Assembly (NCBI GenBank): GCA_017547755.1
Contig: JAFYOX010000038.1
Coordinates: 1 to 40,370 of the forward strand
Direction: 5' to 3'
DNA length: 40,370 bases
DNA from: Clostridia bacterium
Lineage (GTDB): Bacteria; Bacillota; Clostridia; Oscillospirales; CAG-272
Position 1 is the first letter of the stretch. Each line of letters begins with the position of its first letter. Shown here one piece after another: positions 1-40,370 of the stretch. The notes beneath the pieces were generated by a model that saw only the letters and a list, made by a program, of their open reading frames with translations, searched no databases and was not told where the DNA came from. The position numbers and the translations under genes were made by a program.

Positions 1-170
1 GGCTTCCGGAGACCCACAGGGTCTCCCAGCCGGCAATTCACAAAGGGGCGGCGCCTGAGCCCGGAGGTTCACGAAGTGAAACTCCATTGTGCAGCCGTCT
101 GCGCAGGACATAAAATCCAAGAAAAACGACCGCTAGGTCGTTTTTCCACCTTCCGCGACGAAGTCGCGTC
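1..170 (+). repeat. Partial copy (right end) of ~550-bp hairpin-array element
   Basis: This is the right-hand end of the dispersed element seen complete at 14195-14745 and 25101-25658; the rest lies outside the window. In order it holds a hairpin of GGAGACCC/GGGTCTCC, a GGGGCGGCGCCTGAGCCC block, a local variant hairpin (GTTCAC-GAA-GTGAA inside GGAG/CTCC) absent from the other copies, a CTGCGCAG block, a GAAAAACGACC/GGTCGTTTTTC hairpin (121-141) and a terminal CGCGAC-GAA-GTCGCG hairpin (154-168). The terminal hairpin has a different stem from the other copies but keeps the GAA loop. No coding potential is evident. Identification as a repeat is direct from comparison within the window; its function is unknown. 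Confidence 0.85.
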
Positions 171-206
171 CCCCAGAAAAAATTCCAAAAAACTTTTTAA
201 AACCTA

Positions 207-235
207 TTGACAAATCAGAACCCCCGTGCTATAAT
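207..235 (+). promoter_or_regulatory. Sigma-A promoter of tRNA-Leu
   Basis: A consensus -35 TTGACA (207-212), 17-bp spacer and consensus -10 TATAAT (230-235) with a TGC extension lie about 80 bp upstream of the tRNA. A promoter this strong fits a stable-RNA gene. Confidence 0.85.
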
Positions 236-275
236 ATATGACGTTGACGGAACAACCGTTTGAAAGATACGGAGA

Positions 276-310
276 TTGCGAAGCAAGCTCCCAGCGGTTG
301 CGAAGCAAGC
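276..310 (+). repeat. Two direct repeats in the tRNA 5' leader
   Basis: TTGCGAAGCAAGC occurs at 276-288 and 298-310, the second ending five bases before the mature tRNA. Each unit is a small hairpin TTGC-GAA-GCAA with the same GAA loop as the nearby element's terminal hairpin. It would be part of the tRNA precursor and so near the 5' processing site. A role in processing is only a guess. Confidence 0.6.
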
Positions 311-314
311 GCTT

Positions 315-396
315 GCGGAAGTGGCGGAACTGGCAGACGCGCACGTTTGAGGGGCGTGTGGTTCACACCGTACGGGTTCAAGTCCCGTTTTCCGCA
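315..396 (+). tRNA. tRNA-Leu(GAG)
   Basis: The cloverleaf folds with acceptor GCGGAAG (315-321) pairing TTTCCGC, a D arm with GCG/CGC, anticodon stem CACGT/GCGTG around loop TTGAGGG (anticodon GAG, reading CUC and CUU), a long class-II variable arm GGT-TCAC-ACC as expected for leucine, T arm ACGGG/CCCGT with GTTCAAG, and discriminator A at 396. CCA is not encoded, so it must be added after transcription. It is a single-gene transcription unit with its own promoter and terminator. Confidence 0.95.
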
Positions 397-399
397 TAA

Positions 400-431
400 A
401 GCAGACTCGATTGAGTCTGCTTTTTCTTTTT
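400..431 (+). terminator. Rho-independent terminator of tRNA-Leu
   Basis: Perfect 9-bp stem AGCAGACTC/GAGTCTGCT with loop GATT (409-412), followed by a long T tract to 431. It begins four bases after the tRNA. Confidence 0.95.
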
Positions 432-448
432 GTCGTGCATATTTTCCA

Positions 449-477
449 TTGACTTATCCCATAAAATCGTGTATAAT
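449..477 (+). promoter_or_regulatory. Sigma-A promoter of the NusG-II/Gx/apbE operon
   Basis: TTGACT (449-454), 17-bp spacer, TATAAT (472-477). Transcription would start near 484, leaving about 45 nt of leader before the ATG at 530. This argues against the in-frame ATG at 477, which overlaps the -10 box. Confidence 0.85.
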
Positions 478-529
478 GAATTACTGTGGGTTTCCACGCT
501 TATTTAACAAATTTTCAAAGGCGGCGGCT

Positions 530-925
530 ATGGCAGATCTCCGTTACCCTTCCCGTAAACTGACCTTTTTCGACGTTCTGATCGTCGTTCTGACCCTGTT
601 TGCCGCCGTATTTTCCGCTTATTTTCTCTTTTCCCGCACTGAGGGAACCTCCTGTACCGTCACATTCGGACAGGAATCCGTGACCTGTTCTCTCGCGGAC
701 GACCGCGGGATCCCCGTTCTCTCGAACGGATATGCACTCACCGTCGTCATCGAAAACGGCACTGTTTCCGTGACGGAATCCGACTGTCCCGACGGCGTCT
801 GCGTGAACAGCGGCGCCATTTCCCGTGAAGGGCAGGCGATTGTCTGTGTACCGGCAGGCGTGATCGTACGCATCGGCGGCATCCGCACGGACAACGCCGA
901 CATCATCGCCGGAGGTGCGCCGTGA
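530..925 (+). CDS. NusG domain II-containing membrane-anchored protein
   Basis: A 131-residue protein. The N-terminus has one hydrophobic segment (about residues 14-34, beginning FFDVLIVVLTLFAAVFS) that should anchor it in the membrane with the rest outside. The C-terminal ~85 residues match the stand-alone NusG-domain-II family, including CPDGVC, a following SGAIS turn and a third Cys in IVCVPAG. The Cys pair could form a disulfide. In Bacillota such proteins usually sit beside a Gx transporter and ApbE, as here, suggesting a role with the redox or flavin module; its biochemistry is not established. The reading frame is open upstream through the tRNA, but the start at 530 is chosen because the promoter lies at 449-477 and a GGCGG site precedes it. 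The stop overlaps the next start (GTGA). Confidence 0.8.
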   Translation: MADLRYPSRKLTFFDVLIVVLTLFAAVFSAYFLFSRTEGTSCTVTFGQESVTCSLADDRGIPVLSNGYALTVVIENGTVSVTESDCPDGVCVNSGAISREGQAIVCVPAGVIVRIGGIRTDNADIIAGGAP

Positions 926-1437
926 AAATGCCTGCTTCCGACCGCCGTGTCGTCCGCATGGCCGAAAATGCCGCATTCCTTTCCGCCGCGCTGATCCTTT
1001 CCTTTGTGGAATCCTTTCTTCCGGCGGCGATCCTACCCCTTCCCGGATTCAAGATCGGGCTCGCCAACCTCGCGATCCTCTCCGTGTTCTACCGGACGCG
1101 CAGTCCCGCGAATGCGGCACTGATCTCGCTCTGCCGGTGCCTGATCACGTTTCTCCTGTTCGGGAACGTCACTTCGTTCCTGTTCAGCCTGTGCGGCGGC
1201 GCACTGGTGATCATCATGCTCTGCATCGCCGGACGTCTCCGCGGACTGAGTTTTATCGGCGTATCCGTTCTCTGTGCGTCCGCACATAATCTCGGTCAGC
1301 TTGCGGCGGCAGTTTTCCTGACGGGAACGGCAGTCCTTGCCTATACCCCCGCACTTTTCGCAGCATCCACCGTCTACGGCACGGTCAACGGCATCCTCCT
1401 GAACCGGATGCCGGAATTTATCACAAAAAAATCATGA
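922..1437 (+). CDS. Gx transporter family protein (annotated elsewhere as heptaprenyl diphosphate synthase component I)
   Basis: A 171-residue polytopic membrane protein of the Gx / HepS-component-I-like family. These are ECF-type substrate-binding (S component) relatives; the prenyl-synthase name is a legacy label. Visible family features are an early amphipathic helix with ESFLP, the segment LPGFKIGLANLAILSVFY, and several glycine/alanine-rich helices. It starts at GTG 922, overlapping the previous stop, with GGAGG at 911-915 six bases upstream; ATG at 928 is an alternative. The stop overlaps the apbE start (ATGA). Position between a NusG-II protein and ApbE suggests it moves a small molecule, perhaps a flavin, quinone precursor or similar, for the same pathway. 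The substrate cannot be told from sequence. Confidence 0.8.
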   Translation: MKMPASDRRVVRMAENAAFLSAALILSFVESFLPAAILPLPGFKIGLANLAILSVFYRTRSPANAALISLCRCLITFLLFGNVTSFLFSLCGGALVIIMLCIAGRLRGLSFIGVSVLCASAHNLGQLAAAVFLTGTAVLAYTPALFAASTVYGTVNGILLNRMPEFITKKS

Positions 1438-2465
1438 AATCACGTTTTTGGGCTCTTCTGTCCGCACTTCCCCTGCTTTTTTCGGGATGTACTTCCATAC
1501 AGTATCGTCCGTTCGGGCAGTCCGGACAGCAGGAAGAATACCGCGACTCCGTCTTTTTTGCGATGGACACATACATCACCGTCCGTCTGGCAACGGCGGA
1601 CGTCACGGAAACACAGCTCGGCGAAGTCTCCGCAGAATGCGAACGCATCGTCCGTGAACTCGAATCCGTTCTGTCCGCACATGATCCGGAGAGCGAACTG
1701 TACGCTCTCAACACCAGCAGTGAGGAATTCACGGGAATCAGCGATGCGCTGGAAAGCGTCCTGCTGACCGCGTACGAACTTTCCGCCCGTACCGCCGGAG
1801 CCTATGACTTCACGCTGGGCGCTCTGACCGAACTGTGGAATATCACGGGCGGCGGTCCTGTTCCCCGTCAGGCGGACATCGACGCGGTTCTCCGGCATGC
1901 CGGCTATGAAAACATCACCATCGATGAAAACCGGAACACCGTCATGCGTCCCGATCCCAAGGTACAAATCGACCTCGGCGGCATCGGCAAAGGTGCGGCG
2001 GCGGACGAACTGATCCGGTATCTCGAAACGACGGAAATCTCCTACGGACTCGTTTCCGTCGGGGGAACGGTCGGCGTCTTCGGGGACAAGCCCGACGGTA
2101 CGCCGTACAAAGTCGGCGTCCGCGATCCCGATGATCCAAACGGCGTCGTCACGTATCTGCTGATCGACGAAGGATTTGTCGCCGTATCCGGGGATTACGA
2201 ACGGTATTTCGAAGAAGACGGCGTACGCTATCACCATATTTTTGATCCGTCCACGGGATATCCTGCGGACAGCGGTCTCCGTTCGACAGCGGTACACGCG
2301 CTGAACGGTGCGGCAGCGGATGCGCTGTCCACGGCACTGTTTGTCATGGGTACGGATGCGGCACTGGAGCTGTATGAAAATCACGGCGGATTTGAAGCCG
2401 TTCTGATATCGGGTGACGGTATCGTCCAGACCGAAGGTGCCGAGACGGAATCCGTAAAACCGTAA
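1434..2465 (+). CDS. apbE: FAD:protein FMN transferase (ApbE lipoprotein)
   Basis: A 343-residue enzyme that attaches FMN from FAD to Ser/Thr of target proteins, on the outer face of the membrane. A lipoprotein signal with lipobox FSGC (Cys about residue 19) is followed by family motifs in order: MDTYITV, GAYDFTLGAL, LGGIGKGAAAD, VSVGG, YHHIFDPSTGYPA and ADALSTALFVMG (flavin and Mg2+ binding). Length is normal for the family. It overlaps the upstream gene by 4 bp, so translation is probably coupled. No protein with the usual flavinylation motif (Ser/Thr-Gly-Ala-Thr type) is encoded nearby; the NusG-II protein has SGAIS, which lacks the acceptor Thr. The target is therefore probably elsewhere in the genome, for example an Rnf or other FMN-binding protein. 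Confidence 0.93.
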   Translation: MKSRFWALLSALPLLFSGCTSIQYRPFGQSGQQEEYRDSVFFAMDTYITVRLATADVTETQLGEVSAECERIVRELESVLSAHDPESELYALNTSSEEFTGISDALESVLLTAYELSARTAGAYDFTLGALTELWNITGGGPVPRQADIDAVLRHAGYENITIDENRNTVMRPDPKVQIDLGGIGKGAAADELIRYLETTEISYGLVSVGGTVGVFGDKPDGTPYKVGVRDPDDPNGVVTYLLIDEGFVAVSGDYERYFEEDGVRYHHIFDPSTGYPADSGLRSTAVHALNGAAADALSTALFVMGTDAALELYENHGGFEAVLISGDGIVQTEGAETESVKP

Positions 2466-2508
2466 TCTCGCCGAAAACAGTTTATTATAAAGGAATAAAA
2501 CAAACGCT

Positions 2509-3918
2509 ATGGCAGCAAACTATATCGAATCGAAAATCATCGACCCCACCGTTGCTCCCGAGCTGGCGGTCGCGGACAAAGTCGCCGCACGTCATGCGGG
2601 GCGCGGAGTCCCGCCGAAGTATTTTATCCAGACCTTCGGCTGCCAGCAGAACGAGGCGGACAGCGAACGTCTCGCCGGGCTGTGCGAAACGATGGGCTAC
2701 ACCCGTGCGGAAACCCCGCAGGAAGCCCTGCTGATTCTCGTGAACACCTGCGCCATCCGCGAACACGCCGAAAAGAAGGCGCTGTCCATCATCGGACAGT
2801 ACAAGCACATCAAGGATGCGAATCCGGAAGTGGTGATCGGCGTCGGCGGATGCATGGTCACGCAGGAAGCGCGTGCCTCCAAGCTGAAGATGAGTTATCC
2901 CTACGTTTCGTTCACCTTTGACACGGGCGCGATCCACCGCGTTCCCTCTCTGGTGCTGGCGGCGATCGAAAAGAAGACCCGTCAGTTCGTCCTCAGCGAA
3001 AACTGGACGATCGCGGAAGGTCTGCCGATCGCACGCACATCGAAGCACATGGCATGGCTCTCGATCATGTACGGATGCAACAATTTCTGCTCGTACTGCA
3101 TCGTTCCCTACGTCCGCGGCCGTGAACGCAGCCGCCGTGCGGACGATATCGTCGAAGAAGCAAAGCAGCTCATCGCCGACGGTGCCAGAGACATCACCCT
3201 GCTCGGGCAGAACGTGAACTCCTACAACGGCGGAGACGGCTGCGACATCGCCGAACTCCTGCATCGCATCGCCGCGCTCGACGGAGATTTCCGTCTGCGC
3301 TTCATGACAAGCCACCCGAAGGATGCGTCCGACCGTCTGATCGAAGCAATGGCTGCCGAAGAAAAGATCGTCAAGCACTTCCACCTGCCGGTGCAGTCGG
3401 GCTCCAACGACATTCTGAAGCAGATGAACCGCAAGTACACCGCGGAAGCGTACCTGGAAAAGATCGAAAAACTGCGCGCGGCGGTTCCGGATGTGTCGAT
3501 CACCTCGGACATCATCGTCGGCTTCCCCGGCGAAACGGAAGAAGATTTTGAAGGCACGCTCCGGATGCTCGAAGCGGCGCGCTACGACATGATCTTCTCG
3601 TTCATCTACTCTCCCAGAAACGGTACTCCGGCGGCAAAGATGGAAAATCAGGTGCCGCACGATGTTTCGACCGCGCGGTTCGAACGCCTGCTGGCGACGC
3701 AGAACAAGATCTCCGATGAACGGAATTCCCGCTTCCTCGGACGGAAGATCCGTGTTCTGGCGGAAGACGTCAGCAAGAACGACGAAACGATGCTCACCGG
3801 ACGCGGAGATCCCGTCCGTCCCGTCCATTTCGCGGGCAGCCGCGATCTGATCGGACAGTTCGTCGACGTCGAGATCACCGGTGCATCGACCTTCTGTCTG
3901 GAAGCAAAGCCCCTCTGA
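2509..3918 (+). CDS. miaB: tRNA-2-methylthio-N6-dimethylallyladenosine synthase MiaB
   Basis: A 469-residue radical-SAM methylthiotransferase that converts i6A37 to ms2i6A37 in tRNAs reading UNN codons. The N-terminal MTTase domain has the three cluster cysteines in FGCQQNEAD, NTCAIREHA and GVGGCM. The radical-SAM motif is YGCNNFCSYC at about residues 187-196, and a C-terminal TRAM domain follows (about 400-469). An N-terminal extension of some 35 residues precedes the MTTase domain, as in many Clostridia. AAAGGA at 2490-2495 gives the ribosome site. The next gene is a YlbF/YmcA-like protein and then mutS-mutL, the same order as ymcB-ymcA-mutS-mutL in B. subtilis. Confidence 0.96.
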   Translation: MAANYIESKIIDPTVAPELAVADKVAARHAGRGVPPKYFIQTFGCQQNEADSERLAGLCETMGYTRAETPQEALLILVNTCAIREHAEKKALSIIGQYKHIKDANPEVVIGVGGCMVTQEARASKLKMSYPYVSFTFDTGAIHRVPSLVLAAIEKKTRQFVLSENWTIAEGLPIARTSKHMAWLSIMYGCNNFCSYCIVPYVRGRERSRRADDIVEEAKQLIADGARDITLLGQNVNSYNGGDGCDIAELLHRIAALDGDFRLRFMTSHPKDASDRLIEAMAAEEKIVKHFHLPVQSGSNDILKQMNRKYTAEAYLEKIEKLRAAVPDVSITSDIIVGFPGETEEDFEGTLRMLEAARYDMIFSFIYSPRNGTPAAKMENQVPHDVSTARFERLLATQNKISDERNSRFLGRKIRVLAEDVSKNDETMLTGRGDPVRPVHFAGSRDLIGQFVDVEITGASTFCLEAKPL

Positions 3919-3978
3919 CACAGCCAACCCAACCAAAATTCACATAAAAATCCCCCAAACCGAAAGGAAATCACCATC

Positions 3979-4392
3979 ATGGAAGAACTTCTCACTCCCG
4001 AAATGAAAGCCGTTATCGCAGAACTCGGCGAAATCATCAAGGCAGACCCCCGTCATCAGGCGATCCGCGACTGCATCGAAGAATATGAACGCTCCGAAGA
4101 GCTGAACAACCTCATCGCGGAATACAATATGCAGCAGAACGCTCTCGCCGATGCGTACGGCAAGAACGACGAAGCCGCAGAAACCCTCCGCACCGCCGTC
4201 CAGGCCCGCATTGACGCTCTCTACGACCAGATCACCACGCATCCCGTATACACCGCCTATGTGGAAGCAAAGCAGACGTTCGACGCTCTCACCTCCGAAG
4301 TTTTCGGCGAACTCCAGTTCGTTATCACCGGTCAGCGTCCCTGCTCCCACAACTGCGCATCCTGCCACTCCGACTGCGGTCACCAGCACTAA
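3979..4392 (+). CDS. YlbF/YmcA (Ric) family regulator with C-terminal Cys cluster
   Basis: A 137-residue, mainly helical protein of the YlbF/YmcA family (about residues 10-110). In B. subtilis, RicA (YmcA) and RicF (YlbF) form a complex with RicT that carries two [4Fe-4S] clusters and affects RNase Y-dependent RNA processing and development. The tail here reads CSHNCASCHSDCGH, four Cys and two His in a pattern suited to metal or Fe-S binding, as in RicF/RicA. Position after miaB and before mutS corresponds to ymcA in Bacillus, supporting a RicA/RicF-like assignment, though one protein cannot be equated with either. A GAAAGGAAA site lies upstream (about 3961-3969). Confidence 0.8.
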   Translation: MEELLTPEMKAVIAELGEIIKADPRHQAIRDCIEEYERSEELNNLIAEYNMQQNALADAYGKNDEAAETLRTAVQARIDALYDQITTHPVYTAYVEAKQTFDALTSEVFGELQFVITGQRPCSHNCASCHSDCGHQH

Positions 4393-4404
4393 GTGAATTT
4401 CTTC

Positions 4405-4549
4405 TTGGGGCTGTCGCAAATTAGGGTAAAGTTTCCAATTATTCAGTAACATATACAAAAAATCAAGTGTTAATCTTTCGAGATCAAATGATTTCTTGTG
4501 TATGTTGCCGATGAATTGGTTACGATTTCCTAATTTGCGACAGTCCCAA
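4405..4549. mobile_element. 145-bp MITE-like imperfect palindrome
   Basis: Ends are near-perfect inverted repeats: CTGTCGCAAATTAGG at 4411-4425 and CCTAATTTGCGACAG at 4529-4543, flanked by TTGGG/CCCAA. Pairing continues inward (ACATATACAAAAAATCA with TGATTTCTTGTGTATGT) to a central ATCT-TTCG-AGAT hairpin. The whole unit therefore folds on itself. It is much more AT-rich than its surroundings and carries no gene. Size, TIRs and location in a spacer suggest a miniature inverted-repeat element mobilised by an IS elsewhere; the IS family is not identifiable here. It lies in the mutS leader and could shape expression of mutS as a hairpin. Confidence 0.75.
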
Positions 4550-4672
4550 ACCCCTTTTCAAAAACTTTCCGTCTGACAGATCAATAAAGTTTTTTGCAGA
4601 TTTTTTGTACGCTCCGTTTTTCTGCGGGGCGTGATGTGATTTTAACCATTCTTCCTGTGAGGTACAACCGTT

Positions 4673-7270
4673 ATGACGCCGATGATGCAGCAATATTTCG
4701 AGGTCAAAAATCAATACAAGGATTTTATCCTGTTCTATCGTCTCGGGGACTTTTATGAAATGTTCTTCGAGGACGCACAGCTTGTTTCGGCGGAACTGGA
4801 ACTGACCCTCACCGGCCGCGACTGCGGTGAGGAAGAACGCGCGCCGATGTGCGGAGTCCCCTACCATTCGAGCGAGACCTACATCGGACGTCTGATCGAA
4901 AAAGGGTACAAGGTCGCCATCTGCGAACAGGTGGAAGACCCGAAGGCAACGAAGACCCTCGTGAAGCGCGAAGTCATCCGCGTCATCACGCCGGGAACGC
5001 TGATCGAAACCGACCTTCTGAACGAAAAGGCGAACAACTACCTCGCAACGCTTTATTTCGACGGCGATTCCGTCGGATTATGCTTCGCCGATATTTCGAC
5101 CGCCTACGTTGCGGCGACGGCGATCCACGATTTCCGGCTCCACGGCGCGTCCGAGGATGCCGTGATCAACGAACTTGCCACCTATCAGGCAAGAGAGATC
5201 CTGATGAACACGTCCGCGAGAACCCTTCCGAAAACCGCGGACTACATAAAAAACCGTACGGAAGCCCTGCTGACCGACGGCGCGTCGAACTTCTTTGATG
5301 CGGACGAGGCAGCCGAACGTGCGGAAAACCAGTTTACCCCCGACCAGACCGCCGGTCTTCCCCGTGCGGCGCTGATCGCGGCAGGTGCGGCGCTGAAGTA
5401 CATCGCCGTCACGCAGATGAAGGATCTGTCGTACCTGAAAAAACTGAATTACTACGAGTCCTCCCAATTCCTCGAAATGGACACGTCCACAAGACGGAGT
5501 CTGGAACTCTGCGAAACCATGAATTCCGGCGAGAAAAAAGGTTCGCTGCTGTGGGTACTCGATAAAACCGAAACATCCATGGGTGCGCGTATGCTCCGGC
5601 AGATGATCGAACATCCGCTGACGAACGCCTCCCAGATCTATATGCGCCAGCAGGCGGTCGGGGAGCTTTGCGACAATTTCATGCTCCGCGAGGAACTGCG
5701 GGACAAGCTGACTGCCGTCCTCGACCTCGAACGCCTCATCACCAAAGTCTCCTACGGTACCGCCGGCGGACGTGACCTGCGTGCCATCGCGCAGACGGCG
5801 TCGGTTCTTCCGGATATCAAGCAGATGCTTTCTGACATCCGGAGCGGAGAACTTGCGGAGATCCACCGTACCCTCGACACGCTCGAGGATATCTACGAAG
5901 CCATCGACGCGGCGATCGTGGACAATCCCCCGTTTGTTGTCCGCGAAGGCGGCATCATCCGGGACGGCTATCACGAAGACGTCGACCAGCTCCGCTACAT
6001 CATGAACAACGGCAAGGACTGGATCCGCGAAGCCGAAGCCTCCGAACGGGAAAAAACCGGCATCAAGGGACTGAAGATCGGCTACAACCGCGTCTTCGGA
6101 TATTATATCGAAGCACCGCGTTCGGCGGCGGATCAGGTTCCGGAAAATTACGTCCGGAAGCAGACCCTGTCCGACAAGGAACGCTACATTACCGACGAAC
6201 TGAAGGATATGGAAGCGACCATCCTAGGCGCGGACGACAAGCTGAAAGCCCTCGAATACGACCTGTTCGCCGCCATCCGCGACGCGGTGAACAGAGAATC
6301 CGCCCGCATCCGTCAGAGCGCACAGGCGCTTGCGATGCTGGACGTGTTTGTCTCCCTCGCGGAATGTGCGGCGCAGAACTCCTACGTCTGCCCGACCGTG
6401 GACGGAAGCACCGTCATCGATATCAAGGACGGACGGCATCCCGTCGTTGAACGGTTCGTACAGGACTCGTATTTCGTCCCGAACGACGCGTATCTCGACA
6501 CGAAGGACAACTGCCTCATGCTCATCACCGGTCCGAACATGGCCGGGAAATCGACGTATATGCGCCAGACTGCGCTCATCGTGCTGATGGCACAGATCGG
6601 CTCGTTCGTCCCCGCATCGTCGGCGCACATCGGCATCGTGGACAAGCTGTTCACCCGTGTGGGCGCATCGGACGACCTCGCGTCGGGTACATCCACCTTC
6701 ATGCTCGAAATGAAGGAAGTCGCCTACATCCTGAACAACGCGACCGCGCGCAGCTTCATCATCTACGATGAGATCGGACGCGGCACATCGACCTACGACG
6801 GCATGAGCATTGCCCGCGCCGTCGCGGAATACACCGTCGGACGAAAGATCGGCGCGAAAACGATGTTTGCGACGCATTATCACGAACTCACCACGCTGGA
6901 AAACGAACTGACCGGTGTGGTCAACTACAACATCGCGGCGAAAAAGCGCGGCGAGGACATCACGTTCCTCCGCAAGATCGTTCCCGGCCCGACGGACGAC
7001 AGCTACGGCATCGAAGTCGCACGTCTCGCGGGTGTTCCGGGCGAAGTCACCCGCCGTGCGAAGGAAATTCTGAAAGCCCTCGAAGGCGAAGGCGAAAAGA
7101 AGCCTTCCCGCAAGTCGAAAAAAGCCGAAGAAGAACCGGCTATGATGAGTTTTTCCTTCACGGACGCCGCATTTGACGAGGTCAAGGAAAAACTGAAGAA
7201 CACCGACGTGAACACCCTCACGCCGATCGAAGCTCTCAACCTCATCTACGAGTGGAAGAAACTGCTGTAA
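4673..7270 (+). CDS. mutS: DNA mismatch repair protein MutS
   Basis: An 865-residue MutS1, the mismatch sensor. The N-terminal mismatch-reading motif FYEMF is at about residues 27-31 after FYRLGD, followed by connector, lever, clamp and ATPase domains. Walker A is GPNMAGKST near residue 620 and the Walker B/signature region DEIGRGTSTYDG near 699. A Lys/Glu-rich linker precedes the C-terminal MutL/clamp-interaction helices. GTGAGG upstream of ATG 4673 serves as ribosome site. mutL follows after one base, so the two are one transcription unit. The upstream spacer contains a MITE-like hairpin. Confidence 0.98.
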   Translation: MTPMMQQYFEVKNQYKDFILFYRLGDFYEMFFEDAQLVSAELELTLTGRDCGEEERAPMCGVPYHSSETYIGRLIEKGYKVAICEQVEDPKATKTLVKREVIRVITPGTLIETDLLNEKANNYLATLYFDGDSVGLCFADISTAYVAATAIHDFRLHGASEDAVINELATYQAREILMNTSARTLPKTADYIKNRTEALLTDGASNFFDADEAAERAENQFTPDQTAGLPRAALIAAGAALKYIAVTQMKDLSYLKKLNYYESSQFLEMDTSTRRSLELCETMNSGEKKGSLLWVLDKTETSMGARMLRQMIEHPLTNASQIYMRQQAVGELCDNFMLREELRDKLTAVLDLERLITKVSYGTAGGRDLRAIAQTASVLPDIKQMLSDIRSGELAEIHRTLDTLEDIYEAIDAAIVDNPPFVVREGGIIRDGYHEDVDQLRYIMNNGKDWIREAEASEREKTGIKGLKIGYNRVFGYYIEAPRSAADQVPENYVRKQTLSDKERYITDELKDMEATILGADDKLKALEYDLFAAIRDAVNRESARIRQSAQALAMLDVFVSLAECAAQNSYVCPTVDGSTVIDIKDGRHPVVERFVQDSYFVPNDAYLDTKDNCLMLITGPNMAGKSTYMRQTALIVLMAQIGSFVPASSAHIGIVDKLFTRVGASDDLASGTSTFMLEMKEVAYILNNATARSFIIYDEIGRGTSTYDGMSIARAVAEYTVGRKIGAKTMFATHYHELTTLENELTGVVNYNIAAKKRGEDITFLRKIVPGPTDDSYGIEVARLAGVPGEVTRRAKEILKALEGEGEKKPSRKSKKAEEEPAMMSFSFTDAAFDEVKEKLKNTDVNTLTPIEALNLIYEWKKLL

Positions 7271-7271
7271 T

Positions 7272-9470
7272 ATGGGAAAAATCAATATACTCGGCTTTGA
7301 CGTGGCGAACCTCATTGCCGCCGGGGAGGTCGTCGACCGTCCCGCTTCCGTCGTAAAGGAGCTGCTCGAAAACGCGCTCGACGCCGGAAGCACTGCCGTC
7401 ACCATCGAGATCCAGCGCGGCGGCGTCACGTTCATCCGCGTCGCGGACAACGGCTGCGGCATGGATTCCGAAGACCTGACCACCTCCATTCTCCGGCACG
7501 CGACCAGCAAGATCCGCACCGCGGACGACCTTGCCGGGATCGCCACGCTCGGCTTCCGCGGCGAAGCACTGGCTGCCATTGCTTCCGTCTCCCGTCTGCG
7601 CATCTTTTCGAAAGTGCGCGGCGAGCCGTTCGGCACCCTGCTCGAATCCGAAGGCGGCGAGATCCAGTCCGTCACCGAGACCGGATGCGCCGAAGGTACG
7701 ACCGTGCTCGTCGAGGATCTCTTCTTCAACGTCCCGGCAAGACGGAAATTCCTCAAGAAGGATTCCACGGAAGCCATCGCGTGCGGCGCGGTCGTCGAAA
7801 AGATCGCTCTGTCCCGGCCGGACGTTTCCCTCAAATACATCTGTGACGGCGAAGTCAAATTCATGACTGCCGGAAACGGCAATCTCTCCGAAACCGTCTG
7901 GGCACTTTTCGGGAAGGACACCGCCAAGCGCCTGCTCAAGGTCGACCGCGAGGAGAACGGCATCCACATCACCGGATACGTCTCCGAACCCGATCTGGTG
8001 CGCGCCAACCGGAATATGCAGAATTTCTTCATCAACGGACGCTATGTCAAGAGCAAGACCGCCTCGGCGGCGCTCGAACAGGCGTACGCATCCAAAATCG
8101 CATCGGACAAATTCCCGTCGTGCGTGCTGAACATCGGACTCAATCCCGCTTCCGTAGATGTCAACGTCCATCCGGCAAAGCTGGAAGTGAAGTTCGCCAA
8201 CGAAAAGCTCATCTTTGACGCCGTCTATTACGCCGTCCTGACCGCGCTCGAATCCGCCGTGAAGCGGCCGGAGCTGCAGATGGGACGCACCCTCGGCGGT
8301 ACGATCCCCGCACCGAAACCGGAAACACCGAAGAAACCGGCTCCTGCCGAAGTCTCTGCGGCATCTGCGGACATCCCCGGCCCCGGGCAATCCCGTATCT
8401 CCGGCTCCGCACAGCCGCGCGTGTCCGGCTCCGGACAGATCCGCGTTTCCGGAATGACGGCCTCGGAACTCAAAAATGCCTTTGTTTCCGTGGACCGCAA
8501 GCCGTCCGTAAATCTCGGCGCATCCCAGGTCGGACTGATGCCCACACAGAAATCCGTCCATCCGAAGGATCCGCCGCGTCCGAAAATGCCCGACGGAAGC
8601 GGTGTCTCCTACCTTGATATGATCCGTGTCCACCGCGAAGCGCTGGACAAAACGGAAACACCGCCGGAACCGGCGGAAGCTCCCGCGGAAGAAAAACTTC
8701 CTGTGGAAAACACCGGACTTCCGGTGCAGGAATCCCTGTCTCCGGAAAAACCGTCCGGACATCCTGTGGAAAACACCGCGGAACCGCAGAACGTTTCAAA
8801 ACCGGAGAAATCTCCGGCGCCGGAAGAAATCCCGGAACCGGAAGAATTCGCGGAGATCCCCGAATACCTCATCCTCGGCGAAGCGTACAACTGCTATGTC
8901 ATCGTCCAGCTCGACGACCGTCTGCTGATGATCGACAAGCACGCGGCGCACGAACGCATCCTGTTCGACGAACTCTGCCGCCGGATGAAACAGCGCGAAA
9001 AGAGCGGTCAGATGCTCCTCGCGCCGTACGATATGACCGTCTCAAACGCCGAAGCGGACGCTCTCTCCGAATACGGAGACCAGATCCGTGCGCTCGGCTT
9101 TGACTATACCGTGACCCCGCAGACCGCGGCGTCACAGAAAGCCTCCATCACGCAGATCCCCGGGGAACTTTCCACCGACGAAGCCTGCGTCCTCTTCACC
9201 ACCCTCGTCTCCCGTCTTTCCGACGCCACGGCAAGCGTGGAGTCCGCCGCCGCGGAATTCTTTGAATCCCGTCTGTGGCAGGCGTCCTGCAAAGCGGCCA
9301 TGAAAGGCGGCAGAATTTACGACCGCGCGCATCTCCAGTGGATCTGCGACCGCCTGCTCGTAAAGCCGGACGGCAAAACGGGTTCCGTCATCCGTACCTG
9401 TCCGCACGGACGTCCGGTGGCGTTTGAAATCAAGAAGACCTCCATTGAACGGCAATTCGAAAGAGGATGA
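7272..9470 (+). CDS. mutL: DNA mismatch repair protein MutL (endonuclease type, expanded linker)
   Basis: A 732-residue MutL. The N-terminal GHKL ATPase (about 1-330) shows ENALDAGS, DNGCGM and GFRGEAL. The C-terminal domain (about 530-732) has the nicking-endonuclease motif as DKHAAHERI, SCKAAMKGG and CPHGRPVAF, so it should be a methyl-independent, nicking MutL; the second acidic residue of DQHA(X)2E(X)4E is Asp, followed by Glu. The linker between them is about 195 residues, Pro/Glu-rich and internally repetitive (three RxSGS/RVSG units near 377-395; VENT twice near 477-500). That makes the protein longer than the ~620-650 usual in Bacillota. Start at ATG 7272 directly follows the mutS stop. 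Confidence 0.97.
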   Translation: MGKINILGFDVANLIAAGEVVDRPASVVKELLENALDAGSTAVTIEIQRGGVTFIRVADNGCGMDSEDLTTSILRHATSKIRTADDLAGIATLGFRGEALAAIASVSRLRIFSKVRGEPFGTLLESEGGEIQSVTETGCAEGTTVLVEDLFFNVPARRKFLKKDSTEAIACGAVVEKIALSRPDVSLKYICDGEVKFMTAGNGNLSETVWALFGKDTAKRLLKVDREENGIHITGYVSEPDLVRANRNMQNFFINGRYVKSKTASAALEQAYASKIASDKFPSCVLNIGLNPASVDVNVHPAKLEVKFANEKLIFDAVYYAVLTALESAVKRPELQMGRTLGGTIPAPKPETPKKPAPAEVSAASADIPGPGQSRISGSAQPRVSGSGQIRVSGMTASELKNAFVSVDRKPSVNLGASQVGLMPTQKSVHPKDPPRPKMPDGSGVSYLDMIRVHREALDKTETPPEPAEAPAEEKLPVENTGLPVQESLSPEKPSGHPVENTAEPQNVSKPEKSPAPEEIPEPEEFAEIPEYLILGEAYNCYVIVQLDDRLLMIDKHAAHERILFDELCRRMKQREKSGQMLLAPYDMTVSNAEADALSEYGDQIRALGFDYTVTPQTAASQKASITQIPGELSTDEACVLFTTLVSRLSDATASVESAAAEFFESRLWQASCKAAMKGGRIYDRAHLQWICDRLLVKPDGKTGSVIRTCPHGRPVAFEIKKTSIERQFERG

Positions 9471-9516
9471 CTTCATCCTCCATTCCATATACTTATTATA
9501 CAGGAGTACCAGCACC

Positions 9517-10659
9517 ATGTTCATTCTCATAAAAACCGACGAACACAGCAACGCGCGCCGCGGACGTCTCATCACCCCCCACGGCGAAATCGAAACCCCC
9601 ATTTTCATGAACGTTGCGACCTGTGCGGCGATCAAGGGCGGCGTTTCCGCCATTGACCTCATGGATGTCAACTGCCAGGTCATGCTCTCGAACACCTATC
9701 ACCTCCACATCCGTCCGGGTGACCGTCTCGTTCACGATCAGGGCGGTCTTCAGAAGTTCACCGGCTGGAACAAGCCGACTCTGACCGACAGCGGCGGATT
9801 CCAGGTATTCTCCCTCGCAGGTCTGCGCCGCATCAAGGAAGAAGGCGTTTACTTCGCGTCCCACATCGACGGCAAGCGCATTTTCATGGGTCCGGAAGAA
9901 AGCATGCGCATCCAGTCCAACCTCGGCTCCACCATTGCCATGGCGTTTGACGAATGCATCGAAAACCCGGCGGAATACAACTACACCCGCAATTCCTGTG
10001 ACCGCACCACCAGATGGCTCCGCAGATGTAAGGAAGAACTCTACCGTCTCTCCCAGCTCGAAGACACCATCAACCCCGGTCAGCTCCTCTTCGGCATCAA
10101 CCAGGGCAGCACCTATGCCGACCTGCGTGTACGCCACATGGAACAGATCCGCGAACTTGACCTCCCCGGCTACGCGATCGGCGGTCTCGCCGTCGGCGAA
10201 GAAACCGAAGAAATGTACCGCATCATCGAAGCGGTCGAACCCTTCATGCCGAAGGACAAGCCGCGCTACCTGATGGGCGTCGGTACGCCCGTAAACCTTC
10301 TCGAAGGCGTTCACCGCGGCGTGGACTTCTTCGACTGCGTCATGCCCTCGAGAAACGCGCGTCACGGCAACCTGTTCACCTGGAACGGCAAGATGAACCT
10401 CCTCAACGAAAAGTACATGAACGACTCCCGCCCGATCGACGAAAACTGCGGATGCCCGGCGTGCCGCAACCACTCCCGTGCGTACATCCGTCACCTCATC
10501 AAGGCAAAGGAAGCACTCGGCATGAGACTCGCCGTCCTGCACAACCTGTACTTCTACAACGACCTCATGGCGAAGATCCGCGAAGCCCTCGACAGCGGCT
10601 ATTTCGAAAGCTTCTACCAGAAGTACCGCGTCGTTCTCGGCGAACGCAATCCCGACTGA
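9517..10659 (+). CDS. tgt: tRNA-guanine transglycosylase
   Basis: A 380-residue enzyme that exchanges the wobble guanine of tRNA-Asp, -Asn, -His and -Tyr for preQ1 in queuosine synthesis. Motifs include LTDSGGFQVFSL with catalytic-site Asp, MAFDECIENP, GGLAVGE, and DFFDCVMPSRNARHG with the nucleophilic Asp. The zinc site is CGCPAC plus a downstream His in VLHNLYF. The frame is open further upstream into mutL, but ATG 9517 with AGGAG at 9502-9506 is the proper start and gives the family length. No queuosine-synthesis genes are adjacent, so preQ1 synthesis or salvage must be encoded elsewhere. Confidence 0.97.
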   Translation: MFILIKTDEHSNARRGRLITPHGEIETPIFMNVATCAAIKGGVSAIDLMDVNCQVMLSNTYHLHIRPGDRLVHDQGGLQKFTGWNKPTLTDSGGFQVFSLAGLRRIKEEGVYFASHIDGKRIFMGPEESMRIQSNLGSTIAMAFDECIENPAEYNYTRNSCDRTTRWLRRCKEELYRLSQLEDTINPGQLLFGINQGSTYADLRVRHMEQIRELDLPGYAIGGLAVGEETEEMYRIIEAVEPFMPKDKPRYLMGVGTPVNLLEGVHRGVDFFDCVMPSRNARHGNLFTWNGKMNLLNEKYMNDSRPIDENCGCPACRNHSRAYIRHLIKAKEALGMRLAVLHNLYFYNDLMAKIREALDSGYFESFYQKYRVVLGERNPD

Positions 10660-10682
10660 GAAACTAAGAACTGAAAACAAAG

Positions 10683-10747
10683 AGTGAATAGCTATGTCCG
10701 AACTCACCGTCATCCGACAGATTCCAAATCCGGCTCAGCTATTCACT
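10683..10747. repeat. Inverted repeat in the tgt-lplA spacer
   Basis: AGTGAATAGCT (10683-10693) and AGCTATTCACT (10737-10747) are perfect 11-bp inverted repeats separated by 43 bp; a second degenerate ATTCACTATTAGCTATTCGCT follows. There is no T tract, so it is not an evident terminator. A 21-codon frame starts inside (ATG 10694) without a ribosome site and is not called. Confidence 0.6.
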
Positions 10748-10775
10748 ATTCACTATTAGCTATTCGCTCAACATT

Positions 10776-11663
10776 ATGATCTATATCCCTTCAACCACCA
10801 CCTCCGCCGCCGACAACCTCGCGGCGGAGGAATATCTTCTTACCCGCTGCACGTCCGGCGAGTTTCTCATGCTGTGGAAAAGTGCGCCAACCGTCGTGAT
10901 CGGGAAATTCCAGAACGCATGGGGCGAAGTCTCCGTCGAGGAAATCCTGCGCCGGAATATTACCCTCGTCCGCCGGAACAGCGGCGGCGGTACGGTCTAT
11001 CACGATGAGGGAAACCTCAATTTCACGATGATCGCCGACCGCGGGGAGAATTCCCCCGAATACGAACGCTTTCTCACTCCCGTGATCGCGGCGCTGAACA
11101 AACTCGGCATCCCCGTAAAGATGGGCGACGCGTTCGACATCACCGTGGACGGCTACAAGGTCAGCGGAAACGCACAGTCCGTCGTGAAGAACCGCGTGAT
11201 GCACCACGGCACCCTGCTCTTTGACGCCGATCTGACCGTCCTGTCCGGGATCACCGGACACGCAAACGCGGACGTGCAGTCAAAGGCAATCCAGAGCAAT
11301 CCCTCCCCGGTGTGCAATCTCCGTCCGTATCTGAAGCACGATATGGACATTGCCGCATTCGCGGATTATCTGAAAACGGAGCTCTGCGGCGAACATCCGG
11401 AGATCCGGACGTTCACGGAGGAAGAATCCGCCGAACTCGAACGTCTGCGCGACACGAAATATGCCGCATGGGACTGGAATTTTGCCAGATCCCCGGCATT
11501 TACGAAAAGCTGCGGCACGTTCTCCGTCTTTGTCAAAGGCGGCATCATTACCGCTGTCACCGACAACGACGAACTCGCGTACATGCTCACCGGCGTCCGC
11601 ATGACCCCGGAAGACCTGCGTGCCGCCGTTCCGGAAGACATCGTCCATCTGCTGCTCCGATAA
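10776..11663 (+). CDS. lplA: Lipoate--protein ligase A, paralogue 1
   Basis: A 295-residue LplA-type enzyme that activates lipoate with ATP and transfers it to a lipoyl-domain lysine. Motifs are RRNSGGGTVYHD (lipoyl-AMP site), GYKVSGNAQ with the catalytic-region Lys, and HHGTLLFD. A short C-terminal accessory domain follows KYAAWDWNF. There is no clear ribosome site before ATG 10776. It is followed 13 bases later by the lipoyl-domain gene and then a second ligase paralogue, so the three probably act together. Octanoyl or other acyl transfer is possible for one of the two. Confidence 0.9.
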   Translation: MIYIPSTTTSAADNLAAEEYLLTRCTSGEFLMLWKSAPTVVIGKFQNAWGEVSVEEILRRNITLVRRNSGGGTVYHDEGNLNFTMIADRGENSPEYERFLTPVIAALNKLGIPVKMGDAFDITVDGYKVSGNAQSVVKNRVMHHGTLLFDADLTVLSGITGHANADVQSKAIQSNPSPVCNLRPYLKHDMDIAAFADYLKTELCGEHPEIRTFTEEESAELERLRDTKYAAWDWNFARSPAFTKSCGTFSVFVKGGIITAVTDNDELAYMLTGVRMTPEDLRAAVPEDIVHLLLR

Positions 11664-11676
11664 CATGGAGGAACCT

Positions 11677-11925
11677 ATGAAAATCGAAATCACCATGCCC
11701 AGGCTCAACGAAGCCATGGAAACCGGCATCCTGTGCCAGTGGAACGTCGAAGAAGGCGACACCGTCTCCGCCGGAGATATCCTGTGTGAGATCGAATACA
11801 ACAAGGTCGTCACCGAACTCGAAGCCGACCGGGACATGACCATCGTTTCGCTCCTTGCCGAAGAAGGGGATGAACTTCCCTGCGGCGCCGTCATCGCCGC
11901 TGCGGAAACGGAGGCGGACGCATGA
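11677..11925 (+). CDS. Free-standing lipoyl-domain carrier protein
   Basis: An 82-residue protein consisting of a single E2-type lipoyl (biotinyl/lipoyl) domain. It opens with MPRLNEAMETG, typical of 2-oxoacid dehydrogenase E2 lipoyl domains, and carries the modifiable lysine (about residue 43) in EYNKVVTE, where the usual preceding Asp is Asn. It is too short and of the wrong motif for GcvH. ATG 11677 is preferred because GGAGG at 11667-11671 precedes it; ATG 11665 contains that site. The stop overlaps the next ligase (ATGA). No E1, E2 catalytic or E3 gene is adjacent, so its partner enzyme is unknown. Confidence 0.85.
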   Translation: MKIEITMPRLNEAMETGILCQWNVEEGDTVSAGDILCEIEYNKVVTELEADRDMTIVSLLAEEGDELPCGAVIAAAETEADA

Positions 11926-12905
11926 TCTGCATCCTGCCCGATTATATCACGCCGTACGAAAATCTCGCCTGCGAATATTATTTCGCCACCGAACGGGAGC
12001 TTGACGGCGACATATTCATGCTCTGGCGCAACGAACCGTCCGTTATCGTCGGCAAATACCAGAATACCTACGAGGAAGTCAACCTCGAATACACCTCCGC
12101 CAAAGGGATCCATGTTGCCCGCCGGATGTCCGGCGGCGGTACCGTCTACCACGACCTCGGCGGCTGGCAGTTCACCTTCATCACCCGCGATGCCGGAGAA
12201 GCCATCGAATTCGACCGCTTCATGCGTCCGATCACGGAAGCGCTCTGCTCCATGGGGCTCGACGTCCGTGCCACGGGCCGCAACGACATCGCCCTGTTCC
12301 CCGCCGGAAGTGAAAACGGCTTCAAGATCAGCGGCAACACGCAGTACAAGAAAAACGGCGTGACCGTCCATCACGGCACCCTCCTTTTCGACACGGATTT
12401 CACCGAACTGAGCCGTGCGACCACGCCGAAGGAATACAAAATCACGTCAAAAGCCATCAAGTCCGTCCGTGACCGGGTGACGAACATCCGTCCGCATCTT
12501 CCGGAAGATATGACGGACATCGAGTTCCGCGACACCCTCGCCGCGCGCATGACCGACCGGACATATACCCTGACCGGCGAGGACCGCGCACGCATCCGGG
12601 AACTTGCCGAAACAAAGTTCGCCGTCCCGGAATGGAATTTCGGCGCGAACCCGAAATTTGAGATCGAACACGAGCTCCACCTTCCCGGCGGCACGCTCGA
12701 GCTCGGCCTGACCGTCAAAAACGGCGTGATCCGCGACGCGGGGATCCGCGGCGACTTTTTTGCGGGGGAATCCGCGGAAAATCTCGCCTCCGCTCTCATC
12801 GGCACGGAGTACACCAGAGAAGCGCTCGCAGCCGTTCTGCAGGATGTCTGCGGCAGCCTGTACGGCATCACGTCGGATGCTGTTGTAAAGGAAATTTTTG
12901 GATAA
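11922..12905 (+). CDS. lplA: Lipoate--protein ligase A, paralogue 2
   Basis: A 327-residue LplA homologue with RRMSGGGTVYHD, FKISGNTQ and HHGTLLFD, then a fuller C-terminal accessory domain after KFAVPEWNF. It overlaps the lipoyl-carrier gene by 4 bp, implying coupled translation. It differs from the upstream paralogue in the segment after the catalytic Lys (SKAIKS with a Lys/Arg-rich follow-up) and by about 30 more residues. The pair may divide labour, for example by donor (lipoate, octanoate) or acceptor; sequence alone does not decide this. Confidence 0.9.
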   Translation: MICILPDYITPYENLACEYYFATERELDGDIFMLWRNEPSVIVGKYQNTYEEVNLEYTSAKGIHVARRMSGGGTVYHDLGGWQFTFITRDAGEAIEFDRFMRPITEALCSMGLDVRATGRNDIALFPAGSENGFKISGNTQYKKNGVTVHHGTLLFDTDFTELSRATTPKEYKITSKAIKSVRDRVTNIRPHLPEDMTDIEFRDTLAARMTDRTYTLTGEDRARIRELAETKFAVPEWNFGANPKFEIEHELHLPGGTLELGLTVKNGVIRDAGIRGDFFAGESAENLASALIGTEYTREALAAVLQDVCGSLYGITSDAVVKEIFG

Positions 12906-12942
12906 TCAATCAAGAATACTTTGTGAATTTTCTGCGGACCTA

Positions 12943-12971
12943 TTGCTATTCCGTACGATTTGTAGTATAAT
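12943..12971 (+). promoter_or_regulatory. recA promoter
   Basis: TTGCTA (12943-12948), 17-bp spacer, TATAAT (12966-12971), ending 83 bp before the recA start. Its spacer sequence (ATTCCGTACG..TTTGT) is strikingly like that of the promoter at 25723-25751. Confidence 0.8.
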
Positions 12972-12980
12972 ATAGGTAAC

Positions 12981-12994
12981 GAAACAACGTTCGT
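12981..12994 (+). promoter_or_regulatory. Possible LexA/DinR-type operator variant upstream of recA
   Basis: GAAACAACGTTCG just downstream of the -10 reads on the other strand as CGAAC-GTT-GTTTC. This resembles the Bacillota LexA box CGAAC-N4-GTTYC but with a spacing of 3 instead of 4. Location across the start site is right for repression. One site is not enough to define an operator. Confidence 0.35.
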
Positions 12995-13054
12995 ATTACA
13001 AGGGATAATCCGGACGCTCCATCTTACTGACTGTTGAAAGGAATATTAGAAAGA

Positions 13055-14188
13055 ATGGCAAAAGCAACCACTAAAAAGCAGACGGTAGAAATCACCGCCG
13101 ACCGTACCCCGGAAGAAAAGAAGAAGGCGCTCGACACCGCGATCAGCCAGATCGAAAAGAGCTTCGGCAAGGGCACCATCATCAAGATGGGCGCCAATCC
13201 GCGCATGAACGTCTCCGCCGTTTCGACGGGTTCGATCACGCTCGACATGGCACTGGGTATCGGCGGACTTCCACGCGGCCGAATCATCGAAATCTATGGT
13301 CCGGAATCTTCCGGTAAAACAACGCTCGCACTCCACGCCATCGCGGAAGTGCAGAAAACCGGCGGCGAAGCGGCATTCATCGACGCGGAACACGCGCTCG
13401 ACCCGGTATACGCTTCGGCACTCGGCGTAAACATCGACAATCTCCTCGTGTCCCAGCCGGACTCCGGTGAACAGGGTCTTGAGATCTGCGAAGCCCTCGT
13501 CCGTTCGGGCGCGATCGACATCGTGGTCATCGACTCCGTTGCCGCGCTCGTTCCGCAGCAGGAAATCGACGGCGATATGGGTTCGTCCCACGTCGGTCTG
13601 CAGGCACGTCTGATGTCACAGGCTCTCAGAAAGCTCTCCGGCATCGTCGGCAAGACCAACTGCATCGTTATTTTCATCAACCAGCTCCGTGAAAAGGTCG
13701 GCGTCATCTACGGCAACCCGGAAACGACTCCCGGCGGCCGTGCGCTGAAGTTCTACGCATCCGTCCGCATCGAAATCCGCAAGGGTGAGGCGATCAAGAA
13801 CGGCGCGGAAGTTCTCGGCAACCACACGAAGTGCAAGGTCGTAAAGAACAAGGTCGCACCGCCGTTCAAGAGTGCGGAATTTGACATTCTCTACGGCGAA
13901 GGCATTTCGAAAACGGGTGAAATCGTGGACATCGCGACGGAACTCGGCTTCCTGGAAAAGAGCGGCTCGTGGTACTCCTACGACGGCACGCGCATTGCAC
14001 AGGGCCGCGACAACGCGAAGAAATACATCGGCAACGATCCCGCGCTGGAAGCGGAACTTGAAGCGAAGATCAAGGAAAACGGCCGTGCCCCGGACATGGA
14101 ACGCGACGACATCGAGGATGACGACAATCTCGGCGCAGACGACGAACTCGATATCCGTCTGCTCGACCTTGACGAGGATGAGGAATAA
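13055..14188 (+). CDS. recA: Recombinase RecA
   Basis: A 377-residue RecA: ATP-dependent strand exchange and coprotease for LexA. It shows the N-terminal helix region [16 protein letters not shown], Walker [10 protein letters not shown] near residues 82-90, the MAW-like [21 protein letters not shown] stretch with Walker B, and loop 2 [19 protein letters not shown]. The tail is strongly acidic, ending LDEDEE. ATG 13055 is chosen by family N-terminus; AAAGGA lies 12 bases upstream, a rather long spacing, and an in-frame TTG at 13034 exists. A terminator follows, itself the left edge of a dispersed repeat. Confidence 0.98.
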
Positions 14189-14194
14189 AGAATA

Positions 14195-14745
14195 CACGCC
14201 TGCGGCGTGAAAGGAAGAAAACCGCCGGAAGGCGGTTTTCTTGAATAATGTCCTGCGCGGACGGCGCACAAGAGGGCATATCGATGCCCTCTTGTGAATC
14301 ACCTCGACCAAAGGGGACACCCCTTTGGATACCCCGTGCGCACGGGTGACTCGCGCTTGAGCGCTCGGACAGACAGCGGATTTCACGCGGCAGACCGTTC
14401 GGAAGTTACAACGTCGGGTGCAAAGCTGTCCAAAGCGTACGTTCAGTACAAACAGCGGTGAAGGTTATCTTCAGATAAAGCGGTAAACGCTACCCTTAAC
14501 CCCCGGCGGTCAGCCAGAATCAACTTCCCATACGGACGGCATACCCGTCTCGTTCGTATTCTCCACCCCACAACTGCAGTATAACATCAGCCCGAAGGGC
14601 TTCCGGAGACCCTATGGGTCTCCCAGCCGGTATTCATAAAGGGGCGGCGCCTGAGCCCCTTTATGCGCCTGCCCCGCGCAGGGGCATTAATCCAAGAAAA
14701 ACGACCAACGGTCGTTTTTCCACCTTCCCGACCGAAGGTCGACTT
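14195..14745. mobile_element. ~550-bp dispersed hairpin-array element, copy 2
   Basis: Fills the recA-recF spacer and is collinear with 25101-25658 throughout. Its two ends carry the same ordered hairpins in inverted orientation: an outer hairpin (CACGCC/GGCGTG left, CGACC-GAA-GGTCG right), a GGAAG linker, an A-rich/T-rich hairpin (14215-14242 left, 14696-14720 right), CTTG-ATnAATG, a hairpin with TGCGC loop, GGCGCA, a stem of AAGAGGGCAT or AAAGGGGC, TGTGAAT/TATGAAT, and a fourth hairpin (CCAAAGGGG/CCCCTTTGG left, GGAGACCC/GGGTCTCC right). The ~250-bp centre has a partial tandem repeat (AGCGGTGAAGGTTATC..). No open frame looks genuine. It is probably a mobile or structured-RNA element of unknown class. 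Confidence 0.8.
14215..14242 (+). terminator. recA terminator (left-end hairpin of the element)
   Basis: Perfect 12-bp stem AAGAAAACCGCC/GGCGGTTTTCTT with a GGAA (GNRA) loop, 27 bases after the recA stop. The TTTTCTT arm supplies the T tract. It coincides with the outer hairpin of the dispersed element. Confidence 0.85.
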
Positions 14746-14785
14746 TCCCCAAAAACTTTGTAAACTTTCCGAAAGTGACACCACC

Positions 14786-15931
14786 ATGATCGTTTCGAAC
14801 GTCGAATACTCCGACTGGCGCAATATGAGCGAATGCGCCGTATCCCTCGGCGAGGGCATCAACGTCCTCTGGGGCATGAACGCTCAGGGAAAATCGAATA
14901 TCCTCGAAGGGATCTACTACTTCGCCCGCGGACGTTCCTTCCGCGGTGCCAAGGACCGCGAACTCATCCGCTTCGGCTGCGACTTCACGCGGGCAAAACT
15001 CGCTTTCCGCCGCGACGGTTACGAAAACGATACCACCCTCGAAGCCGTGATCCCGAAAACCGGGAAGAAACACCTCTCCCGCAACGGCGCGCCGCTTTCC
15101 TCCACTTCGGAAATGATGGGCAGTTTCCGCGCCGTCCTTTTCTGTCCCGCGCACCTGACCATGGTCACGGGCGGCCCGCTCGAGAGACGCACCTTCCTCG
15201 ACATCGCCATCTCCCAGCTCTCGCAGAGTTATCTTACCTACCTCCGGCGGTACACCAAAGTCCTCGCGGAACGGAATATGCTCCTCAAAAACGCCGCGTC
15301 CGGGACCCGCGTCACCGAGACCGAATGGGACGTCTACGCACGTCAGCTGGCGCTCTACGGCTCGTGGATCTCCGCGTACCGCGCGGAATATGTCACGTAT
15401 CTCAGCGAAGCGGTCGCGCGCTATTTTGACGGAATGACCGGCGGCAGAGAAACGCCCGACCTGACCTACACCTCGCACGGTCTCACCGAAACCATGCCGA
15501 CGCCGCTTTCGAACATGGCGGAGGAACCCACCGCGGCACAGGATGCCCTCTACGAAAAACTGACCTCCAACATCGACCGCGAGATCATCGTCGGCTCGAC
15601 CCTGTGGGGGACGCACAAGGACGACATCCGCCTTTCCCTCAACGGCAAGGAAGCGAAGCTCTACGCCTCGCAGGGACAGCAGCGGAGCATCGTTCTGTCG
15701 ATCAAGCTCGCGGAAGCGGAAATTTCAAAGAAGATCGGCGGAGAATACCCGGCGATCCTGCTCGACGACGTATTCTCCGAGCTGGACGACTCCCGCCGGA
15801 ACTACATTTTAGGCTCGCTCGACGGGCGGCAGATCATCGTCACCTCCTGCGAACCGGACATTATTCCGTCGAACAAATCGGGAAACATCACCTTCCGGCA
15901 CGTGAAGGACGGGGAGATTCTGGAAGAATGA
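14786..15931 (+). CDS. recF: DNA replication and repair protein RecF
   Basis: A 381-residue SMC-like ATPase that loads RecA at gaps with RecO and RecR. Walker A is GMNAQGKSN near residue 30 (Ser where Thr is common), followed by the family motif ARGRSFRGAKDRELIRFG. Walker B and the D-loop lie in LLDDVFSELDDSRR near residue 325. Start ATG 14786 matches the family N-terminus (MIVSNVEYSDWRN); the frame is open back into the repeat element, which should not be translated. Only a weak ribosome site is seen. recF normally lies with dnaA-dnaN-gyrB; here it overlaps recX by 4 bp and follows recA, an unusual setting. Confidence 0.95.
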   Translation: MIVSNVEYSDWRNMSECAVSLGEGINVLWGMNAQGKSNILEGIYYFARGRSFRGAKDRELIRFGCDFTRAKLAFRRDGYENDTTLEAVIPKTGKKHLSRNGAPLSSTSEMMGSFRAVLFCPAHLTMVTGGPLERRTFLDIAISQLSQSYLTYLRRYTKVLAERNMLLKNAASGTRVTETEWDVYARQLALYGSWISAYRAEYVTYLSEAVARYFDGMTGGRETPDLTYTSHGLTETMPTPLSNMAEEPTAAQDALYEKLTSNIDREIIVGSTLWGTHKDDIRLSLNGKEAKLYASQGQQRSIVLSIKLAEAEISKKIGGEYPAILLDDVFSELDDSRRNYILGSLDGRQIIVTSCEPDIIPSNKSGNITFRHVKDGEILEE

Positions 15932-16599
15932 TCATTCAGACTGTATTTCTCAAAGACGGCATGATCCACATCGTTCTCGCGCCGGATGCGGCGTCCGTGA
16001 ATTCCGAGGGGCTTCGGATGTCCCTGCGGAACTGGAAAAAGTTCTGCGAATCCTACCTTCCGGCGGCGCTGACCGACAAGACCTATGCGGCGGCACAGGG
16101 GCACGCGATCGTCGAAGCGGAATACGACGAGCTGCACCGGCTGTCGGAGATGACGGAAGCGGTACTGGAAGTTGCGCGGATCCTTTCGTCCGGCGACAAA
16201 AGCGAACGGGATCTCCGGCGGAAGCTGAAGCCGAAGTTTTCCGAAGAAGCTGTCGACAGCGCAGTCCGGCTCCTGAAAAAACGCGGATATCTGAACGAGA
16301 GCCCGCAGTGTCAGCGGATCGCGGAAGCTGCCGTCCGCACGAAGCACCACGGTCCCGCACGCATCCGCGCCGATCTGATCGCCCACGGCTACAGCGGAAA
16401 GTCAGCAGACGAAGCGATCCGCACGATTCCCGAAGAAGATTTTGCAGATGCGCTGGCGTACCTCATCGACCGGAAATTCCCGGACATCGAAGAAATGGAT
16501 CCGGCGGAAATCAAAAAAGCAGCGGCGTCCCTGCTCCGGCTCGGCCATTCTTCCTCCGCAATCTTTGCCGAAATCCGGGCACGCCGGAAAAACCGATAA
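15928..16599 (+). CDS. recX: Regulatory protein RecX
   Basis: A 223-residue RecX, which binds RecA filaments and tunes their activity. The N-terminal ~65 residues are a variable extension. The helical RecX repeats include SERDLRRKLKPKFSEEAVDSAV, split by LLKKRGYLNE, then RTKHHGPARIRADLIAHGYS. Start ATG 15928 overlaps the recF stop (ATGA), preceded by GGAAGA. Linkage to recA is common for recX; translational coupling to recF is not. Thirty-seven bases after the stop a very long palindrome begins. Confidence 0.88.
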   Translation: MIIQTVFLKDGMIHIVLAPDAASVNSEGLRMSLRNWKKFCESYLPAALTDKTYAAAQGHAIVEAEYDELHRLSEMTEAVLEVARILSSGDKSERDLRRKLKPKFSEEAVDSAVRLLKKRGYLNESPQCQRIAEAAVRTKHHGPARIRADLIAHGYSGKSADEAIRTIPEEDFADALAYLIDRKFPDIEEMDPAEIKKAAASLLRLGHSSSAIFAEIRARRKNR

Positions 16600-16636
16600 A
16601 ATATCGTTCTCTTGACTGGGGGCGATTTTTTATTTT

Positions 16637-17366
16637 GGGGACAAAATGGGGGGATGTGCAGGGGTGGAGGAATGGGGATACGGGGGATACGGTCGCTTTT
16701 TGAAAAAAGCTCCGCAAAAACTTCAATCTGTGGCAGCCGGATTGTGGGGTTGATATGGGGGAGAAAAAGAATTTTTTGATGGGTCTGTGCGCTGACATAT
16801 AGTTTGTCCCAGCCGACAAAGTGGAGCGATCCAAATTCTATGAAGTAGTGGAGACGGAAATCAGGGGCCGCCGAGACCCTGATTTCCCACGCCGTATGGG
16901 ATAACCGTGATATCGTGCAATCGATAGTTATTCTTCTACATTTTGTCAGGTTTCCGCGCGGCTTGGCTATGCCGCCGTCCGCGCTTTTCGATAGTCAGAG
17001 CGGCTGACATACAGTTTTAACTGACGCAAAGCACGAACGGCGGCAGCCAAGGAGTGCGGATAACCAATAATATGCAGCTGAATTCTAACGTAACGCACGA
17101 TATCCTTGTATCGGAAGCCGGCGTGGGAAATCAGGGAGCGAATGCCCTGATTTCCGTCTCCACTACTCCTTAGAATTTGGATCGCTCCACTTTGTCGGCT
17201 GGGACAAACTATATGTCAGCGCACAGACCCATCAAAAAATTCTTTTTCTCCACCATATCAGCCCCACAAACCGGCTGCCACAGATTGAAGTTTTTGCGGA
17301 GCTTTTTTCAAAAAGCGACCGTATCCCCTTTTCTCCACCCCCGCACATCCCCCATTTTGTCCCCCC
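16637..17366. repeat. ~730-bp giant imperfect palindrome
   Basis: The left arm (16637-16893) and right arm (17120-17366) are inverted copies of about 250 bp with only scattered differences. Landmarks pair throughout: GGGGACAAAATGGGG, ATACGGTCGCTTTTTG, TGACATATAGTTTGTCCC, GATCCAAATTCT, GGAGACGGAAATCAGGG. The 226-bp centre continues as a degenerate palindrome (GATATCGTGC, CTTGGCT..GCCGCCGT on both sides) around GTCAGAGCGGCTGAC near 17005. Short mirrored frames exist in each arm but lack ribosome sites. A transcript would fold into one very long hairpin. It separates recX from rimO. Origin is unknown; a mobile element or the product of an inverted duplication are both possible. Confidence 0.85.
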
Positions 17367-17421
17367 ACCGCCATAGTTTTAAATTTTTTTGTAATTCCGT
17401 ATTTATCTCTTCTTATTTTTA

Positions 17422-17430
17422 TGTTATAAT
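17422..17430 (+). promoter_or_regulatory. Extended -10 promoter of rimO
   Basis: TGT-TATAAT, a TGN-extended -10, forty bases before the rimO start. No good -35 is seen at the correct distance. Confidence 0.65.
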
Positions 17431-17470
17431 GGTTGTATCACGATCAGAAAACTGAAAGGTTCTATATATC

Positions 17471-18853
17471 ATGGCAAAAACCGTAAAAGTTGGGTTCATC
17501 TCTCTGGGATGTTCCAAGAATCTCTGCGATACCGAAGTCATGCTCCATCATCTTGTGACTGCCGGTTATGAACTGACGCCCGAGGAAAGCGAAGCCGATG
17601 TTGTCATTATCAATACCTGCGCGTTCATTGAAAGCGCGAAGAAGGAGTCCATTGACAACATCATCGATATCGCGTGGCTGAAGAAGCACCATACCCTCAA
17701 GGGCATCGTCGTTACCGGCTGCCTTGCCGAACGCTACCGCGAAGAAATCATCAAGGAACTGCCCGAAGTGGACGCGGTTCTTGGCGTCGGCGGCATCCAC
17801 AAGATCGTGGAAGCGGTCGAATCCGTGATGGCGAACGTCGGCAAGAAGGGCAAGAGCAAGAAGCGCTACACCTGCTTCGACGATAAGGAAACCGTCGAAC
17901 TCGGCGGCGAACGCGTCGTTACCACCGGCGACCATATGGCATACCTCAAGATCGCGGAAGGCTGCTCCAACCGCTGCACCTACTGCGCGATCCCCAGTAT
18001 CCGCGGCAAGATGCGCAGCCGCACCATGCGCGACATCGTCGAAGAAGCAACCGCGCTCGACGCCATGGGCATCAAGGAACTCAACCTCATCGCGCAGGAT
18101 ACCTCCGCGTACGGCATCGACCTCTACGGCAATTACTGCCTGCCGGAACTCATCCGCGGCATCTGCGACGCAACCAAAATTCCGTGGATCCGTCTCCTCT
18201 ACTGCTATCCCGACAAGATCACCGATGAACTGATCGCCGAAATCCGCGACAATCCGCGCGTGGTCAAGTACATCGATATTCCGATCCAGCACATCTCTGA
18301 CAATATGCTCACCGCGATGAACCGCCACGGCGACTCTGCGATGATCCGCGAAACCGTTGCAAAGCTCCGCCGCGAAGTTCCGGGCATCGTCCTCCGCTCC
18401 ACCGCCATCGTCGGCTTCCCGGGCGAAACCGAAGACGACTTCCGCGAACTCTGCGAATTCCTCAAGGAAGCAAAGTTCGAACGCTTCGGCGCGTTCCCGT
18501 ACTCCCGTGAAGAAGATACCGCGGCTTACGACTTCGAAAATCAGATCGACGAACAGGTCAAGCAGGACCGCTACGACATCGTCATGCAGACCCAGCTTCC
18601 CGTCAGCGAAAGCTTCAACGCTACCCGCGTAGGCAAGACCATCCGCGTCATGTGCGAAGGCTTCGACCCCGTTGCGGAATCCCATTACGGCCGCAGCTTC
18701 GCGGAAGCGGCGGACATCGACGGCAAGATCTGGTTCACCACGCCCAACCCACAGCTCCGCATTGCCGAAGGCGAAATGATCGACGTCAAGATCACCGACG
18801 CCATGGACTACGACCTCGTCGGGGAAGCTCAGCTGAACTTCCTCAACATCTGA
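17471..18853 (+). CDS. rimO: Ribosomal protein uS12 methylthiotransferase RimO
   Basis: A 460-residue radical-SAM enzyme that methylthiolates the conserved Asp of ribosomal protein S12. The MTTase domain starts SLGCSKNLCDTE with further cluster Cys in NTCAFIESAKKES and TGCLAERY. The SAM motif is GCSNRCTYCAIPSIRG near residue 163, and a C-terminal TRAM domain follows from about 395. The SxGCSKNxxDxE signature and IPSIRGKxRSR separate it from MiaB. GAAAGG (17454-17459) precedes ATG 17471. It appears co-transcribed with pgsA 17 bases downstream. Confidence 0.97.
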   Translation: MAKTVKVGFISLGCSKNLCDTEVMLHHLVTAGYELTPEESEADVVIINTCAFIESAKKESIDNIIDIAWLKKHHTLKGIVVTGCLAERYREEIIKELPEVDAVLGVGGIHKIVEAVESVMANVGKKGKSKKRYTCFDDKETVELGGERVVTTGDHMAYLKIAEGCSNRCTYCAIPSIRGKMRSRTMRDIVEEATALDAMGIKELNLIAQDTSAYGIDLYGNYCLPELIRGICDATKIPWIRLLYCYPDKITDELIAEIRDNPRVVKYIDIPIQHISDNMLTAMNRHGDSAMIRETVAKLRREVPGIVLRSTAIVGFPGETEDDFRELCEFLKEAKFERFGAFPYSREEDTAAYDFENQIDEQVKQDRYDIVMQTQLPVSESFNATRVGKTIRVMCEGFDPVAESHYGRSFAEAADIDGKIWFTTPNPQLRIAEGEMIDVKITDAMDYDLVGEAQLNFLNI

Positions 18854-18870
18854 GAACGGGAGGAACTGCA

Positions 18871-19452
18871 ATGAACTTACCGAACAAATTAACGATGTTC
18901 CGCATCTGCATGGTACCGGTCTTCCTCGTCCTGCTGTGCGTGAATCTCCCGATGTCCGACACCGCCATGCGCATCGCAACCGCCGTGGTCTTTGCGATCA
19001 CCTCGCTGACCGACATGATCGACGGCAAAATCGCAAGAAAGTACAACCTCATCACCGATTTCGGCAAATTCATGGACCCGCTCGCGGACAAATTCCTCGT
19101 TATGTCGGCGATGCTCGGCATCCTCGTACGGTTTGATTACCTCCGCCCCGTCTTCGTATGGGCGGCAGCCATCGTCATCTTCCGCGAATTCGCGGTAACG
19201 TCCCTCCGTCTCGTCGTTGCGGGCAAGTCCGGCATCGTCGTCGCGGCGGCATGGCTCGGCAAGGTCAAGACGACCCTGCAGATGGTCTGCATCGTTGCGA
19301 TCCTCCTCGAACCCGTGATCCTTCCCTTCCCGCTCTTCACCGAAAAGCACCTCCTCTCCTATATCACCATCGCGGCAATGTCCGTCATGACCGTCTGGTC
19401 CGGCGCCGACTACATGAAAGCCTACTGGCCGCATATCAGTGCAAGTAAATAA
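18871..19452 (+). CDS. pgsA: CDP-diacylglycerol--glycerol-3-phosphate 3-phosphatidyltransferase
   Basis: A 193-residue integral-membrane enzyme making phosphatidylglycerol phosphate. The CDP-alcohol phosphatidyltransferase motif is complete as DMIDGKIARKY....GKFMDPLADK (about residues 48-70), with all catalytic Asp present. Several hydrophobic helices follow, including IVAILLEPVILPFPLF. GGGAGGAA precedes ATG 18871. rimO-pgsA adjacency is common in Bacillota. Confidence 0.95.
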   Translation: MNLPNKLTMFRICMVPVFLVLLCVNLPMSDTAMRIATAVVFAITSLTDMIDGKIARKYNLITDFGKFMDPLADKFLVMSAMLGILVRFDYLRPVFVWAAAIVIFREFAVTSLRLVVAGKSGIVVAAAWLGKVKTTLQMVCIVAILLEPVILPFPLFTEKHLLSYITIAAMSVMTVWSGADYMKAYWPHISASK

Positions 19453-19461
19453 AAAATATTT

Positions 19462-19492
19462 GGGTGAAGACTTCCGGCGGAAGTCTTCACCC
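19462..19492. terminator. Strong hairpin after pgsA
   Basis: Perfect 14-bp stem GGGTGAAGACTTCC/GGAAGTCTTCACCC with loop GGC, starting ten bases past pgsA. There is no T tract on the plus side; the A-rich run before it would make a T tract only on the minus strand. It may be a weak terminator or a transcript-stabilising hairpin. Confidence 0.6.
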
Positions 19493-19520
19493 ATCCAAAA
19501 AACTTGACCCTATTACAGAT

Positions 19521-20417
19521 ATGGCGTATATCCTAAACGAAAGTATTTCTTCTGTCCCGGAGCATCTGCGTACGTTTTTTGACGGCGAGACGGAAATCCC
19601 GACCCTCACCGTCGGCGGATGCGGAAGTTTTTCCGTGACAAAAACGTTTGACTGCGGACAGGCGTTCCGGTTCGATCCGGTGGATGAAACCACCTTCGCC
19701 GGAACCGCATTCGGCGATAAGATCGCCGTCGGACAGACCTCCCCCGGCGTAATTACTTTATACAAGGTTTCCCGCGAGCAGTTCGAACTCCGGTGGCAGC
19801 ACTATCTCGCCCTGGACGAAGATTACGACGCGATCGACCGGTTTCTCATCGAGACCATGCCGAACGAACGTGACCGCGCGGTCATGACGGCGGCGGTCGA
19901 AGCAGGACGCGGCATCCGCATTCTGCGGCAGGAACCGTTCGAAACGCTGATCTCGTTCATCGTCTCACAGAACAACAACATCCCGCGCATCAAGAAGATC
20001 ATCCGCACGCTGTGCGATACCTACGGCGAAAACGGCGCGTTTCCGACCGCAGAAGCCCTTGCGGAAGCCGGTACGGATGCCCTGTACGAATTAAAAACGG
20101 GATTCCGTGCGAAATATATCCATGATGCGGCGTGCAGAGTCGCGTCCGGTGAACTGGATCTCGGAAAGGTCCTCGCATGCGAAGACTATGCCGCCTGCGA
20201 TGCCATGCTCCGCACGGTCCACGGCGTCGGCCCGAAGGTCAGCGCGTGCGTTCTCCTGTACGGCTTCGGCAAAACGGAAGCGTTTCCCGTGGACGTATGG
20301 ATCAGAAAATCCCTCGAACGGCATTTCCCGGACGGATTTGACGCAAAGCGTCTCGGAAAATACGCCGGCATCGCCCAGCAGTACCTATTTTATTACGAAA
20401 GATACATCAATGGCTAA
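19521..20417 (+). CDS. ogg: 8-oxoguanine DNA glycosylase/AP lyase (OGG1-type)
   Basis: A 298-residue bifunctional glycosylase of the HhH-GPD family that removes 8-oxoG. The N-terminal OGG/AlkA-like domain has TFDCGQAFRF. The HhH-GPD domain shows SFIVSQNNNIPRIKK, then the hairpin VHGVGPKVSACVLLYGF with the catalytic Lys aligned to human Lys249 (about residue 239). The catalytic Asp is in PVDVWI near 257. Start at ATG 19521 is preferred over a GTG inside the upstream hairpin. No typical Fe-S cysteines are present, as expected for OGG. Confidence 0.92.
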   Translation: MAYILNESISSVPEHLRTFFDGETEIPTLTVGGCGSFSVTKTFDCGQAFRFDPVDETTFAGTAFGDKIAVGQTSPGVITLYKVSREQFELRWQHYLALDEDYDAIDRFLIETMPNERDRAVMTAAVEAGRGIRILRQEPFETLISFIVSQNNNIPRIKKIIRTLCDTYGENGAFPTAEALAEAGTDALYELKTGFRAKYIHDAACRVASGELDLGKVLACEDYAACDAMLRTVHGVGPKVSACVLLYGFGKTEAFPVDVWIRKSLERHFPDGFDAKRLGKYAGIAQQYLFYYERYING

Positions 20418-20426
20418 GGAGTTTTT

Positions 20427-21170
20427 ATGGAACAGATTTATACCATACCGGTCAATGAGGCGTTTGAGAAAGTGCAGGAAGAAGGCTTCTGCACCTGCCC
20501 GTTCTGCCTGATGTACAACCGTCTTGACGACAACGAACTCGACCTCATCCTCGGCGCATCCATGATGGAACCGGACGTCCGTCTGAAGACGAACGAACTC
20601 GGCTTCTGTCCGGACCATATGTCTCTCCTGTTCGAACGCGGCAAGCGTCTTCCGCTCGCGCTGATGCTCGAGAGTCACCTCGACAGCCTTGCCAAGGATC
20701 TGGAAGGCAATATGTCCTCGCTGTTCATTGCAAAGACGGGCGACAACGCGGCAAAGCGTCTGGCAAAACTCGAATCGAGCTGCTATGTCTGCGAACGCAT
20801 CGAGCACAACTTCTCCCTCATGATCGAAACGGCAGCTCTTCTGTGGCAGAAGGACGAAGCCTTCCGCAGGAAGGTGGAAGCCGCACCGTATTTCTGCTTC
20901 CGCCACTACGGCCGCTTCATCGCCGCCGCAAAGGAACGTCTCTCGAAGAAGGAATTCGGCGAATTCTACAAACAGGTCAGCGCAATCGAAAACCGCTACT
21001 TCGACAAACTCCGCGAAGACGTCAGCTGGTTCTGCAAGAAATTCGACTACCGCTACGAAAACGAACCGTGGGGCGACGCAAAGGATGCCCCGGAACGCGC
21101 AAAAGCGTTCCTCACAGGCTCCCTGCACCAGCATGAAGACACCCAGAAGGCAAGCGACGCATTGACTTAA
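20427..21170 (+). CDS. DUF6062 family protein (Cys-pair protein)
   Basis: A 247-residue protein that matches the Clostridial DUF6062 type: CTCPFC near residue 22, GFCPDHM near 60, CYVCERIEHN near 117 and YFCFRHYGRF near 154. The repeated CxxC and C-x2-H/CxxH groups look like two metal-binding knuckles. There is no signal peptide or membrane helix. AAGGAG overlaps the end of ogg, so the two are probably one operon. Function is unknown. Confidence 0.8.
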   Translation: MEQIYTIPVNEAFEKVQEEGFCTCPFCLMYNRLDDNELDLILGASMMEPDVRLKTNELGFCPDHMSLLFERGKRLPLALMLESHLDSLAKDLEGNMSSLFIAKTGDNAAKRLAKLESSCYVCERIEHNFSLMIETAALLWQKDEAFRRKVEAAPYFCFRHYGRFIAAAKERLSKKEFGEFYKQVSAIENRYFDKLREDVSWFCKKFDYRYENEPWGDAKDAPERAKAFLTGSLHQHEDTQKASDALT

Positions 21171-21184
21171 AGAAAATAAAATTG

Positions 21185-21222
21185 CCGGGGAAGAAACTTT
21201 TTTAAAAAAGTTTCTTCCCCGG
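21185..21222 (+). terminator. Terminator hairpin (shared family) after the DUF6062 gene
   Basis: Perfect 19-bp inverted repeat CCGGGGAAGAAACTTTTTT and its complement, followed by the family tail ACCCCATCTTCAAAAACTTTTAAACGAA. Member of the dispersed hairpin-plus-tail family described in the findings. Confidence 0.8.
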
Positions 21223-21258
21223 ACCCCATCTTCAAAAACTTTTAAACGAATAGAAAAA

Positions 21259-21311
21259 CCAAAGAAAGTGCAGACTTTACGACTAAAAATCTGCACTTTC
21301 TTTGGCTTTTT
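21259..21311 (+). terminator. Second terminator after the DUF6062 gene
   Basis: Perfect 16-bp stem CCAAAGAAAGTGCAGA (21259-21274) with TCTGCACTTTCTTTGG (21290-21305) and a CTTTTTAT tract. Confidence 0.85.
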
Positions 21312-21322
21312 ATATAGTATAA

Positions 21323-21405
21323 AGTTTTTTGAAAAGGGGTTCGGGGGAAAAGTTTTTTGAAAAGGGGTTCGGGGGAAAACTTTTTCGAAAAAAAGTTTTC
21401 CCCCG
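21323..21405 (-). terminator. cysS terminator with tandemly duplicated tail
   Basis: Hairpin CGGGGGAAAAC..GTTTTCCCCCG (21370-21405) closes the minus-strand cys operon. Its downstream tail is present twice as a perfect 28-bp tandem repeat (21323-21350 and 21351-21378). Same family as the hairpin at 21185. Confidence 0.8.
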
Positions 21406-21422
21406 ATTTCTTATTCCTTCAA

Positions 21423-22901
21423 TTACTTGCTCCAGTTCACGCCGCCCTTGACGTCGACGATGGTCACGCCCATGGCGGTGAGTTCGTCGCGGATGGCGTC
21501 TGCCTTGGCGAAGTCCTTTGCCTTCTTTGCGTCGGCACGGTCGTTGATGAGTGCTTCGACCTTTGCGGTGGTTTCCGCGTCCACGCCTTCGGTGGTGCAG
21601 GTGATAACGAGCGCTGCCGCAGGTGCGTTCTTAGCCGCTTCCGCTGCCTTCTTGTTCGCTTCACGTACCTTTGCCGCTTCTTCCAGCATATTCAGGCAGA
21701 GAACGGTGTCGAAATCCTTCAGAAGCGCGAGTTTGGTCGCGTCGTTCGTCTTTGCCTTCAGAACGTCGTAAACGGCGGTGACGGCAAGCGCGGTGTTGAG
21801 GTCGTTGTCCATCGCGTCGGAGAAACGCTTCTTCAGATCTGCAAACGCTTCTTCGTCCACTGCATCCGCGGATTCCGCGTTCAGGGTCGCGATCTTTGCG
21901 ATCAGCTTGTTGTACGCGGTCCTGGTGCTGTCCATGCCTTCCCAGGAGAAGACGAGGGACTTTCTGTAGTGGGACTGCAGGCAGAACAGACGGTATACGA
22001 GCGGGTTGTAGCCCTTTTCTTCAAGAAGGGAAACGGTCAGGAATTCGCCGGTGGACTTGGACATCTTGCCGCTCTGGGTGTTCAGGTGCAGAACGTGGAA
22101 CCACTGCTTGCACCACGGATGACCGAGGTATGCTTCGCTCTGCGCGATTTCGTTGGTGTGGTGCGGGAATGCGTTGTCGATGCCGCCGCAGTGGAGGTCG
22201 AGGTATTCGCCGAGGTTCTTCACGCTGATCGCGGAGCATTCGATGTGCCAGCCCGGATAACCGATGCCCCACGGGCTGTCCCACTTGAGTTCCTGGTCTT
22301 CAAACTTGGACTTGGTGAACCAGAGAACAAAGTCTGCCTTGTTGCGCTTTGCGGTGTCTTCTTCAACGCCTTCGCGGACGCCGACTTCGAGGTCTTCCGC
22401 ATCCTGCTTGTTGAAGACGTAGTATTCGGACAGCTTGGAGGTGTCAAAGTATACGTTGCCGTCGGAAAGGTACGCGTAGCCCTTATCGAGGAGTCCCTGT
22501 ACCATTTCGATGAATTCGGGGATGTAGGAGGTCGCCGGAACCACGATTTCCGGGATCTTGATGTTCAGCTTGCCGCAGTCCGCGAAGAATGCGTCGGTGT
22601 AGAACTGCGCGATCTCCATAACGGTCTTCTTTTCGCGCTTTGCGCCCTTGAGCATCTTGTCTTCGCCGGTGTCCGCGTCGCTGGAAAGGTGGCCGACGTC
22701 GGTGATGTTCATGCAGCGCTTGACGTCGTAGCCTGCGTAGCCGAGGTACTTTTCAAGAACGTCTTCCATGATGTACGAACGGAGGTTGCCGATGTGTGCG
22801 AAGTGGTAAACGGTCGGACCGCAGGTGTACATGGTCACCTTGCCGGGTTCGTGGGTGACGAATTCGTCACGTGTATGGGTAAGGGTATTGTAAAGCTTCA
22901 T
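21423..22901 (-). CDS. cysS: Cysteinyl-tRNA synthetase
   Basis: A 492-residue class I aminoacyl-tRNA synthetase. The HIGH signature is HIGN at residues 36-39 after [14 protein letters not shown] is present as KMSKSTGEF near residue 278, and the zinc ligands are the Cys of TCGPT, the Cys of HIECSAIS, and HHTNE. The C-terminal DALR/anticodon-binding region follows, Ala/Lys-rich, with [13 protein letters not shown] at the end. AAGGAG at 22914-22919 is the ribosome site. It is last in cysE-CPBP-cysS and thus under the T-box at 24762-25040. Confidence 0.98.
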
Positions 22902-22910
22902 GGGAATGTA

Positions 22911-23960
22911 TTACTCCTTTGTATTGTTATCGTTGGCGTTGCTGTTTTCGGGTTCTTCAGGGGCTTTGGGGGCTCTTCCGTTGTACTGACGTTCGTTTTC
23001 CTCCCATGCCTCCGCGAGCTGTTCGAGTCTGTCGGGGGAAATGTCCCCGTCTTCCTGCATCCGGCGGATCTCATCGATGATCTCGCGCTCCACGTTGTCG
23101 CGCAGCGGATATTCGCCGACCATGTCGGCGGCCACATCGTAGAACGTCGGACGGCGGAAGAACAGACGGTAGGTGCAGTACAGCACCGCCGCAAGCGAGA
23201 ACAGCCAGAGCGGCAGCATCCACCGTTCGTCGAGTGCCGCCAGCAGATACGACGTCGCGTTGAACGCAACGTGTGCGAGGACCGACGGAATGACGGAACG
23301 GAATTTTTCGTACAGCAGGCAGAAAACCATGCCGAGCAGGGCGGAATACACGACCGCGATCAGCGCGCCGTGCGCCAGCCCGAAAATCACGGAGGATACC
23401 ATCACGACGGTGGACGGCTGAAGTCCGCGCGCCAGACGGGAGTTCACCAGTCCGCGGAAAATGATCTCTTCCGTGATGCCGGTGATCACGGCGATGCTGA
23501 GGATCTCGAGCCACAGCGGCGATTCTCCGTAGAGGGCGGAATACTGATTTTCAAATGCCGCGACGATCTCTTCGGGAAGAGGCAGGAACGAAAGCGTTCC
23601 CGACACCAGCGCGTTCAGCGACGCGCCGAACAGAAGAAACGTCGGGATCCGTATCAGATTCACGGGACGGATCCGGAATTCTTTGAGAGGACTGCGCATC
23701 CGCATCGTCTGGATCAGACAGATGACCAGGATCGTCAGCAGATTGGAAATGAGCGTGATCATGACGGTCTGCGACAGCACCTGTTCCATCAGGGAAAGCA
23801 GCGCGGCTTCGTCAAGGGTAAACGCCGTGCCGGAGCCCGTCATGAGGGACATCATGTAGCCTGCCGTCACCACGTACTGGCAGGAAAAGAAGACGAATAC
23901 GTAAAACAGCGCGTGAAGTACGGCGGATACACTGCCGCCGCGGGGACGTTCCGGGGTCAT
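22911..23960 (-). CDS. CPBP family intramembrane glutamic endopeptidase
   Basis: A 349-residue membrane protein with about eight hydrophobic segments. The ABI/CPBP motifs are EEIIFRG (about 162-168), FGLAHGA and HVAFNATSY, giving the Glu-Glu and His residues of the intramembrane protease site. The last ~60 residues are cytosolic, acidic and Asn/Glu-rich. It overlaps the end of cysE by 4 bp (ATGA). Its place between two cysteine genes under a T-box is odd, since nothing in the family links it to cysteine metabolism. The substrate is unknown. Confidence 0.88.
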   Translation of the reverse strand: MTPERPRGGSVSAVLHALFYVFVFFSCQYVVTAGYMMSLMTGSGTAFTLDEAALLSLMEQVLSQTVMITLISNLLTILVICLIQTMRMRSPLKEFRIRPVNLIRIPTFLLFGASLNALVSGTLSFLPLPEEIVAAFENQYSALYGESPLWLEILSIAVITGITEEIIFRGLVNSRLARGLQPSTVVMVSSVIFGLAHGALIAVVYSALLGMVFCLLYEKFRSVIPSVLAHVAFNATSYLLAALDERWMLPLWLFSLAAVLYCTYRLFFRRPTFYDVAADMVGEYPLRDNVEREIIDEIRRMQEDGDISPDRLEQLAEAWEENERQYNGRAPKAPEEPENSNANDNNTKE

Positions 23961-24742
23961 CCGATGACCTCCGTACCGTCGCCGTCATCCATAAAATCGG
24001 GCACGTCAACGTCCGGAAGAGCGCATACGGCTTCTTCGAGAGCATGGATGCGTGCGCAGAGCGCTTCGATCTCGGTTTCGATGGGGTCGGGAATGTGGAT
24101 CTGGTCGAGGTCAGCTTCGTTTTTCGCAATACGCGCGCCGTCCTTCTTGACGATGTGTGCGGGGATACCGACGGCGGTGCTGTTTTCGGGAACATCCCCG
24201 AGAACGACCGCACCGGAGGCGATCTTGGAATTGGAGCCGATGGTGAAGTTGCCGAGACACTTCGCACCCGCGCCGACCATGACGTTGTCGCCGAGGGTCG
24301 GGTGACGTTTGCCGGTATCCTTGCCGGTACCGCCGAGGGTCACGCCCTGATAGATGGTGCAGTTGTCGCCGATAACGGCGGTTTCCCCGATCACGACGCC
24401 GGTTCCGTGGTCAATGAAAAGTCCCTTGCCGATGGTGGCGCCGGGATGGATCTCGATGCCGGTGAGGAATTTCGCAAACTGGGAGACGGCACGCGCACCG
24501 AACTTCATGCCGCGTTCGTTGAGCGCATGGGAAAGGCGGTGCATGATACGCGCATGGAGGCCGGAATAGAGGAAGAGCACTTCCGCGCGGGAAACTGCGG
24601 CAGGGTCACGCGCCATGATGACGTCGATGTCGTCGCGGATCTCACGAATGGCACGGCAGAGCGCCATTTCCGCCGGGCGGTCGAGTTTTGCGATAATATG
24701 GAATCGGCTGGATTCGGAATCAAACTTATACTTGAATTTCAT
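23957..24742 (-). CDS. cysE: Serine O-acetyltransferase
   Basis: A 261-residue enzyme making O-acetylserine, the first step of cysteine synthesis. The N-terminal helical domain is followed by left-handed beta-helix hexapeptide repeats (about 95-190), with the active-site stretch HPGATIGKGLFIDHGTGVVIG and GVTLGGTG.KDTGKRHPTLGD. A helical, acidic tail (about 200-261) replaces the short CysK-binding tail ending in Ile seen in many homologues; here the end is EVIG. GAAAGGAA precedes ATG 24742. It is the first gene of the T-box operon. Confidence 0.95.
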   Translation of the reverse strand: MKFKYKFDSESSRFHIIAKLDRPAEMALCRAIREIRDDIDVIMARDPAAVSRAEVLFLYSGLHARIMHRLSHALNERGMKFGARAVSQFAKFLTGIEIHPGATIGKGLFIDHGTGVVIGETAVIGDNCTIYQGVTLGGTGKDTGKRHPTLGDNVMVGAGAKCLGNFTIGSNSKIASGAVVLGDVPENSTAVGIPAHIVKKDGARIAKNEADLDQIHIPDPIETEIEALCARIHALEEAVCALPDVDVPDFMDDGDGTEVIG

Positions 24743-24761
24743 ACAGGTTCCTTTCGCTGAA

Positions 24762-25040
24762 AAAATAAAAAAAGTCTCCGTTCACCGAAGAGAAGCGGGG
24801 ATTCCCGATTTCATCGGCAAAACAGAGGCGTAAAACGCGGTTCCACTCTGATTTATCACTCAATAAAGCCGGATAACGCAGGCAGCGGGCCGTGATCTCC
24901 GAAAAAATCACAGCCGGACTCTGCGGATGCACATAAGAACACCGGGGATGCTGCTTTCAGCCGGTGACAGCACTCTCTTTTCCCCGAGGGAAGGTTCTTT
25001 TTCTTTCCGCATGGAACGTCCTTTGGAATATTTACCTATT
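24762..25040 (-). ncRNA. T-box riboswitch, cysteine specific
   Basis: On the minus strand the leader shows the conserved T-box AGAGTGGAACCGCG (24836-24849), whose TGGA should pair with the 3' end of a tRNA with discriminator U, as in tRNA-Cys. Stem I has GCGGA/TCCGC at its base, AAGAAC/GTTCTT above, and the specifier TGC (24929-24931, followed by A), a Cys codon. The antiterminator pairs CAGAG with CTCTG. The competing terminator pairs GCCTCTGTTTTGCCGA with TCGGTGAACGGAGAC and ends in seven T, A, six T just before the cysE ribosome site. Uncharged tRNA-Cys should thus turn on cysE-CPBP-cysS. Confidence 0.93.
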
Positions 25041-25045
25041 AGGAT

Positions 25046-25074
25046 ATTATATATCATACAGGCAAAAAAGTAAA
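25046..25074 (-). promoter_or_regulatory. Promoter of the cysE T-box operon
   Basis: Minus-strand TTTACT (25069-25074), 17-bp spacer, TATAAT (25046-25051). Confidence 0.7.
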
Positions 25075-25100
25075 CAGGAAATTTTAAATTTTTTTAGGAT

Positions 25101-25658
25101 GAAAAACTCCCTGACGGTCGTTTTTCTTGATTGATGTCCCTGCGCGGGACGGGCGCACAAGAGGGCATGTCGATGCCCTCTTGTGAATCACCTCGACCAA
25201 GGGGGTTCCCCCTTGGATTCTCCTGCGTATGTGGGACTCGCGCTTGAGCGCTCGGACAGACAGCGGTTTTCACGCGGCAGACCGTTCGGAAGTTACGGAG
25301 TTGGGTGCAGAGCTGTCCAAAACGCACGTTCAGTAGAAACAGCGGTGGACGTTACCTTCAGATAAAGCGGTGAAGGTTATCTTTAGATACAGCGGAGAAC
25401 GTCACCCTTAACCCCCGGCGGTTAGCCTGAATCAACTTCCCATACGGACGGCACATCCGTCTCGTTTGTATTCTCTACCCTACAACTGCAATATAACAAT
25501 CCGCCCGAAGGGCTTCCGGAGACCCACAGGGTCTCCCAGCCGGTATTCATAAAGGGGCGGCGCCTGAGCCCCTTTATGCGCCTGCCCCGCGCAGGGGCAT
25601 AAATCCAAGAAAAACGACCGCCAGGTCGTTTTTCCACCTCTGCACCCGAAGGGTGCCC
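25101..25658. mobile_element. ~550-bp dispersed hairpin-array element, copy 3
   Basis: Collinear with 14195-14745. Many stems differ from that copy but remain paired: GTCCC-TGCGC-GGGAC for GTCC-TGCGC-GGAC, CCAAGGGGG/CCCCCTTGG for CCAAAGGGG/CCCCTTTGG, GCACCC-GAA-GGGTGC for CGACC-GAA-GGTCG. The left outermost hairpin is missing and the left A/T hairpin (from 25101) has a damaged 5' arm. The central ~26-bp tandem unit (AGCGGTG..GTTA.CTT.AGATA) is present about three times, against two in copy 2. It lies between the cysE promoter and a plus-strand promoter; no target-site duplication is evident. Confidence 0.8.
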
Positions 25659-25722
25659 CATACAAACAATTCGGTATCCTATATTTGATAGAAGAAAATT
25701 TTCAAGATATTTTCGAAAACAT

Positions 25723-25751
25723 TTGTTATTCCGCACGTTTTGTGCTATAAT
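25723..25751 (+). promoter_or_regulatory. Plus-strand promoter facing into the winged-helix gene
   Basis: TTGTTA (25723-25728), 17-bp spacer, TATAAT (25746-25751) with TGC extension. The -10 ends just outside the stop codon of the minus-strand gene, so transcription would be antisense to that gene before reaching 26476. The spacer resembles that of the recA promoter. Confidence 0.65.
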
Positions 25752-25752
25752 A

Positions 25753-26376
25753 TTAGCGTGTGCCGATAATTTCCTCGTCGGACGGCATTTTCAGAATGTA
25801 CCCTTCGCCGCGTACGGAAGACAATACACCGTCCCCGAAAACGACCACCAGCTTCTTGCGGAGATAACTCATGTAAACGTCCGTGACATTCGTCGACGTG
25901 CCGCTGCCCCAGACCGACGCCGCGATCCGCTCGCGCGATACTACCTTCCCGCGATGTTCGTACATCAGCCGGAACAGCTCGTCTTCTCTGGCCGTCAGCT
26001 TTGCCGTGCGTCCCCGGAACGATACCGTCCGGTTTTCGTAGGTCACGCCGCCGTCTTCTTCCTCTTTGGCAGGAGCCGGGTATCCCGCGCCGCCGCTCAT
26101 CTCGCGCACGACCCTCCAGAACCCCGCAATGTCGATCGGTCGGAGAACCGCCCGGTACTTTTCACCGTACCGCTGCGCAAGCGCACGGTGCTCTTCCGAA
26201 TACGTGTAGCGGTCGTTCGTGTAAAGAACGATCACCGCCGCGTAACGCTCGTCCGCTTCTGCCGGATCTTCCGTTACCAAAAGGATCCCGTCGTCCGTGC
26301 TGTCTCGGAAACTTTCCAGCAGCGCACGCAGCATCGCGTCCAGTTTTTCATCCCCCGTATCGCAGATATACTTCAT
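25753..26376 (-). CDS. Winged-helix transcriptional regulator with atypical N-terminal domain
   Basis: A 207-residue protein. The C-terminal ~95 residues are an OmpR/PhoB-type winged helix (VSFRGRTAKLTAREDELFRL, GKVVSRERIAASVWG, NVTDVYMSYLRKKL, VRGEGYILKM). The first ~100 residues resemble a receiver in length and in VIVLYTNDRY, but no phospho-acceptor Asp/Lys arrangement is recognisable, so it may be a degenerate receiver that works without phosphorylation. Start ATG 26376 follows a GGGGA site; the frame is open further upstream into the divergent gene. Divergent promoters suggest it may control the SLOG gene or itself. No sensor kinase is adjacent. Confidence 0.78.
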   Translation of the reverse strand: MKYICDTGDEKLDAMLRALLESFRDSTDDGILLVTEDPAEADERYAAVIVLYTNDRYTYSEEHRALAQRYGEKYRAVLRPIDIAGFWRVVREMSGGAGYPAPAKEEEDGGVTYENRTVSFRGRTAKLTAREDELFRLMYEHRGKVVSRERIAASVWGSGTSTNVTDVYMSYLRKKLVVVFGDGVLSSVRGEGYILKMPSDEEIIGTR

Positions 26377-26432
26377 TCCCCATCCCCGCTTCCTTTTTCG
26401 TATGGATCGTATCGATCCTGTGTTCTCAGGAT

Positions 26433-26462
26433 ATGATACCACATCCGCCGCCGCCGTGTCAA
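26433..26462 (-). promoter_or_regulatory. Promoter of the winged-helix regulator gene
   Basis: Minus-strand TTGACA (26457-26462), 18-bp spacer, TATCAT (26433-26438). It lies just upstream of the divergent gene's start at 26476, so the two units share the region. Confidence 0.65.
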
Positions 26463-26475
26463 CCGGAGATTTGTT

Positions 26476-27030
26476 ATGGATATTCACCCCGATTCTCTCC
26501 CGCGCGAACAGACGTGCTGCTTTACCGGGCACCGCGTCATCGCCGCCGGTCTCCGCGATGACCTCACCGCCGCGGTCGATCTGTGCATCAAGGAACTCTA
26601 TCACGCCGGCTACCGTTACTTCATAACGGGCGGCGCCCTCGGTTTCGATACCCTCGCCGCCGCAGAAGTCCTGCGCGCCGCACGGTTCGACGCCGATATC
26701 AAACTCATCCTCGCGCTTCCCTGCCGCGACCAGACCGCCCGCTGGACGGAAATGCCCGGCTATCTGGAACATCTGCGGCGCTACAAGCAGATCCTCGGAC
26801 TCGCGGACTGCGTGATCTACGTGAACGATTTCTATACCGACACGTGCATGCAGGAACGCAACCGGTACATGGTAGAGCATTCCTCCGCCTGCGTCGCGTA
26901 TTACAGCGGCTATGCCCGTTCCGGCGCCGGTCAGACCTGCCGGATGGCACTCGCCGAAGGACTCGATCTGTTCAATCTCTGGGACAGCGTGGATCATGCC
27001 GCGTCCGGCATCAGCAAAGCCAAAAATTAA
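26476..27030 (+). CDS. DUF1273/YpsA-like SLOG-family protein
   Basis: A 184-residue protein beginning with the family hallmark TCCFTGHR (about residues 13-20), then GYRYFITGGALGFDTLAAAEVL (nucleotide-binding Gly-rich loop), ILALPCRDQTARW, and YSGYARSGAGQTCRMA near the C-terminus. SLOG proteins are Rossmann-like and bind nucleotides or nucleotide derivatives; YpsA of B. subtilis affects cell division and stress, but the mechanism is unclear. GGAG at 26465-26468 precedes ATG 26476. Only 28 bases separate it from gpmI. Confidence 0.85.
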   Translation: MDIHPDSLPREQTCCFTGHRVIAAGLRDDLTAAVDLCIKELYHAGYRYFITGGALGFDTLAAAEVLRAARFDADIKLILALPCRDQTARWTEMPGYLEHLRRYKQILGLADCVIYVNDFYTDTCMQERNRYMVEHSSACVAYYSGYARSGAGQTCRMALAEGLDLFNLWDSVDHAASGISKAKN

Positions 27031-27058
27031 ATTTAAATATAAAAGGAATCAGAAACCT

Positions 27059-28708
27059 ATGAAAACTCTTACTCCTCACAACGGTTTTTCCGGCGTACGT
27101 CCGGTTCTGACCATCGTTATGGACGGGATCGGCATCGCTCCCGACACTGACGCAAACGCTGTCAAGCTCGCACGTACCCCCACTCTCGATATGCTGATGG
27201 CTAACTACCCCACCGTTGCCCTCAAGGCTCACGGTACCGCGGTAGGTCTTCCGTCCGATGATGACATGGGCAACTCCGAAGTCGGTCACAACGCTCTCGG
27301 CTCCGGTCAGGTCTTCGCTCAGGGTGCAAAGCTCGTTTCCGCTTCCATCGAATCCGGCAAGATGTTTGCTTCCGAAACCTGGCAGACCCTCATCGCAGGC
27401 GCAAAGGCAGGTCACACCCTCCACTTCCTCGGTCTCTTCTCCGACGGTAATGTACACAGCCACATCGATCACCTGAAGGCTATGCTCGCTCAGGCAAAGG
27501 CGGAAGGCGTTGCAAAGATCCGCGTTCACATCCTTCTTGACGGCCGTGACGTCGGTGAAACCTCCGCTCTCGAATACGTAGAACCCTTCGAAGCATACAT
27601 TGCAGAACTTTCTGACGCAAACTGCGATATCAAGATCGCGTCCGGCGGCGGCCGTATGGTCATCACCATGGACCGTTACGAAGCAAACTGGGCTATGGTC
27701 GACCTCGGCTGGAAGACCCACGTTCTCGGCGAAGGCCGTATGTTCGCATCCGCCAAGGAAGCCATCGAAACCCTCCGCACCGAAACCAAGGCGATCGACC
27801 AGGACCTCCCGGCATTCGTTATCGCTGAAAACGGCACTCCCGTCGGCACCATCGAAGACGGCGACAGCGTGATCTTCTTCAACTTCCGCGGCGACCGTGC
27901 GATCGAAATCTCCAAGGCATTCGAAGGCGGCGCAGACTTTGACAAGTTCGACCGCAAGAGAGTTCCCGCTGTTACCTACGCAGGTATGCTTGAATACGAC
28001 GGCGACCTCCACATCCCGTCCAAGTACCTCGTTTCCCCGCCGGAAATCACCAACACCATGGGTGAATACCTCGCAGACATGCAGATCAGCCAGTACGCGA
28101 TCTCCGAAACCCAGAAGTACGGCCACGTAACCTATTTCTGGAACGGCAACCGCAGCGGCAAGTTCTCCGATGAATTCGAAACCTACGAAGAAATCCCGTC
28201 CGATGTTGTTCCCTTCGAACAGCGTCCGTGGATGAAGTGTGCGGAAATCACCGACCGCCTCATCGAAGCTCTCGAATCCGGCAAGTATGCATCCCTCCGC
28301 GTCAACTTCCCGAACGGCGACATGGTCGGCCACACCGGCAGCCTCGAAGCTACCATCTGCGGCGTGGAAGCTCTTGACCTCCAGCTCGCACGTATCCTCG
28401 CGGCTGTTGACAAGGCAGGCGCAGTTGCTCTCATCACCGCTGACCACGGCAACGCGGACGAAATGGCTGAACTCGACAAGAAGACCGGCGGCATCAAGAG
28501 AAACAAGGACGGCTCCATGAAGTCCAAGACCAGCCACACCCTCAATCCCGTACCGTTCATCATCTACGACAACGTAGCAAAGGACGCGTACACCGTTAAG
28601 GCAGACAACGGTCAGTTCGGCCTCTCCAACGTAGCGGCTACCGTTGTAAACTTCCTCGGCTTCGACGCTCCCGAAATGTGGGACGAATCCGTGATCGAAC
28701 TCAAGTAA
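27059..28708 (+). CDS. gpmI: 2,3-bisphosphoglycerate-independent phosphoglycerate mutase
   Basis: A 549-residue glycolytic enzyme converting 3- to 2-phosphoglycerate. Metal and phosphoserine residues are visible: VMDGIG at the N-terminus, GNSEVGHNALGSG with the phosphorylated Ser near residue 72, HILLDGRDV, GGGRMVITMDRYEANW, GDMVGHTG and LITADHGNADEM. It is somewhat longer than the ~510 usual. Codon use is very regular (mostly C-ending, GAA, AAG, with many CGT/GGT), as in highly expressed genes. AAAAGGAA precedes ATG 27059. Confidence 0.97.
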   Translation: MKTLTPHNGFSGVRPVLTIVMDGIGIAPDTDANAVKLARTPTLDMLMANYPTVALKAHGTAVGLPSDDDMGNSEVGHNALGSGQVFAQGAKLVSASIESGKMFASETWQTLIAGAKAGHTLHFLGLFSDGNVHSHIDHLKAMLAQAKAEGVAKIRVHILLDGRDVGETSALEYVEPFEAYIAELSDANCDIKIASGGGRMVITMDRYEANWAMVDLGWKTHVLGEGRMFASAKEAIETLRTETKAIDQDLPAFVIAENGTPVGTIEDGDSVIFFNFRGDRAIEISKAFEGGADFDKFDRKRVPAVTYAGMLEYDGDLHIPSKYLVSPPEITNTMGEYLADMQISQYAISETQKYGHVTYFWNGNRSGKFSDEFETYEEIPSDVVPFEQRPWMKCAEITDRLIEALESGKYASLRVNFPNGDMVGHTGSLEATICGVEALDLQLARILAAVDKAGAVALITADHGNADEMAELDKKTGGIKRNKDGSMKSKTSHTLNPVPFIIYDNVAKDAYTVKADNGQFGLSNVAATVVNFLGFDAPEMWDESVIELK

Positions 28709-28741
28709 TATAGAATTTATTTCAAGTAAATAGAGTTTATT

Positions 28742-28773
28742 GGGGAAAAACTTTTTAAAAAAAGTTTTTCCCC
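28742..28773 (+). terminator. gpmI terminator (shared hairpin family)
   Basis: Perfect 15-bp stem GGGGAAAAACTTTTT (28742-28756) with AAAAAGTTTTTCCCC (28759-28773), then the family tail AAACCCCTTTTCAAAAACTT. Confidence 0.85.
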
Positions 28774-28820
28774 AAACCCCTTTTCAAAAACTTCAAACAA
28801 ATACATTGACAAAGCTGGGT

Positions 28821-28861
28821 GCAAATCGTTCGAAAGAGGGATTTGCGGATTTTTTGTTTTT
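28821..28861 (+). terminator. Second terminator between gpmI and pgeF
   Basis: Stem GCAAATC/GATTTGC (28821-28827, 28840-28846) followed by GGATTTTTTGTTTTT. It lies immediately before the pgeF ribosome site, so it could also act as a leader attenuator. Confidence 0.7.
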
Positions 28862-28877
28862 CTGAGGATTTTATATT

Positions 28878-29699
28878 ATGTTTTATGCGGACGGTATTCT
28901 TCGAAAATCTTCGCTGATCGACGAAATTCCGGGGGTTTTCCACGGTTTTTCGACCCGGATGGGCGGAAAAAGCACGCTTTCCCATACGGCGTCGCTGAAT
29001 CTGTCGCACAATCTCGGGGATCCCGAAGACGTTGTGCGGGAGAATCTTGACATTTTTGCGCGGACGCTTTCGGACGGCCTGTACGGCGGAGAAACGACGG
29101 TGACGCTCCATCAGATCCACTCGGCAAAGGTGCGCGTACTGACGCGTGACAACGCGGGCGAAGGATACTCTCTCCCGCGCGGCGAAGACGGCGACGGATT
29201 TGTAACGGCGGAAGCCGGCGTGATCCCGATCGCACGGGCGGCAGACTGCGTGCCGATCCTGCTTGCGGGGCTTCGTGAGGACGGATGTCCGGTCGTTTCG
29301 GCGGTCCACGCCGGATGGCGCGGTACGGTCTCCGGGATCGCGGCGGAAGCGGTCCGGCAGATGCTCGCGCTCGGATGTGAACTTCCGACGATCCGCGCGG
29401 CGATCGGTCCGCACATCGGATACTGCTGCTACGAAGTCGGCGCGGATTTCCATGAAACGGTCTGCGGACTCCGCGGAGCGGACTTCGCCGGACGGCATAT
29501 CACGATCCCCGAAGGAAAGGCAAAACATCATGCGGATCTTACGTCGATGAACGCCGATATCCTCCGGGAATCCGGCGTAGCCGCGGAAAAAATTGACATT
29601 TCCCCCGACTGCACCATGTGCATGAGCGATGTCTATTATTCCCATCGGGCGACCGGCGGAAAGCGCGGCGTCCACGGCGGCGGCATCGGCATCCGCTGA
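28878..29699 (+). CDS. pgeF: Peptidoglycan editing factor PgeF (multicopper-polyphenol-oxidase-like YfiH/YlmD)
   Basis: A 273-residue protein of the laccase-domain family; PgeF enzymes act on purine nucleosides and, in E. coli, prevent misincorporation of Ser into cell-wall precursors. It has STRMGGKS near the start, LHQIHS, the metal-ligand region DCVPI, VHAGWRGT and GPHIGYCCYEVG. The C-terminus CMSDVYYSHRATGGKRG varies from the usual SyRr..GR form but keeps its outline. GAGGAT at 28864-28869 precedes ATG 28878. Confidence 0.92.
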   Translation: MFYADGILRKSSLIDEIPGVFHGFSTRMGGKSTLSHTASLNLSHNLGDPEDVVRENLDIFARTLSDGLYGGETTVTLHQIHSAKVRVLTRDNAGEGYSLPRGEDGDGFVTAEAGVIPIARAADCVPILLAGLREDGCPVVSAVHAGWRGTVSGIAAEAVRQMLALGCELPTIRAAIGPHIGYCCYEVGADFHETVCGLRGADFAGRHITIPEGKAKHHADLTSMNADILRESGVAAEKIDISPDCTMCMSDVYYSHRATGGKRGVHGGGIGIR

Positions 29700-29804
29700 A
29701 GAGCGTCCCGTGTTTTTTTCAAAAATCCCTTGTTTAATTTTCACGTAAAAATCACATAAAACCGCCTTATATGTGGTATTGTTCAAGATTTATTTATAAT
29801 TCTG

Positions 29805-29813
29805 TGATATAAT
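29805..29813 (+). promoter_or_regulatory. Extended -10 promoter of the Gld-type ABC operon
   Basis: TGA-TATAAT, a TGN-extended -10 box, 58 bases before the ATPase gene. A fitting -35 is not seen. Confidence 0.6.
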
Positions 29814-29871
29814 CTATAAATGCAAAAAAGTACATCCGATTCATAAAATATCGGAGGAAACGAGTATCCGT

Positions 29872-30807
29872 ATGATTGAAATAAACAATCTGGTAAAAAA
29901 CTATGGCACCAAGTTCGCCGTTGACGACATCAGCTTCAAGGTCGGCAAGGGCGAGATCGTGGGCTTCCTCGGTCCGAACGGCGCGGGCAAGTCCACCACG
30001 ATGAACATCCTGACCGGCTATCTGTCCTCCACCTCGGGCGAAGCAAAGGTCGGCGGCATCGACATCCTCGAAAATCCGAACGAAGCGAAGAAGCTGATCG
30101 GCTTCCTTCCGGAACAGCCCCCGCTCTATTTTGACATGACCGTAAACGAATACCTGAACTTCGTTTACGAAATCAAGGGCTGCAAGCTCAACCGCGAACG
30201 TCATCTTGCGGAGATCCGTCAGGTCACCAAGATCGAAGACGTCAAGAACCGTCTGATCAAGAACCTGTCGAAGGGTTACAAGCAGCGTGTCGGCATCGCA
30301 CAGGCCCTCGTCGGCAACCCGCCGGTCATCATCTTCGACGAACCGACGGTCGGTCTTGACCCGAAGCAGATCATCGAGATCCGCAACCTGATGCGAAACC
30401 TCGGTCAGAGCCACACCGTCATTCTCTCGACGCACATCCTCTCCGAAGTTCAGGCTGTCTGCGACCGCATCATCATCATCAACGAAGGCAAGATCATCGC
30501 AGACGAACGCACGGAAAACATTACCCGCGTGGTGGAAGAAAACCGCCGCTACAGCCTCAAGATCTGCGGTCCGCAGCGTGAAATCCAGGCACTCCTGCAG
30601 GAAATCCCGGGCGTTGTCTCCGTGGAACTGACAGGTGAGCGCGAACTTGACAGCTATACCTACATCGTGGAAGCGGAAAAGGGCGTGGACGTCCGCAAGC
30701 CCGTCTTCTACGCACTCAGCGAAAAGAACTACCCGATGATCGGCATGGAACCTCTCGGCATGAACCTCGAAGAAGTCTTCATCAAGATCATGGACATGGG
30801 AAGATAA
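29872..30807 (+). CDS. ABC transporter ATP-binding protein (Gld/ABC-2 type)
   Basis: A 311-residue ATPase with Walker A GPNGAGKST near residues 34-42, Q-loop in LPEQPPLY, signature NLSKGYKQR near 131, Walker B VIIFDEPTVGLDP near 152 and the His switch STHILSE. The last ~80 residues form the accessory domain common in ABC-2 exporters. It heads a four-gene set with a membrane permease, a GldG-like protein and a DUF4340 protein, a gene order found widely in bacteria and related to the Bacteroidetes gliding GldA-GldF-GldG system. The transported substrate is unknown. GGAGG lies ~14 bases before ATG 29872, a rather wide spacing. Confidence 0.93.
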   Translation: MIEINNLVKNYGTKFAVDDISFKVGKGEIVGFLGPNGAGKSTTMNILTGYLSSTSGEAKVGGIDILENPNEAKKLIGFLPEQPPLYFDMTVNEYLNFVYEIKGCKLNRERHLAEIRQVTKIEDVKNRLIKNLSKGYKQRVGIAQALVGNPPVIIFDEPTVGLDPKQIIEIRNLMRNLGQSHTVILSTHILSEVQAVCDRIIIINEGKIIADERTENITRVVEENRRYSLKICGPQREIQALLQEIPGVVSVELTGERELDSYTYIVEAEKGVDVRKPVFYALSEKNYPMIGMEPLGMNLEEVFIKIMDMGR

Positions 30808-30822
30808 CGGAATTTTCTTCCC

Positions 30823-30854
30823 GGGGAGATGCTTTTCGAAAGAAGGACCTCCCC
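30823..30854 (+). repeat. Degenerate hairpin of the shared terminator family
   Basis: GGGGAG/CTCCCC outer stem with a spoiled interior, then the family tail (CACCTCCGCAAAAACTTTCAAACGAA). The poor stem probably allows read-through from the ATPase to the permease gene. Confidence 0.6.
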
Positions 30855-30900
30855 GAACACCTCCGCAAAAACTTTCAAACGAAACGGATTGACAAAGTAT

Positions 30901-31605
30901 ATGTTAGCTATTTACAAAAAAGAAATGCGCGGGTACTTCACGACCCCGCTCGGATACGTGTTCATCGCGGTTTTCCTTGCCGTATCCGGTTTCATGTTTG
31001 CCGTCGGCACGCTGCAGTCCGGTACGTCCGACGTATCCGGCTACTTCCAGCTGATGATCTTCGGCTACATCGTTATCGTTCCCCTGCTCACCATGCGTAC
31101 CTTCGCTGAAGAACGCAGAACCCGCACCGAACAGCTCCTTTTAACAGCGCCGATCTCGATCACCTCGATGATCATGGCAAAGTTCCTCGCGGCATTCACC
31201 ATGTTCGCGGGCACCGTTCTTCTCAGCTGCCTCTACTACCTGCCCCTCTTCGGCTACGGTGAACCCAACGTCGGCAAGGCGGCCGGCTGTCTGATCGCAA
31301 TGCTCCTCATCGGTATGTGCTTCATTTCCGTCGGTATCTTCGTATCGACCCTCACCGAAAGCACCGTTACCGCGTCCATCGGCACGATGGCGATCCTTCT
31401 CGGCTTCGCCGTTGCAGCGATCTTCAACAACCTGATCGACACCTACCTCATCCGCTACGTCCTCAACTGGATCTCCGTTTATTCCCGTTACGTCAACTTC
31501 ACCAACGGCATCTTTGACATTGCCGCAACCGTTTACTACCTCTCGATCACCGCGGTCTTCCTCTTCCTTTCCGTCCGCATCTACGAGAGAAGACGCTATG
31601 CGTAA
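30901..31605 (+). CDS. ABC transporter permease (GldF-like, ABC-2 type)
   Basis: A 234-residue membrane protein with six hydrophobic segments. The N-terminal IYKKEMRGYFTTPLGYVF is characteristic of GldF-type permeases, and RTFAEERRTRTEQLLLTAPIS is the conserved cytoplasmic coupling loop. ATG 30901 gives the family N-terminus, but no Shine-Dalgarno sequence is evident before it; TTG 30889 and ATG 30925 are alternatives. It follows the ATPase across a degenerate hairpin and precedes the GldG-like gene by 15 bases. Confidence 0.9.
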   Translation: MLAIYKKEMRGYFTTPLGYVFIAVFLAVSGFMFAVGTLQSGTSDVSGYFQLMIFGYIVIVPLLTMRTFAEERRTRTEQLLLTAPISITSMIMAKFLAAFTMFAGTVLLSCLYYLPLFGYGEPNVGKAAGCLIAMLLIGMCFISVGIFVSTLTESTVTASIGTMAILLGFAVAAIFNNLIDTYLIRYVLNWISVYSRYVNFTNGIFDIAATVYYLSITAVFLFLSVRIYERRRYA

Positions 31606-31620
31606 TCCGGAGGAACCCCG

Positions 31621-33117
31621 ATGACTAACAACACTTACCTCAAAAGCAGAAAATTCAAGTACGGCTCCGTTGCGACGGCGTTCACCGCAGCGTTCATCGC
31701 AATCGTCGTAATCTTCAACATCATCTTCACCGCGCTCGCCGGAAAGTACATGTGGTACATCGACATGACCGAAGAACAGCTCTTCACCCTTTCCGAAGAA
31801 GCGAAGGAAATCATGTCCGACATCAAGAGCGACGTCAACATTTACTTCGCAAGCGAACCCGACGTTCTCATGACCGGCCAGAACTCCGGCTACATGAAGT
31901 ACATCTACACCACCGCACTCCAGCTTCAGGACGAATTCAAGAACGTACACGTTGACTGTGTGGACGTCCTCAAGAACCCGTCCTTCTTCCGTGAATTCTA
32001 CCAGACCGCGGCGACCGACATCGATACCGACTCCGTTGTTATCGAAAGCGGCGGCGAAGTCCGTGTCTTCACCGCAGAAGCATTCTTCAGCTTCAGCGAC
32101 CTCTCCGACCCCTCCACCGTATGGGCATACTTCGGTGAAAACAAGATGATGTCCGGTATCATGCAGGTAACGCAGACCGAACAGCCCATCGTTTCCTTCA
32201 CCACCGAACACGGCGAAGACCTTGCAAGCGCAGGCTACCTCATGCAGCAGTTCTACGACAACGGCTTCGAAGTAACTCCCATCAACCTCGCGCAGGAAGA
32301 TCTGAGCGAAGACTGCCGTATCCTCGTCATCTACGACCCGGTATATGACTTCATCGGTGCGGAAGCCGAAGACGCCTCCAAGAACGAAATCGAAAAGCTG
32401 GACAAGCTTCTCGACAACTACGCGGCGATCCTCGTCTTCGAATCCCCCGAAAACGTAGCAAAGCTGACCAACCTCAACGAATTCCTTGAAGAATGGGGTA
32501 TCTCCTACGTTGCAGACACCACCATCCGCGACACCGAACACTCCATGTCCGTTGACGGCTACTCCATCATCGCGGAATACCAGAAGGACACCCTCGGCGC
32601 GTCCATCTACAGCGACCTGAACGCACTTGCGACCCCGCCGAAGACCATCATCCGCAAGGCGGCTCCGATCAACATTCTCTGGGAATCCGGCGGCGGTCTG
32701 AACGGCTCCCGCGACGTTTCCGCAGTTCTGAAGTCCTATGACACCGCAGAACAGATGGAAGGCGGCATCGTGACCGGTTCCGACTCCTACAACCTCGTCA
32801 CCATCTCCCGCGAAACCAGAATCGTTGATAACGAATACTACTACTCCTACGTCATGGCAGCCGGCTCCCCGACCTTCGCAAACGGCAGTTACCTCGAATC
32901 CAACGCCTACGCGAACGACGACATCATCGGCTCCGCCATGAAGGCGATCGGCCGTGAACGCGTTCTCTCCAAGCTCGAACGCAAGCCGTTCGACGACGAC
33001 GAAATCACCATCACCACCGCCGAATCCAACCGCTGGACCGTGGCTATGACCACCGTTCTCCCGGCAATCTTCGGCATCGCCGGTGCAGTCGTAATCACCA
33101 AGCGTAAGCACAGCTAA
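31621..33117 (+). CDS. GldG-family ABC-associated extracytoplasmic protein
   Basis: A 498-residue protein with an N-terminal membrane anchor (about residues 20-42), a large outside domain and a C-terminal helix (about 472-492) followed by KRKHS. The region after the anchor, WYIDMTEEQLFTLSEEAKEI, is typical of the GldG/ABC-type uncharacterised transport domain. GEDLASAGYLMQQFYDNGFEV corresponds to the conserved fold in which such proteins resemble a type-1 glutamine-amidotransferase/receptor domain. GGAGG at 31608-31612 precedes ATG. It probably forms a complex with the permease. Confidence 0.88.
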   Translation: MTNNTYLKSRKFKYGSVATAFTAAFIAIVVIFNIIFTALAGKYMWYIDMTEEQLFTLSEEAKEIMSDIKSDVNIYFASEPDVLMTGQNSGYMKYIYTTALQLQDEFKNVHVDCVDVLKNPSFFREFYQTAATDIDTDSVVIESGGEVRVFTAEAFFSFSDLSDPSTVWAYFGENKMMSGIMQVTQTEQPIVSFTTEHGEDLASAGYLMQQFYDNGFEVTPINLAQEDLSEDCRILVIYDPVYDFIGAEAEDASKNEIEKLDKLLDNYAAILVFESPENVAKLTNLNEFLEEWGISYVADTTIRDTEHSMSVDGYSIIAEYQKDTLGASIYSDLNALATPPKTIIRKAAPINILWESGGGLNGSRDVSAVLKSYDTAEQMEGGIVTGSDSYNLVTISRETRIVDNEYYYSYVMAAGSPTFANGSYLESNAYANDDIIGSAMKAIGRERVLSKLERKPFDDDEITITTAESNRWTVAMTTVLPAIFGIAGAVVITKRKHS

Positions 33118-33131
33118 AAAATCATGTTTCC

Positions 33132-33165
33132 CGGGGAGGAACTTTTCGAGAAAAGTTCCTCCCCG
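33132..33165 (+). terminator. Hairpin of the shared family between gldG-like and DUF4340 genes
   Basis: Perfect 16-bp stem CGGGGAGGAACTTTTC and complement, loop GA, followed by the family tail. Because the downstream gene has no evident promoter, this is likely a partial terminator or processing signal inside the operon. Confidence 0.65.
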
Positions 33166-33258
33166 AACCCCACTTCAAAAGCTTTCCATCTGGGAAAAAA
33201 TATCGTTCTTCCATAGATGGAGTTTTACGAATAAACCGTTAGAAAGACGTTTTTTATT

Positions 33259-34824
33259 ATGATTAAGAAACAGAAACAGCTTATTATCATTTTTGGTGTG
33301 CTGTTCGTCGTCATGGTGATTGCGTATTTTGCCGTGATCCGTCCGCTGACCGCGGTCGTGGATGACGGTACGGTAACGCAGGAACTGCTTCCGGGTGAAG
33401 TACAGGTGACGGCAAAGACCACCAACATCTATATTTTCGATCCGCTGGAACGTTCGGAGATCCAGTCCATTGAAGTCACGAACGAATTCGGCGGCTACAA
33501 GGTATACCGCGACGCGTCCGACACCTTCCAGCTCGAAGGCTGCCCCGGACTGAGCTTTGACCCCGAGATCTTCTCCAGCCTGGTCGTTTCCTCCGGTACG
33601 CCGACCGCGATGATGCGTGTGGCGACCGATCTGACCCCCGAACAGATGGCAGAATACGGCCTCGACGATCCGCAGGCATCCTGGACGGTAACGTCCACCC
33701 TCGGCGAAAAGTTCACCATGTATGTCGGTGACGCGCTTGTGACCGAAGGCGGCTACTACGTCAAGTATGCGGACCGTGATGCGGCGTACATCGTCAGCAC
33801 CACTCTCGCGGACACCATTCTCCAGCCCGCAAAGGTTCTGCTTCAGCCCCTGCTGACCGCAGGTATGTCCCAGAACGACTACTTCTTCGTTGACAACTTC
33901 TCCGTATGGCACGGCGAAGACCTCTTCGTTCACATCAACCGTGTTCCGGACGATCAGAAGAAGAATCCCGATGCGATCACCGAGATCAAGATGACCTACC
34001 CGCTTCCGGAAGGCGGCGGTGACGGCGTTTACTACGAAGCGAACGACAACCTCTACTTCCAGATCCTGTACAACTTCATCGCTCTGGAAGGCGACTCCGT
34101 CGAATGCTTCATGCCGACCGACGAGGAACTCGAACAGTACGGTCTGGCGGATCCGGCGTACACCATCGCGTACACCTTCGAAGACTACCAGTTCTACATC
34201 TTTGCTTCCGAAGAACAGAAGGACGGCACCTTCTACGCGGTCTCCAACCTCTTCGGCTACAACATCGTCTGCAAGGTATCCAACGAAAAGCTCGGCTGGC
34301 TCTCCGACGACACCTTCGCGTGGATCTTCCCGACTCCGTTCTTCGTGAACATCACCGAAGTATCCCGCATCACGCTCAAGGGCGACAACGTGGATGTTGA
34401 TTACCGTCTGACCCACAATGTATCCGAAGAAGGCAACGCAGTCCTCGACGTCAAGGAAATGAACAGCGGCGTGGAAATCCCGAATGCCGAAGTCAAGAAC
34501 TTCCGCGAATACTACAAGACGATGCTGAATATCACGAACCAGGAATACGCGCTCCTCTCCGCGGAAGACCGCGCTGCCCTGATGGCGGATGACAGCCGTC
34601 TCGTCCTCACGATGACGTATGAAAACACCGACGGTGACGAATACGAATACAAGTTCTACCAGTACTACGCAAGCTCCACCGACAAGCTCAGCACCGGTAA
34701 GATCTTCGTAGTCGTCAACGGTGCCGGCGAATTCTACACCACCAACGACCTTGTCGACAAGGTCGTCAACGACACCTCCCGTGTTCTTGAAGGTCTCGAC
34801 ATCGACGCGTACGGTCACAACTAA
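33259..34824 (+). CDS. DUF4340 domain-containing protein
   Basis: A 521-residue protein with one N-terminal membrane segment (about 7-28) and an outside remainder. It contains repeated units: LTPEQMAEYGLDDPQASWTV near 124 and PTDEELEQYGLADPAYTIAY near 288, each followed by a beta-rich stretch, the DUF4340 pattern. DUF4340 genes usually follow GldA/F/G-like genes, as here, and the product is assumed to be part of that complex. No catalytic motif is seen. Start ATG 33259 has only a weak upstream purine tract (AGAAAGACG). Confidence 0.85.
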   Translation: MIKKQKQLIIIFGVLFVVMVIAYFAVIRPLTAVVDDGTVTQELLPGEVQVTAKTTNIYIFDPLERSEIQSIEVTNEFGGYKVYRDASDTFQLEGCPGLSFDPEIFSSLVVSSGTPTAMMRVATDLTPEQMAEYGLDDPQASWTVTSTLGEKFTMYVGDALVTEGGYYVKYADRDAAYIVSTTLADTILQPAKVLLQPLLTAGMSQNDYFFVDNFSVWHGEDLFVHINRVPDDQKKNPDAITEIKMTYPLPEGGGDGVYYEANDNLYFQILYNFIALEGDSVECFMPTDEELEQYGLADPAYTIAYTFEDYQFYIFASEEQKDGTFYAVSNLFGYNIVCKVSNEKLGWLSDDTFAWIFPTPFFVNITEVSRITLKGDNVDVDYRLTHNVSEEGNAVLDVKEMNSGVEIPNAEVKNFREYYKTMLNITNQEYALLSAEDRAALMADDSRLVLTMTYENTDGDEYEYKFYQYYASSTDKLSTGKIFVVVNGAGEFYTTNDLVDKVVNDTSRVLEGLDIDAYGHN

Positions 34825-34839
34825 AGAAAATTTATCCCT

Positions 34840-34872
34840 CGGGGAAAACTTTTTTGAAAAAAGTTTTCCCCG
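34840..34872 (+). terminator. Terminator after DUF4340 gene (shared family)
   Basis: Perfect 16-bp stem CGGGGAAAACTTTTTT and complement with a single G between the arms. The tail is partly rearranged (GATTTTCTTTAAATCGGAG) before the family CAAAAAACTT. Confidence 0.8.
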
Positions 34873-34928
34873 ATTTTCTTTAAATCGGAGCCAAACCACT
34901 TTCAAAAAACTTCAATCTGATATATAAT

Positions 34929-34969
34929 AGAGGTACAGCGAATTTTCCGTTTCGCTGTACCTCTTTTTT
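34929..34969 (+). terminator. Strong terminator upstream of the Gfo/Idh/MocA gene
   Basis: Perfect 14-bp stem AGAGGTACAGCGAA (34929-34942) and TTCGCTGTACCTCT (34951-34964), then T6. A TATAAT lies directly before it (34923-34928) with only a weak TTTCAA at -35, so either this is a plain terminator or a short-leader attenuator 30 bases before the next start. Confidence 0.85.
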
Positions 34970-35000
34970 GAATTTTATCATCCGAAAGGAGATTTTTCAT

Positions 35001-36179
35001 ATGGCAAAAATCAAACTTGGTGTCTTCGGTCTGTGGCGCGGCGGCAGTTTCCTTGACATCATCCAGGCGCAGGACGACGCGGAAGTTTACGCGATCTGCG
35101 ACAAGGACGAAGAAAAGCTGAACGCTGCGGCTGCACGTCTGCCGGAAAGTGTTCTGAAGTTCACAAACTTCGATGAATTCATCGAATGCGGACTGGACGG
35201 CGTTCTTCTGTGCAACTACTTCAATCAGCACGCGGAATTCGCGATCCGTGCGCTGGACCGCGGCATCCCCGTCTTCAGCGAATGTACGTCCGGTGCGACC
35301 CTGCACGACTGTGTTCTGCTCTGCGAAGCGGTGGAAAGAAACAACGGCAAGTACATGATCGCGGAAAACTATCCCTTCAGCCCGGCGCTTCTGGAAATGG
35401 AACGTCTGCAGAAGGAAGGCACGCTCGGCCGCATTCTGTACGCGGAAGGCGAATACAACCACACAGCGACGAAGGAAGATCTGCGCGGTCTGACGCCCGG
35501 CAAGTATCACTGGCGCGCATGGATGCCGCGTACGTACTATGTAACGCACGCGCTCGGCCCGCTGATGCACATTACGAAGCAGATGCCGGTGAAGGTCAAC
35601 GCGTTCGCGGTACACTCGGACGTCCTGGAAGAATACGACGACTTCCGTCACAACTACGACGCACTGGCAATGATGAACTGCATCACGGACGACGGTGCAC
35701 TGTTCCGCTTCACGGGATGCACGGCGATGTGTTCTCCGAGCGGCTACCGCATCTGCGGTGAATTCGGCGGTGCGGAAACCGGACGTACCCTCGGCGGCAA
35801 CGTCAACGTGACCTACCACAGCTGGACGACACCGGAAGGAAAGCCGCAGAGCGAGACCTACGCCCCGGAATCCCACGCAGAAGCGTCCAAGACCGGTCAC
35901 GGCGGCGGCGACTACTGGATGGTACGCAACTTCGTGGACTATATCACGAAGGACATCGAGCCGTTCTTCAACGTCTACCGCGGATGCGCGATGTCGGCGG
36001 TAGCGATCCTCGCATGGCGCAGCTGCATGGAAGACGGACAGACCTACTACATCCCCGACTTCCGTGATCCGGAAGCACGCGCCAAGATCCGCGACGATGT
36101 CCTCACCCCGTTCCCGGACGAAAACGGCAACGTCACCCTGCCCTGCGCGATCGGCAAGAAGATGAATCCGAGGAAATAA
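35001..36179 (+). CDS. Gfo/Idh/MocA family protein lacking the EKP lysine
   Basis: A 392-residue protein with an N-terminal Rossmann fold (IKLGVFGLWRGGSFLD, then VYAICDKDEEKL) and the family C-terminal alpha/beta domain (YHWRAWMPRTYYVTHALGPLMH, then GHGGGDYWMVRNFVDYI). The Gly-rich loop is GVFGLWRGG, not the usual GxGxxA/G. The EKP motif reads SECTSGAT, so its Lys and Pro are missing. It may therefore bind NAD(P) differently or not act as a simple oxidoreductase. The GHGGGDYWM segment recalls the GH109-like branch, in which NAD serves glycoside cleavage. AAAGGAGA precedes ATG 35001. It stands alone between terminators. Confidence 0.82.
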   Translation: MAKIKLGVFGLWRGGSFLDIIQAQDDAEVYAICDKDEEKLNAAAARLPESVLKFTNFDEFIECGLDGVLLCNYFNQHAEFAIRALDRGIPVFSECTSGATLHDCVLLCEAVERNNGKYMIAENYPFSPALLEMERLQKEGTLGRILYAEGEYNHTATKEDLRGLTPGKYHWRAWMPRTYYVTHALGPLMHITKQMPVKVNAFAVHSDVLEEYDDFRHNYDALAMMNCITDDGALFRFTGCTAMCSPSGYRICGEFGGAETGRTLGGNVNVTYHSWTTPEGKPQSETYAPESHAEASKTGHGGGDYWMVRNFVDYITKDIEPFFNVYRGCAMSAVAILAWRSCMEDGQTYYIPDFRDPEARAKIRDDVLTPFPDENGNVTLPCAIGKKMNPRK

Positions 36180-36189
36180 AATAATTACT

Positions 36190-36223
36190 CGGGGAGGAAC
36201 TTTTTAAAAAAAGTTCCTCCCCG
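36190..36223 (+). terminator. Terminator after the Gfo/Idh/MocA gene (shared family)
   Basis: Perfect 16-bp stem CGGGGAGGAACTTTTT and complement, then tail AACCCCTCTTCAAAAACTTTTAAACAAA. Confidence 0.85.
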
Positions 36224-36303
36224 AACCCCTCTTCAAAAACTTTTAAACAAATGGATTGGGCTGAGTTTGTGCAAACTGTTTGTATATGGATTTTCGTAAA
36301 GCA

Positions 36304-36340
36304 AAAAGACGGATGTACCGGTTTGGTACGTCCGTCTTTT
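36304..36340. terminator. Bidirectional terminator
   Basis: 16-bp stem AAAAGACGGATGTACC/GGTACGTCCGTCTTTT (one T-G pair) with loop GGTTT; T-rich on both strands. It closes the minus-strand gene ending at 36355 and backs up the plus-strand terminator at 36190. Confidence 0.85.
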
Positions 36341-36354
36341 GTTATTGTTTGAGA

Positions 36355-37083
36355 TTACTTGGTTTTACCGAGAAGGTTTGCGATGCGCGCATCGGCGGTT
36401 GCCGTGAGAATTTCCATCCGTCCACGGTAATCGTTGTCGTCGATGTCGTCGTTCACGAACCGCTCCGTGAGCTTATCAATCGCGCCTTTGAGTTCGTTGC
36501 TGATGAAGTCGATCTGTTCTCTGACGTATTGTGCCGCGGGATTTTCCTTCGGCGCGTGTTCCTTTTTGTACGCCTCGATCATGTGAACGGTATCCTCGCG
36601 GATATTGCCCCACTTGTCGAGCATATTCTCCAACAGCTTGGTTTCCGCAGCGAGAATCGTCGCAAGTTCATTGTTTTCATAAGACCCTTCCGGCGGTTCG
36701 GCAGGAATATATTTTTTCAAATTTCTGATCTCGTCGTCGATATCGTCGAGCTTGTCGTACAGGCGGCGCAGTTCTTCGGGCATGGTTTCGGTTGTTTCTT
36801 CGATCACGGTTTCTTCTGCGGGAGTAATGGTTTCGAGAACTTCTGCGGTGTTGGTATCTTCAAACATTTTTATATCCTCCGACTGCGAACAGAGTTCACT
36901 GACTCTCGGCGGACACGCTTCCGTATTCCCGTTTTCCGTATCGGTCAGGACAATGGCGGTTTCGCTCTCGTCGGTGAAGCGTGCCCGTCCTTTTTTTATC
37001 AGACCCTGCACCCGTTTCGGGTAGGTCTGTCCGATTTCGTTTCCGTCTGCATCGAATACGTGAATCCTCTCGTTTTTTGTCAT
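36355..37083 (-). CDS. Unknown protein, N-terminal PLMP/RRXRR-like module plus helical region (paralogue A)
   Basis: A 242-residue protein. Residues ~5-45 (RIHVFDADGNEIGQTYPKRV..LIKKGRARFTD..IVL) resemble in pattern the N-terminal PLMP/RRXRR module of IscB-type proteins (a short beta strand, G-x4-P-x2-P-x-R-A-x-x-L-x-x-G-R-A); no nuclease domain follows. An acidic linker rich in Glu/Thr (about 72-100) leads to a predicted coiled/helical part (PEELRRLYDKLDDIDDEIRNL) and a C-terminal helix with DDNDYRGRM. The start at 37083 has AGGGGAGG at the right distance; an in-frame ATG at 37143 lies upstream. A second in-frame ATG at 36867 also has GGAGG. The neighbour at 37281-38039 is a paralogue with the same plan. 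Function unknown. Confidence 0.75.
   Translation of the reverse strand: MTKNERIHVFDADGNEIGQTYPKRVQGLIKKGRARFTDESETAIVLTDTENGNTEACPPRVSELCSQSEDIKMFEDTNTAEVLETITPAEETVIEETTETMPEELRRLYDKLDDIDDEIRNLKKYIPAEPPEGSYENNELATILAAETKLLENMLDKWGNIREDTVHMIEAYKKEHAPKENPAAQYVREQIDFISNELKGAIDKLTERFVNDDIDDNDYRGRMEILTATADARIANLLGKTK
36865..36880 (-). promoter_or_regulatory. Internal ribosome binding site and start in paralogue A
   Basis: On the minus strand GGAGG (36876-36880), eight bases, then an in-frame ATG (36865-36867) opening MFEDTN. It would give a 170-residue form (36355-36867) lacking the N-terminal module. The same arrangement recurs in the paralogue. Confidence 0.65.
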
Positions 37084-37160
37084 GGGTGTCCTCCCCTTTC
37101 GATGACTGACTGTTCCATTGTATGCGGCGCAGTTTTTTGTCATGGGTGCCGTCCCCTGCC
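37084..37160 (-). repeat. Duplicated leader motif of paralogue A
   Basis: The minus-strand leader contains GGGGACGGCACCCATGAC (with AAAAAAC) and, 60 bases on, GGGGAGGACACCCATGAC (with AAAAAAC), the second supplying the ribosome site and start. The equivalent leader occurs before paralogue B at about 38040-38120, sharing CGCATACAAT and ATCGAAAGGGGAGG. Confidence 0.7.
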
Positions 37161-37168
37161 GTGAATTC

Positions 37169-37197
37169 AGTATAACACAGAAACGGACGGCTGTCAA
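37169..37197 (-). promoter_or_regulatory. Promoter of paralogue A
   Basis: Minus-strand TTGACA (37192-37197), 17-bp spacer, TATACT (37169-37174). Confidence 0.85.
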
Positions 37198-37219
37198 GCA
37201 AGCGGTTCTTGATTTCCGC

Positions 37220-37250
37220 AAAAAAGAGGAATACCGTCTGGCATTCCTCT
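37220..37250 (-). terminator. Terminator of paralogue B
   Basis: Stem AGAGGAAT/ATTCCTCT (37225-37232, 37243-37250) followed on the minus strand by TTTTT. It ends paralogue B just before the promoter of paralogue A. Confidence 0.8.
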
Positions 37251-37280
37251 GTGATTTATGGGACTGTGGCTGTGTTTGAA

Positions 37281-38039
37281 TTATCCGCCGTACTTCAGCG
37301 CGTTCAGTTCGCCGCGAAGTTTCCGGATGCGTTCATCGCAGTCTTCCTGTACCACCGCCATCTGTGCGCGGTAGTCGTCCAGCGTCATTTCCTGACAGCG
37401 GAGACTGTCGTTCAGCTTCTGGCACATCGCCTTGTACGATTCCATCGCCATGTTGATCTGATAAACAATAAACCGTTCTTCGTCAAAGCCGTCCGACTTG
37501 CGCTGCGGCTTTGCTTCGTCCTTGACCTTCTGGATCAGGTTCAGCGTCTGTACGCGCATATCCGCATAACGGTCGGCAAGATGACGGAGACGGTCGCCTT
37601 CATCGCTCATCGCGTTGGCAATGGCGATTACGCCTTCCGGTTCCATGCCGTTCATGTCTTCCGGAACCGACGGCCCCATCGCGCTGACATTGTAGAGCAT
37701 CTTGTCGATGTTTTCGAGGATGCCGTACAGACGGTTCAGTTCCTCGTTCAGCGGAAGACCGGTTTCTTCGATAGTTTCGGGAACTTCTGCGGTTTCGGTG
37801 ATTTCTTCGTTGACGTTGATATCTTCAAACATTTCTGTATCCTCCAATGTATGTTGTACTGTATGTACCTCGGACGGATACGCTGAATCCATGTCTCGTA
37901 TATAGGATATGAGAACGATCACGTCGTCTGCATCGTCTGCCCAGCGTGCCCGTCCCTGTTTCACTAACCCACGCGCCCGTTTCGGGTAGGTGGGATTGAC
38001 TTCATTTCCGGTTTCATCGAATACACGGATCATTTTCAT
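37281..38039 (-). CDS. Unknown protein, N-terminal PLMP/RRXRR-like module plus helical region (paralogue B)
   Basis: A 252-residue paralogue of the downstream gene. The N-terminus IRVFDETGNEVNPTYPKRAR followed by GLVKQGRARW is the clearest version of the module. Then come an acidic linker (EEITETAEVPETIEETG), a helical part (NEELNRLYGILENIDKML) and a C-terminal helix with LDDYRAQM, matching DDNDYRGRM of paralogue A. The expected start codon by alignment is ATC at 38049-38051, six bases after GGGGAGG; the first ATG, at 38039, lies 14 bases beyond the site. An internal in-frame ATG at 37832 has its own GGAGG. It has its own promoter and terminator. No membrane segment or known catalytic motif is seen. 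Confidence 0.75.
   Translation of the reverse strand: MKMIRVFDETGNEVNPTYPKRARGLVKQGRARWADDADDVIVLISYIRDMDSAYPSEVHTVQHTLEDTEMFEDINVNEEITETAEVPETIEETGLPLNEELNRLYGILENIDKMLYNVSAMGPSVPEDMNGMEPEGVIAIANAMSDEGDRLRHLADRYADMRVQTLNLIQKVKDEAKPQRKSDGFDEERFIVYQINMAMESYKAMCQKLNDSLRCQEMTLDDYRAQMAVVQEDCDERIRKLRGELNALKYGG
37830..37845 (-). promoter_or_regulatory. Internal ribosome binding site and start in paralogue B
   Basis: Minus-strand GGAGG (37841-37845), eight bases, then in-frame ATG (37830-37832) opening MFEDIN, giving a 183-residue short form. Position, spacing and following residues match the internal start of paralogue A. Confidence 0.65.
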
Positions 38040-38133
38040 GTTTTTTGTGATGGGTGTCCTCCCCTTTCGATGATATTGTATTGTATGCGGTGCCGTTTTT
38101 TAGGAATGGGTGCCGTCCCCGTCCGCTGAAATC

Positions 38134-38162
38134 ATTATATCAAAAAAGAGAAACCCTGTCAA
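38134..38162 (-). promoter_or_regulatory. Promoter of paralogue B
   Basis: Minus-strand TTGACA (38157-38162), 17-bp spacer, TATAAT (38134-38139). The -35 lies in the loop of the terminator hairpin at 38142-38176. Confidence 0.88.
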
Positions 38163-38176
38163 TCAAGTTTCTCTTT
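38142..38176 (-). terminator. Terminator overlapping the paralogue B promoter
   Basis: Stem AAAGAGAAAC/GTTTCTCTTT (38145-38154, 38167-38176); on the minus strand it runs into TTTTTT. It can stop transcripts from the solute-binding protein gene while its 12-base loop holds the -35 of the next unit. Confidence 0.75.
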
Positions 38177-38212
38177 ATTTTCTGTTCCGTGTAAAAGTTT
38201 TTGGAAAGAGGT

Positions 38213-38248
38213 CCGGAGAAAACCTTTTTTTAAAAAGGTTTTCTCCGG
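38213..38248 (-). terminator. Terminator of the solute-binding protein gene (shared family)
   Basis: Perfect 17-bp stem CCGGAGAAAACCTTTTT and complement with TT between, and on the minus strand the tail GACCTCTTTCCAAAAACTTTTAC. Member of the hairpin-plus-tail family, here in minus orientation. Confidence 0.85.
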
Positions 38249-38266
38249 GAACCGCATCATATAAAC

Positions 38267-39820
38267 TCATCTTCCGCCGCGGTCGGCGATCATGTCTTCA
38301 CATTTTTCGATCATCTTGTCGAGGAGTCTGGTTGCGGGCTTTTCGAGGGACTTGTACTTGGAGGCAAAGTCGGTGGAGTTCGCGCCGATTGCTGCGTTGA
38401 AGGTATTTGCAAGGAAAATACCGGACAGACCTGCGGAGTATGCGAGCGCGAAGCCGTTGCCGTGGTTGTCGTGGATGATGTCGATCATCTGCGCGGAGGT
38501 GTTGTCACGGGTGTACTTGATCTTCAGAGAAGATTCGTAGTATTCCGGAAGAACCTGCGTGTAGGTTTCGCGGCAGAGAACTTCGACGACGGTGCTGATG
38601 AAGTCAAGACGGTCATAGGAAACCGCAACCGGAATGAAGCCGAGTTCGGCGGTGTCGTGCGTGGAGGAAACGTAATTGCTCTGGAGTTCGTCAAGAAGCG
38701 GGTACGGGAGAACTGCGATGCCCATTTCGGCGTCACGGAAGTCGGAGGTTTCAAGAGAACCCAGACGCATATAACCGATGAAGAGAGAACGTCCTTCGGT
38801 GAAGAACGAAATCGTTTCCGCTTCGCCGCCGAGTTCAATTGCGGTCGCGTTGTTGTTCAGAATGGCGTTCAGCTTTTCGGTAAGAAGGATGGAGCGTTCG
38901 TTGTTGACCGCGATTTCCGGATAACCGTCTTCACGTCTGGTGATAAATCCGGGGTCGGCGGAGATCAGCCACGGGATCATCGGTCCCCACATCTGGAATG
39001 CGACGTGGCCGTACTGGTCGTTCTTGTCGTGAGAACCGTTGCCGTTGAGGTCAAGATAGCAGTTTTCGATGAGCATCTTGTAGTTGTCAAGCGTCCATTC
39101 GCGGTTCAGAACCATCGCGTAAACGTCTTCCGGGTCGCCGTACATATCCGTGTACATATCCTTGTTCATAACAAGACAGTGCGTACAGCGGAGCATATCG
39201 ATGAAATAGTCGCCCGCAAGCATGAAGCGGAGGTTGGAGTTGAGCGAAATGTCGCTCATGAAGTTGTCGTACCACCACGGCGCGTCAAAGTTGAAGTTCT
39301 TGCCGTCGTATGCGTTGTGGAACAGACCTTCCGGCGTGATGGGCGCCAGACCGTAGATGTCGTTGATGATGAGGTCGTAGGTCGAGTCGCCGGACTGCAG
39401 AAGCTGACGGATGTTCGATGCAACCTGGTCATAGGAATAGTTGACGTCTTCGTACGCCAGTTCGATGTTCAGACGTTCCATAACGTCGAGGTTTCTCTGG
39501 TACGCCGCGTCGGGAGCGAGGTCGCCGGTCTGTTCTTCCGGCCCCTTGATGAGATAACTCGAAGACGGCAGAGAGGTGGAAGCGTCGTTGATGGAGTTGT
39601 AGATCATGAAGGTGTCGCCGTCAAAGTCTACGTCAACAAACGGGTCAACGTATCCTTCGTAATAGGGGTTTTCTTCCTCCACTTCTTCCACAACTTCTTC
39701 CGCTGTCGGTGTTGTCGTGAGTGCAGCAGTTTCCTCTGCATTTTCCTTGGATTCGGCACATGCTGTGAAGGTCGGCAGCAGCATCAGAAGTGCCAGAACG
39801 AGAGCGAGTTTCTGTTTCAT
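38267..39820 (-). CDS. Extracellular solute-binding lipoprotein
   Basis: A 517-residue lipoprotein: signal peptide with lipobox FTAC (Cys about residue 21), then a Glu/Thr-rich acidic linker (about 25-55) and a two-lobed binding-protein fold of the ABC sugar-binding (family 1) type, with MERLNIELAYEDVNY, SGDSTYDLIIND and IPWLISADPGFI. Near residue 265 DLNGNGSHDKND looks like a Ca2+-binding EF-hand loop of the dockerin kind, common in these proteins. No permease or ATPase gene is adjacent, so it may use a transporter encoded elsewhere. AAAGGAGA precedes ATG 39820. Confidence 0.88.
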   Translation of the reverse strand: MKQKLALVLALLMLLPTFTACAESKENAEETAALTTTPTAEEVVEEVEEENPYYEGYVDPFVDVDFDGDTFMIYNSINDASTSLPSSSYLIKGPEEQTGDLAPDAAYQRNLDVMERLNIELAYEDVNYSYDQVASNIRQLLQSGDSTYDLIINDIYGLAPITPEGLFHNAYDGKNFNFDAPWWYDNFMSDISLNSNLRFMLAGDYFIDMLRCTHCLVMNKDMYTDMYGDPEDVYAMVLNREWTLDNYKMLIENCYLDLNGNGSHDKNDQYGHVAFQMWGPMIPWLISADPGFITRREDGYPEIAVNNERSILLTEKLNAILNNNATAIELGGEAETISFFTEGRSLFIGYMRLGSLETSDFRDAEMGIAVLPYPLLDELQSNYVSSTHDTAELGFIPVAVSYDRLDFISTVVEVLCRETYTQVLPEYYESSLKIKYTRDNTSAQMIDIIHDNHGNGFALAYSAGLSGIFLANTFNAAIGANSTDFASKYKSLEKPATRLLDKMIEKCEDMIADRGGR

Positions 39821-39874
39821 CTCTGAAATTTCTCCTTTACTGAAAATTAAAACGATCCTATTAGAGGTATAACA

Positions 39875-39903
39875 ATTATAGCACAGCTTCCTATTCTTTG
39901 CAA
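39875..39903 (-). promoter_or_regulatory. Promoter of the solute-binding protein gene
   Basis: Minus-strand TTGCAA (39898-39903), 17-bp spacer, TATAAT (39875-39880) with TGC extension. Confidence 0.8.
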
Positions 39904-39935
39904 GTCTTTAATAAATAGTTATATGTCATTTCCAC

Positions 39936-39968
39936 AAAAAAGCCACCGTACGGAACGGTGGCTTTTTT
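39936..39968. terminator. Bidirectional terminator
   Basis: Perfect 14-bp stem AAAAAAGCCACCGT/ACGGTGGCTTTTTT with loop ACGGA; six T on either strand. It ends the minus-strand surface-protein gene. Confidence 0.93.
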
Positions 39969-39983
39969 GTATATCGGAGAAAT

Positions 39984-40370
39984 TTATCTCTTCTTGGAGA
40001 TTGCGTAGCCTGCTGCGGAGATGAGGGCAGCAACTGCTGCGATCACACCGAAGTCGAAAGTCTGAGCTGCTTCTTCAACAACTTCTGCCGCGGAAGTTTC
40101 TTCCGCAACGGGAGTTTCTTCTTCAACAGGAGCTTCAACTACTTCTTCAACCACAGGAGCTTCGATTACAGCGTCGGATGCAAATGCAACCATTTCCCAG
40201 ATGGAGTTGCCCCATGCGGTGTTTCTTCTGGTGCAGTTGATCTTGATGTAGCGAGCGGCAACAGCGTCCCAACTGTGGGATACTGCTTCGCCTGCGGGAG
40301 AAGCTGCGGTTGCGTTGTCGGTCACGGTCGCAACTACGGTCCAGTTTGCGTTGTCTTCGCTGACTTCTAC
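39984..40370 (-). CDS. C-terminal part of a surface protein with F5/8-type C domain (runs off the window)
   Basis: Only the last 128 residues are in the window; the 5' part lies beyond 40370. The visible N-terminal part (VEVSEDNANWTVVATV, then AARYIKINCTRRNTAWGNSI followed by WEMVAF) is the end of a discoidin / F5/8 type C (CBM32-like) domain, usually carbohydrate-binding. It is followed by a Glu/Pro/Val-rich spacer (VVEEVVEAPVEEETP) and a C-terminal hydrophobic helix with SKKR end, but without LPxTG. The product should be anchored in the membrane and displayed outside. The enzymatic domain, if any, is not visible. Confidence 0.85.
   Translation of the reverse strand, partial: VEVSEDNANWTVVATVTDNATAASPAGEAVSHSWDAVAARYIKINCTRRNTAWGNSIWEMVAFASDAVIEAPVVEEVVEAPVEEETPVAEETSAAEVVEEAAQTFDFGVIAAVAALISAAGYAISKKR

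Follow-up and report, generated by a model that had tools for sequence, protein, structure and literature searches.

What kind of element is the sequence of about 550 bp that recurs in the window, i.e. in the whole analysed stretch of 40,370 nucleotides from a Clostridia bacterium (genome G000)? The original prediction, made from the letters alone, placed two full copies and one end there. We searched for them with R2, a covariance model built from the end modules, which was trained on 31 of 37 modules found by pattern, with hairpins 1-3 set manually and the six modules carrying an inserted hairpin excluded. The model confirmed both copies and the single end, and in each copy it found a plus-strand end followed by a minus-strand end, so the same hairpin series indeed stands at both ends in inverted order. 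Copy 1 (14195..14745) lies between recA (13034-14188, named by reading the sequence) and recF (a TIGR00611 match), and its left and right end modules at 14212..14302 (+) and 14629..14725 (-) scored 88.7 and 96.8 bits. The modules of copy 2 (25101..25658), at 25096..25191 (+) and 25542..25639 (-), scored 103.4 and 102.3 bits; these four scores are partly given by construction because all four ends are training rows. The right arm of a third copy, truncated by the contig start (1..170, -), was absent from the training set and was still recognised at 33-151 (-) with 55.1 bits. This arm has an extra hairpin within hairpin 3, and a tRNA lies downstream at 315-396 (Rfam). The inverted ends align also without the model, e.g. 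query positions 1-105 matched the minus strand with 79.7 bits in a blastn search of the own genome.

The count of three holds for the window and not for the genome, where we found about 49 loci of this twin-armed repeat by manual grouping, with the reservation that some of those at contig ends may be two parts of a single locus. The assembly of G000 is 74.8 % complete and has 117 contigs. The DNA of copy 1 gave 77 matches in it by blastn, and R2 likewise gave 77. A known annotated family, the outcome that would speak against the prediction, was not found: the window had only a tRNA match in Rfam 15 at the gathering score and none in the element, and in a search of three loci with E up to 5 all matches inside the element were far under the gathering scores. 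We also did not find the family described in the open-access literature searched, and scanning the genome collection for an exact pattern gave no match.

A full copy consists of two inversely oriented arms, in each of which hairpins numbered 0 to 4 follow in a fixed order. Reading inward from either end, one meets a variable hairpin 0, AAGGAAG or similar, hairpin 1, hairpin 2, GGCGCA, hairpin 3, TGAAT, a short complement of the hairpin-3 loop, hairpin 4 and the core, which agrees with the order proposed earlier. In the left arm of copy 1, hairpin 0 (14195..14209, +) has a 6-bp stem and the triloop TGC inward, i.e. GCA on the outward strand. Hairpin 1 (14217..14240, +; helix 1 of the stem test described below) is an A/T-flanked, terminator-like stem, hairpin 2 (14250..14262, +) has the loop TGCGC with its complement GCGCA at 14264-14268, and hairpin 3 (14267..14296, +; helix 3) has a loop complementary to a segment near 14304-14308. 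The core of this copy (14303..14628) is made of two unlike halves, as seen from the alignment and from the within- and between-species scores. The outer hairpin expected at each end is variable in the family and missing from some copies.

Each arm has four or five hairpins and is roughly 180-285 bases long, and the conserved end modules are 91-99 bases long and start with AGG. Paired ends run plus and then minus in our set of 121 loci (45 from G000, 39 from G013 and 37 from G004, duplicates removed; the G004 and G013 loci came from best-match lists and are part of the copies there). Unpaired ends are also present, e.g. in L080-L082. The paired-end elements are 358-572 bases long in G000, G004 and G013 and about 660-740 bases in the copies read in G006, G012 and G020. 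Hairpin 1 is A/T-flanked in G000, G004 and G013, and the loop of hairpin 2 is TGCGC or TACGC. The two halves of the core are alike in G004 and unlike in G000, and the core of G013 is another sequence. Some arms (among them 33-151 of the window, L012, L025, L127 and L203) carry a hairpin, e.g. GTTCAC..GTGAAC, inserted inside hairpin 3 and showing its own stem variants.

The claim that stems differ between ends while the architecture is kept was borne out, with both partners changed in 13 of 28 pairs. In the 31 training ends, 84 stem cells changed on both sides, against a shuffled mean of 27.6, and none of 500 shuffles was as high. Paired cells made up 92.0 % against 83.7 % after shuffling, and sliding the partner columns by 1-3 positions reduced the pairing to 44-55 %. 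Immediately downstream of hairpin 3 lies a segment that complements its loop, and it does so across many sequence variants (GTCGA/TCGAC, GGTCG/CGACC, GTGCC/GGCAC, GAGCC/GGCTC, GTTGC/GCAAC). The score of this pairing in 149 unique arms from 12 species was 4.01, compared to 2.51 after shuffling and a maximum of 2.83 in 100 shuffles; taken by species, it exceeded the maximum of 100 shuffles in G000, G004, G013, G009 and G016, with a narrow margin in G004 and G016. To judge from the sequences, the covariation fits a pseudoknot. The loop of hairpin 2 is complementary to the adjoining GCGCA, with variants such as TGTGC/GCACA, and this pairing probably excludes a closed hairpin 2.

Perfect palindromes can arise by template switching without selection, and the structure might be kept neutrally by palindrome-correcting mutation and recombination between copies. 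The few hairpin alleles, which are shuffled between ends, would suit such a process. Under it, however, a loop would not be expected to covary with a segment beyond the hairpin, as we see here, nor would a bias between strands be expected (see below), and we consider it very improbable. A coding element was rejected, as the longest open stretch varies between 67 and 165 aa and all residue classes modulo 3 occur among the element lengths; open reading frames overlapping the element are taken as chance.

Regarding the distribution of the family, the DNA of the copy matched 12 of 59 genomes, i.e. 11 of 25 genomes of the genus (G000 counted) and, weakly, one in another genus. R2 matched 17 of the 25 genus genomes among the matches listed, and four genomes in a 146-genome sample of the taxonomic family, three of them in the genus. 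Sixteen matching species form one group on a midpoint-rooted tree of RecA and DnaN, in which the split between these 16 clade species and the nine others is poorly supported (0.39); G018, with one match, falls outside. In G012, G011 and G020 many R2 ends, among the matches listed, lie a few hundred bases from contig starts, so the repeats probably break assemblies and are hence undercounted. Searches with blastn against 50,697 phage and 72,556 plasmid records gave no match to the repeat, and three patterns applied to viral contigs gave 0, 0 and 1 matches, the single one being without a significant R2 end; a phage or plasmid origin was rejected as the sole explanation on these results.

The positions of the copies are partly shared between species. 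An orthologous flanking gene was in common with one of the 37 fetched G004 loci for 25 of the 45 G000 loci, and with one of the 39 fetched G013 loci for 17 of them. For 13 G000-G004 pairs the genes on both flanks match in side and direction, and both full copies of the window are among these, the two genes flanking copy 2 being common to a G004 element end; the partial window copy has one flank in common with G013. The sequences at shared sites are nevertheless no closer than random. Same-site cross-species pairs (21 of 26, as five lack a full copy and the window's own pairs are among those without a full partner) score 31-94, against within-species medians of 221, 248 and 185, and their ranks among 648-783 random pairs of different species range from 34 to 605. 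Either the sites persist and their sequences are rewritten in each species, or the sites have been re-entered. In G012, ends at different places are 95.0-98.6 % identical (140 bases, four comparisons). The copy number, the mosaic arms, these near-identical ends and the within-species likeness fit a copying element, while the shared positions are unlike a freely moving one and argue against frequent jumping. By their flanking genes, 49 of 80 full copies lie in tandem, 12 in convergent and 15 in divergent gaps, with four unclear; 70 gene gaps in a set of loci, taken for comparison, comprise 54 tandem, eight convergent and eight divergent ones. In one G013 locus (L104, contig C4) an element copy lies between two tRNA matches of equal score, at 721-802 and 1416-1497, and a tRNA of this score is also the neighbour of the partial window copy.

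As to which strand matters, the clearest asymmetry is in hairpin 3. Its non-Watson-Crick cells, read inward, comprised 48 A.C and only 2 G.T in 213 arms: 36 and none in the best 150 of 159 matches, which come from G000, G004 and G013, and 12 and 2 in 63 arms of other species. Counted once per species and position, the ratio was 15 to 2 (one-sided sign test, 0.0012), where the neutral process described above predicts no bias. As inward A.C cells are wobbles on the outward strand, a folded RNA or single-stranded DNA is suggested. Among 211 arms, 152 had an outer hairpin whose stem was at least 5 long; 75 of these hairpins had a triloop, and 60 of the 75 triloops are GNA outward. Nearly all of the 60 come from G000, G004 and G013, GNA triloops being rare elsewhere, and GAA and TTC are likewise the commonest triloops in control sequence. 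In hairpin 2, the outermost pair reads T.G inward in 133 of the 150 arms and in 29 of the 63, a sign opposite to hairpin 3; this pair is probably unpaired, and we have set it aside from the strand evidence. Hairpin 1 is strand-neutral (2 and 2 in the 150 arms; 12 G.T and 15 A.C in the 63), and so is the pairing of the hairpin-3 loop (21 A.C, 21 G.T). In fold energy the outward strand is the more stable one in 57 of 59 G004 arms and elsewhere in 20 of 40, 28 of 51 and 37 of 63. The strand evidence is mixed overall, but a single strand, either RNA or single-stranded DNA, is probably under selection. An RNA read inward was rejected as the sole explanation, as the mismatches in hairpin 3 point the opposite way, although the outer pair of hairpin 2 does not.

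The same data may be read as a pair of structured non-coding RNAs, transcribed from the centre outward and each ending near hairpin 1. The outward wobbles of hairpin 3, the outward GNA loops in three species, the compensatory stems, the covarying loop pairing and the terminator-like hairpin 1 of G000, G004 and G013 would all be expected of such RNAs. However, searches for sigma-70-type promoters on either strand of the cores of 80 copies showed no clear enrichment, with sites scoring at least 9 in 8 % of copies against 5 % of shuffled sequences in G000, 9 % against 5 % in G004 and 0 against 6 % in G013. Moreover, the T run of hairpin 1 is at most three in the copies read in G009, G006 and G012 and four in G016, and the cores are unlike between species. 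We regard an RNA pair as rather unlikely, and still as one of the two main rivals to the reading preferred below.

If the element is copied, the copying factor is presumably not its own. A larger copy bearing a transposase was not seen in the 121 loci of G000, G004 and G013, and a target duplication was absent from 76 full copies, where the shared run was 5.71 compared to 5.73 after permutation (old copies may have lost it). The inverted ends, the high copy number and the lack of a conserved reading frame are what one would expect of an ordinary MITE whose cut-and-paste transposon was not seen. With neither of these two hallmarks found, and with a structure kept while the sequence changes, this origin appears very improbable. 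The earlier alternative of a mobile element or a structured RNA is partly upheld, by the copy number, the mosaic arms and the covariation, and finds no backing in a transposase, a target duplication or promoter enrichment. Y1 transposases occur in eight of the 25 genus genomes and in four of the 16 clade species, namely G000 (weak), G004, G007 and G009; none was found in the other 12 clade species, whose genomes are incomplete. A RAYT-driven REPIN was rejected as the sole explanation, given that the Y1 transposase does not correlate with the repeat. We also considered a gene on contig C23 that is flanked by copies, and dismissed it as the copying enzyme because it is a relative of methionine gamma-lyase with matches in 23 of the 25 genus genomes.

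The reading that we prefer, tentatively and with slightly less than even confidence, is that of a clade-specific, non-coding, non-autonomous and very large REPIN-like repeat, which is copied or converted by a factor encoded elsewhere. The arms would fold as a single strand, the one with its 3' end at the element edge, and would be recognised by an enzyme encoded elsewhere that copies or converts elements within the genome. New copies would overwrite old sites or survive only in tolerated intergenic gaps, in which case positions persist and sequences are homogenised.

None of the known families tested accounts for the twin-armed repeat. In the literature, REPINs are described as two inverted palindromic units, extragenic, with many copies and long persistence, and with hairpins predicted in single-stranded DNA or mRNA (PMC3116915, PMC8049555), each REP being 20-40 bases long with a GTAG or CGTC tag (PMC3733652). 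The two palindromic units in inverted order are common to both families. The repeat differs from REPINs, as described there, in its long arms with several hairpins and loop pairing, in end modules that begin with AGG, in the missing correlation with a Y1 transposase, in its species-specific cores and in its crowding near oriC. BIME, BOX and ERIC are described as palindromic, partly mosaic intergenic repeats, ERIC being structured (PMC2267715, PMC3049150, PMC2817692); the present repeat is larger and two-armed, its loops pair with other segments, and its copies at shared sites are alike within a species. The end hairpins of IS200/IS605 elements are recognised as single-stranded DNA, and both ends are used on one strand. 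In our repeat the favoured strand is instead the outward one at each end, and a Y1 transposase is again uncorrelated with it.

The 3' overhangs of Streptomyces telomeres are another possible parallel. There, the strand that ends 3' carries several palindromes in succession, with GCA loops in which the G:A pair is sheared, and one palindrome complements part of another (PMC4513846). The repeat resembles this description in its hairpin series, in the outward GCA triloop of copy 1 and in the complementarity of a loop to a segment, but it is chromosome-internal, about 550 bases long and multi-copy, with copies inside contigs or at assembly breaks. It is a distinctly improbable idea that the arms are telomere-like or rolling-hairpin ends and that the element multiplies as a tiny linear replicon without its own transposase. 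If it were true, the 3'-ending strand would fold into hairpins and a pseudoknot and would prime or receive DNA synthesis, elements would be rewritten at fixed sites around oriC, and palindromes met en route, such as the partition site of G024 described below, would become modules. The element would then represent an intragenomic replicator of a new class, linked to the origin and partition domain.

In several species the copies are concentrated around oriC. The oriC contig of G000 (C75) carries eight loci, of which two lie at contig ends, against 0.70 expected, and the contig on which ParA- and ParB/Noc-like genes lie carries six against 1.05; together these are 14 loci against 1.74 expected (Poisson, 5e-9), for contigs that were examined after the copies were already known. 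The Noc-like gene, whose NCBIfam score is under the model cut-off, has copies on either side. In G009, six copies surround dnaA, dnaN and gyrB within a stretch of about 15 kb. A copy lies at most 1.5 kb from dnaN in seven of 15 clade species with a dnaN match, compared to none of seven species outside the clade; as dnaN was chosen after G009 had been seen, the count without that genome is six of 14, and three of the seven matches near dnaN are weak (E 0.0002-0.002).

The second main rival builds on this crowding and takes the repeats for host sites in the origin domain of the chromosome, to which a nucleoid or segregation protein binds and which gene conversion keeps alike. It would account for the copies near dnaN, for the fixed positions across species and for the palindromes of G024 that are found partly in repeat cores. 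On the other side, a double-stranded site leaves the strand bias unexplained, many copies sit away from the origin domain, and the dnaN contig of G013 is not clearly enriched, with two ends against about 0.9 expected among the matches listed. The order in which the contigs were inspected, the contig-end loci of C75, the weak dnaN matches and the absence of the palindrome from the element cores read outside G024 also count against it, and we judge it unlikely.

The palindrome in question is TGTTTCACGTGAAACA, which we take to be the parS consensus of Bacillus. In G024 two ends (+ and -), 2 kb apart near gyrB, bracket a gene that also lies between two G009 elements and is a putative sugar kinase, a name given from reading its sequence. 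Both of these arms and a third one elsewhere carry the exact palindrome, about 375 bases in for the pair near gyrB. It occurs 230 times in G024, against 0-4 times in each of the 24 other genomes of the genus, and the reversed control occurs 0 times. Of the 46 sites read in G024, 24 share the core flank on at least one side, and an R2 end was present in four or five of 20 further palindrome stretches of this genome. The palindrome is absent from element cores outside G024 in the loci read, and other species have single sites near dnaN or parA.

Dispersed structured repeats are common in bacteria, and the twin-armed family is a clear case. It unites a covarying two-armed fold, a strand preference in one hairpin, shared sites whose sequences are alike only within species, crowding around oriC and the lack of a matching RAYT. 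It makes testable whether copying proceeds as RNA or as single-stranded DNA and whether the repeats serve the origin domain, and G024 with its parS-like sites offers a test of a partition system facing a chromosome-wide spread of sites.

The window contains further repeats. The stretches 16683-16866 and 17145-17328 form a 184-base inverted repeat, 97 % complementary with 278 bases between, which looks like a separate palindromic element. A second dispersed family of short palindromes, of the GGGGAGGAACTTTTT..AAAAAGTTCCTCCCC type, has up to ten members in the window, with sites at 21190-21412, 28743, 30824, 33134, 34841, 36191 and 38216. Finally, a 99-base stretch is duplicated at 36968-37066 and 37933-38031 with 73 % identity, perhaps as part of a tandem gene duplication.
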